Translations under genes and position numbers: made by a program
IMG/VR virus record: IMGVR_UViG_3300036827_000012
Span: 1-38,084 of that record
Length of the DNA stretch: 38,084 nt
DNA from: a virus
Strand: one strand, 5' to 3'
The notes under the pieces: generated by a model
What the model was told of the DNA's origin: nothing
The model's database searches: none
The model's input: only the letters and a program-made list of their open reading frames with translations
In this document: piece after piece, positions 1 through 38,084 of the stretch
How positions within the stretch are numbered: the first letter of the stretch is position 1
Layout: every line of letters starts with the position of its first letter

Positions 1-297
1 ACCAGGAGGATCATTAGGATGATTAAGAAAGGGTCCGCGCCCTTTTGGAACATGAGTAGAAACTTGAGAGAGAGGATCACCTTGAGCTAATTGCCTAGAG
101 AAATTCTGAGAAGCTTCACGTTCATGAATAACAGCAATAATAAACCAGGGAACTCCTGTTGTTGCTTCAATATATTGATAGCGTTCTTTAGCCATAGGAT
201 TAATCAATCTTTTAGCAACATTAGCTAAACCCTCGACACGAGATGCATGAATATGCATATTATCCCAACGTTGTTGATTCTTTTGAATTAAAGACAT
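1..297 (-). CDS. Lysozyme-like endolysin, 5' part only
   Basis: The first 99 codons of a leftward gene are present; the rest lies beyond the window edge. The segment around residues 49-62 (GVPWFIIAVIHEREASQN) with its HERE glutamate, followed by QLAQGDPLSQVSTHVPKGRG, matches a lysozyme family that I recall from phages and prophages of Rhizobiales. It would cleave peptidoglycan during lysis. There is no signal peptide, so a holin or similar protein would be needed for export. The start codon overlaps the stop of the upstream fibre gene as TAATG, a coupling used throughout this operon. Function is assigned from motif recall, so moderately sure. Confidence 0.7.
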   Translation of the reverse strand, partial: MSLIQKNQQRWDNMHIHASRVEGLANVAKRLINPMAKERYQYIEATTGVPWFIIAVIHEREASQNFSRQLAQGDPLSQVSTHVPKGRGPFLNHPNDPPG

Positions 298-1436
298 TAA
301 CGAACCCTTCTTGCTCTAAGTATTCCATAAGCACTTAAGGTACTTGCACTAAATGTACCTTGAACAACAAGATTAATTGTTTGAGAGCCTGACGAAGAAA
401 ATCGAAGGGGTCCTATTAATTGATTAACATTTGCTGTCGTAGCAGTATTTGTATTGTTAAGAGTACTTTGAATTACAATATTAGTTCTACCATTCGTTTG
501 ATCAAATGTTACAGATGTCGTAGACAATCCTGTAATAGTGCAAGACAATGCTGTAGAAGATGTCCCAACAAAAGTTACATTACCAGCAACTTCCCAATCA
601 CCTGCTCCTAAAGTAAGACTTGTTAAATTTTTAGCATTAGAGTTTAAAGTAGCTCCGCTAGTTAAAGATGTTGCTGAACCTAAAGCAATAACACTTTCTT
701 GGTATTCTTGAACATTACCGGCAGCAGCATTACTACCATTAGTAACTCCAGTTAACGTCGGAGTAGTTAACGTCGCGGTAATAAGAGTTGGACTAGTAGC
801 AAGAACAACAGCACCAGTGCCGGTGACTGTAGAAGAAGTAACGCCTCCAAATTTGATAACATTTCCAGTACCTGCTGTATCTAGAGTTTTATTAGTTAAT
901 GTATCTGTAGTAGCTTTGCCAACAAGAGTATCGGTAGCGGCAGGAAGAGTGAGGCTACCAGAAGCAACAACAGTAGCTTGAACGGTTGTGGTTCCACTAG
1001 TAGATCCTTTAAAATTTATTAAACCATTATTACCAGCATTAGCTCCTACCGTAATAGGAGCAGCATTAGTAAAAGTGTTAGTACCTGAGAAAGTATTATT
1101 ACCAGAGAATATTTCATTCCCTGAGTATGTATTGTTTCCATTAAGAAAACCTACGACTGCCCCCGAGGTACCTGTTGGAGGGACAGAAGAAATTATAGTA
1201 GACGTAGTAACATCTTGTAATCTAGCTGGAGATGTGGCTGATCCAGGAGAAGGTAAATTATAAATCTGGTTACTATTCATATCCAGATTATTCATCATCT
1301 GATTAGGAGTAGTACCATCACGAGATAGAGTATTATCAAAACTAGAAACAATTGTATCAGAATTAGCGTTGACTTCAGAGACGGCTGTGTTTTCATTCTG
1401 AAGATTCGCTAATTGTGTTAAAACAATCTTAGTCAT
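297..1436 (-). CDS. Tail fibre / structural adhesin
   Basis: 379 residues, Thr/Ser/Gly/Asn-rich, with the repetitive beta-prone composition usual for phage fibres. Residues about 35-75 contain NTLSRDGTTPNQ and LDMNSNQIYNLPSP, a segment shared with the larger adhesin at 8061-9695; the two proteins therefore probably attach to the same virion component. A middle part with TDTLTNKTLDT and GTGAVVLATSPTL resembles repeats common in phage tail fibres. The C-terminal 140 residues look like a compact beta domain. The start overlaps the stop of the upstream small gene. It is probably a receptor-binding or head fibre; which one cannot be told from sequence. Confidence 0.7.
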   Translation of the reverse strand: MTKIVLTQLANLQNENTAVSEVNANSDTIVSSFDNTLSRDGTTPNQMMNNLDMNSNQIYNLPSPGSATSPARLQDVTTSTIISSVPPTGTSGAVVGFLNGNNTYSGNEIFSGNNTFSGTNTFTNAAPITVGANAGNNGLINFKGSTSGTTTVQATVVASGSLTLPAATDTLVGKATTDTLTNKTLDTAGTGNVIKFGGVTSSTVTGTGAVVLATSPTLITATLTTPTLTGVTNGSNAAAGNVQEYQESVIALGSATSLTSGATLNSNAKNLTSLTLGAGDWEVAGNVTFVGTSSTALSCTITGLSTTSVTFDQTNGRTNIVIQSTLNNTNTATTANVNQLIGPLRFSSSGSQTINLVVQGTFSASTLSAYGILRARRVR

Positions 1437-1678
1437 TTAACTAATCCTTGACCATGTCTAAGTTCATATAAAGTTTTTTCCATTATGTCTAAACGTTGTG
1501 TTTGTAATGCTAAATCAACTATAACTTTGTTAAGAGATTTTAATTCTAATTTAATATCAACTACATCTTCTCTAAAATTAGTTGTATCGTTCTTTAATCT
1601 CCAATATAGCCCCGTTAATGTAAATACTGTTGTTGCCATAATTAGAAGAGAACCAATGTTAATAGTCCATTCAAACAT
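1433..1678 (-). CDS. Small membrane-anchored coiled-coil protein
   Basis: 81 residues. One N-terminal transmembrane segment (about residues 8-28, INIGSLLIMATTVFTLTGLYW) is followed by a heptad-like region (VVDIKLELKSLNKVIVDLALQTQ). This architecture is seen in holin-like, spanin-like and other small lysis-cassette proteins, and the gene lies one gene upstream of the lysozyme. It overlaps the fibre gene by four bases (ATGA). A role in lysis is inferred from position and topology only. Confidence 0.6.
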   Translation of the reverse strand: MFEWTINIGSLLIMATTVFTLTGLYWRLKNDTTNFREDVVDIKLELKSLNKVIVDLALQTQRLDIMEKTLYELRHGQGLVK

Positions 1679-1696
1679 TTATTTTCCTTAATAGTA

Positions 1697-1712
1697 GGGG
1701 GCTTGCGCCCCC
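1697..1712 (-). terminator. Strong GC hairpin after the capsid-adjacent gene
   Basis: Six G-C pairs (GGGGGC/GCCCCC) close a four-base loop, read on the minus strand as GCAA, a GNRA-type tetraloop. It lies directly downstream of the stop of the 1719-2261 gene. The following minus-strand sequence TACTATTAAGG is only weakly U-rich, so it may be a partial terminator or a 3'-stabilising hairpin that keeps capsid mRNA abundant relative to downstream genes. Confidence 0.5.
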
Positions 1713-1718
1713 CACATA

Positions 1719-2261
1719 TTATTGGGTAGTCACAGTACCAGAGCGATACCGAATACGAACCTTGATAAGACCCGTTGTAAAGGTCGAACCAGTGATCTTA
1801 GCGGTAAAGTAGCTCGGAGCATTACTAGTTGTAGTAGTAGTGCCTAGAACTGAACCAGCCTTAGCAACGCCAGGGAAATAAGTAAGCTTATTGCCCAAGA
1901 CAGACCAAACGCCAGTCACTTCAGCTGCGATAATAGCAGCATCTGTGGCATCGGCACTATCTCGTGTTGAAGACTTAACGAGTCCAACAGAGAAGGTAGT
2001 ACCAGTAGCGCCAGCAATCTGAACGTCAATATCGGCAGATTCAACCCACACGTTTAAAGGCATGTAGACTTGTTCGTCGATAATCTGTGCAGTTGTAGTG
2101 AGTTTAGTCAAATCTAGCATAAACTCGATTTCACGAGTTTCACTAGGATTCCTATATTCACCGCCTGTAGCAGGAACAGTTTTATCCGTTCCATAACGTC
2201 GGAAGAGACCATCGTTATCGAAATAGTTCTGAGTACCCGTCAGAGATGTAAGTACAGTCAT
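1719..2261 (-). CDS. Structural protein next to the capsid gene (decoration or head protein)
   Basis: 180 residues, beta-rich and without membrane segments, ending in a basic stretch KVRIRYRSGTVTTQ. It lies 12 bases downstream of the major capsid gene and before a strong hairpin, the usual place of a decoration, stabilisation or head-completion protein. I do not recognise the family. The proximity and the hairpin predict high expression together with the capsid. Confidence 0.55.
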   Translation of the reverse strand: MTVLTSLTGTQNYFDNDGLFRRYGTDKTVPATGGEYRNPSETREIEFMLDLTKLTTTAQIIDEQVYMPLNVWVESADIDVQIAGATGTTFSVGLVKSSTRDSADATDAAIIAAEVTGVWSVLGNKLTYFPGVAKAGSVLGTTTTTSNAPSYFTAKITGSTFTTGLIKVRIRYRSGTVTTQ

Positions 2262-2273
2262 AGAGTTCTCCTA

Positions 2274-3233
2274 TTAGGTGACGATGGTGGTATCGGTCAT
2301 AATCTGAATATAATTCTCAGGACGATACAGCTTATAACCGTATTCGGTAATCGTCATATACTCCTCTTGCTGGAGATCTTTGTTGAACTCCGAGTAGACG
2401 GTAGGCATTTGACGGAAGCAACCGACGAAGGGCATAATGTCCCCGGCGGCAGCTGAGAAGAATTGATTAGCGACACCATTGGTGAGCACCACGCTGTTTA
2501 CCGTTTCCGATATACCACGTGGCAGATAGTTAGAGACATAGACGTCAAACCCGTAAATATTGTACATAAACTGGAAGCCAGTCATTGCACTGTTATTCAC
2601 AATTGGCTGCCAACGTTGGTTGGGAGTCAAAAGGTTAACGAGGTTAGTCTGTGTCTGTAGTGTGTAGGCAACGGAAGGATCGACTACGCAACAGAGATTA
2701 CGAAGAGGAACGTTAGCACGTTGAAGTGCAAACTGCGCCTTAGCGAAATCCTGTAGAGCAATAGAGTTACTTGTACCTGAGCCAACAAAGCGGTGATTAC
2801 CACCGTTGATAGCATTCAAATTCGAAGCAGTCTGTCCAGCATTACCACGGCTGAGAATACGAGCCTCGATACGCTCCATGAGGGCACGGTGCTGTCGTGG
2901 AACGAAAGCAGCCATGACTTCCTGGGAGTACCAAGAATCACGCTTAAACTTAGCAGAGATGGAATTTGCACTATAGATATACTGATCAATGGTAAAGGTA
3001 AAATTACCTGTGTCCATCTTATTATACTTTATAGCATTACCTTCTGCAAAGTCCGCGGTTTCAGCTTCACCGAGCGACGGAATATTCAGCGTAGTGCCGT
3101 CCGTAAAATCGGGAATCATGCGAACAAACTTCGTCGCATTCAGATCATCAAGCAAAAGCTCTTTAAGTTGTCGTTCCCACACGTTGGAACGAATCAAATG
3201 TTCGTTCGTAAGTGTAGTAAAACCACTAGCCAT
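2274..3233 (-). CDS. Major capsid protein
   Basis: 319 residues, close to the usual length for podovirus HK97-fold capsid proteins. The N-terminal NEHLIRSNVWERQLKELL, the DGTTLNIPSLGE and FAEGNAIKY segments, and the central NLCCVVDPSVAYTL and late GFDVYVSNYLPRG blocks form the pattern of phage coat proteins whose E-loop and P-domain precede the A-domain. Gene order portal - small gene - scaffold - capsid supports the call. It would assemble the icosahedral shell on the scaffold encoded just upstream. Confidence 0.85.
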   Translation of the reverse strand: MASGFTTLTNEHLIRSNVWERQLKELLLDDLNATKFVRMIPDFTDGTTLNIPSLGEAETADFAEGNAIKYNKMDTGNFTFTIDQYIYSANSISAKFKRDSWYSQEVMAAFVPRQHRALMERIEARILSRGNAGQTASNLNAINGGNHRFVGSGTSNSIALQDFAKAQFALQRANVPLRNLCCVVDPSVAYTLQTQTNLVNLLTPNQRWQPIVNNSAMTGFQFMYNIYGFDVYVSNYLPRGISETVNSVVLTNGVANQFFSAAAGDIMPFVGCFRQMPTVYSEFNKDLQQEEYMTITEYGYKLYRPENYIQIMTDTTIVT

Positions 3234-3258
3234 TGTTAAATTTCTTTATGTTGTTAAG

Positions 3259-4050
3259 TTATGTGAGAGAGAACGGCTTTGAGAAATCTCTGTGATAATC
3301 ACCATCTTGAAAGGCATCACCTTGTTCAATGGCATCACGTTGCATCTGTAGAGCAGTTCGTGGGTTATTGTAGGTGTCTGGGTCTGTCTTCTTCATTTCT
3401 TGATAGTAAGACCAAGTACGCTTCTTCTCTCCTTGAGGCGCAAAGCGCTGTGTGGTAGTAGGAGCATGCATGTTTACTGGTTGAACTTGCTGATCAAGAC
3501 CTAAGGTTTTATACAAAACAGAAGGATGATCTTTAGCTAAGCTATTCAAGAACGTCGGAGAAACTCCCAGTTCATCTGCTTTTGCTTTTAGAACTTCTGA
3601 AAAATTACTTCCAAAACGTTCTGTCAGCTTTCCGCGCACTTCTGCGACATTCGCAGTCTGACGTTTATGAGTATCCCACTGGCTGATCTTAGTGGAAACT
3701 AGTTCGTCGATCTTGGTTGAATCAAGTGCTGGGGCTATAACCTGCGACTCTACTTTGCTCTCCGGGGTATTTGGAATAGTGGTAGTAGTTGGGTTTTTAT
3801 TAGTAAGTTGAGTAATCAACTCTTCGAGTCTTGCCCTTGTCTCGAATTCTTTCTTTAGTTCTTGTCGTTCAGCTTCCTTTTGATCTAGGCGCTTTTCGAG
3901 AAGACTGATATATGTATCTGCGTGATACTTGCTTTTGGCAAGATCTTCAGGCGTTTTGAACTTCTTGCCTTCACCGACATAATCAGGAAGGTAGTTCTTA
4001 TTAGGGTCTATTACAATTTCATTATTTGGTAAAAACAGGTCGTCGGTCAT
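3259..4050 (-). CDS. Capsid assembly scaffolding protein
   Basis: 263 residues, highly charged. It has a helical coiled-coil stretch (about residues 45-80, SLLEKRLDQKEAERQELKKE), a disordered Thr/Pro linker near residue 90, and a C-terminal helical region rich in Lys and Asp. Placed between portal and capsid, it has the composition and position of podovirus scaffolds (T7 gp9-like). It would template procapsid assembly and then leave. The start overlaps the small upstream gene by 29 bases. Confidence 0.75.
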   Translation of the reverse strand: MTDDLFLPNNEIVIDPNKNYLPDYVGEGKKFKTPEDLAKSKYHADTYISLLEKRLDQKEAERQELKKEFETRARLEELITQLTNKNPTTTTIPNTPESKVESQVIAPALDSTKIDELVSTKISQWDTHKRQTANVAEVRGKLTERFGSNFSEVLKAKADELGVSPTFLNSLAKDHPSVLYKTLGLDQQVQPVNMHAPTTTQRFAPQGEKKRTWSYYQEMKKTDPDTYNNPRTALQMQRDAIEQGDAFQDGDYHRDFSKPFSLT

Positions 4051-4303
4051 CTGTATCTCTTTGATCTAGGAGACTTTTGAATTGAGATAAACACTGTTTA
4101 AAACCGTTATAATGAGCTTGTAAGTGACTCCAGTTTGCACAATCATATACTTTAGGAGACTGTTCAGAACGTTCTACGGCGCTTTCGAACTCGTCGCACA
4201 TCGCTCTAAGTCTATCTAAGACTGATCGTGCTCTGTAGATGCTTTCCTTAAAGTCTTCTTGATCTTTAGTTTCTTTAAGATGTTGCGTCCATTTAGTCAG
4301 CAT
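4022..4303 (-). CDS. Small helical protein between portal and scaffold
   Basis: 93 residues, mostly predicted helix, charged, with two cysteines (MCDEFESAV, YDCANWSHL). No domain is recognised. It sits between the portal stop and the scaffold and overlaps the scaffold start, so it is translated with the head module. A head-assembly role is positional inference. Confidence 0.5.
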   Translation of the reverse strand: MLTKWTQHLKETKDQEDFKESIYRARSVLDRLRAMCDEFESAVERSEQSPKVYDCANWSHLQAHYNGFKQCLSQFKSLLDQRDTDDRRPVFTK

Positions 4304-6172
4304 TTATCCTGGTCCATTGGTCATGGGTTGCGGTTGCATTTGTTGGGCCATCTGTGGAACAGGAGACCCAGGTTGTATATCAAAATCATCACCCATGCCG
4401 GTCGGCGTACTAATCATCTTCTGCGTTTGCTCTTCCAAAGAATGAGAAAGCTGTTGCATCTCTGCTTGTTCAGCCAGAGCGATATTAGGTGTGACGATAT
4501 GATAATCTTTCATATTAAAGGAAGTCTCAAACATCTGTGCGAGTTTGACTCCTGAGAAATGTGGTTGAACTATTGGCCAGAGTTGACTGCCAGCGAGGGA
4601 GGTGAGATTCTGTACCAGTTCTGCTTGTTCTGCAAAGTGCCTTGCTGCAATAGGCTTAATACGGCCAATACCCGTGATATCCTCCACGGTAAGCTCCTGA
4701 AAAGTGGCCGCTTGGAGTTTATCGTTAAATACCTGGATAATCTGAACACCAGTAAGATTACGTCTAGCTAATTCAAGCATAGCGTTAAGCAAAGGCTCAA
4801 CAAGTTGTATTTCAAACTGTTTTATTTTGTTTTGAAATAATCTTGCAGCTGCATTCTCAAGTCGCTGGACTTCGTATTTTGTTTTTTCGCCAGGGCTTCT
4901 AAAACCCATGGCTTCTCGCGGAGCTCCTGCCATTTCCTCCATGAGGCGTTCAATACGGTCGAGTTCAAGGTTGGCATTGAGAGCATTAACATCTGGTGAA
5001 ACAATGTCTACATCACCTTCTTCAGTAACGTAAATCTTTTCACCTGGTTGCCAAGTAAAGTCATCTACGAATCCTTTAATCTTTTGCACTGGGAAGGCTG
5101 TGAAGTCCCAGACATCCGCTTTGAGATTTTCCACATGGTCCATGCGATACTGCATTCCGATAAGATTATCGAGAGGGCCCATACCCCAAAGATTATCCTG
5201 TTTTCGACGCCATGGAACATGGAATATAGGAGGGTAACTATAAAAAGAAGGGTTGGGACGGTTAGCGATGAGCTTATGTCTGTCCACAACTGTAATAATT
5301 CTATTCTTTTGGAATTCATCATTTACATAATCATACCAGTCGCCATAGAAGGTAATTACTTCACAGTAGTCAGAAAGCAAGTAATTACGAAAACTAGTAA
5401 AGCCATCCATAGCATAAAGTCGATCACGCTGTGTCCATTCTCCTTGGAATTCTCTGGCTTTGAAGCGAAGGTTTTTAAGATAGTCGAAAAGAACTTCATA
5501 GTCACCTCTAGTCTCATCTGTTGATAGACGTTCTAAATATTCTCTTAGTTCACCTAAAGATATAATAGATCTAACAAACTTAGGAGTATGGTAAAATGAT
5601 TCAGCAGTAGGATTCATCACTACATCAAGAGGAGATAACCTCTTAATAGCAGGACCAATAAATCCTGTTTGCATCATTCCTGGTAATTGTTCAGCTCGGT
5701 TGTCCACCCATTGAACAGTAGCGAAACAATTACCAAAGTCGATATAATCAGCAATAATCTTTTCTAATTCAGTGATGAAGTGAGGCTGATCAATAGCCCA
5801 GCCGATATAATTGATAATAGCATCACGTTTAAGAACTTGCTGATCATCTAGTTCATTAGCTTCCCAGTAAATATTCTTACGCTGGGGTAACAATGTAGCG
5901 ATGTAGTTCGCTAAAAGATTGTCCCGAATTTGACAGGACTTTGGCACCGTTGTTTTGTTCTTCCACGGTAGAGTAGCGTTCGACGTCTGAGTTGTATCCG
6001 TTGCGAATATGTATCGACGGATCTCTTCCCAGTCGTTGACCTTCCGTTGACGTAATACGTTCCATTCTACAAATTTCTCCGTTAACCTAATAGCCAATCT
6101 ATCAGGTACTAAGAATCCAGTCGGTTGACCAGATCCTATTACATTTTCTAATGAGAGTACAGAACCAGTCAT
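4304..6172 (-). CDS. Portal protein (head-tail connector)
   Basis: 622 residues, somewhat longer than T7-type portals. The N-terminal part (RKVNDWEEIRRYIFATDTT, LPWKNKTTVPKSCQIRDNL), the GPAIKRLSPLDVVMNPTAES block and the later GMGPLDNLIGMQYRMDHVEN and MEEMAGAPREAMGF segments are the pattern of podovirus portal proteins. The C-terminal tail is Gln/Met/Pro-rich and probably disordered. Twelve copies would form the vertex through which the terminase packages DNA. It lies between terminase and scaffold, in canonical head order. Confidence 0.85.
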   Translation of the reverse strand: MTGSVLSLENVIGSGQPTGFLVPDRLAIRLTEKFVEWNVLRQRKVNDWEEIRRYIFATDTTQTSNATLPWKNKTTVPKSCQIRDNLLANYIATLLPQRKNIYWEANELDDQQVLKRDAIINYIGWAIDQPHFITELEKIIADYIDFGNCFATVQWVDNRAEQLPGMMQTGFIGPAIKRLSPLDVVMNPTAESFYHTPKFVRSIISLGELREYLERLSTDETRGDYEVLFDYLKNLRFKAREFQGEWTQRDRLYAMDGFTSFRNYLLSDYCEVITFYGDWYDYVNDEFQKNRIITVVDRHKLIANRPNPSFYSYPPIFHVPWRRKQDNLWGMGPLDNLIGMQYRMDHVENLKADVWDFTAFPVQKIKGFVDDFTWQPGEKIYVTEEGDVDIVSPDVNALNANLELDRIERLMEEMAGAPREAMGFRSPGEKTKYEVQRLENAAARLFQNKIKQFEIQLVEPLLNAMLELARRNLTGVQIIQVFNDKLQAATFQELTVEDITGIGRIKPIAARHFAEQAELVQNLTSLAGSQLWPIVQPHFSGVKLAQMFETSFNMKDYHIVTPNIALAEQAEMQQLSHSLEEQTQKMISTPTGMGDDFDIQPGSPVPQMAQQMQPQPMTNGPG

Positions 6173-6340
6173 TTATGGCTGTTCTTTAAGATTCTTTCGT
6201 ACTTGTCTTGAAATTCTCAATGCTTCACGTCCTTGCCGATAAGCCGGCGACTCCATAGTATCCGTGTCTTGTACGTTAGGTGTTACGACTGTTCCATCAG
6301 GACCAGGAGCAGGGTGGTCAAAGTTTTGATCAATAGGCAT
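6173..6340 (-). CDS. Small protein between terminase and portal
   Basis: A 55-residue ORF, MPIDQNFDHPAPGPDG..., acidic and proline-rich at the N terminus and basic at the C terminus (REALRISRQVRKNLKEQP). It begins immediately after the terminase stop and ends next to the portal start, filling the gap exactly, which supports a real gene. No function recognised. Confidence 0.6.
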   Translation of the reverse strand: MPIDQNFDHPAPGPDGTVVTPNVQDTDTMESPAYRQGREALRISRQVRKNLKEQP

Positions 6341-7906
6341 TTATACTACGCCTCCAAAGCGTGGGTGGTATGTAAATAAGGGTTTATCTGTTTTATGTTG
6401 GTTAAGTGTCATTGGTGCTAATACATTCTTGATTGCACAGGCTAAAGCGTCTTTGCAATCATCATGTGGAGGATTCTGAAGAATAAGTTCTTCTTCTAAA
6501 ACCTGACAATTGCCCCCCGCGTAATGCCAGATCTGACGATTCTGGTACCGTGGTTCGAGGACTGCGAGTATACGCTCCGCCTTCGATCCTTCAAACCTAG
6601 ATGGGGAGTATTCTTCGACTGAGAGAGAGAGACCAGCTGGTCTGATATAGTTGTCACGTATGTCCTCAACAATCATTCTTTGTCCGGCAGTTGTTTCTGC
6701 CATAAGCTTTCTAAAGCCCCATTTCTCGTACATCTTGAAGAGACGTTTATAGACTTCAGATATTTTAGTAGTTTTGAATCTTTCAACTTCTAAGATATAG
6801 TAGTTGAGTTTCCCGTCGACTCCAACAATGACGATTGAAGTATAGTCACTACGTAGCCCTGTGGTATATGCAAAGTCGACTGCCGCAATGAGGTTAAGTC
6901 TATTGCCCTTAAAGAACCATCTACCGTCTCGTACACTAAGATGGCCGGGTTCATAGTACTGGAAGAGGTCTTTTCCAATTGGAGATGAATCGACGTCATG
7001 GGGATCATTATAGTATTGGGCTCTAAAGTGAGTTTGGTTGATATACTGCGACCGTTTTTCAGCCAATATTTTTTGGTCGAAACCGAACCATTTTCCATCG
7101 TAACGTTGCTGCCTAGGCCATAAGAATTCTCCGGTACCGTCCCCGAGACTTTCGACGGGATATTCTTTAACATCGTAAAGAGGCCGTCTATGTATGATTT
7201 CACCGTAGTCATTATATTCATCGACTGTCATTTCTTGTAAATGAGGATAGATATCTTTAGGATGATAACGTGTACCAACAACTAAGACACGTGGGTGGGT
7301 ACTTTGAATAGACGATAAGTAACCATATTGTTCTCGAGTCTTTTCACGACCTTCTTCCGTGTAAGCATTAGAAGCAGTGACTCCATCATCGAACACAATA
7401 ATATCACAATGAAGCCCCACAATATTAGTGGTAAGGCCAGCAGTAATAATGGAAGGATCACGAATAGACTCAGCAGCACGTCTAGGATCATCAATTGATA
7501 TCTCCCGTTCTGTCCATTTTTCTCGTTTAGCTTCATCTATATGAACCATTTCTGGCCACAATAAACGATAGTTAGTGGAGGTAAATATATCTTTAATAAA
7601 CTTTAACTGCTTAGTAGCTAACAATGAAGTAGAAGAAATATAAAGAACTCTGAGAGTAGGATCTTTAGTAAGTTGCCAAGCTACCCAATAAGCAGCAATA
7701 GCACTCTTCATATGGTCACGTGGTAGTAAAAGAAGCTGATAACTATTAGCGTTAGAAGCTGATAACCACCGACATATTTCTAAATGAATCGAACCTAGTA
7801 AACGTAAAGGATGAATAGTATTAATAAAAAAGATAAAGTCTAATTCACACTTTAATCTGATTTCACTACGTTGGGCCTCAAGAACGGTCTTCTTAGGTCT
7901 TCCCAC
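6341..7906 (-). CDS. terL: Terminase large subunit
   Basis: 521 residues, the DNA-packaging motor. An ATPase motif lies near residues 57-67 (LLLLPRDHMKSA; a deviant Walker A with a Lys before Ser), and Walker B is DIIVFDDG near residue 168. The nuclease half has AAVDFAYTTG near residue 340, an Asp-containing motif, and PHDDCKDALACA near residue 487, matching the acidic triad of RNase H-like terminase nucleases. It would cleave concatemers and pump DNA through the portal encoded downstream. No small terminase is recognised; one of the small upstream ORFs could fill that role. Confidence 0.9.
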   Translation of the reverse strand: MGRPKKTVLEAQRSEIRLKCELDFIFFINTIHPLRLLGSIHLEICRWLSASNANSYQLLLLPRDHMKSAIAAYWVAWQLTKDPTLRVLYISSTSLLATKQLKFIKDIFTSTNYRLLWPEMVHIDEAKREKWTEREISIDDPRRAAESIRDPSIITAGLTTNIVGLHCDIIVFDDGVTASNAYTEEGREKTREQYGYLSSIQSTHPRVLVVGTRYHPKDIYPHLQEMTVDEYNDYGEIIHRRPLYDVKEYPVESLGDGTGEFLWPRQQRYDGKWFGFDQKILAEKRSQYINQTHFRAQYYNDPHDVDSSPIGKDLFQYYEPGHLSVRDGRWFFKGNRLNLIAAVDFAYTTGLRSDYTSIVIVGVDGKLNYYILEVERFKTTKISEVYKRLFKMYEKWGFRKLMAETTAGQRMIVEDIRDNYIRPAGLSLSVEEYSPSRFEGSKAERILAVLEPRYQNRQIWHYAGGNCQVLEEELILQNPPHDDCKDALACAIKNVLAPMTLNQHKTDKPLFTYHPRFGGVV

Positions 7907-7911
7907 AAGAA

Positions 7912-8064
7912 CTATTCTTTCTCTTCTATTTTAGGTTTATTTTGTTCATTAACCTGCTGTTGTAACTTAACAATTAATCCTGAGACCGTCTTAAAAGGCA
8001 TGTTGCCTAAAGATTCAGAAAGAATTAAAAGTTCTTGTTCAGTCAATGTTAAAGTATAAATCAT
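7912..8064 (-). CDS. Small helical protein upstream of terminase
   Basis: A 50-residue ORF (MIYTLTLTEQELLILSESLG...) with an ATGA start-stop overlap with the adhesin gene, ending five bases before the terminase start. The sequence TEQELLILSESLGNMPFKTVSGLIVKLQQQV looks like a small helical fold. Position suggests a packaging accessory, but it is far shorter than typical small terminases. Function unknown. Confidence 0.6.
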   Translation of the reverse strand: MIYTLTLTEQELLILSESLGNMPFKTVSGLIVKLQQQVNEQNKPKIEEKE

Positions 8065-9695
8065 GATGCTGCGACTGTCCAATTAGTTCCGTTGTAATAA
8101 CCAAGTACATGATTAGAACCTGTTCCAGCTATAGTTGCTCCCCATATAGCTGTAGTACTATCTGTAAAGGAAACTAACATTCCTTCAACTGCCGTAGAAG
8201 GTCTATTTGCAAATGTAACTGCTGTTCCACGTATTGAATTAGTCACTACATTATTGGGGAAAAGAGTAGGCAAGACAAACTGATTATTAGAATTATCTAC
8301 AATCATATTTCCCACAGTTTCCCAACAAGGACCATCTCCGAGAAATGGATTACTAGAAGCTGTTGCAGAATTCCAAGTTATTATATTACCAATAGCTGTT
8401 GATCTAGAAGCTAAACCTCCGTTTGAGATAAAAAATGCTGGGCTATGCCCTGCCGCTGGGCTCTGAAATATATTTCCTAATAAATTAATATTTCCTCTAA
8501 ATTTAAACCATATAACACGATCATCAGCATTAATATTATTTGCAGCCCATCTACAACCTATAATATTTATAGGTTCAAGACCAGAACTTGGACCCCCAGT
8601 TAATAGTAATCTACTGGAACCTTCTGTATTAGAACCTATAATAGATACAACATCATCGGGATTACCGATATCAAAGTCGGCTATAGAACAAGAACCTCCA
8701 CCACCTCCGTACCACCTAAAACTTCCTGAATTATTAGCCGAATTAGTAGCTTGAGTAGTAGAGACTCCTCTTTTACCGCTTAAAAATGTAGAGTTAATAA
8801 ATGTATGGGTTTTAGATTGAGAATGTTCTATGCTATAAGCAGCATTAAAAAAGTTTTCAACGATACAATCATAAATTCCATCTAAATCATTATTAACATC
8901 ACCACCAGCCCCATCAGAAGTATCATCTCCAATACACCATCTAAATCCTTTAGTAAGACCAGCTGATGCTGAATTAGTACCATTCATGGTTATATTTTGA
9001 AAATGTCTATTAGTAGACGTTGTTCCAGTTGCTGTCTCTAATCTAATACCTTCGGCTAAAGGAAAATTAATAGATGAATTAATTATAAAATCTTTGAAAG
9101 AAGAATCTCTACAACCACGTATTCTAAACATAGGAGACGTAGTGTCACCTCTCCAAGTAAAGTTAGTTCCTTTTCCTGTTGAAGAAGATCCACAACCCAA
9201 CCAACTTACAGAAGAAATACCTGTCGGATTATATATATTTATAGTTCCTGTTACATTAAATGAACCTACAGGACCTAATATTTGAACATTATTTTTACTT
9301 ATAGTAAAACCTGGAATTACCCCACCAGAAGACAAACCTCTAGCATCTACAATACCTCCTGTAGATGGAAGAGCTGCAATAGCAGCTGCTATTTTATCTC
9401 CTGCTGTGTCTCCTGAAAACACTGCTGCGTAAAGGACAGGACCAGATGGACCAAATATAGTATTATTTAAATCACTTAAACGTACAGCTGAATTAGCTGT
9501 AGAAGGACTTCCTAGGTTTATGATTTCATTAGAATTCATATCCAATTCAGAATTCATATAATTAGGAGATGTACCATCCCTAGATAACGTATTTTCTATT
9601 GCTGTAACAGTAGAAGAACTATTGTTATTCAGTGTACTAGCCGCAGTAACTAAAGTTCCCTGACTTACTACATTATTTAAAATTAATTTAGACAT
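8061..9695 (-). CDS. Tail spike with beta-helix (probable polysaccharide depolymerase)
   Basis: 544 residues. The N-terminal ~75 residues share NTLSRDG(T)SPN...LDMNSNEI with the fibre at 297-1436 and probably anchor to the virion. From about residue 110 the protein has GGIVDARGLSSGG, then repeated coils of NI.GCRW / FIISNGG type, as in right-handed parallel beta-helix (pectate-lyase superfamily) spikes that bind and often cleave surface glycans. The C terminus (LGYYNGTNWTVAAS) resembles a terminal trimerisation tip. Enzymatic activity cannot be shown from sequence. Confidence 0.7.
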   Translation of the reverse strand: MSKLILNNVVSQGTLVTAASTLNNNSSSTVTAIENTLSRDGTSPNYMNSELDMNSNEIINLGSPSTANSAVRLSDLNNTIFGPSGPVLYAAVFSGDTAGDKIAAAIAALPSTGGIVDARGLSSGGVIPGFTISKNNVQILGPVGSFNVTGTINIYNPTGISSVSWLGCGSSSTGKGTNFTWRGDTTSPMFRIRGCRDSSFKDFIINSSINFPLAEGIRLETATGTTSTNRHFQNITMNGTNSASAGLTKGFRWCIGDDTSDGAGGDVNNDLDGIYDCIVENFFNAAYSIEHSQSKTHTFINSTFLSGKRGVSTTQATNSANNSGSFRWYGGGGGSCSIADFDIGNPDDVVSIIGSNTEGSSRLLLTGGPSSGLEPINIIGCRWAANNINADDRVIWFKFRGNINLLGNIFQSPAAGHSPAFFISNGGLASRSTAIGNIITWNSATASSNPFLGDGPCWETVGNMIVDNSNNQFVLPTLFPNNVVTNSIRGTAVTFANRPSTAVEGMLVSFTDSTTAIWGATIAGTGSNHVLGYYNGTNWTVAAS

Positions 9696-10424
9696 TTAAA
9701 AAATAGGAATATATCCAGTAGTACCACCACTATCTACGATAGTTAACCATTTTTGAACTGTTGTATGAGCACCTGCTGGACCTACAGAACCTAAAACTGT
9801 AGCTACTGTAGTATTAGCAGAAAAAGAACCTGCATCTACAAATTGAATGGGTCCCGAAGCTGCTGTAGTCGCTAAATTAAAACTTTGAGTATTACCATTA
9901 TTTCTGAAATTCCATACACCGCTTGCTGAAGCTCCAAAACCACTGCCGTTAGTCCATTGATAACTGTTAACTCCAGAAGAAACAATAAATGTTGCTGCTC
10001 TAGAACTTTGAGTTGTTATTATATCAGCTCCTGTTGCTGTCCAAGAATTTGCATTAGAGACGTTATAGTTAAATTTATCAACACCGTTTATTGAAATGCC
10101 TAATCCAGTAGTAGAAACACTGTATAAACCAGTAGTTGTATTTCCAATTGATAAAGATGGAGTGGCTGCTGCTCCTGCTGAAGAAGTCCTGAGAAGACCC
10201 CCAGTCGTTACTGCTCCAGAAGAACCTGCATAAGTAAATCCAGCATCAGAAGATACTACACCACCTAAATTAAATAGAACTTGAGTAGTTGCCCCACCAG
10301 TAATAGTAGAAGTACCTATAGTAATTCCTCCACCGGCAGTAGCAAGATTACCTGCACCATCAGTAAGAGTTACATAAGAAGAAGCATCGGGTGCAAAAGC
10401 ACCTTTTAATTGTTTTGCAGTCAA
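9696..10424 (-). CDS. Fibre-like structural protein with duplicated N-terminal module
   Basis: 242 residues, Gly/Ser/Thr/Ala-rich, with phage-fibre character. The N terminus TAKQLKGAFAPDASSYVTLT is clearly related to that of the gene just upstream (10421-10594). The start appears to be TTG, overlapping the upstream stop as TTGA. The middle resembles fibre shaft segments (LSIGNTTTGLYSVSTTGLG). Precise virion location unknown. Confidence 0.65.
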   Translation of the reverse strand: MTAKQLKGAFAPDASSYVTLTDGAGNLATAGGGITIGTSTITGGATTQVLFNLGGVVSSDAGFTYAGSSGAVTTGGLLRTSSAGAAATPSLSIGNTTTGLYSVSTTGLGISINGVDKFNYNVSNANSWTATGADIITTQSSRAATFIVSSGVNSYQWTNGSGFGASASGVWNFRNNGNTQSFNLATTAASGPIQFVDAGSFSANTTVATVLGSVGPAGAHTTVQKWLTIVDSGGTTGYIPIF

Positions 10425-10594
10425 ATTAGTGTTCCATTTCCATCGGTGAATGTAATATGTTTAGAACCATCTCTAGCTTTAGAACCAAAGAGTTTAGTTC
10501 CTCCTCGAGTGAGTGTTCCGTTACCATCTGTTTGAGTTACATACATACTACCGTCAGGAGCAGTAGAACTTAAAAGAAGTTGTTTAGCAGTCAT
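10421..10594 (-). CDS. 57-residue protein with TAKQL / TDGNGTL module
   Basis: A short ORF, MTAKQLLLSSTAPDGSMYVT..., with internal repetition (YVTQTDGNGTL near residue 19 and HITFTDGNGTL near the C terminus). It shares its N-terminal module with the following gene and overlaps it by four bases. It may be a short structural module left by tandem duplication. Function unknown. Confidence 0.6.
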   Translation of the reverse strand: MTAKQLLLSSTAPDGSMYVTQTDGNGTLTRGGTKLFGSKARDGSKHITFTDGNGTLI

Positions 10595-10624
10595 TTTATC
10601 CTATACGTGCGCGCTTCCGCACTT

Positions 10625-10831
10625 TTACTTTGTTATACTTGCCCGCTTCAAACTATTTAGGGTAGGCATACTTGCCCGCTTCGACCATCTAGTGTTGATA
10701 GCATGCGTCGCTATTTTTGATAATTGTTTAGAAGATAAGGCTTCTGCTCTGGCAAATCCACCTTTAGAAGCTCCTAGAGCACCTAAAATTCTACCGTGCT
10801 CGCCGAGATTTTCCACTTTGTATGCCTCCAC
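10625..10831 (-). CDS. Small basic protein with GASKGGFARAEALS motif
   Basis: 68 residues. The core GALGASKGGFARAEALSSKQ followed by IATHAINTRWSKRAS follows a pattern (GG.ARAEAL...R.A..A..RW) that I have seen in short basic proteins of phages and bacteria, without an assigned function. A 15-bp direct repeat in the DNA encodes a repeated KRAS at the C terminus. It overlaps the end of the large repeat protein gene by 41 bases. Confidence 0.5.
   Translation of the reverse strand: MEAYKVENLGEHGRILGALGASKGGFARAEALSSKQLSKIATHAINTRWSKRASMPTLNSLKRASITK
10635..10682. repeat. 15-bp direct repeat pair inside a CDS
   Basis: ATACTTGCCCGCTTC occurs at 10635-10649 and again at 10668-10682. The 33-bp spacing is in frame, so the repeat simply duplicates KRAS in the encoded protein. 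Confidence 0.8.
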
Positions 10832-12590
10832 GTGTTCCTAAAGCTACTGCTGCATAATGGTGATCCAGCTTTCTAATTCCTTCACGCCAGGGACGTGCGT
10901 GAATGTATTCGCTATCAATAGTTCTTCCACCTACTACTAATTGCGAAGATATGCCTAAAGCTTTACCTAATCCAGAAGCAGTGCCTACGGCTGAGATAGT
11001 AGTAAGAGATAATCCTACTGCAGCTGCAGTTCCTAAACCAGAAGCTTCAGCTAAAGCTGTTGTCGCTCCTGAAGATATTGCTAAAGCTGTGCCAGTACCA
11101 CTTGAAGATGCTACTGCGTTAAATGTAACTGCACCAATACTTGTTGCAGTTCCTGTACCCGAAGATGAAGCTACAGCGTTAAATAGAGCATTTCCAGTAC
11201 CATCTGCACTACCAACACCTGAAGCAGAGGCTATACCATTAAAGGTAGCCATGCCTGTGAAAGAAGCTGTGCCTGTACCTGTGGCAGAAGCAACGGAGGC
11301 TGCTACACTAGCGCCAATACCTGTTGCACTACCTATACCGCTCGCAGAACCTAAAGAAGCTGCTACAGAAGCTCCTATACCGTCTGCTGTACCTGTGCCT
11401 GTAGCAGATGCTACTGAACCTGTAGAAAAAGCAACTCCTAAGGCTGTACCTGTTCCAGAAGCAGAACCAACTGCTACAGCAGTACTTGCACCGATAAATG
11501 AAGAACTGCCAACACCAGTGGCTGAAGCTACAGCTACATTTATTCCAGTTCCTATGAAGGAAGAAGAACCAGTTCCTTGTGCACTACCTACCGAAGCAGC
11601 TGTTGAAGCACCAATTCCTGAGGCTGTACCCGTACCTTGAGAAGCTGCAACTGCATTAAATGTAGCTGCGCCTATTACTGTAGAAGAGCCAATACCTGTG
11701 GCAGAAGCTGTTGAAGCAGCTGTAGAAAGACTTATTCCTGTTGCAGCGCCAGTTCCGGTGGAAGAACCAACTGCTACGTTGATTCCTGTACCTACAACTG
11801 TTGAAGAACCAGTACCTGTCGCTGAAGCTACCGCATTAAAAGTAGATTTACCGACAACAGAAGAAGAACCTGTACCGCTTGCCGCTGCTACTGAGGCTGC
11901 TGTAGCAGCACCTATACCTGTAGCTGTTCCTGTACCACTAGCTGAAGCAACATTACTTGCACCACCCGACATGAGGGTGACGCACCACATCTGGGTATCT
12001 GTGGAATTGCACGTTGCCGTCAGCGTTATAGCTGCGTTGGAGCTCAAAACCTGATGCGCGAATAACGCACCATTCCCATCAACGGTGTCCTGCGTCCAGG
12101 GCGAAGACGCTGCCGTGAATGTGTTTCCAGCAACACCGAAACCGACCGCCGCCTCCGCTGAGGCGGATAAGGTTCCGGTAGATGCGCTGCTTTTCGGGCT
12201 AGTGTTCGTGGCATCGTTAGTGGCGACGTGTTTGTCGAACACAGCGCCGGTCAGTCCTGCGATCTCCCATATCCCGATATCGGCGTAACCTATAGTTCCG
12301 TTGAACGTAGCCGTAATCGTTTTCGATCCGGTCGTGGGACTTAGAAATCCCTGAACAAAGGCTTTGGTCCCGATGTTCGCATTGGAAACATTTCCGAGAC
12401 CACAATCGACTGCTGTATCCCCTTTGTCGGTCGTGATTGTAACGGTCGTTGCTGAGGCGGGATCAAAATAACCAGCGACAGCGATTACAGAACCAGCAGC
12501 AATCCCGCTGGGGAACACTGCAACTATTGTCGTCCCCGTGGTCGGGCTAGTAGTGTTAGCGAATTGTCCAGATACGAATGAGATCGCCAT
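10791..12590 (-). CDS. Large Gly/Ala/Ser/Thr repeat protein (fibre or adhesin)
   Basis: 599 residues. About the first 210 (MAISFVSGQFANTTSPTTG..., ending TQMWCVTLMSGGAS) form a non-repetitive beta domain. From about residue 215 to 530 there are many copies of a roughly 19-23 residue unit containing SATGTG(S/T) or ASGTGTA, often followed by (I/V)GA(A/S)TAA. The C terminus is a distinct basic tail (RPWREGIRKLDHHYAAVALG). The domain-plus-repeat layout fits an elongated fibre. The DNA for the N-terminal domain (about 11970-12590) is visibly richer in G+C than the repeat part, suggesting a mosaic gene. Confidence 0.6.
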   Translation of the reverse strand: MAISFVSGQFANTTSPTTGTTIVAVFPSGIAAGSVIAVAGYFDPASATTVTITTDKGDTAVDCGLGNVSNANIGTKAFVQGFLSPTTGSKTITATFNGTIGYADIGIWEIAGLTGAVFDKHVATNDATNTSPKSSASTGTLSASAEAAVGFGVAGNTFTAASSPWTQDTVDGNGALFAHQVLSSNAAITLTATCNSTDTQMWCVTLMSGGASNVASASGTGTATGIGAATAASVAAASGTGSSSVVGKSTFNAVASATGTGSSTVVGTGINVAVGSSTGTGAATGISLSTAASTASATGIGSSTVIGAATFNAVAASQGTGTASGIGASTAASVGSAQGTGSSSFIGTGINVAVASATGVGSSSFIGASTAVAVGSASGTGTALGVAFSTGSVASATGTGTADGIGASVAASLGSASGIGSATGIGASVAASVASATGTGTASFTGMATFNGIASASGVGSADGTGNALFNAVASSSGTGTATSIGAVTFNAVASSSGTGTALAISSGATTALAEASGLGTAAAVGLSLTTISAVGTASGLGKALGISSQLVVGGRTIDSEYIHARPWREGIRKLDHHYAAVALGTRGGIQSGKSRRAR

Positions 12591-12600
12591 TGGCGACCTA

Positions 12601-13050
12601 CTAACTTATAGATGCAACAAGTGCATTCAAAACAGTTTGAAGACCTACTGTTTGTGCAGGAGTAAATACCGACATAATACGCGTACCATCAGAATTGAGT
12701 TTCTCTGCTTGAATAAAACCACCTGTATCCTTAGGAAAGTTAGATATAATCCAATCTATACATGCTTGAGACGCATTAACAACAGATGTTATATCACTGG
12801 TTAAAGTACCTGCATAACCAGGGATGTTAGCAGTTGCATATGTATTTAATCCAACAACATTCTTATATGCATTTAAATTTGTAATAACTCCAGACAACTG
12901 ATCGAGCATTGAAAAGACATAAGCAGTGTTGATGTTATTAGACTGAATAACAATTACAGCTGCAGCTGCTTGTTGTTTAATTCCAGCTGCATAGTTCTGT
13001 AATTGAGACAAAACAGCACCTAAAGATGGTTGTGTAGATGCCGGAAACAT
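12601..13050 (-). CDS. Helical structural protein, unknown
   Basis: 149 residues, largely helical and Ala/Asn/Gln-rich (LQNYAAGIKQQAAAAVIVIQ), no transmembrane span with charged flanks, no recognised family. It sits in the fibre block between the repeat protein and mini-genes, so a virion component is likely. Confidence 0.5.
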   Translation of the reverse strand: MFPASTQPSLGAVLSQLQNYAAGIKQQAAAAVIVIQSNNINTAYVFSMLDQLSGVITNLNAYKNVVGLNTYATANIPGYAGTLTSDITSVVNASQACIDWIISNFPKDTGGFIQAEKLNSDGTRIMSVFTPAQTVGLQTVLNALVASIS

Positions 13051-13051
13051 T

Positions 13052-13228
13052 TTACTTAACTTCTCTATATGCTTGAATCATCAATTTATGAATCTCTTTA
13101 GAATCTGTTATACCTTGTTCAGAAGCTAATAAAATAGCATCAGACATGGCTTTTTCTCGACGTTGTGAGAGTTCTTTATTCTCCGGCTTCAAAGAAGACG
13201 CAGAAACACCTACAGCTTCGACTATCAT
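13052..13228 (-). CDS. Small helical protein
   Basis: A 58-residue ORF, MIVEAVGVSASSLKPENKEL..., charged and helical. Its start overlaps the stop of the upstream gene as TAATG, and it ends two bases before the start of the next gene, supporting translation. Function unknown. Confidence 0.6.
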   Translation of the reverse strand: MIVEAVGVSASSLKPENKELSQRREKAMSDAILLASEQGITDSKEIHKLMIQAYREVK

Positions 13229-13665
13229 TAGTCTAATGCAATCGTAGAAGCAGTAGTTAATTGAGGAGTAACGCCATTACCAGTGACGATATTGGGAGTT
13301 ACTGTACCAGACCAATAGATATCAGAGGCACCACCGCCAGTTTTACCGACTGAGAAATGAGTAACCGTACCTGATCCACCGGTACCTGCAGGAAAGGTAA
13401 TAGCTGCAACTGGAGAACAAACAGTCGGATTAGTCCCGGAAACCGTCCAACCACCTGTATCCCTATTCACATTCACACGTGCGTAAGAAGTATAAGTAGC
13501 TTCAGAGGTAGATTGAGTACCAGCATCACCTGGATCTGCAGTATGCAGGGCTACAGCTATCTGGGTAATGGGAGAAGCAGTAGCGTTAATAGCAACATTA
13601 GCCCAAGTAGTAGCATTGAAAATTAATTTAAGTATATTTGATTCTGTGACGTCTGCGATAGACAT
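13228..13665 (-). CDS. Conserved phage structural protein (LHTADPGDAG family)
   Basis: 145 residues. The block ALHTADPGDAGTQSTSEATY, followed by YARV and ITFPAGTGGSGTVTHFSVG, is a widespread signature of small beta-sandwich proteins near tail-fibre genes. It is probably a minor virion or tail component. Start and stop both overlap neighbours as TAATG. Confidence 0.65.
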   Translation of the reverse strand: MSIADVTESNILKLIFNATTWANVAINATASPITQIAVALHTADPGDAGTQSTSEATYTSYARVNVNRDTGGWTVSGTNPTVCSPVAAITFPAGTGGSGTVTHFSVGKTGGGASDIYWSGTVTPNIVTGNGVTPQLTTASTIALD

Positions 13666-13811
13666 TAGCCTTTGACTTTCTTTAGATTAGGATTTTTACG
13701 TTTAGCTGCTGCGCTAGCATTTCTAGAAGAAGAAGCTAGGATAGCGCCTGCACGTTTCCGTGAGACGCCTTCCTTTTTAGCGATCTTCGCTTGTACTGAA
13801 GCGAAAGACAT
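13665..13811 (-). CDS. Small basic protein
   Basis: A 48-residue ORF, MSFASVQAKIAKKEGVSRKR..., rich in Lys/Arg/Ala/Ser. VQAKIAKKEGVSRKRAGAIL is a motif of small basic phage proteins of unknown role; DNA association is a plausible guess from charge. Stop-start coupled to its downstream neighbour. Confidence 0.6.
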   Translation of the reverse strand: MSFASVQAKIAKKEGVSRKRAGAILASSSRNASAAAKRKNPNLKKVKG

Positions 13812-14216
13812 TTAGTTTAGAACTGCTGTGAGTCCAGTAGGAGCAGAAGGATCAGCTAAAGTAGACTTAACTTCAACAGATGCGACGTTACTATCGGCTG
13901 AAACATGACCGGCAGTGTCTACGACAGCGACGGTAAAGTTATGAAAGCCAACGGTAAGTATATCGGTAGTGAAGGTAGTAGCTGGTCCGACAGCGGAACC
14001 AATCATGTGATGTGAAGGATCTTCAGTAGAGACATCGAAGATAGAGACAGATGCAATATCTGTAGATGCGAGAGAAGAACCATCAGTGCGAGTTGTGGGG
14101 AGTACCCACGTAAGTGTTGCGGTAGACATGTGTAGTGTAGCCTTTAAGTGTTTGGGTTTACGAGGAGGAGATTGAAAAGATTTAATAAGGTTGATTAACC
14201 AGTCCCAGAAGGACAT
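13812..14216 (-). CDS. Fibronectin type III-like virion surface protein
   Basis: 134 residues. A short N-terminal segment (WDWLINLIKSF) is followed by one FN3/Ig-like domain: PPRKPKHLKATL at the start, LTWVLPTTRTDGS, FTVAVVDTAGHVSADSN near the end, then a C-terminal PSAPTGLTAVL that reads as the first strand of another truncated copy. Such domains decorate virions and bind carbohydrates weakly. Confidence 0.6.
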   Translation of the reverse strand: MSFWDWLINLIKSFQSPPRKPKHLKATLHMSTATLTWVLPTTRTDGSSLASTDIASVSIFDVSTEDPSHHMIGSAVGPATTFTTDILTVGFHNFTVAVVDTAGHVSADSNVASVEVKSTLADPSAPTGLTAVLN

Positions 14217-14344
14217 TTTATTTCTTTCAATGTTTCTTGTATTGATTTAAGTTCTGTTAAAATTAAATCAAGTTTGTTGTTAAAATTATGTTCTATTGAA
14301 GTAGCTGCTCTTTGCAGCTCTTTCAAAACTGAAAGATTGAGCAT
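14195..14344 (-). CDS. Small coiled-coil protein
   Basis: A 49-residue ORF (MLNLSVLKELQRAATSIEHN...) with heptad spacing through NNKLDLILTELKSIQETLKEIK. It starts directly after the upstream membrane gene stop and overlaps the FN3 gene start. A spanin or holin-accessory role is possible given the neighbour, but unproven. Confidence 0.55.
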   Translation of the reverse strand: MLNLSVLKELQRAATSIEHNFNNKLDLILTELKSIQETLKEIKCPSGTG

Positions 14345-14515
14345 TTAATGAATTATAGGACCAAAGATACGCCAACCTAATAGAGCGAATAGGATCCATT
14401 GTACGACTGATCCAAAGCCTATTAGGAAAGGACTATCTCTCCAAGCAGTAAATCCTCCAATAAGAGAGATTCCTGCTAGAATCATTAAGAACCAAAATAA
14501 GAGACCTACGTCCAT
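14345..14515 (-). CDS. Small two-span membrane protein (holin-like)
   Basis: A 56-residue ORF with two hydrophobic segments (LLFWFLMILAGISLIGGF and FGSVVQWILFALLGWRIFG) joined by a short WRDSP turn. Size and topology fit small class II holins or membrane accessory proteins. It overlaps its upstream neighbour by one base and directly abuts the coiled-coil gene. Confidence 0.6.
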   Translation of the reverse strand: MDVGLLFWFLMILAGISLIGGFTAWRDSPFLIGFGSVVQWILFALLGWRIFGPIIH

Positions 14516-14619
14516 TAGTAGCCTCTCTTTCGATCCATAGCTTCTTCAGCTTTAGAACCTTCTTTCATTTTCTTAGCTTTATTCTTCATTTTATCTTTAT
14601 TCATTTGACCTTTAGCCAT
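14515..14619 (-). CDS. 34-residue Lys-rich protein
   Basis: A short ORF, MAKGQMNKDKMKNKAKKMKE..., very basic, overlapping the downstream membrane gene start as TAATG. It lies 14 bases after the first late gene. Function unknown. Confidence 0.5.
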   Translation of the reverse strand: MAKGQMNKDKMKNKAKKMKEGSKAEEAMDRKRGY

Positions 14620-14633
14620 TTATATGATATTCC

Positions 14634-15110
14634 TTATGAAGTTGCGAAGGGAGTAGCAAGTGTACCCGTCGCGGAAAGAGTACCTTCAATGTGCCATTGC
14701 GTGGGAGAAATAAGTACACATTTGAAATAGTCACCAACCGTACCACCACCAGTAGTTTGAGCAGAACCTGCTAAGTTAATAGAACGAATAGTACTACCAT
14801 TTGCTGCATATCGAGTGACTGTTAGTGCTTTGTCCATGTAGACACCGCCAGCTAAGAAGGTAGTAGCAGCATCAGTAATAACCTTGTAGGTATTAGAAGT
14901 ATTAACCACTCCTACGAAGAAATCAAACCTAGTACCGATTGGACATTTAGCAGGAGAAGGTAAAGTAACTGTAGCACCAGTTAGCGTATTAAACACAACA
15001 TTTGCATTCGCTCCAGAAGGTAGTAAAGTATTAGCGGTAACAGTTATGGTATTAGATAGATTCATCAAAGCATTGTTTGAAAAATCTATTTGTCGAGAGA
15101 TATCAACCAT
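14634..15110 (-). CDS. First late gene: beta-rich structural protein
   Basis: 158 residues, MVDISRQIDFSNNALMNLSN..., with ATVTLPSPAKCPIGTRFDF and CVLISPTQWHIEGTL, typical of small beta-sandwich head-fibre or tail proteins. Preceded by AAAGGA nine or more bases before ATG. It is the first gene of the leftward late operon. Confidence 0.6.
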   Translation of the reverse strand: MVDISRQIDFSNNALMNLSNTITVTANTLLPSGANANVVFNTLTGATVTLPSPAKCPIGTRFDFFVGVVNTSNTYKVITDAATTFLAGGVYMDKALTVTRYAANGSTIRSINLAGSAQTTGGGTVGDYFKCVLISPTQWHIEGTLSATGTLATPFATS

Positions 15111-15187
15111 GTGAAATATATATTCCTTTAGAAAAGATTAGAGCATACGTCTATGCTTGATAATCATTGTATCATAGAAAGAAACAG
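15111..15187. promoter_or_regulatory. Divergent intergenic region between late and early blocks
   Basis: A 77-bp A+T-rich gap separating leftward and rightward genes. It must hold the late leftward promoter unless transcription comes from further away. The inverted repeat TGATA...TATCA at 15161-15176 is a possible operator. No convincing -35/-10 pair is visible on either strand. Confidence 0.35.
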
Positions 15188-15286
15188 ATGTCAACAACTA
15201 AATTAGATTATATTAAAATAAAAAGAGAAAGAAATGCATCAAGACAATCACAACAAGAATATATTGGAAAGAAGAGATATTCATGA
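15188..15286 (+). CDS. 32-residue basic protein
   Basis: A short ORF, MSTTKLDYIKIKRERNASRQ..., with its stop overlapping the next start as ATGA. It is the first rightward gene. Function unknown. Confidence 0.45.
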   Translation: MSTTKLDYIKIKRERNASRQSQQEYIGKKRYS

Positions 15287-15486
15287 ATAAACCTATTAAA
15301 GTAGTACAAGATTCTACTTATCCAGATATGTATAGATTAGAATGGAAAGATGGTATATTATCACAAGACATGTACAATTTAAGCCGTGCTCATGATATTT
15401 TACGTAATTACCGAGAATACCGTAAAAACATGACTTTACGCAGTGCTAATAGCCTCCCTGGTAAGAGTTTAGATAGTGCCAGCTAG
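15283..15486 (+). CDS. Small early protein
   Basis: 67 residues, MNKPIKVVQDSTYPDMYRLE..., mixed alpha/beta, ending in a basic/Ser-rich tail. Coupled to the 32-residue ORF by ATGA. No family recognised. Confidence 0.5.
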   Translation: MNKPIKVVQDSTYPDMYRLEWKDGILSQDMYNLSRAHDILRNYREYRKNMTLRSANSLPGKSLDSAS

Positions 15487-15500
15487 GGTAGTAGCCACCT

Positions 15501-15653
15501 ATGAAAAACAGCCTTAAATTGGCATATTTAGCTAATAAACCTAAGACTATTTGGTGGAAGGTAATAGCACCTAAAAATGCGAGATTATCACCAATTCAAA
15601 GATATGATTTAATTTATGATGAGAAAGATTTAAAGATTAGGAGACTTATATAA
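15501..15653 (+). CDS. 50-residue basic early protein
   Basis: A short ORF, MKNSLKLAYLANKPKTIWWK..., 15 bases after the preceding gene. Basic with several aromatic residues. It ends against an A+T-rich palindrome followed by a T-run (about 15646-15676) that could act as a weak terminator. Confidence 0.45.
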   Translation: MKNSLKLAYLANKPKTIWWKVIAPKNARLSPIQRYDLIYDEKDLKIRRLI

Positions 15654-15855
15654 ATTTTTTTGTATATAATTTTTCTGTGAGATATTTTTAAGCAATGATA
15701 AAATTTTGTGAGTAATTTTGGAGAGGTGATTCATTCGGCCCTTTGCACCCCCCGTCACCCCCTCATACCCCGTCAAGGATTATAGCTTAGGCAGCTTTCC
15801 AACTGTCGTTATATAGGGCAATATACTACGTTCTAAGGCAATATCTCGCGAGGTT

Positions 15856-15895
15856 ATCATATTGTATCATATTGTATAGAAGAGTATAGAAGAGT
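15856..15895. repeat. Two consecutive 10-bp tandem duplications
   Basis: ATCATATTGT is repeated perfectly at 15856-15865 and 15866-15875, directly followed by ATAGAAGAGT at 15876-15885 and 15886-15895. Confidence 0.85.
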
Positions 15896-15916
15896 CATTT
15901 TTTAATATGAATTCTT

Positions 15917-15945
15917 TTGTAACATACTATAAGATACAGTATAAA
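15917..15945 (+). promoter_or_regulatory. Possible sigma-70 promoter
   Basis: TTGTAA (15917-15922), a 17-base spacer and TATAAA (15940-15945). It would drive the 16.2-16.6 kb genes. In so A+T-rich a region chance matches are likely. Confidence 0.35.
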
Positions 15946-16064
15946 CATATTGTTCTCATATTGATTATACTGTTTACAACTGTAAGTATACTATAACATA
16001 CTAATGTATACTATTTAGTGGCAGGATAGACTGCCTCTTGAAAGTTGTAATGTAAGAGTAACTG

Positions 16065-16109
16065 GTTGTGCAACTTTAAGCATAGCGGTAAGTTGCATGT
16101 TGTGCAACT
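16065..16109. repeat. Iteron-like GTTGTGCAAC pair with inverted repeat
   Basis: GTTGTGCAAC occurs at 16065-16074 and 16099-16108. Both are followed by related ATAGCG(G/T)TAAG. The second also forms the inverted repeat AGTTGCA/TGCAACT (16091-16109). These could be binding sites for an initiator or repressor. Confidence 0.55.
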
Positions 16110-16232
16110 ATAGCGTTAAGTGTGACGATATGCGACAGTACATAACATGAACAGCCACCTGGCAGACAATTGCTCTGCTTAAGTGGCTTTGCTATGTGTG
16201 GAATGTGCAATCAAGCACAACGGAGCGAAGCT

Positions 16233-16376
16233 ATGACATTCAAGTATACCAAGCGAGGAGGAATGCGGTTCCTGAGAATAGGACGCATCCAACTAACTAT
16301 CTGTATCTGCAAAACAGTAGCTTGGGTAATGCCTGAGATACTGGACCTTAACCGCAAACCTTATCAAGGGAGATAA
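16233..16376 (+). CDS. Small basic protein with GGMRFLRIGR motif
   Basis: 47 residues from an ATG preceded by GGAG eight bases upstream. The N terminus MTFKYTKRGGMRFLRIGRIQ resembles short conserved ORFs of alphaproteobacterial phages, of unknown function. A longer in-frame start at 16170 lacks a good ribosome-binding site. Confidence 0.5.
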   Translation: MTFKYTKRGGMRFLRIGRIQLTICICKTVAWVMPEILDLNRKPYQGR

Positions 16377-16378
16377 CC

Positions 16379-16612
16379 ATGTATTATTGTATCGTGAAAC
16401 AAGAGCGGCCTAATCTCAATGCTTGCTTAGGTAATGGTAAGCAATGCGATATATGTACTAACTATCAATCAGGTAATGAGCGTCCTCAATATCCCGTGCC
16501 TGCAATACCTGTTCTATTTGATCCGATCACAGCATTCCATCAAGGTAAGGTGTATCACGGCACATTCATTGAACATGCAATAACAGGTGAAACACTGAAT
16601 TGGTACGAATAG
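16379..16612 (+). CDS. Small Cys-containing early protein
   Basis: 77 residues, MYYCIVKQERPNLNACLGNG..., with CDICTNYQSGNERPQYPVP. CxxC plus upstream cysteines could bind a metal. Two bases after the preceding gene and just before a promoter-operator. Function unknown. Confidence 0.5.
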   Translation: MYYCIVKQERPNLNACLGNGKQCDICTNYQSGNERPQYPVPAIPVLFDPITAFHQGKVYHGTFIEHAITGETLNWYE

Positions 16613-16624
16613 CCCTAAACCTAT

Positions 16625-16657
16625 TCGACATAACCATTAAACCTATTATAATGGTTA
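16625..16657 (+). promoter_or_regulatory. Promoter with overlapping operator-like inverted repeat
   Basis: TCGACA (16625-16630), 16-base spacer and consensus TATAAT (16647-16652) followed by GG. A perfect 9-bp inverted repeat TAACCATTA (16631-16639) / TAATGGTTA (16649-16657) fills the spacer and the -10 box, the geometry of a repressor site. It precedes the 16735 gene. Confidence 0.65.
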
Positions 16658-16734
16658 TATTGATAGTTGCTACAGAGCGGCGATGGTATGTGCGCCGCTC
16701 TAAGCAGCAATCAAGCTGCATAGGAGACTACGTT

Positions 16735-18324
16735 ATGGCTACGACAATCACTCTGAAGACTAAGAAGCCCGCCACTGCTAAGGTATCTAACAAGGTAGAG
16801 CAACCGGCTATGATCGATAAGGCATTAGAGAACGCTATTCGTGCGGCATACTCGCAGACATACTATGCTGACCCTGTGCTGCAACAAGGTGATGCGGTCT
16901 GCACTCTGTCACCTGAGTACATCACGCAAGTCGTGAACCATGTCAGGGCGCAGAATGCAAACGTTCCTATCACTGCCGCAACGTTCTCCATCAAGGATGG
17001 CGCATGGGAACATGAGATCGCAGGCATTGTGCTTGCGGCTGTGAGTGAGGCGGAGAGCAATCAAGCTAACCAGCAAGATACTTCGCCTGATCTCTCTCCA
17101 ACCGAGATACGTTCTAGTGCTGCTGCTGCTGCAATGGTCATGAACAATGACGCTGAAATCAATGACGTGTTGTCGCGTGTTGTCATTAGCGAACACACAA
17201 GGCGTACTGCGCCGGCTCTGCTTGCCTTCAGACTGAAGAATGACTTTGTTCGCTTCGCGGATGACGGCACTCTGCTATGCAACATGATTGAAGGGACGGG
17301 ACCGGAGTTCGACGGCAATGCTTATTCCCCTTGGCCGGCAATCGGTACGAAAGAGACCGACAAGGACGGCAAGAAGATCAACAATAACCCAGATATATCG
17401 AAGGTTAAGTCTACCGAAAACAAGTCAGGGTTTGTCGAAGTCTCTTGGTATTACCAAGCTATCTGTATGTCCACCGAAGGGAAGAAGTTCGCTGCCCTTA
17501 TCAAGGAATATCATGCGGCTGCGAATGAGAACCCTTCGGGTAGGTTTGCCGATAAGCACTCGCCTGATTATCTAGGACGTGGTGCCGCATCGAAGGAAGC
17601 CATTCGGTGCAAGTCAGCATTGCAGGATATGACTAAGGCATTAAAGAAGGCGACCATGATACTCCGTCATATGTGGAGCGTTGACGAAATGGCACCTGAA
17701 GGACAGCCGCCTCGTTGCACTGCCCGGTTTGACGTTGCTCATACTTGGGACGTGAAAGAGCAATGCTGGAATGATGACGAGACCAAACTGATGGAGTCAG
17801 CTGCGCCCATCATCGTCACAGACAACGTGTCCAGGGAAACCGAACGCTTTGACGTTAACCGTTTCTTGGGAATGGACACATACACGGCAGGCATCAACGG
17901 CGGCTCAATGTCGGACCTGCTAAAGGCCGTGGGCAAGGCAAAGATCAAGAGGACTCCCGGCAGTGGCACAGGACAGACACCACAAAGCCCGATCAACGAA
18001 AAGGCCACGGCAATGACGATGGATGAAACGTCTACCGCCTTTGCACGTATGGCAACGACAGTCGAGACTACAGCGGCATGGGCCAATTATGAACGCTATC
18101 TCTCGACTGCCGATCATGACGATGCACTGCAATCGACGTGGCGCATACTGGTTGCGGTGCAAGCCATGTTCCAAACTAAACCCGACTTCCGAGCTAGGAT
18201 CGTCAAGCTGGAGAAGATGAAGGCCGAGTCGGTGGACGATATCGCAGGGCTGGGACCGAAGACGGTAGCACCTGCTGCTGGTGGCACACGAGAGAAGTTG
18301 ATACTTGCTAGCAAGCGTGCCTAA
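16735..18324 (+). CDS. Large early protein, unknown function
   Basis: 529 residues from the ATG after TAGGAG. No signal peptide or membrane span. The N-terminal third is Ala-rich and helical (LENAIRAAYSQTYYADPVL, AAAAAMVMNNDAEINDVLS). The middle has charged segments (GPEFDGNAYSPWPAIGTKET, HSPDYLGRGAASKEAIRCK). A Thr/Pro-rich linker around residue 420 leads to a helical C terminus. It has its own promoter and a strong terminator right behind it, so it forms a single-gene transcription unit with probably high early expression. No family recognised. Confidence 0.65.
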   Translation: MATTITLKTKKPATAKVSNKVEQPAMIDKALENAIRAAYSQTYYADPVLQQGDAVCTLSPEYITQVVNHVRAQNANVPITAATFSIKDGAWEHEIAGIVLAAVSEAESNQANQQDTSPDLSPTEIRSSAAAAAMVMNNDAEINDVLSRVVISEHTRRTAPALLAFRLKNDFVRFADDGTLLCNMIEGTGPEFDGNAYSPWPAIGTKETDKDGKKINNNPDISKVKSTENKSGFVEVSWYYQAICMSTEGKKFAALIKEYHAAANENPSGRFADKHSPDYLGRGAASKEAIRCKSALQDMTKALKKATMILRHMWSVDEMAPEGQPPRCTARFDVAHTWDVKEQCWNDDETKLMESAAPIIVTDNVSRETERFDVNRFLGMDTYTAGINGGSMSDLLKAVGKAKIKRTPGSGTGQTPQSPINEKATAMTMDETSTAFARMATTVETTAAWANYERYLSTADHDDALQSTWRILVAVQAMFQTKPDFRARIVKLEKMKAESVDDIAGLGPKTVAPAAGGTREKLILASKRA

Positions 18325-18340
18325 TCTATTTACCATCGAA

Positions 18341-18508
18341 CTAATGAGGGGGCAGAAATGCCCCCTCTTTTTTTATGTCTTGCGTTGTATACGGTTGTAT
18401 ATAACCGAGCTCTTTTCTCAATTCATTAAAACAAAAGACTGATGCATATAATATCATAGGTAGTGCAGCTATTGCACATACTATTAATATAAACTCTATC
18501 ATTAACAT
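18341..18508 (-). CDS. Small membrane protein, last gene of the leftward islet
   Basis: A 55-residue ORF (MLMIEFILIVCAIAALPMIL...) with one N-terminal transmembrane segment and a soluble tail ELRKELGYIQPYTTQDIKK. An AAAGGA lies about 11 bases upstream of ATG. Its last ten codons read through the rightward terminator hairpin. Function unknown. Confidence 0.5.
   Translation of the reverse strand: MLMIEFILIVCAIAALPMILYASVFCFNELRKELGYIQPYTTQDIKKEGAFLPPH
18346..18374 (+). terminator. Rho-independent terminator of the 16735-18324 unit
   Basis: An 8-bp perfect stem GAGGGGGC (18346-18353) / GCCCCCTC (18360-18367), six-base loop, then seven T. It begins 22 bases after the stop codon. Confidence 0.92.
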
Positions 18509-18523
18509 GGTTGGTAGTATCCT

Positions 18524-18628
18524 TTACGTGAATATAATATGGATTAAGTATACTGATCCTATTACTATAACTGATAATAGTATACCAGCTATAATGGTGA
18601 AGATAATATCTTGTAGGGATAGAGGCAT
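18524..18628 (-). CDS. 34-residue single-span membrane protein
   Basis: A short ORF, MPLSLQDIIFTIIAGILLSV..., almost wholly hydrophobic, with TAGGA upstream. It lies between other leftward mini-genes with a 5-base gap upstream. Function unknown. Confidence 0.5.
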   Translation of the reverse strand: MPLSLQDIIFTIIAGILLSVIVIGSVYLIHIIFT

Positions 18629-18633
18629 TTTGA

Positions 18634-18756
18634 TTAAGTTCCTATCACGAATTGCTCGCGAGAAAGGCCCGGCTTATAGTGTTGTCGTGTGCTCCAAGGA
18701 ATATCCACTAGGCTACGCTTAAACACGGCTCTGATACGCTTCTGGGTCTTTGTCAT
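18634..18756 (-). CDS. 40-residue basic protein
   Basis: MTKTQKRIRAVFKRSLVDIP..., with a strongly protein-like composition. Its ATG overlaps the preceding stop as TAATG, which favours this start over an in-frame ATG at 18777. Function unknown. Confidence 0.55.
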   Translation of the reverse strand: MTKTQKRIRAVFKRSLVDIPWSTRQHYKPGLSREQFVIGT

Positions 18757-18869
18757 TACTGATATAAGAACATACATTGATTGGTGAAATGAACTGCTGA
18801 GCAGTCCCACATAACTGGATCATTAATAATATCTAACGAATAGACCGATAAGGTTAACAGACTAAACAT
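18756..18869 (-). CDS. 37-residue protein
   Basis: MFSLLTLSVYSLDIINDPVM..., beginning one base after the stop of the preceding gene and coupled to the next by TAATG. Contains two cysteines. Evidence is mainly the exact packing between neighbours. Confidence 0.4.
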   Translation of the reverse strand: MFSLLTLSVYSLDIINDPVMWDCSAVHFTNQCMFLYQ

Positions 18870-18870
18870 G

Positions 18871-19062
18871 TTATGTCAAGTTTTCTGGTTCATATTTAGC
18901 AATGCAGTATCCTTTATGTTCTAATTTATTTATAAACTCTCTGACAGTCTGTTGATCAGTATCTAATATACTCATCAAAGCTCTAAATCCAGGAGTAAAG
19001 ATTTCACCTATTGGTGGAGACCAACCAGAGACTTCTCCTGTACCTTCTATATTTAAGTCCAT
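18871..19062 (-). CDS. Small acidic protein of the leftward islet
   Basis: 63 residues, MDLNIEGTGEVSGWSPPIGE..., with FREFINKLEHKG-like helical sequence (TDQQTVREFINKLEHKGYC). The start overlaps the upstream stop as TAATG. No family recognised. Confidence 0.6.
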   Translation of the reverse strand: MDLNIEGTGEVSGWSPPIGEIFTPGFRALMSILDTDQQTVREFINKLEHKGYCIAKYEPENLT

Positions 19063-19241
19063 TATGCTTCTAGATATAAATCTATCCTCTGTTTAAGTAT
19101 CTCTTCTGTTGTCCACTGCTGATTAAGTTCTGGAATGGTAGTAGGGGTAGATACTGTCCAGAATAATGTTTCATTATTGTGATCTGCTGCTGTCTTTACT
19201 AGAGTAAATCCTCTGTATGTTACTGTATGTGTTATCGTCAT
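19062..19241 (-). CDS. First gene of the leftward islet
   Basis: A 59-residue ORF, MTITHTVTYRGFTLVKTAAD..., small alpha/beta. No promoter is recognised in the 200-base A+T-rich stretch upstream, although transcription of the islet should start there. Function unknown. Confidence 0.55.
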   Translation of the reverse strand: MTITHTVTYRGFTLVKTAADHNNETLFWTVSTPTTIPELNQQWTTEEILKQRIDLYLEA

Positions 19242-19445
19242 TTGTTCTCTTCTATATGCGCCTATCTCTTCTGTGTAAGCGCTCTATTATATATCTAGGT
19301 ATTTATCCTAGACTCTTAAAACCTTTTATCCTAGAGTTCGCTAGTGGACCTTCAGAACCAGTGCGACAAGAGCGTTACGCGTATCATATTTTGAGAGAAA
19401 AAGCAAGCATTATTTTAAACTAAGGGAAAATAGTCCTAATCTCAT

Positions 19446-19473
19446 TTGACATAACCTCCTAATGCTTTATAAT
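19446..19473 (+). promoter_or_regulatory. Consensus sigma-70 promoter
   Basis: TTGACA (19446-19451), 16-base spacer, TATAAT (19468-19473) followed by GG. Both boxes are perfect. It drives the gene cluster beginning at 19515. Confidence 0.88.
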
Positions 19474-19514
19474 GGATAATATGAAGTTGCATCTGAGAAA
19501 AAGGAGGAGATCAG

Positions 19515-19805
19515 ATGGAAATCACCACACTAAATCCTAAGCCAAGGATATCACCAAACATCGACAATCCCGTCGTCGATATCCTGTACCGCTGTTATCT
19601 TGAACAGCGTGGTCGGTTCATCCGACACAACGAGATACCACGAGACTCGCAAGCGATGTATCGCAATGATGTCGCCAACATCGTGGACATTTACAATGGT
19701 CCGAGTGGTCGCTGGACTGTTGACGACATTCTCTCTGAGTTTCACTTGGCTGAGAAGGCTAGATATGTGCGACCTAAGTTTCTGTTGGAAACCTACAACA
19801 TGTAA
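19515..19805 (+). CDS. Early protein, unknown
   Basis: 96 residues, MEITTLNPKPRISPNIDNPV..., preceded by AAAAAGGAGGAG. Mixed helical, charged; no recognised domain. First gene behind the consensus promoter. Confidence 0.6.
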   Translation: MEITTLNPKPRISPNIDNPVVDILYRCYLEQRGRFIRHNEIPRDSQAMYRNDVANIVDIYNGPSGRWTVDDILSEFHLAEKARYVRPKFLLETYNM

Positions 19806-19816
19806 TGGAGGAAAAC

Positions 19817-20110
19817 ATGTCTGGTGGCTATGTTGCAGTAGCGTCCCATGAAATGGGACACACGCTTGTGTTTGGTCCTTTCTATTATCAGAGAGATGCT
19901 CTCGACTTTATTGAAGGGGAACGTCATAAAAAAGAAGCCAGACACTATAGTTTTTGTCTGGCCACTATACAGCCTGCTGAAAAGCGTTGGTACGGTAGCG
20001 ACGGTAACCGACAATTCTATAAAAGATTACGTCCAGAATGGAAGCGCAATAAAAAACAATGGCGCGAAGACTGGGCACAGTTAATGATCGACCTTCCGCT
20101 AGGAGGATGA
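19817..20110 (+). CDS. Early protein, unknown
   Basis: 97 residues, MSGGYVAVASHEMGHTLVFG... . The chosen ATG has GGAGG at perfect distance; an ATG at 19805 overlaps that ribosome-binding site. HEMGH looks like half of a zinc-protease HExxH, but the spacing and the lack of a third ligand motif make it an unlikely protease. Basic C-terminal half. Confidence 0.6.
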   Translation: MSGGYVAVASHEMGHTLVFGPFYYQRDALDFIEGERHKKEARHYSFCLATIQPAEKRWYGSDGNRQFYKRLRPEWKRNKKQWREDWAQLMIDLPLGG

Positions 20111-20166
20111 TCCTCCTCATCGTCGAACACCCATTGGTGTTCATGGCCTGCTCAGCTGTGGCTGAG
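20101..20166 (+). ncRNA. Intergenic hairpin cluster
   Basis: Three consecutive perfect hairpins: AGGAGGA/TCCTCCT (20101-20117, overlapping the stop of the previous gene), AACACC/GGTGTT with CATT loop (20126-20141), CTCAGC/GCTGAG with TGTG loop (20151-20166). No T-run follows. It is probably an mRNA processing, stability or anti-termination element. Confidence 0.55.
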
Positions 20167-20204
20167 TGGGTCTTCCTAATGTTTATCATCAGGAGATTTG
20201 TGTG

Positions 20205-20408
20205 ATGGCTAAGCTTCGAAAACTAGCCGGAGAAACAGTCGATGAGATAGCTGCTATTCAGCGTGTGTTGAAAGATCACATCAAAGACAGCACTGTAAGG
20301 CATGTTGTTGCACACAGCTGTGTGGCTGCAGCTAAGGCTGCACGTATTGCATTCTTTGAAGAGAACCTGAGAAGGGGAAAGAACGGAGATAACGACAATG
20401 GCACATAA
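20205..20408 (+). CDS. Small helical basic protein
   Basis: 67 residues from the ATG with AGGAG nine bases upstream. Helical, MAKLRKLAGETVDEIAAIQR..., ending in a charged tail. Its end overlaps the next gene start. Function unknown. Confidence 0.55.
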   Translation: MAKLRKLAGETVDEIAAIQRVLKDHIKDSTVRHVVAHSCVAAAKAARIAFFEENLRRGKNGDNDNGT

Positions 20409-20715
20409 ACATGGAGCGCGTAAGCGCTGGAAGCAGGCTATCGCTGGTAAGATTGAAGCTGTACCAGGAACAGTCGTCAAGTCTTTCTCTACCCTTGTCT
20501 ACCGTCTCCGAGGCGAGGGTTATCAGTACGATCAGGAGACAGACTTTTGGTATTACATCACTAACCCGGAGGAACGTGATGCGGCGATCGAAGCATACCG
20601 CAAAGAGCGAGAAGAAGCCAAAAGAGAAACAGCGGCGCTTACAAGGCAAGTTAAAGAAGAGCGTCGACGAAGCGCTAACCGTGGACAAATCAAGCTTACC
20701 ACCATCTCCGCTTAA
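20398..20715 (+). CDS. Coiled-coil basic protein
   Basis: 105 residues. The N-terminal half is compact (VYRLRGEGYQYDQETDFWYY). The C-terminal half is a long charged helix (AAIEAYRKEREEAKRETAAL). Overlaps the previous gene by 11 bases. Unknown function. Confidence 0.55.
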   Translation: MAHKHGARKRWKQAIAGKIEAVPGTVVKSFSTLVYRLRGEGYQYDQETDFWYYITNPEERDAAIEAYRKEREEAKRETAALTRQVKEERRRSANRGQIKLTTISA

Positions 20716-20766
20716 AGCAGGAGAAGTCCGCCGAGCTAAACGCGGACATAAAATTCTCATAGAATA

Positions 20767-20845
20767 GCACGGCTTAGAGCGCGTCTAAGTCTGTGCATAG
20801 GGGACGGAGAAGCCACCCGAACGCACCAAAGGCACCCGTCCCCTA
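20767..20845 (+). ncRNA. Two-hairpin structured element
   Basis: Hairpin one: GCAC (20767-20770)/GTGC (20793-20796) closes CTTAGA/TCTAAG with GCGCG loop. Hairpin two: ten base pairs TAGGGGACGG (20798-20807) / CCGTCCCCTA (20836-20845). No T-run after the second, so it is not a simple terminator. Confidence 0.65.
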
Positions 20846-20888
20846 CTTATTCACATAGGCTATCTAACTACCTCTTTTGTAATATCTC

Positions 20889-20937
20889 GCACCAGTGAGG
20901 CTCCTACGCTACTTCTAGGGGCATTTAAAATGGAGGA
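20889..20937 (+). repeat. Copy 1 of a repeated mini-gene leader
   Basis: GCACCAGTGAG, then CTCCTACG, GGGGCATT and TAAAATGGAGG. The same order of blocks appears at 21346-21392, in both cases directly before a small membrane-protein gene. Confidence 0.65.
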
Positions 20938-20941
20938 AGAG

Positions 20942-21067
20942 ATGGGACATGAACATGGATACAACTACTACATCATACCACTGATTGTGGTAGGCGTGTT
21001 ATCTTGTGTGGCAGTGGCAGGACTATTCTTGCTCATTGCAACCAAGTTAATCTCTCTCATGTTTTAG
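20942..21067 (+). CDS. 41-residue membrane protein
   Basis: Start after TGGAGG. MGHEHGYNYYIIPLIVVGVL... has one long transmembrane segment and a His/Tyr-rich N terminus. Preceded by the repeated leader. Unknown role. Confidence 0.6.
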   Translation: MGHEHGYNYYIIPLIVVGVLSCVAVAGLFLLIATKLISLMF

Positions 21068-21076
21068 GAGGAATAG

Positions 21077-21247
21077 ATGGAAGGTCTCACACCAGAATTC
21101 GACTATGCTAAAGCTTGTCTAGATGCAAATAAGAAAATAGTTCATCTCGAGGAAATTCAATATAATTTATTATATTTAATACGCAAGAATTGTGACTCAG
21201 ATGTCCAACGAATTGCACACGCCTTAGTAAAGGATATAAATCAATGA
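21077..21247 (+). CDS. 56-residue helical protein
   Basis: Start after TAGGAGG. MEGLTPEFDYAKACLDANKK... is mostly helical and ends in VQRIAHALVKDINQ. No recognised family. Confidence 0.55.
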   Translation: MEGLTPEFDYAKACLDANKKIVHLEEIQYNLLYLIRKNCDSDVQRIAHALVKDINQ

Positions 21248-21299
21248 GCATACATTCAATGCCTCTGACAGCACGACTTGTATTGGAACCCACTATGCA

Positions 21300-21354
21300 C
21301 ACTGGTAGGTTCTCGCCACACTTCGCCAGAATGTTGTGGAAGTGTGCACCAGTG
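21300..21354 (+). ncRNA. Long leader hairpin
   Basis: Outer stem CACTGGT (21300-21306) / ACCAGTG (21348-21354), inner 8-bp stem CACACTTC (21317-21324) / GAAGTGTG (21339-21346). It lies in the 150-base gap before a membrane-protein gene, and its 3' strand is part of the repeated leader. Confidence 0.6.
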
Positions 21355-21392
21355 AGCTTCCTACGAGGCTGGCGGGGCATTCTAAAGGAGGT
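21346..21392 (+). repeat. Copy 2 of the repeated mini-gene leader
   Basis: GCACCAGTGAG, CTTCCTACG, GGGGCATT and TAAAGGAGG, collinear with 20889-20937, upstream of another small membrane protein. Confidence 0.65.
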
Positions 21393-21397
21393 CTAAC

Positions 21398-21649
21398 ATG
21401 ATCTGGTTCTACGTAGCGTTTATCATATCTCTGGCAGCAAACGTAGGTTTCATCATTTACATCGTAATGATGGAACTAATGAATAAATGGGAGAAGAAAG
21501 ATGCAATTCGGAACATTCCTAGTAGCGTGCGCAATCAGCCTCGGGCTTTTGTATTTAAGCCGGATAGTCAACCGGAAGGCGAAGCCGTCGTCAAAACCGA
21601 AGAACCAAGAATCAGCGACGCCATCATACGCGGACGCGGAGAAGGTTGA
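21398..21649 (+). CDS. Single-span membrane protein with charged tail
   Basis: 83 residues. Residues 1-25 are a membrane anchor (WFYVAFIISLAANVGFIIYI), followed by a charged cytoplasmic or periplasmic tail (NKWEKKDAIRNIPSS) and a disordered C terminus. AAAGGAGG lies before ATG. Unknown role. Confidence 0.6.
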   Translation: MIWFYVAFIISLAANVGFIIYIVMMELMNKWEKKDAIRNIPSSVRNQPRAFVFKPDSQPEGEAVVKTEEPRISDAIIRGRGEG

Positions 21650-21673
21650 TATCACCAACCAAGGAGAATACCG

Positions 21674-21916
21674 ATGAAGGTCCGATCCTATAATGTCAAG
21701 GTAAAAGGCATTGAAGTAGAGGTCGAAAAGATCGTGATTACTCCTATCACGGTCGTGCAAACAGACCAATCCAGGCGTGTAATGTGGGTTGGTCACGTCT
21801 ATTCAGCTGTGTATGATGAACCGTTGTACACGACCATTCCAACCCTGACAGCGTCAGGAGCAACAGAGCGCGCCTTCGTGGCATGTATTGTTACCAAACA
21901 TGGGGAACCGACATGA
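21674..21916 (+). CDS. Small beta-rich protein
   Basis: 80 residues, MKVRSYNVKVKGIEVEVEKI..., alternating beta pattern. AAGGAG before ATG. Overlaps the next gene by ATGA. Unknown function. Confidence 0.6.
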   Translation: MKVRSYNVKVKGIEVEVEKIVITPITVVQTDQSRRVMWVGHVYSAVYDEPLYTTIPTLTASGATERAFVACIVTKHGEPT

Positions 21917-22098
21917 TTATGCAATATCGGTGGTTCTTAGAATTTCGAAGGCAAGGAGAACTGGAGTGGGAAAGAGCAATGTTCGGAACTTACCCCACAG
22001 AAATAGTTGCTCTCAAAGAATGTCGACGGCTTAATCTTTTACATTCCCCGATATTGCATTACCGTGTCTCATGGGAGGAAGTTCTAGATGACAAATGA
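21913..22098 (+). CDS. Small protein, unknown
   Basis: 61 residues, MIMQYRWFLEFRRQGELEWE..., chosen start forms an ATGA overlap with the upstream stop. Ends overlapping the following gene by 11 bases. Aromatic- and Arg-rich. Confidence 0.6.
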   Translation: MIMQYRWFLEFRRQGELEWERAMFGTYPTEIVALKECRRLNLLHSPILHYRVSWEEVLDDK

Positions 22099-22390
22099 TA
22101 TCGTCTTAGAAATTCTTAATGGTCTTTCCGATGAAGATCATCAAGAGATTTCCGAACTCTCCAAGCCTATGGTTGGAGATGGAGTTTTCTCTCAAGAGAG
22201 AGAACTCGCGGGTTTGTATGCTGGAGGAGAAATCGTCGAGATCATCAAAGACGATGATGAGCCAACCTATCGAATAGCTTGGTGGGATGCTGAACAGGGT
22301 GGGTATATGAAAGATACTACCGTCTATGAGCGAATGGATTTCTCGTATTTTAAGGACGGTAAAGCCGGAAGGACTTGGTACGCCCTGTAA
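22088..22390 (+). CDS. Acidic early protein
   Basis: 100 residues, acidic (EILNGLSDEDHQEISELSKP, IVEIIKDDDEPTYRIAWWD). The second half resembles an SH3-like or Tudor-like beta barrel by pattern (GEIVEI...YRIAWWD...DTTVYERMDF), weakly supported. Confidence 0.55.
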   Translation: MTNDIVLEILNGLSDEDHQEISELSKPMVGDGVFSQERELAGLYAGGEIVEIIKDDDEPTYRIAWWDAEQGGYMKDTTVYERMDFSYFKDGKAGRTWYAL

Positions 22391-22395
22391 GTCAT

Positions 22396-22427
22396 TTGAC
22401 TTAAGCCTTGAAAGAGGCTAGTATAAT
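22396..22427 (+). promoter_or_regulatory. Possible promoter with long spacer
   Basis: TTGACT (22396-22401) and TATAAT (22422-22427) followed by GGG are separated by 20 bases, longer than usual, but the spacer contains a perfect 5-bp hairpin AGCCT/AGGCT that could shorten the effective distance. Placed 25 bases before a new cluster. Confidence 0.5.
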
Positions 22428-22452
22428 GGGATAGTCAAACAGGAGGAAAACT

Positions 22453-22860
22453 ATGCGACAGATACCGATGTTGTTGATCCTTGAAATTTTCGATGAAAAT
22501 GACCTACGGTCGGACAGAGAGATCAGACATGATGTGGCAAAAAAACTAGACATAGAAATTCTTTCGTCTTCTCTCAGTGACGATCAAATGAAAAGATTAT
22601 ATCACATAGTGGAGGAAAACATGGTTGGAGGACCTTGGAAACGCGCAAAGGCAATCAATGCAAGTTCACCTACAAAATCCTGGATCAGAACCTGTCAAGA
22701 GTGTGGATCAACTCAACGGTATAAATCTCCACATGATTACACGACAGACTCGTGGACAGAAACAAAATGTAAGAAGTGTCACAGCATAGCTCTTGACTAC
22801 GGGAAGGAGGAACCCAGTGGGAAAGAACCGCAAGAAACCAAGAAAGAAGGGGAAGCATAG
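22453..22860 (+). CDS. Protein with C-terminal zinc ribbon
   Basis: 135 residues. Helical N-terminal part (LRSDREIRHDVAKKLDIEIL), then CQECGSTQRY (about residue 79) and CKKCHSIALDYG (about residue 108), two CxxC pairs 25-30 residues apart, a zinc ribbon as in nucleic-acid-binding regulators. Lys/Glu-rich tail. GGAGG before ATG. It may act on transcription or RNA; inference. Confidence 0.6.
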   Translation: MRQIPMLLILEIFDENDLRSDREIRHDVAKKLDIEILSSSLSDDQMKRLYHIVEENMVGGPWKRAKAINASSPTKSWIRTCQECGSTQRYKSPHDYTTDSWTETKCKKCHSIALDYGKEEPSGKEPQETKKEGEA

Positions 22861-23257
22861 GCGTTACGCCTTACGTTCTGAAGCTAAACCCTTCAACACT
22901 GGACCAACACCTGCTTCTGTCGAAGCCCATTGGCGTGAAGAGCGCAAAATAGAAGAGCAGAAGCGCAACACACAAAACCAAGTTTCTCTTTCCCAGATTA
23001 GAGAGATTTGGAAAGGATCAAGACGACAAGGTGAAATTGAGTATTACCGAATTGTTGTGAAAGAAATCAAACATTATTACCAACTCGCATTACAATTCAG
23101 TGGAAACCAGTTCGTCTGGGAATACACAGACTGGCGCACCGAGAAGCGTAAACTTTCGATAGTATATGGCTCTAAAGAAAGAGCCTTTGAAGTGATGAAC
23201 TCCGAGCGAGGCATCACTTGGAAAACTGAAATGGATTTTGACGGTAACGTCAGATAG
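22817..23257 (+). CDS. Basic protein, GTG start
   Basis: 146 residues from GTG, chosen because AAGGAGG lies seven bases upstream. Very basic N terminus (GKNRKKPRKKGKHRR), then a compact alpha/beta domain (YYRIVVKEIKHYYQLALQF). Overlaps the zinc-ribbon gene by 44 bases. RNA or DNA binding is plausible from charge. Confidence 0.55.
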   Translation: MGKNRKKPRKKGKHRRYALRSEAKPFNTGPTPASVEAHWREERKIEEQKRNTQNQVSLSQIREIWKGSRRQGEIEYYRIVVKEIKHYYQLALQFSGNQFVWEYTDWRTEKRKLSIVYGSKERAFEVMNSERGITWKTEMDFDGNVR

Positions 23258-23265
23258 AGCTAGTG

Positions 23266-23367
23266 CTGCCCGTTCTCCTCCCTCGGGCAGTGCGAGGGGG
23301 AGAGGTACTCCACGTTCTCGGACAACGTGTAGAAACAGGCGTTGCGTTCCTGTTGTATCTCTCCCCC
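23266..23367 (+). ncRNA. Structured intergenic RNA with three-way junction
   Basis: A hairpin CTGCCCG/CGGGCAG (23266-23290) is followed by a 9-bp closing helix GGGGGAGAG (23296-23304) / CTCTCCCCC (23359-23367). It encloses two hairpins: CACGTT/AACGTG (23311-23329) and AACAGG/CCTGTT (23334-23354). All helices are perfect. This is a designed-looking fold, without a T-run. Confidence 0.7.
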
Positions 23368-23415
23368 GTGTTTACTTGTAGGTGGAATGAAACCTTCTAA
23401 CTTGAAAGGAGATAA

Positions 23416-23940
23416 ATGACCGAGTGGACGGCCCAGAAGGTTGCGGACAGCTTTGATGCTGCCGGAGCCTTCCTTCGTGAGTTCCTTATGCAGTACCCCA
23501 TCCTAGTTTCAATATTGGGTGGAGTTTTGTTGGGACTCGTCATTCTCAACCTCGTCATTAAGCCGTTGCGCATCGCTTGGTGGCGTATCTCTATCTGGAG
23601 GGCTAGAGTGGCTGGGAAAGTGATGCATTGGAGCTACGACTCCGATGTTGCTGATGCCATCGTCTCAATCACCAACCGCTACTGGACATCAGGTCGTATG
23701 TCTAGCAAGCAACGAAAGGAGAAGTTGCGCATCCTAGCGCAAGCATTGAACTTGCCTGAGTTGCATCAAGAACGCAAATATCGCTCACTGCATCCGTATT
23801 TGCTAGCACAATTGCGAGCAAAAACGGTTAATGCTTTGGGCGGAGCGGAACGAGCAGCTCAAAAGCTGATCACAGCGAAGGCCAACAAGGCTCGGCCTAA
23901 GGTGAAGTTGACAATTGTCAATGGCACCAAAGCAGCCTGA
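23416..23940 (+). CDS. Membrane-anchored early protein
   Basis: 174 residues. One transmembrane segment at about residues 28-50 (ILVSILGGVLLGLVILNLVI), then a basic soluble domain (RYWTSGRMSSKQRKEKLRIL; ALGGAERAAQKLITAKANKA). Preceded by AAAGGAG. It might act at the host membrane; no family recognised. Confidence 0.6.
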   Translation: MTEWTAQKVADSFDAAGAFLREFLMQYPILVSILGGVLLGLVILNLVIKPLRIAWWRISIWRARVAGKVMHWSYDSDVADAIVSITNRYWTSGRMSSKQRKEKLRILAQALNLPELHQERKYRSLHPYLLAQLRAKTVNALGGAERAAQKLITAKANKARPKVKLTIVNGTKAA

Positions 23941-23976
23941 CGTTAACCTCAGCAAATGCTGATTGGAGCGAACCAA

Positions 23977-25314
23977 ATGTATATGTTCTCGAAAAAGGGT
24001 CACATCCCTCCGTTAACCGCTTTCGAAGCTGCGACCAAGGATCACAGAGAAGCCTTTGGCATGGCAGCTGTTGTCGATAACGACATCGTCCATCAGGTCG
24101 GCGCTCTGCCGTGGGAAGACGACAAAAAGCAAGTGGCTGACCTCCATGCTATGGCCGAGTCCTATAAGGACAACACCTGCTTATACTGGTTCAGCGACAG
24201 TGTCGTCCCAACTGAACAACCCTTCATCATCTTTGAAGCAGAAGTCGAAGGCAAGACTTCCATTCAGGCCGTAATTGCTCTGGCTGGTGATTACGAAAAG
24301 CATGAAGACGAGAACGTGCCTGAAAGCCCTGAGAAGATTTGTTTTGACAATCTTCTCAAGCCACGGCTAGATGAGATTGCCACTAAGGTAAAGTTCGAAC
24401 CTGACGGCATCCAATCTTATCTCCAAGACAAAGATCAAGCCACTGCGTTTCTCGACGGTGCCACGTCTGAAACATCGGACATCTGTCTGATGTTCGCCAG
24501 CGGCGGAGACGAAGGCAAAGGTTTCCTGATGAATTTCGAGGGCTCCGAAAGCCCTTGCAAGCATTTCTCGTGGGGATACATGAGCGATCCCCTCGGCTAT
24601 ACCGAAGACAAGGCTGGCGCCACTACCAAAGGTGGCAAGATTTCTTTAGCGCCGAAGAAGAACATTACCGCCGAGATGGATAAAGCCATCGGCACAAAAA
24701 TACTCATTTCGATGCATCCGCCGAAGTCTGTCAAGTCTTCCAAAGACTTGGTCACGTGGTATCAGACATGGAACGAAGCCAAAGACAGCAAAGGCAAAGG
24801 CATCGTTCCTGAGAACATGACCAAGCGTCCGCCGATTGATGTAGATAAAGCAAAGTGGGAAGCCGAGCCCTTTCAGAAAGGTGTTAAAGGAACTACAGCA
24901 ACCTCTGTTCCACCTACTGCCGGCACCACCTCAACCAAAATTGCTACGGCTACCCAAAAAACCGGGGTTCATCATGTGACTTTCAACCCTACGCTTTCAG
25001 CGGCAGACAAAGCCGAACTGACGGGTGGATGGTTGCGTGAAGGTTTTATCAACGATGCCACTACTGCAACCAAATCTCTGGCAGATGCTGAATATAAAGT
25101 CCCTACGTTCGTCGAAGTTACCGGCATCTCCGCGAATGATTTGTTGCGCCATACACCAACGTCACTCAACTACCTCGTGCGTAAGCATGAAACATTGGCT
25201 ACCAACCTAATTGTCGAACTGCTTCGATTGTGCGCCCAAAAGGGCGTTCTAACGGTGAAGTCTCCCACCGATAAGCCGGCTACGAAGATCCAATTGAAAG
25301 GCAAAGCTGCTTGA
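23977..25314 (+). CDS. Large early protein, unknown function
   Basis: 445 residues from the ATG with TTGGAGCG upstream. Acidic N-terminal 300 residues (VVDNDIVHQVGALPWEDDKK, FLMNFEGSESPCKHFSWGY), a Thr/Pro/Ala-rich linker near 305-335, and a helical C-terminal domain (ELTGGWLREGFINDATTATK ... LVRKHETLATNLIVELLRLC). It is abundant-protein-like in composition and lies before the replication module. Not recognised; a recombination or host-control role cannot be assigned. Confidence 0.6.
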   Translation: MYMFSKKGHIPPLTAFEAATKDHREAFGMAAVVDNDIVHQVGALPWEDDKKQVADLHAMAESYKDNTCLYWFSDSVVPTEQPFIIFEAEVEGKTSIQAVIALAGDYEKHEDENVPESPEKICFDNLLKPRLDEIATKVKFEPDGIQSYLQDKDQATAFLDGATSETSDICLMFASGGDEGKGFLMNFEGSESPCKHFSWGYMSDPLGYTEDKAGATTKGGKISLAPKKNITAEMDKAIGTKILISMHPPKSVKSSKDLVTWYQTWNEAKDSKGKGIVPENMTKRPPIDVDKAKWEAEPFQKGVKGTTATSVPPTAGTTSTKIATATQKTGVHHVTFNPTLSAADKAELTGGWLREGFINDATTATKSLADAEYKVPTFVEVTGISANDLLRHTPTSLNYLVRKHETLATNLIVELLRLCAQKGVLTVKSPTDKPATKIQLKGKAA

Positions 25315-25333
25315 TCGATCTTCGTTCGGCATA

Positions 25334-25433
25334 GTCCATCCTCACCTGGACCACAGGGCGCCCCTCGCCCTGCGAGGATGGACAGCAGGCGAGCCGTAGC
25401 ATGCCCATTTCCCCCATGCGAAAGCTCGCCTGC
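25334..25433 (+). ncRNA. Tandem double-hairpin RNA element
   Basis: Element one: GTCCATCCTC (25334-25343) / GAGGATGGAC (25374-25383) enclosing CAGGGCG/CGCCCTG. Element two, one base further: GCAGGCGAGC (25385-25394) / GCTCGCCTGC (25424-25433) enclosing GCATG/CATGC. Two perfect 10-bp helices, each with an inner helix, in a non-coding gap just upstream of the replication genes. Confidence 0.75.
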
Positions 25434-25463
25434 CCTTTCCCTCCCAGCCGGAGACAAATCCCC

Positions 25464-26135
25464 ATGCTCAGAGAACTTAGCAACATGATCAACGGCAGAG
25501 ATATGCCGTCGACGGTTTGGAATGTGGATGCGTTGGTGAACTCTAAATACACTCCTGACCTTCCTCAACTGTTCACCAAGACGCATTGGTGGGTATTCAT
25601 GTACGACGACTATCCAGTAGAGGAGGAAGCTCAACGTGTCGCATTCACGAACGAAGATTATCTCCTCTATCGTAAGAAGGAGAATGATGGACTGGTTGCT
25701 CTTGCGGCAACGGAGAAAGATTCAACAGCTTTACAACGACCTTCATGGGCTGACCCTATACGTCGTTCAGCAGCGTGGACTTCTGCCCCGGCTACCCGGA
25801 TCAAAGGCACGATCCATTTACTCACTCCGGACCAAGTTATTTCAATTGACAAAGATGTCCAAAACGGAGTAGAGTTTGAACGTAGACGTATTACGCTCCT
25901 CATTCCTACCCGGCAGCTGGTCACGTTTCCTGACCATTGGAAAACGAACGGAGGAAAGAAAATTAAACCCTTTTTCCAGATGTTCGTTCATCAGCTGCAA
26001 GCCTGGATATGGGAGGGTAATCGCGCACTATTTGATCAGCGGATCAATGGCATTGACTATGAACCCGCTGATATTATCACTCCTGCCTCCCTTTGGATCG
26101 GCTCATTTTATACAAAAGAAAAATGTCGAAGATAG
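25464..26135 (+). CDS. Possible gamma-glutamylcyclotransferase-like protein
   Basis: 223 residues. WNVDALVNSKYTPDLPQLF at the N terminus, then RIKGTIHLLTPDQVISIDKD and GVEFERRRITLLIP in the middle resemble the strand-loop-strand of the GGCT/AIG2 fold. The C-terminal 60 residues are helical and basic. A start further upstream at 25401 would lie inside the double-hairpin element, so 25464 with GGAG upstream is preferred. The family assignment is tentative. Confidence 0.5.
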   Translation: MLRELSNMINGRDMPSTVWNVDALVNSKYTPDLPQLFTKTHWWVFMYDDYPVEEEAQRVAFTNEDYLLYRKKENDGLVALAATEKDSTALQRPSWADPIRRSAAWTSAPATRIKGTIHLLTPDQVISIDKDVQNGVEFERRRITLLIPTRQLVTFPDHWKTNGGKKIKPFFQMFVHQLQAWIWEGNRALFDQRINGIDYEPADIITPASLWIGSFYTKEKCRR

Positions 26136-27682
26136 TAGAACTCCACAAGCCGTGTCCCAGTCCTAACTGCTCTAGCAGTAATGCGTATTGCAAATGGGAT
26201 GACGGACACGGCTACTGTTTCTCCTGCCATTCATTCTTCAAACCAAATGGTGATAGGAGCAACGATCCACAATACACTTACGAGTACCTTCCATGGCGTG
26301 GAGTCACCAAAGAGAGCTTCGAATTCTATGGTGTTAAAACTAAGATAGCACCTAATGGTGAACCTCTGGCGATTGGTTTTCCTTATCCAAATAGCAGTGT
26401 CAAACATCGCTACTTAGATAAGAAAGACTTTCGCTGGTCTGGTGATGTCCAGCCAGGGTTGTTTGGTATGAATAAGTTCACTCCAGGCGCCTCCAAATAC
26501 ATCACCATCACAGAAGGAGAGTTAGATGCTATCTCACTCAGACAAGCCTTACTTGACGGAAGAGGATTTGGTGGAACCCAAACGCCCCAGTCGTCTACGA
26601 CGGATTTTCACGTCGTCTCCGTCTCTTCTGCTTCTAGCGCAGTTAGGGATTGTACTAGTGCTCGATCCTGGCTTGACCAATACGAGCGCATACTTCTCTG
26701 CTTTGATGAGGACGCCGTCGGGCTTGCTGCTGCAAGACGTGTCGCGACGCTCTTTGATAGTCGTAAAGTCTACCATGTGCGTCTTGGACACCGAAAAGAT
26801 GCCAATGACTTTCTGCAGGTAGGTGATCCTGCTGCACTCAAAGAGTTATGGTGGAAAGCAAAGAAGTTCATGCTTGACACCATAACCTCCACCTTCGCAG
26901 AAATGCGAGCATGTCTGTTTACTCCTGATCCACCATCTATTCCTTTTCCGTGGCAGTCATGGAATAACTCCCTGTATGGCTTACGCCAAGGAGAGAGTTA
27001 TTTGATTACTGCGTTAGAAGGAGTTGGAAAGACTGAAGTGATGCACCACCTTGAGCATCACCTGCTTAAGGAGACAGATGCCAATGTCGGATCAATCTTC
27101 CTCGAAGAGCCTACTAAAGATCATTACAAAGCTATCGCCCGGCTGGAATTACGGCAGCCTGTACATCTCCCGAACAGCGGTGTGGACCGCATTGCAATCG
27201 CCGAAGCTGTGGAAAAAGTTACTCGGAGGGATGAGCGTCTGTTCGTTCATACTCATCATGGGTCAGACAATCCAGATACTATTCTCGACACCATTCGGTT
27301 TCTCGTTACTTCGTGTGACTGCAAGTATATTCTTTTGGACCACATTGGGATGGCTTGTGTTGGACTCGAAGGAGACTCCGAACGAATAGCGTTAGATTAT
27401 ATGTCCAATCGTTTACAAATGATGGTTGTAGAACTAGGTTTTTGTTTAATTGTTGCTAGCCATGTTAACGATTTTGGTGAAACTAGAGGCAGTCGAATGA
27501 TTGCTAAAGTTGCTAACAATCGTATCAACCTGTTTCGTGATGTGAAAAATGGAGAAACTTTCACTCATGTTCACGTTGCAAAAAACCGGTTTGGAAGCAA
27601 GACCGGACCACTTCTAGACCTTTGCTTCAATCTTTCAACCTTCTCTTACACGGAATATCAAGAAAGCCTAAACAATGGTTAA
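26123..27682 (+). CDS. Bifunctional DNA primase-helicase (T7 gp4-like)
   Basis: 519 residues. An N-terminal zinc-binding domain has CPSPNC and CFSCH (residues about 11-35). The TOPRIM primase core has TEGELDAISL near residue 131 and LLCFDEDAVG near residue 193. The helicase domain has ALEGVGKTE (Walker A, near 300), ILLDHIGM (Walker B, near 411) and LIVASHVNDFGETRGSRMI (near 445), the RecA-like DnaB/Twinkle pattern. It unwinds DNA and primes lagging-strand synthesis for the polymerase encoded downstream. Overlaps the preceding gene by 13 bases. Confidence 0.92.
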   Translation: MSKIVELHKPCPSPNCSSSNAYCKWDDGHGYCFSCHSFFKPNGDRSNDPQYTYEYLPWRGVTKESFEFYGVKTKIAPNGEPLAIGFPYPNSSVKHRYLDKKDFRWSGDVQPGLFGMNKFTPGASKYITITEGELDAISLRQALLDGRGFGGTQTPQSSTTDFHVVSVSSASSAVRDCTSARSWLDQYERILLCFDEDAVGLAAARRVATLFDSRKVYHVRLGHRKDANDFLQVGDPAALKELWWKAKKFMLDTITSTFAEMRACLFTPDPPSIPFPWQSWNNSLYGLRQGESYLITALEGVGKTEVMHHLEHHLLKETDANVGSIFLEEPTKDHYKAIARLELRQPVHLPNSGVDRIAIAEAVEKVTRRDERLFVHTHHGSDNPDTILDTIRFLVTSCDCKYILLDHIGMACVGLEGDSERIALDYMSNRLQMMVVELGFCLIVASHVNDFGETRGSRMIAKVANNRINLFRDVKNGETFTHVHVAKNRFGSKTGPLLDLCFNLSTFSYTEYQESLNNG

Positions 27683-27700
27683 AATGGGAGAAAAACCGTC

Positions 27701-28138
27701 GTGCCAAAGATAACCGTCTATAACAATGCTGATAAACCCCACAAGGGTCGCATTAAGAACTGGACACAATTAGCAACAGAAGGAAACATCATCTGCGGTT
27801 TCTACGTAGACCATCCAGATTTCAAAAACAAATGGGGGCACACAAGTTCTATCAAGCATATAGCTGAACCAAACCAGTTCGGCTATCGTGAACTTGAAAC
27901 TAAGAATTCCAGATATACTCTCGTAGGTAAAGAACTGACCTGGGAAGAGTATGTAAAGGTCCGGCAACAATTGGAAAGTGATCAACATGCTAAAGCGTAT
28001 AAGTTACTTTCCCCCGATCCCCGGCCTACACCTGTTCAAACAGTTCTCCAACCAACCAATAACAAATCGAAAAAACTTAATGACAAACCTTATTACTCCA
28101 AAAAAACCCAACCTCGTCCTATTAACGGGCGGAACTGA
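27701..28138 (+). CDS. Replication-module protein, GTG start
   Basis: 145 residues from GTG, 18 bases after the helicase. MPKITVYNNADKPHKGRIKN-type N terminus, compact alpha/beta centre (FVDHPDF-like YVDHPDFKNKWG, SKHIAEPNQFGY), basic disordered C terminus. No family recognised; it lies between helicase and polymerase. Confidence 0.55.
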   Translation: MPKITVYNNADKPHKGRIKNWTQLATEGNIICGFYVDHPDFKNKWGHTSSIKHIAEPNQFGYRELETKNSRYTLVGKELTWEEYVKVRQQLESDQHAKAYKLLSPDPRPTPVQTVLQPTNNKSKKLNDKPYYSKKTQPRPINGRN

Positions 28139-28418
28139 TGGCGATGGAGATTATCTTACTCCACTGCCAATAGGTACAAAGTTCCTTGCCAAAAAGGAAT
28201 CGTCCATGTTAGGATACGACTTACAGATGTGGACGGTAGTAAACAAGAGTAGACGTTCTCGTTTGCTTACTATTGGTGGACAACCACTCTGGGTACAACC
28301 ATTTGATTTTTGTCAAAAGAATAAACTGATTGAGGTATTAGATGATAATTGGACCGATAGACCGAGAGACTTGGAACCTGCTACGGCAGATCAACACAAG
28401 CTTGACGTGGATGCGTAA
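28080..28418 (+). CDS. Small protein in the replication module
   Basis: 112 residues, MTNLITPKKPNLVLLTGGTD..., overlapping the previous gene by 59 bases in another frame. Beta-rich (GTKFLAKKESSMLGYDLQMW), acidic C terminus. No recognised domain; the start is uncertain. Confidence 0.5.
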   Translation: MTNLITPKKPNLVLLTGGTDGDGDYLTPLPIGTKFLAKKESSMLGYDLQMWTVVNKSRRSRLLTIGGQPLWVQPFDFCQKNKLIEVLDDNWTDRPRDLEPATADQHKLDVDA

Positions 28419-28500
28419 TCAACCTACTAGCAGATGGGATATATGTATTGAAAAAGAAGGTGCTATTTATGAAGAATTGAAACAACGGTATGTTGCTTAA
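28411..28500 (+). CDS. 29-residue ORF upstream of DNA polymerase
   Basis: MRNQPTSRWDICIEKEGAIY..., overlapping the preceding gene and coupled to the polymerase start as TAATG. It probably serves translational coupling; independent function unknown. Confidence 0.45.
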   Translation: MRNQPTSRWDICIEKEGAIYEELKQRYVA

Positions 28501-30482
28501 TGCGATTAATAATTGACGTTGAGGCAAACTCTCTTGACAATCCTACTAAGATATGGTGCATTGTAACGAAAGACCTGGACACAGGAGTCGTCGATGTTTA
28601 TCGCAATCTTACTGAGGATGCAAACGAGGCTGCTAGGTTCAAAGCCGTCTGGGATCAAAGACCTATTCTTATTGGCCATAATGTACTTGGTTGGGACTTT
28701 GATAATCTTGGGCGTTTGCTTAACCTTAATCTCGACGATATTGATGATCGCACGATTGATACACTGATACTTTCAAAATTGGTGGACTATCCGCGTGATG
28801 GCCACAGCATTGAAAGTTACGGTGTTGAGTTCGGCTTTGAGAAGTTGGCATTCACCGACTTCTCTAAGCTGAGCGAAGAAATGGTGACCTATTGCACGCG
28901 GGACGTTGAAATATCCGAGAAGATATTTCTGAAGTATCGTAAGGTAATCAACGATCCCCGGTGGAAGCAATCCATACTCACTGAACATCAATTTCAGTGG
29001 CGTGCAGTTAACGCTATGAAGAGGAATGGATTTGCATTTAATACAGAAAAATGTAAAAAACTTCTTGACAAAGTCACAAAAGAGTTAGAAATTCTCGATG
29101 AACAAATCAATAAATTTCCACCTATCTGGAAACTTCTAAGCATTGTTACACCTAAAGCTACGAAGTTTGGAACTATTGCTCAAAATTCTCTTCCCAAAAT
29201 TTGGAGAAGCAGAACATGCGAATTAACAGTTGGTGTACCATTCGAACATGGTGAATGGATCAAATTCAACCCATCATCTGTTAAGCAAGTAGTAGACCTT
29301 CTATGGCAGGCTGGTTGGAAACCAGAAGATCGCACTAAGACTGCTATTCTCACTGAGCGTGAGTTAGGGAAACTAGAACGCGACAAATCCAAAGACCAGT
29401 CTGCCATAGATCTTCTTAAAAAAAAGCAAGAGAAATTCAAGAAATATGGTTGGAAGATTAATGAAAATAATCTCCATACTTTACCGAATACTGCCCCTGA
29501 GGCAGCGAGAACTCTAGCACGTAGAATTCTCGTCGAATCCAGACGCCGAACCCTAACGGAATGGCTCAACCTCGTTAAGGAAACAGGACGTATCCACAGT
29601 CAGTTCCAAGGGATCGGCGCCTGGACCCATCGCATGGCTCATCAGAAGCCAAACATGGCGAACATACCGAACCATTTAGATACTCAAAAAAGAGTTCGGT
29701 ACTTGGGCGCTGAAATGCGGTCACTGTTTATATCCCCACGAAAAAGGCTGCTCGTCGGTGTAGATGCTGCGGCAATCCAGCTGCGCATCTTCGCCCATTA
29801 CATCGACGATGCAGCCTTTACTAAAGCCCTTGTTGAAGGTAAAAAGGAGAATAAAAGTGACCCACATTCTCTTAACAAAAACACCCTTGGCAGAGTTTGT
29901 AGATCAAGAGATGCAGCTAAGCGGTACATTTTTGCCTTGTTATTGGGAGCGGGATCCGGTAAGCTTGCCGAGATATTGGAATGTTCAGCTGAAGAAGCGG
30001 ATGCCGCTCTTCAGAACATTATGGAGCGATATACCGGGTTCACTTTTCTTAAACAGTCTACAATACCGGCCGATGCCAAGAGAGGGTGGTTCTATGGTCT
30101 TGACGGTCGAAAAGTTAGGATACCTGGAGACACCATCAGCGAGAGACGGCACCTTGCTATGTCTGGGTATCTACAAAATGGTGAAGCGGTTATCATGAAG
30201 ATGGCAACTCTTCTTTGGATCAAGTATCTCGAAGAAGAGTTTGCTAAACCAGAGTGGAAAGACATAGACCACAACTGGCTTCTAGTGAATTTAGTTCATG
30301 ATGAATGGCAAACTGAATGTGACTATTACATGGATGTTGCACTAAAAATTGCGGAACTGCAAGATAAAGCTTTACAAGACGTTGGTAATATGTTACACCT
30401 TAAGTGTCCTTTAGCAGGAAGCTATCGAGATGAGGATCGTAACGATTACACTATCGGCACGAACTGGAAATTAACACACTAG
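28500..30482 (+). CDS. Family A DNA polymerase (T7 gp5-like)
   Basis: 660 residues. The 3'-5' exonuclease has IIDVEANSL (Asp6, Glu8), GHNVLGWD near residue 60 and YCTRDVEIS near residue 130. Polymerase motif A is VGVDAAAIQLRIFAHY near residue 420, motif B RDAAKRYIFALLLGAG near 475, motif C LVHDEWQTE near 600. It would replicate the phage genome with the upstream primase-helicase. Compared with T7, the usual ELR of motif A reads QLR, and the residue equivalent to T7 Tyr526 is Phe, as in E. coli Pol I. No thioredoxin-binding insertion can be confirmed. Confidence 0.93.
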   Translation: MRLIIDVEANSLDNPTKIWCIVTKDLDTGVVDVYRNLTEDANEAARFKAVWDQRPILIGHNVLGWDFDNLGRLLNLNLDDIDDRTIDTLILSKLVDYPRDGHSIESYGVEFGFEKLAFTDFSKLSEEMVTYCTRDVEISEKIFLKYRKVINDPRWKQSILTEHQFQWRAVNAMKRNGFAFNTEKCKKLLDKVTKELEILDEQINKFPPIWKLLSIVTPKATKFGTIAQNSLPKIWRSRTCELTVGVPFEHGEWIKFNPSSVKQVVDLLWQAGWKPEDRTKTAILTERELGKLERDKSKDQSAIDLLKKKQEKFKKYGWKINENNLHTLPNTAPEAARTLARRILVESRRRTLTEWLNLVKETGRIHSQFQGIGAWTHRMAHQKPNMANIPNHLDTQKRVRYLGAEMRSLFISPRKRLLVGVDAAAIQLRIFAHYIDDAAFTKALVEGKKENKSDPHSLNKNTLGRVCRSRDAAKRYIFALLLGAGSGKLAEILECSAEEADAALQNIMERYTGFTFLKQSTIPADAKRGWFYGLDGRKVRIPGDTISERRHLAMSGYLQNGEAVIMKMATLLWIKYLEEEFAKPEWKDIDHNWLLVNLVHDEWQTECDYYMDVALKIAELQDKALQDVGNMLHLKCPLAGSYRDEDRNDYTIGTNWKLTH

Positions 30483-30504
30483 TGTTTCGAAATTAAATTA
30501 ATTT

Positions 30505-30981
30505 ATGGCTACTAAACAAATATATTTAAGCGGTAAATGTAGATATTGTCACATTCACGCTCCTGACAGATTTGGCCACTGGTCAACTATGCTTTACTTA
30601 GATGATAAATCTAAAACTATCTGGCAACAGTTAAAAGAAGAAGGCATTCAAAACCGTATGAAAACGGATCAAGATGGGGCATTCGTAACACTACGGTGTC
30701 CTATCGAAAAGAAGATACGTGGAACAATGACCAAGATGAACCCAATCCTTGCGATTAAGGATCAAGTTCCTTATATCGGAATGATTGGTGATGGTTCAGA
30801 TATCACGTGTATGGTTACGGTATATGACTACCGTAAACCGATCACCAACGAGGCAGGTAAAGCAATTAGATTGTCGGCTATTAAAATAAACAATTTAGTT
30901 GAACCTACCTTAAAAGCCTTACCTCAAGCGGGTCAAGAGCAGGCTGCGGCGTTGATCGGTCAAGCTGACCCAATCTGGTGA
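30505..30981 (+). CDS. Probable ssDNA-binding protein
   Basis: 158 residues. CRYCHIHAPDRFGHWSTMLY with YLDD at the N terminus and MIGDGSDITCMVTVYDY, then AIRLSAIKINNLVEP at the C-terminal part follow the OB-fold single-strand binding proteins of T7-like and related phages. Directly behind the DNA polymerase. It lacks the strongly acidic C-terminal tail of T7 gp2.5 (ends in DPIW), so partner recruitment may differ. Confidence 0.7.
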   Translation: MATKQIYLSGKCRYCHIHAPDRFGHWSTMLYLDDKSKTIWQQLKEEGIQNRMKTDQDGAFVTLRCPIEKKIRGTMTKMNPILAIKDQVPYIGMIGDGSDITCMVTVYDYRKPITNEAGKAIRLSAIKINNLVEPTLKALPQAGQEQAAALIGQADPIW

Positions 30982-31021
30982 GACTATGGAGTATTATTAT
31001 AAACTCTATAGGCCAGAATAT

Positions 31022-31042
31022 ATCACTGTAACAATCAGTGAT
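31022..31042 (+). other. Hairpin between SSB and the next gene
   Basis: Seven perfect pairs ATCACTG/CAGTGAT around a TAACAAT loop. It lies just before the ribosome-binding site of the 31058 gene and argues for that start rather than one at 30986. Confidence 0.5.
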
Positions 31043-31057
31043 CCAAAGGAGAGTACC

Positions 31058-31246
31058 ATGAGTAAAACCTACGAGACTGTAAAGTGGCGTGTCGCATATA
31101 ACGAGTTTGACACGTTCGAAGAAGCTAAGACTGACGCTGACAAGCGAGCTCTGAAAGATTGGGAAGATGTCCCTGTCTGGAAGACCGTTGGTGTGGCAAG
31201 GTCTGCCTTCGCGCCTACCGCAGTTACCTGGACTGACCTCCAGTAA
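31058..31246 (+). CDS. Small early protein
   Basis: 62 residues from ATG preceded by AAGGAGAG. MSKTYETVKWRVAYNEFDTF..., charged, ending TAVTWTDLQ. An in-frame ATG at 30986 would add 24 residues but has poor initiation signals. Unknown function. Confidence 0.55.
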   Translation: MSKTYETVKWRVAYNEFDTFEEAKTDADKRALKDWEDVPVWKTVGVARSAFAPTAVTWTDLQ

Positions 31247-31283
31247 CACCGTGGCTTGTTGGTAAAAGTAACCCTCTGTAAAT

Positions 31284-31321
31284 CGAAAGGGCATTAGCGA
31301 AAGTTAGTGCCCTTTCGTTTT
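31284..31321 (+). terminator. Rho-independent terminator
   Basis: Ten perfect pairs CGAAAGGGCA (31284-31293) / TGCCCTTTCG (31308-31317) followed by TTTT. It closes the replication-gene transcription unit, so genes and RNA beyond it need a new promoter or read-through. Confidence 0.85.
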
Positions 31322-31336
31322 CCAAAGGAGGAAGGA

Positions 31337-31546
31337 ATGCACGATGATGTCAGATATTACAAACGAGTCTCAGTCTGTGAAAAGGTGGCCATTCAAAAGA
31401 TGGTCAGCGCAGGAAGAGGAAGACGGAGACGTGTCAAGACAGTCTTCAAATGGCAGTGTAGACCATCTATTCGCATGATCAATGAGGGTGAGTACCCAAT
31501 CATGAATGAAATTCAGAAGATCTCATATAAATTGACGATCTTCTAA
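31337..31546 (+). CDS. Small basic protein upstream of the giant RNA
   Basis: 69 residues from ATG preceded by AAGGAGGAAGGA. Basic, MHDDVRYYKRVSVCEKVAIQ..., with AGRGRRRRVKTVFKW. It lies between a terminator and the structured RNA region, and its charge would suit RNA binding; that is inference only. Confidence 0.55.
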   Translation: MHDDVRYYKRVSVCEKVAIQKMVSAGRGRRRRVKTVFKWQCRPSIRMINEGEYPIMNEIQKISYKLTIF

Positions 31547-32234
31547 CGAAGTAACCCCGGTAGTCCTGGCAGTATTTGTGTGCTTTTATGCACTGGCCCT
31601 GATGACTGGCGCCAGCCTAAGTCGTCCTAGGCAAAGGAGTGTAGTTGTAGCTGGATGCGCTCTATACGCACAAGGACGCCGGGGTTACACTAATTCAGTT
31701 TAGGAACTGCGAAGACTGGTGAGCATTCAGCCACCGACTAGTGGTTACCTAATCCCGAGAATACCTTCACGACTATGTTAGCCAGATCACGGTCACGGTA
31801 TCAGCCAGTTGTGATGCCCGCTGTCCAGTGTTGTCCAATGTAGTGCTGAGTGCGAAGATTTCTCGGCCTACCGAACCCATGGGTACGTATTAAGACCTAG
31901 ATCGGCACGCGTATGTATGGCTGAAGTAGGGTGCACTCATCTGAGTGTGATGTAGGGGTGCGATCCCGCCCGTCTTGTATCCCGTGCGGTACGATGGAGG
32001 CTAAAAAGTAACTGCATTCGGGAATAGGAAAGGCCTGCTCTCCGCAGGCTATGGCAAACAGTGAGGACGTGCAGCAGGTGTTCAAAAGACAAGCCAGATA
32101 GACGTGAAAGGCGGTGAATGCCTCTAGTCAATGTGATCCTGGTAACTAGTCTTAGTAATCTTCCTAGATTTTGACAGATACAGGGCCGATTGTGCAGTTA
32201 GCCCTGCCCGTTTGGAAACGGCTGTCTTAATCAT

Positions 32235-32270
32235 GCAGGTTCGATCCCTGCCAGTGGTGTGTAACCGCTG
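32235..32270 (+). other. tRNA-like module 1: T-arm plus acceptor-like stem in permuted order
   Basis: A perfect T-arm GCAGG-TTCGATC-CCTGC (32235-32251) is followed without gap by seven bases CAGTGGT (32252-32258), a five-base loop GTGTA and ACCGCTG (32264-32270). These pair over seven positions (one G-T). The 5+7 bp stack has exactly the tRNA T/acceptor dimensions, but the second acceptor strand lies downstream instead of upstream. No matching 5' acceptor strand or canonical anticodon arm is found upstream. Confidence 0.55.
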
Positions 32271-32700
32271 TGGCGTAAAAAGTCGGGGACAAGTTTGTGG
32301 TGATCCAAACACTGGCTAGTTTGGCCCCCCTAGGCAACCGTAAGGAAGATAGCATCGGCAATAAAAGTTCAAACATGAACAGGAGATCATCCCAGTCGAC
32401 TGAAAACTGTCCCATGGTGAATGGATTACAGAAAGATTGTCGACGACTCACCTTAGTAATGGATGAATGAACAAGACAAGCACGGACAAGTAAGGGTTAT
32501 CCCTCGGAAATCTCATCTTCATGAGATACCTAAGATGCTAAAAGAGCAACAGTCCATACTCGACACGGTGCCCGAAAAGGCCTTTCACCAAGAGGATTTA
32601 TCCCCACCACATTAAGTGGAGTGGACTAACGTCCGCTTTAATATTGTGGACATGGATGTGCAGCTTTCATCGGGGCAGGAGACTGCTCAAACCCTGGACA

Positions 32701-32793
32701 CGCGCTAAGGGCTGAAACGATGTTAAGTGCTCTCCTCAGTCAGTAGACCTGTTAAAAGGTTAAGGTATTGTAGGTTCGAACCCTACCAGCGCG
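32701..32793 (+). other. tRNA-like module 2
   Basis: A perfect T-arm GTAGG-TTCGAAC-CCTAC (32770-32786) with CAGCGCG behind it. CGCGCT at 32701-32706 pairs with AGCGCG (32788-32793), giving a 93-base element. A D-loop-like AGTCAGTA and an anticodon-loop-like CTGTTAA (as in tRNA-Asn) occur between them, but they are not flanked by proper stems, and G18G19 and U8 equivalents are lacking. CAGCG can alternatively pair with CGCTG at 32801-32805. It is a tRNA-like domain or a decayed tRNA; no encoded CCA. Confidence 0.5.
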
Positions 32794-33542
32794 AATGCTG
32801 ATCGCTGACTTAGTATGTGAGATGGCTCGATCTAGCAACATCTAGGGAGCTTGGGTGAAACCAAGTGTCATTCAGTCTGAATAACTGAATGTTGTGGGAG
32901 TGATGAACCATCCGTGGCTTATGACTGATCTGCTGTAGGATAATGCTCTAGTTAAATGCTTCGTAATTGGACGATGTCATGAACTGGAAAGCAAGCCCTG
33001 AAACAAACTTTGGTGTATAATAACGTTCCTCAGGTGGAATAGGAAAACCAAAGCAAAAGTACCAATACCCCGTTAACTCCGCAGTGAAGTGAAGAACTAG
33101 CTGATGGGGATAAGAGGCTCCAGTAGCGTAAGTAGTCTGCCAAGAAAGCTGATCCCAATGTACATGATCAGTGACGGTGATGCGTTTGTACCACCCCATC
33201 TGCTACGAATAGAGGAGCAGTATAAAAGGTGTGGGAGCTAAATGTGAGATACCGTGTAGGCACGAAACGTGAAAGATAGGCCCTCCTTTACGGGCTGACT
33301 TAACCAAAGGAAGAAAATAAAGATGCCTGAGATGACATAGGAGCCATTCTAGCGGCTATTCACCTTCATCTTTAGCATAATAAAACTTCCTCGCGACTCC
33401 AAAGCACGCCAGATTAGCGTACACTAGGAGCTAGAAGCGTGTCAGAAGTATTCAGGCTGGTAGTTTCCCAGTTCTGTCGAAAATGGCATTGGTAGCGAGA
33501 ACGTTAAGTCTCGCTAAATTCCTCAAACGGAAGGAGATGAAA

Positions 33543-33611
33543 ATGGGCATCACTCTGGACATGCGAGATGAGATAACTGTTAAACAACCTTGGAGCACGG
33601 GTCCGCCTTAA
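33543..33611 (+). CDS. 22-residue leader peptide ORF
   Basis: MGITLDMRDEITVKQPWSTG..., with an excellent GGAAGGAGATGAAA before ATG. It lies between the giant RNA and two strong hairpins. It may be a translated leader controlling the downstream membrane gene, or just a mini-gene. Confidence 0.45.
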   Translation: MGITLDMRDEITVKQPWSTGPP

Positions 33612-33614
33612 GAT

Positions 33615-33669
33615 GCTGCGCGCGTAGAACATGCCGCAGCGGGGGAGGAGGCTTAACAGCCACTCCCCC
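33615..33669 (+). ncRNA. Double-hairpin element after the leader ORF
   Basis: GCTGCG/CGCAGC (33615-33640), then GGGGGAG (33641-33647) / CTCCCCC (33663-33669) with inner GGCT-TAAC-AGCC. Immediately after the 22-codon ORF; no T-run follows. Confidence 0.6.
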
Positions 33670-33692
33670 CACATTCATAGGAGACTGTCGAC

Positions 33693-34001
33693 ATGAACCA
33701 ACCAATCATCATAGTTCCTGGGGGACAAGGCGGGGGATACAACAATCACCCTCGTCCACCGAGACGAAGGAAGAACAGAGCTGACAAAAAAGCTGACTCT
33801 GAAAAAGAAAAGAAAAAAAAGGAAGCTGAAACTAAAAAACAGTTGCGTTTGCGTATATTTTATGCTATAAGCATTTTTGTTCTCCCACTATTCGGCATTT
33901 CTGCCGCATTCGTTCTCCTCGCCGTTGGATTAGGTGCAGTTAAACTCACAGAGATTTCTGCATATCTCCTACGACTCATAGTTAATCAATCAGCACATTG
34001 A
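33693..34001 (+). CDS. Basic membrane protein
   Basis: 102 residues. A Gly/Pro-rich N terminus (IIIVPGGQGGGYNNHP), a highly charged Lys/Glu segment (DKKADSEKEKKKKEAETKKQ), then one or two transmembrane spans (FYAISIFVLPLFGISAAFVL; LLAVGLGAVKL). TAGGAG before ATG. Unknown function. Confidence 0.6.
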   Translation: MNQPIIIVPGGQGGGYNNHPRPPRRRKNRADKKADSEKEKKKKEAETKKQLRLRIFYAISIFVLPLFGISAAFVLLAVGLGAVKLTEISAYLLRLIVNQSAH

Positions 34002-34954
34002 AAACAATACATACTCTAATACCCGACATTTACAAGATCGTTAACACGAACTGGATGACGGATGAACTAGCCAACATACTGGCTAGGGACATCGCCAGTC
34101 GACTAGGGACCGGTAGGCAGGCGCGAAGGGCTCTGCGCCTTTCTGAACTCAGGCCTAGATGTCCCAAAGCCTTATGGCACAGTGTCCATACTCCTGAACT
34201 CGCAGCGCCGCTCCCGCCGTGGGTTCATATAAAGTTGATGTATGGACACATTCTTGAAGCCCTTGTCTTAACGCTAGCTAGAGCCGCTGGACATAAGGTT
34301 GAAGGAGAACAAGATGAATTGGTCTGCTGTGGGGTCGTGGGTCATCGGGACGCTGTTATTGATGGCTGCGTGGTCGATGTTAAGTCTTCTAGCGTTCTGG
34401 CTCTGGACAAGCTCAAAACTGGGTCCATTGAGCAGAACGACGGGTTTGGTTATCTTGATCAGCTTGACGCTTATATTGGCGGGAGTGCAACTGACTCACT
34501 TACAACCGTGAAAGATAAAGGCTATCTATTGGGCATTGGTAAAGAATTAGGACATTTAGCATTACATGAACACAAGTACAGAGCCAGTCATATTGAAGAA
34601 AGAATTCGGGATTATCAAAGGATTATTGCTCTCCCTGAACCGCCGAATTGCGAATGTGGAACTGAAGCTTTCACAAATGGAAACACGAAGCTTGATACCA
34701 GAGCAAGTTACGATGAAATGCGCTACGTCTGCTGGCCAAAACTTAGAACCTTTATCTACGCCAAAGGTCCAGTCTACCTGACCAACGTAGTTAAAGCACC
34801 TAAAGACGTCCCGGAGCTTGACAAACACGGGAGGATATGTTATAATGGGCTGTATAATGTTACGTGGCCGATGCAAATGTCTGAACCCGTGGCAGGAGTG
34901 CAAGCACATTCATCCTCTTCAGCGTCATCCCAAACCGGAAGACTACTACAATGA
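33998..34954 (+). CDS. PD-(D/E)XK exonuclease, RecB/Cas4-like
   Basis: 318 residues from TTG, overlapping the preceding stop as TTGA. The N terminus KTIHTLIPDIYK is usual for phage RecB-family nucleases. Motif I is YGHILEALVL near residue 80; core GHRDAVIDG near 115 and VVDVKSSS near 126 give the Asp and the DxK; QLDAYIGG near 154 is the QxxxY motif. Cysteines at about 54 (RPRCPK), 217 and 219 (NCECG) and 243 (RYVCW) resemble the Fe-S ligands of Cas4/AddB nucleases, although spacing differs. It likely serves host DNA degradation or recombination. Confidence 0.8.
   Translation: MKTIHTLIPDIYKIVNTNWMTDELANILARDIASRLGTGRQARRALRLSELRPRCPKALWHSVHTPELAAPLPPWVHIKLMYGHILEALVLTLARAAGHKVEGEQDELVCCGVVGHRDAVIDGCVVDVKSSSVLALDKLKTGSIEQNDGFGYLDQLDAYIGGSATDSLTTVKDKGYLLGIGKELGHLALHEHKYRASHIEERIRDYQRIIALPEPPNCECGTEAFTNGNTKLDTRASYDEMRYVCWPKLRTFIYAKGPVYLTNVVKAPKDVPELDKHGRICYNGLYNVTWPMQMSEPVAGVQAHSSSSASSQTGRLLQ
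34818..34846 (+). promoter_or_regulatory. Consensus promoter inside the exonuclease gene
   Basis: TTGACA (34818-34823), 17-base spacer and TATAAT (34841-34846) followed by GGG: a perfect sigma-70 site. It would transcribe the resolvase and peptidyl-tRNA hydrolase genes independently of upstream genes. Confidence 0.65.
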
Positions 34955-35069
34955 GTTGCCCAATATCGACTATGTGCTAACAATAATACAAAACGCCGAT
35001 GGGGCAACTTCGCAATTCTTTCGAGAAAAAGACACTCGAACATTTAGAACAAAAATCTATCCATGTTGA
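34845..35069 (+). CDS. Possible small Cys-rich protein overlapping the exonuclease end
   Basis: 74 residues from ATG with GGGAGG about 10 bases upstream. MGCIMLRGRCKCLNPWQECK... contains four cysteines, then ELPNIDYVLTIIQNADGATS. It overlaps the exonuclease by 110 bases and the resolvase by 71, so one of the three reading frames is over-extended. Uncertain. Confidence 0.4.
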   Translation: MGCIMLRGRCKCLNPWQECKHIHPLQRHPKPEDYYNELPNIDYVLTIIQNADGATSQFFREKDTRTFRTKIYPC

Positions 35070-35550
35070 ATACGAGACAGAAAAGTTTGATTATGTCGTC
35101 TACGGCACTTACTGGTCAGACTTTAAAATTCACCGAGTTCTTCAAGAACCATTATATGTTGAAACCAAAGGTTACCTAAGACCTGAAGATAAAATCAAAC
35201 TTAGGGCAGTTAAGATCACTCATCCGGAATTAGACCTGCGTATACTGTTTTATGCCTACAAAAAGAAAGATACCCGTTGGGCAGACAAGTATCAGTTTAA
35301 ATACGCGATCGGTACAATTCCAGATGAATGGTTAAAGGATGCAGAACATGTCACTCAAAATGGTGATTGCAGTCCGTCAAGACATTCAAATGAACAAAGG
35401 CAAGACAGCTGCACAAGTAGCCCACGCCGCAGTCGGTTGCCTCGCAGACGTAAAAACAAGACATCCAATCGTAGATCGTTGGTTATCCACAGGAGAAGCA
35501 AAGATCGTGGTCAAAGCAACAGACTTGCAACAAATATACGATCTGGCTGA
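34999..35550 (+). CDS. Endonuclease I, Holliday-junction resolvase (T7 gp3-like)
   Basis: 183 residues. FEKKTLEHLEQKSIHVEYET supplies the N-terminal Glu, YGTYWSDFKI the Asp, and LYVETKGYL the Glu-x-Lys of the T7 endonuclease I active site. HPELDLRILFYAYKKKD and GTIPDEWLKD also match the family. It would resolve branched replication intermediates before packaging. The family usually ends soon after the EWLKD block (about residue 115); here the frame stays open for about 65 more residues rich in Arg and Ser, overlapping the next gene by about 200 bases. Confidence 0.85.
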   Translation: MGQLRNSFEKKTLEHLEQKSIHVEYETEKFDYVVYGTYWSDFKIHRVLQEPLYVETKGYLRPEDKIKLRAVKITHPELDLRILFYAYKKKDTRWADKYQFKYAIGTIPDEWLKDAEHVTQNGDCSPSRHSNEQRQDSCTSSPRRSRLPRRRKNKTSNRRSLVIHRRSKDRGQSNRLATNIRSG

Positions 35551-35698
35551 TCTTTGTCAGGCTCAAGGTTTAATGTACAACACTGTAACAGATAGTGGTA
35601 AAACTGTCTTTCATCAACCAACAGTAACGTGTATCGCAATTGGTCCTGATACCGTTGAACAAGTTGACTTAGTGACCAAAGGACTCAAACTCCTATGA
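35348..35698 (+). CDS. pth2: Peptidyl-tRNA hydrolase, PTH2 family
   Basis: 116 residues from the ATG with AAAGGA upstream; an in-frame ATG at 35339 is possible. MVIAVRQDIQMNKGKTAAQV with AHAAVG is the PTH2 signature (R.D..M..GK.AAQ..HA), and the C terminus TVTCIAIGPDTVEQVDLVTK plus GLKLL is the standard family ending. PTH2 recycles peptidyl-tRNA and is the archaeal/eukaryotic type, unlike the usual bacterial Pth. The whole family length is present. It lies 2 kb downstream of an RNA region containing tRNA-like modules. Confidence 0.88.
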   Translation: MSLKMVIAVRQDIQMNKGKTAAQVAHAAVGCLADVKTRHPIVDRWLSTGEAKIVVKATDLQQIYDLADLCQAQGLMYNTVTDSGKTVFHQPTVTCIAIGPDTVEQVDLVTKGLKLL

Positions 35699-35838
35699 AC
35701 GAAATAGCAAAGATTGGTTATTTCACTTTAGGTCTAATCTTAGGTGGAATGATCATGTGGATGGTAGACTACTTTGTCTACTTTGAATACTTCAAAGCAA
35801 TCCTTCGTATATGTGGAGCACCGTGTGCGAACACTTAA
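35695..35838 (+). CDS. Small membrane protein
   Basis: A 47-residue ORF, MNEIAKIGYFTLGLILGGMI..., one transmembrane span, ATGA overlap with the PTH2 stop. Unknown function. Confidence 0.55.
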   Translation: MNEIAKIGYFTLGLILGGMIMWMVDYFVYFEYFKAILRICGAPCANT

Positions 35839-35863
35839 GCATCCACATAGCCGGTTAGAACGG

Positions 35864-35995
35864 ATGGAGGCGAGTAAGCAACATGAACGCCCAAAGGCCG
35901 GTACCAAAGGTCCACGTATCCGAGAAGTCTTGGAAGACGCGGAAACCAAACAACAACTCATACGAGTCAAGAATTTTGGAGAAGTCGATCTCTGA
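35864..35995 (+). CDS. Small charged protein, possibly part of a frameshifted gene
   Basis: 43 residues, MEASKQHERPKAGTKGPRIR..., with KGPRIREVLEDAETKQQLI giving a convincing protein-like sequence, ending FGEVDL. It is overlapped in another frame by the next ORF, which has the better ribosome-binding site but a poor-looking N terminus. The frame also extends upstream without ATG. Confidence 0.4.
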   Translation: MEASKQHERPKAGTKGPRIREVLEDAETKQQLIRVKNFGEVDL

Positions 35996-36188
35996 TGATC
36001 ACATTCTCTCTTTCGTAGAAATCTACTTTCGTTCTAGAACGATGGGACTTATACGAAAAGATGATGAAGTAAAAAAGAGATGGTTAGACGTGAATGATAA
36101 TGGGGACATTGTGGTAAAATTCCTCCTTCGCGGTCCTCCAATGAAAATAAATAAGAAGGGGGTGAAGATTACCATCATCAATGCATAA
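35883..36188 (+). CDS. Small protein, N-terminal frame uncertain
   Basis: 101 residues if begun at 35883 (GGAGG 13 bases upstream). From about residue 38 (DDHILSFVEIYFRSRTMGLI; KKRWLDVNDNGDIVVKFLLR) the sequence looks like a real alpha/beta domain, whereas the first 37 residues look like an off-frame translation. A frameshift near 35990 or a non-canonical start is possible. Confidence 0.45.
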   Translation: MNAQRPVPKVHVSEKSWKTRKPNNNSYESRILEKSISDDHILSFVEIYFRSRTMGLIRKDDEVKKRWLDVNDNGDIVVKFLLRGPPMKINKKGVKITIINA

Positions 36189-36411
36189 CTATCCTAAAGA
36201 AACTAAATACGAAGACAGTGCTGCGCAGGTCAGACGTCGAGAAGCTCGCAATCGAGCTAGAGCTAAAGCAGCTAAAGCCGGTAAAGTTCACAAAGGTGAT
36301 AACCGAGAGGTAGATCATCTTGGATTCCATAGAACTGGATCACTTGACAAAGTGAAGACAGCTGTGGTATCTAAACATGCTAACAGAATTAGACAACCTA
36401 AAAGAAAATAA
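36181..36411 (+). CDS. Small basic protein with EVDHLGFHRTGSL motif
   Basis: 76 residues. An Arg/Ala/Lys-rich helix (RRREARNRARAKAAKAGKV) is followed by GDNREVDHLGFHRTGSL and VSKHANRIRQPKRK. This short protein type recurs in podoviruses; DH...H...N resembles a degenerate HNH motif, which is suggestive but not sufficient to claim nuclease activity. Eight-base overlap with the preceding gene. Confidence 0.6.
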   Translation: MHNYPKETKYEDSAAQVRRREARNRARAKAAKAGKVHKGDNREVDHLGFHRTGSLDKVKTAVVSKHANRIRQPKRK

Positions 36412-36421
36412 GCGTCCAGCG

Positions 36422-36506
36422 GTCGTGCGCACCGGATGCAAAATGCTCCTAGCACGACTAGGGGCTACCAATTCCTCGAAAGAGGAACAACCGCCCAGCA
36501 ATGGGC
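36422..36506 (+). ncRNA. Leader with three hairpins, two with GNRA tetraloops
   Basis: GTCGTGC (36422-36428) / GCACGAC (36452-36458); TTCCTC-GAAA-GAGGAA (36472-36487); GCCCA-GCAA-TGGGC (36493-36506). Then the ribosome-binding site of the 48-residue gene. A stable 5' leader. Confidence 0.65.
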
Positions 36507-36526
36507 CAACAAAGGAGTAAGCAAAA

Positions 36527-36673
36527 ATGAAGCTTACCACGCTCGATGCCAACACCCAGACTAAGCCGGTGAAGGCAGACCCTAATACTGAGATGAACAA
36601 GCCTCAGGTTATGGTTGAGTACCAGGATGAGACCGATCTTAACGGTCAACCCCTGCCTACCCCTGCTCAGTAA
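36527..36673 (+). CDS. 48-residue acidic protein
   Basis: MKLTTLDANTQTKPVKADPN..., hydrophilic and Pro/Gln/Asn-rich, probably disordered. Strong AAAGGAG upstream, a structured leader before it and a terminator behind it make a single-gene unit that may be highly expressed. Unknown function. Confidence 0.6.
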   Translation: MKLTTLDANTQTKPVKADPNTEMNKPQVMVEYQDETDLNGQPLPTPAQ

Positions 36674-36682
36674 TGAGCAATA

Positions 36683-36734
36683 GAGAATAGATGAGAAGTG
36701 ACCTTGACAGACTTTTCATCTATTCTCTTTCTTT
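36683..36734 (+). terminator. Long-stem terminator
   Basis: A 17-bp stem with one G-T pair (36683-36699 with 36711-36727), 11-base loop, followed by TTTCTTT. It terminates the 36527 gene. The next gene starts only 21 bases later, so some read-through or an unrecognised promoter must serve it. Confidence 0.75.
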
Positions 36735-36747
36735 CAGGAGAAAGACA

Positions 36748-37212
36748 ATGAGTTACGACTGTTACGAATGTGTCATCGAAGTCGATACCGAAGATTATAT
36801 CGACCGACCACAACGAAAGGAGAAAACTACAATGAATGATTTCCGATCTTATCTTAACCGACGAGTTGATCGCGTCTTTGAAGATGGAAGGATTACTCTA
36901 GCCAAGAAGTTTTTCTTGCTAGAGGATAATCCTCCGCAAACGGCTGAAGCCCTTGTTGAAGTCATCAAATCTGGTAAGTATCAACTGCCAACCAAAGATG
37001 AAAAGACTGGGTTGACGTCTTACGGTATGGGTCCCTACGGGATTATCTTCCGTGATCCTGCTAATGTTGCTGATCCTACTGGATTTGAAGCAGCGTTGAA
37101 GGAGTTGAAGAAGGAAAAGATGAAAGCTCTTGATGTTATCAATATCCTGGATGAGGTTACCTCTAAACAGGCTCTTGATAACTTCATGACTTACGTTGAG
37201 TCCTTGAACTAA
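36748..37212 (+). CDS. Last rightward gene, unknown
   Basis: 154 residues from ATG with AGGAGAAAGAC upstream. An in-frame second start at 36832 also has AAGGAG, so two forms are possible. N terminus contains MSYDCYECVIEVDTEDY; the rest is helical and acidic (RVFEDGRITLAKKFFLLEDN; LDVINILDEVTSKQALDNFM). No recognised family. Confidence 0.6.
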   Translation: MSYDCYECVIEVDTEDYIDRPQRKEKTTMNDFRSYLNRRVDRVFEDGRITLAKKFFLLEDNPPQTAEALVEVIKSGKYQLPTKDEKTGLTSYGMGPYGIIFRDPANVADPTGFEAALKELKKEKMKALDVINILDEVTSKQALDNFMTYVESLN

Positions 37213-37260
37213 CCTACCCCGCTCCAGTGGGCGCTCCAACGCTCTAGCGGGAATAGAAGA

Positions 37261-37296
37261 AGCCTCGGTGGCCTTTCATGGCTGCCGAGGCTTTTT
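37261..37296. terminator. Strong terminator between convergent operons
   Basis: AGCCTCGG (37261-37268) / CCGAGGCT (37285-37292) with inner GGCC/GGC pairs and TTTCAT loop, then TTTTT. On the minus strand the stem is followed by TCTTCTATT. It probably ends both the early rightward and late leftward transcripts. Confidence 0.88.
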
Positions 37297-37322
37297 CATG
37301 TCTAAATTCTAAATAAGGTCTG

Positions 37323-37460
37323 TTATGCTCTTCCACGGCCTACGGCCTGAGCACCTTTATGTTTACTATTCCATATTTTAGCTGCTTTAGTTTTAGCTGC
37401 TTTAGTTGACATTCCTTTAGCAATAAAGGAATCTCTTATTTTTTCATATCCTGCTGGCAT
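37323..37460 (-). CDS. 45-residue basic protein, last late gene
   Basis: MPAGYEKIRDSFIAKGMSTK..., then AAKTKAAKIWNSKHKG and a GRGRA end. Short basic proteins with the pattern YE.IRD.....G.S.KAAKTKAA..WN occur in many phages. Start overlaps the upstream stop as TAATG. Unknown role. Confidence 0.65.
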   Translation of the reverse strand: MPAGYEKIRDSFIAKGMSTKAAKTKAAKIWNSKHKGAQAVGRGRA

Positions 37461-37960
37461 TAGAATTTCTTTCTTTTATCATTATCATTGGCTGGCTTAG
37501 GAGGTTTACTTAATCCACCAGCTATATTAGGCACAGTTGTTCCTAAGTTAGGTGGAATATTATCATTCTGTGCATATACAACTGGTTTACCTAAATCTTT
37601 AGAACGTATATAATCTTCCTCTCCAGGTCTTATAACTCTACCTTTTTCTCCTGGTGAAGGTATTTTAAAAGTATCTAAAATCTGCTGATCATTACGTTTA
37701 TCCTCAATATACTTTTTATAATCTTTCATAGTATCTGAAGGTACCATATATCCTTGAGGAGGTAAATCAGTTAACACTTCACTTTCCCAATCTCCTTTCG
37801 GAGTAGGTGCATTAACAGGTCCGACTGGAGGTTTAGGTTTATCAGATTTAGTGTATCCATATAAAGCATTAAACCCCTCAGCAATATATTCTGAAGGAGA
37901 ATTCCCCATGAAATTCTCTAATGAATCATAACGTTCACCGCTAGAAGTAGTTATAGACAT
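37460..37960 (-). CDS. Proline-rich late protein
   Basis: 166 residues, hydrophilic, Pro/Asp/Lys-rich (KSDKPKPPVGPVNAPTPKGD; DLPPQGYMVPSDTMKDYKKY), probably partly disordered; C terminus KPPKPANDNDKRKKF. It belongs to the end of the late operon after genes lying outside the window. Function unknown. Confidence 0.55.
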   Translation of the reverse strand: MSITTSSGERYDSLENFMGNSPSEYIAEGFNALYGYTKSDKPKPPVGPVNAPTPKGDWESEVLTDLPPQGYMVPSDTMKDYKKYIEDKRNDQQILDTFKIPSPGEKGRVIRPGEEDYIRSKDLGKPVVYAQNDNIPPNLGTTVPNIAGGLSKPPKPANDNDKRKKF

Positions 37961-38084
37961 TACTTACCCTCTTCATATGCTTTCTTAATACGAGCTTTAG
38001 CTGCAGCAATATCTTCACCAGGCTGAAGCGTGATAGGTTTCGCACTTGTAGACTTCTCAACGGCACCTAACATTTCAGCTGGAA
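37960..38084 (-). CDS. C-terminal end of a late protein (partial)
   Basis: Only the last 41 codons are inside the window: ...PAEMLGAVEKSTSAKPITLQ then PGEDIAAAKARIKKAYEEGK. Too little for a function. It couples to the following gene by TAATG and continues beyond the right edge. Confidence 0.55.
   Translation of the reverse strand, partial: PAEMLGAVEKSTSAKPITLQPGEDIAAAKARIKKAYEEGK

Follow-up and report, generated by a model that had tools for sequence, protein, structure and literature searches.

The gene-free region at 31,549-33,672 of the window (the whole stretch of viral DNA analysed here, an IMG/VR fragment of 38 kb) is predicted to encode a conserved structured noncoding RNA on the + strand, as demonstrated by covariation above a phylogenetic null. 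Within this RNA, window positions 32,221-32,353 form a circularly permuted tRNA cloverleaf, in which a T-arm, a sealed acceptor and a D-arm are followed by an "anticodon stem" that opens into the RNA. Its occurrence is confined to a single clade of phages with genomes of ~50 kb, relatives of the marine Zobellviridae type. Our proposal is that such RNAs make up a new class among the large noncoding RNAs of phages and serve as RNP scaffolds, which the product of the adjacent gene may tether to the membrane. We give this proposal an even chance: the function is inferred and there are no transcript data.

Extent and coding potential of the region

No genes were found at 31,549-33,672 on either strand, and the region is flanked by a small gene (31,307-31,546) and a membrane-protein gene (33,693-34,001) (Table 1). 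The longest open reading frame on either strand of 31,551-33,690 encodes 83 amino acids, as compared with a mean of 106 in shuffled sequence. Between the window and its nearest relative (L003), 30 of 42 insertions or deletions are not multiples of three. The first-pass annotation had described 31,551-33,516 as a candidate giant structured phage RNA without a credible open reading frame on either strand. Both parts of this description are borne out, the former by the comparative evidence below and the latter by the short reading frames; protein-like conservation, which would have refuted it, was not seen. The start position also stands, but the end does not: the feature extends to a conserved 3′ hairpin finishing at 33,669. 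The permuted core and the membrane protein had been missed.

Promoter signals were no commoner than expected by chance, and a scan for intrinsic terminators found none at its 3′ end. The last conserved hairpin lies ~20 nt ahead of the next start codon, directly upstream of the ribosome-binding site of the next gene. Because no promoter or terminator marks the ends and this hairpin adjoins a ribosome-binding site, a cis-acting role remains possible. The region would then be a structured leader, a long untranslated part of the replication operon controlling the stability or translation of the membrane protein, exonuclease and endonuclease, and the co-directional flanking genes are in keeping with this. 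However, 2 kb with elaborate, family-wide tRNA-like modules far exceeds the needs of any known leader, and RNA size and module order vary among relatives while the downstream gene remains present. We consider a leader rather improbable.

Table 1 Features of the RNA region and its flanking genes in the window.
Feature	Positions	Strand	Remarks
Upstream flanking small gene	31307..31546	+	likely start ATG 31337; homologue in L003
5′ domain, ~140 nt	31549..31690	+	closed by 11-bp helix 31551-31561/31678-31688; 4 compensatory pairs
Main structured RNA	31693..33672	+	81 compensatory pairs, shuffle maximum 58
Family-wide conserved motif GGAGGCUAAAA	31996..32006	+	in 12 of 44 independent groups of relatives
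"Anticodon stem" 3′ strand GCUGUCUU	32221..32228	+	pairs with 32346-32353
T-arm 1, GCAGG-UUCGAUC-CCUGC	32235..32251	+	tRNA T-stem and T-loop; within R1 match
Acceptor-stem analogue, CAGUGGU-GUGUA-ACCGCUG	32252..32270	+	7 bp, closed by a loop, no free 3′ end
D-arm	32271..32341	+	U8-G9; D-stem GCG (32273-32275)/CGU (32339-32341)
"Anticodon stem" 5′ strand AAGAUAGC	32346..32353	+	leads into remainder of RNA
Hairpin AUCUCAU-CUUC-AUGAGAU	32510..32527	+	another paired stem in its place in L003
T-arm 2, GUAGG-UUCGAAC-CCUAC	32770..32786	+	hairpin 32787-32807 directly after
17-bp hairpin	32945..32992	+	3 compensatory and 12 unchanged pairs
Conserved motif CCUUAAGA, upstream of last hairpin	33604..33613	+	related CCACCUUAAG in 10 of 44 groups
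3′-terminal G+C-rich hairpin, no U-tract	33641..33669	+	equivalent hairpin in relatives
102-aa protein	33693..34001	+	Arg/Lys-rich, one C-terminal transmembrane segment
Cas4-type exonuclease, downstream flanking gene	33998..34954	+	phrog_1990

Conservation of the fold

The polymerase of L003 is 77% identical to that of the window; for the RNA region, identity is 69% across 2,030 aligned positions. Folded jointly, the two sequences reach -427 kcal/mol, as against -296 ± 9 kcal/mol in 24 column-shuffled alignments (z = -14), and folding of the sense strand is more favourable than that of the antisense strand (-427 versus -375). The two sequences differ by 81 compensatory pairs, whereas column-shuffled controls averaged 45 and never exceeded 58. 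In an alignment of eight relatives, 17 of 291 pairs covaried significantly and none did so in ten null alignments. With twelve relatives, 16 of 119 pairs were significant, as compared with 0 or 1 in 40 refolded tree-based null alignments, and the fold energy was -139 against a null of -51 ± 6.5. These tests used our own R-scape-like implementation with a tree-based null, not R-scape itself. A covariation test of this kind had been suggested with the original annotation; compensatory changes and significant covariation in relatives were the outcome.

Folding of single sequences was not informative. Windows of 300 nt in the region gave z values from +0.4 to -3.8, and coding windows in the neighbouring polA gene reached -5.5; coding regions are thus equally low in window-wise folding energy. 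Because coding polA folds as well, helix counts in one sequence are not evidence here. The unremarkable single-sequence energy is what decayed genes or chance helices would give, but this explanation is refuted by the covariation tests, and the motif conservation and strand bias described below also speak against it; we regard it as practically ruled out. A search with RNA patterns for further close relatives of the window found only L003. Because L003 is the sole close relative, the window's own structure rests on two sequences together with family-wide motifs.

Individual helices and the 5′ domain

Several helices proposed from the window alone could be followed in the alignment with L003. 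The long-range helix GTAACCCCGG/CCGGGGTTAC (31,551/31,679) is real; both sides are replaced in L003, where the helix is compensated as GTAACCTGACT/AGTCAGGTTAC. The hairpins with a CTTC loop (32,510-32,527) and a GAGA loop (32,673-32,688) are likewise maintained through compensatory change. For two further proposals, AGC.GATGGGG (33,099) with CCCCATC.GCT (33,194) and AGTCC..ACTC (32,551) with GAGTGGACT (32,619), the letters are as reported, but the pairings are probably wrong because the same strands covary in other, local helices (33,077-33,090/33,096-33,109, 33,191-33,197/33,228-33,234 and 32,614-32,623/32,630-32,638).

The 5′ domain is far more conserved than the remainder, with 92.7% identity between the window and L003 over 123 bases, and it was not found in any locus other than these two. 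In L003, an open reading frame of 57 amino acids lies between this domain and the remainder of the RNA. The 140-nt domain may therefore be an RNA of its own, and the region possibly contains more than one RNA. Of the initial alternatives, a new class or a tandem of several RNAs, the second thus remains possible in this limited form.

Distribution in related phages

The gene set of the window is that of a T7-like phage, with a family A DNA polymerase, primase-helicase, Cas4-type exonuclease and endonuclease I. An identical stretch is present in a 50.8-kb contig (L002). By polymerase, the closest cultured relatives are marine Roseobacter phages including Zobellviridae (Cobavirinae), at 34-38% identity. 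A polymerase-based scan for bacterial hosts yielded one distant MAG contig. When GenBank phages were searched at the nucleotide level, only chance matches were obtained.

A polymerase-profile scan gave ~80 relatives. We defined the slot as the interval from the p158 gene (or the polymerase, if p158 was not found) to cas4; its length includes small flanking genes. All 58 in-clade loci in which both flanking genes are present have a slot of 1.5-4.9 kb (median 2.3 kb), whereas in four outgroups (polymerase identity ~45% or less) it measured 0.8-1.0 kb and was mostly coding. Genes occupy the slot in the cultured relatives. The RNA itself is ~2.1 kb long in the window and roughly 1-3 kb in relatives.

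The sequences diverge fast, and iterated nucleotide profiles connect 18 loci, all on the sense strand. Besides the motifs in Table 1, relatives share GUAUCCUAGAA, GGUGACAGAC and CCUUAAG, the last near the 3′ end (window 33,606). Hairpins with 7-nt loops are 2.4 times commoner than in shuffled sequence. Certain loop sequences reappear in independent groups although the stems below them differ, namely CUCAUUA (10 groups), CUGUCUA (9), GUGAAA (10) and GUCCAAA, CUCUGAA and CAGAUAA (7 each), as do T-loops of the form UUCGANY and their relatives; shuffles reach 3. We counted strict T-arms, defined by a 5-bp stem, a tRNA T-loop and G53-C61. Slots contain 103 in sense and none in antisense orientation, as against 0-2 in shuffles (~0.5 expected), and five times as much flanking sequence contains 15. 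A single RNA carries up to five.

Further features of the window lie outside the RNA. At 31287-31321, upstream of it and between two small genes, a 15-bp hairpin with a GAAA loop is followed by GTTTTCC and looks like an intrinsic terminator or attenuator. An A-T-rich, gene-poor stretch at 15640-16380, between divergent structural and early genes, contains repeated words resembling TATTGTAT and TTGTGCAACT and is probably a divergent promoter or origin region. In the early region, 16600-18324 and 23956-25314 encode long predicted proteins of 574 and 452 amino acids without a PHROG match.

A circularly permuted tRNA cloverleaf

The elements of the permuted cloverleaf are listed in Table 1. In the window, the D-loop contains a 54-nt hairpin insertion (32279-32332), followed by GGCAAC. 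The acceptor analogue is the same hairpin with a different sequence in L003. An alternative pairing of the anticodon stem, 32158-32164 (AUCUUCC) with 32344-32350 (GGAAGAU), is closer to the arrangement in L003. Downstream of the T-arm, many relatives have a short, stably capped hairpin or nothing, and then UGGYGNAA..GG.A.ACRC, which is a tRNA-Leu D-arm. The D-stem covaries among relatives (GCG/CGC to GUG/CAC), as does the T-stem, and the elbow residues are kept.

A covariance model of the T- and D-arms (R1) matched ~30 loci at E below 0.001, all in sense orientation and all in the slot except for ordinary tRNA-Leu genes. The match in the window (32235-32312, E 0.006) is weak because of the D-loop insertion. 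A strong helix at the anticodon position, between the strand after the D-arm and the strand before the T-arm, was present in 10 of 21 loci, versus 3.6% of mismatched controls (binomial p = 8e-10 with tRNA-like spacing; p = 0.0014 with loose spacing). The features that define a tRNA-like fold, namely a T-arm, a D-arm with GG and an anticodon stem in tRNA geometry, are thus all present. No free acceptor end with CCA was found, and the acceptor hairpin is closed or missing. Since, in addition, something else stands in place of the anticodon loop, the RNA is unlikely to be aminoacylated or to decode.

Elbow matches ~7-9 kb upstream of polA in four loci (L060, L048, L005 and L006) were rejected as members of the family; they are ordinary tRNA-Leu(UAA) genes, which some clade members carry at that distance from the end of polA (L060:1145-1222, L048:2287-2362, L005:3165 and L006:2665). 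Because the D- and T-arms of these genes are near-identical to those of the giant RNA, we infer that the permuted module may derive from a tandem duplication of a tRNA-Leu(UAA) gene.

Permuted tRNA-Leu-like units were also observed in viral contigs unrelated to the window (L115:7956-8008, L211, L218, L106, L116, L120, L149, L154, L216, L239 and L307). They consist of a T-arm, an acceptor capped by GAAA or a short loop, and a D-arm, and several lie within tRNA arrays, in genomes of up to 424 kb. L216, L120, L149 and L307 seemingly contain further permuted units of other isoacceptors, three of them with U-CCA-AUAU-like acceptor loops. At L139:7500-7720, as judged by eye, a permuted tRNA-Leu-like unit is apparently nested in another tRNA, with one fused anticodon-arm helix shared (a dumbbell). 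ARAGORN and Rfam missed the permuted units in these contigs. The anticodon-stem test gave weaker results for them than for the giant RNA.

Could the RNA be a precursor of real tRNAs, with permuted genes that intron halves may interrupt and transcripts that splicing or circularisation turns into working molecules? The order of T-arm, acceptor and D-arm resembles that of algal permuted tRNA genes, and similar units occur in the tRNA arrays of unrelated phages, as just described. However, the acceptors are stably capped or absent, CCA and an anticodon are lacking, and there was no match to group I or II introns, so that we judge this origin very unlikely. A permuted intron is detectable only in part by such a scan and is not absolutely excluded. 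A group I intron reading of the GACUA/UAGUC-like strands was dropped for want of a model match.

Alternatively, the T-arms, D-arm and anticodon-like 7-nt loops might act as a tRNA decoy that distracts host tRNA-acting proteins, such as anticodon nucleases or tRNA-modifying enzymes. The multiplicity of T-arms, the recurrence of CUCAUUA and CUGUCUA under changing stems and the retained elbow residues agree with this idea, and phage tRNAs have been proposed to evade tRNA-targeting host defences (PMC10264068). Against it, the acceptor is closed, variable or missing, the loops have no consistent match to known anticodon loops, and most of the RNA is not tRNA-like. A decoy therefore appears doubtful.

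The downstream membrane protein and a possible function

Proteins of the same kind as the 102-aa protein of the window are encoded behind the RNA in at least 47 of 58 RNA-bearing relatives (not detected in 11) and in none of the four outgroups; in the cultured outgroups, the proteins encoded ahead of the exonuclease are unrelated. In relatives, the protein is ~70-140 amino acids long; its N-terminal part varies and is often rich in Pro and Tyr, the central part is Lys/Glu- or Arg-rich, and a single transmembrane segment lies at the C terminus. Its gene often abuts cas4. Searches of protein families with the 102-aa protein gave no PHROG match and only isolated weak matches in Pfam. It is a likely partner of the RNA, but this is guesswork from gene order and charge, without binding data. 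The commonest downstream neighbour of OLE RNA is the membrane protein OapA, which localises OLE RNA to the membrane (PMC12265935). A gene for peptidyl-tRNA hydrolase 2 (PTH2) was observed at 35339-35698, overlapping endonuclease I; PTH2 was rejected as a functional partner, since among all other loci only L060 has a homologue, and a weak one.

In the scaffold model that we favour, the RNA would arise from transcription of the replication genes, either as a separate molecule or by processing, and would act as a scaffold. The tRNA elbow, that is, the contact of T-loop and D-loop, could be a folding joint or a docking site for a host elbow-binding factor. The Lys/Arg-rich membrane protein might hold the particle at the membrane of the infected host, in the way that OapA localises OLE RNA. 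Since the elbow is retained whereas the acceptor varies or is lacking, synthetases, EF-Tu and the CCA enzyme are unlikely partners; proteins that bind the elbow, or a role that is purely architectural, are more plausible than acceptor-dependent partners. A more specific form of the model is a categorically new RNA machine, one of the largest noncoding RNAs of phages and a phage counterpart of OLE/OapA, in which the permuted cloverleaf with its sealed acceptor is anchored to the membrane by a dedicated tail-anchored protein and its elbow captures a host translation or tRNA factor; we offer this only tentatively and would sooner expect it to fail than to hold.

Comparison with known RNA classes

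To our knowledge, large ornate noncoding RNAs are few, and what the phage-encoded ones (ROOL and GOLLD) do has yet to be established; nor do we know of a description in which a permuted tRNA fold is built into a much larger RNA as a structural element. A literature search of incomplete coverage found neither such an RNA nor such a fold. The RNA described here would add a longer class with handles that the others lack: a tRNA-derived core, a candidate protein partner next door and outgroup phages without the RNA.

The Rfam models for ROOL, GOLLD, OLE, raiA, tRNA, group I and II introns and RNase P gave no match in the window at E up to 5 or in seven relatives at E up to 3; with curated as with loose thresholds, Rfam scans yielded only spurious matches. 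This comparison with covariance models had been recommended in the first-pass annotation, and the RNA proved to be neither ROOL nor GOLLD. The universally conserved 3′ domain of GOLLD is absent, without even a partial match in the Rfam scans. ARAGORN detected neither a tRNA (a cloverleaf in normal order) nor a tmRNA in the region, and no tRNA genes near it.

Like GOLLD, the RNA is phage-encoded, large and intricate, and its function is unknown; many GOLLD members exceed 800 nt, and GOLLD linkers sometimes hold tRNAs (PMC12286853). Unlike in GOLLD, the tRNA-like part is permuted, closed and integral to the fold, the RNA is longer, and there is no tRNA island. With ROOL it shares large size, phage origin and the lack of protein-coding capacity, but no model matches, and the window RNA is not near tRNA islands and is about three times longer. 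The phage location, size and ornate fold would suit a divergent ROOL or GOLLD, i.e. a nanocage RNA of a known class; given the missing Rfam matches and a length two to three times too great, we think this extremely unlikely.

The permuted tmRNA of alphaproteobacteria and permuted algal tRNA genes have the same order of T-arm, acceptor 3′ strand, short spacer, acceptor 5′ strand and D-arm. They differ in that here the acceptor is sealed or absent, without CCA or a tag frame, the D-arm is of tRNA-Leu type, and ARAGORN gives no match. As in the OLE/OapA system, a large ornate RNA is followed immediately by a gene for a small membrane protein whose cytoplasmic part carries positive charge; OapA, however, has four predicted transmembrane helices and the window protein one, and OLE belongs to Gram-positive bacteria, whereas the present RNA belongs to phages. 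We therefore place the RNA as a new class within a known kind, the large ornate noncoding RNAs of phages; confirmation of the permuted core and of the membrane partner may warrant a higher rank.
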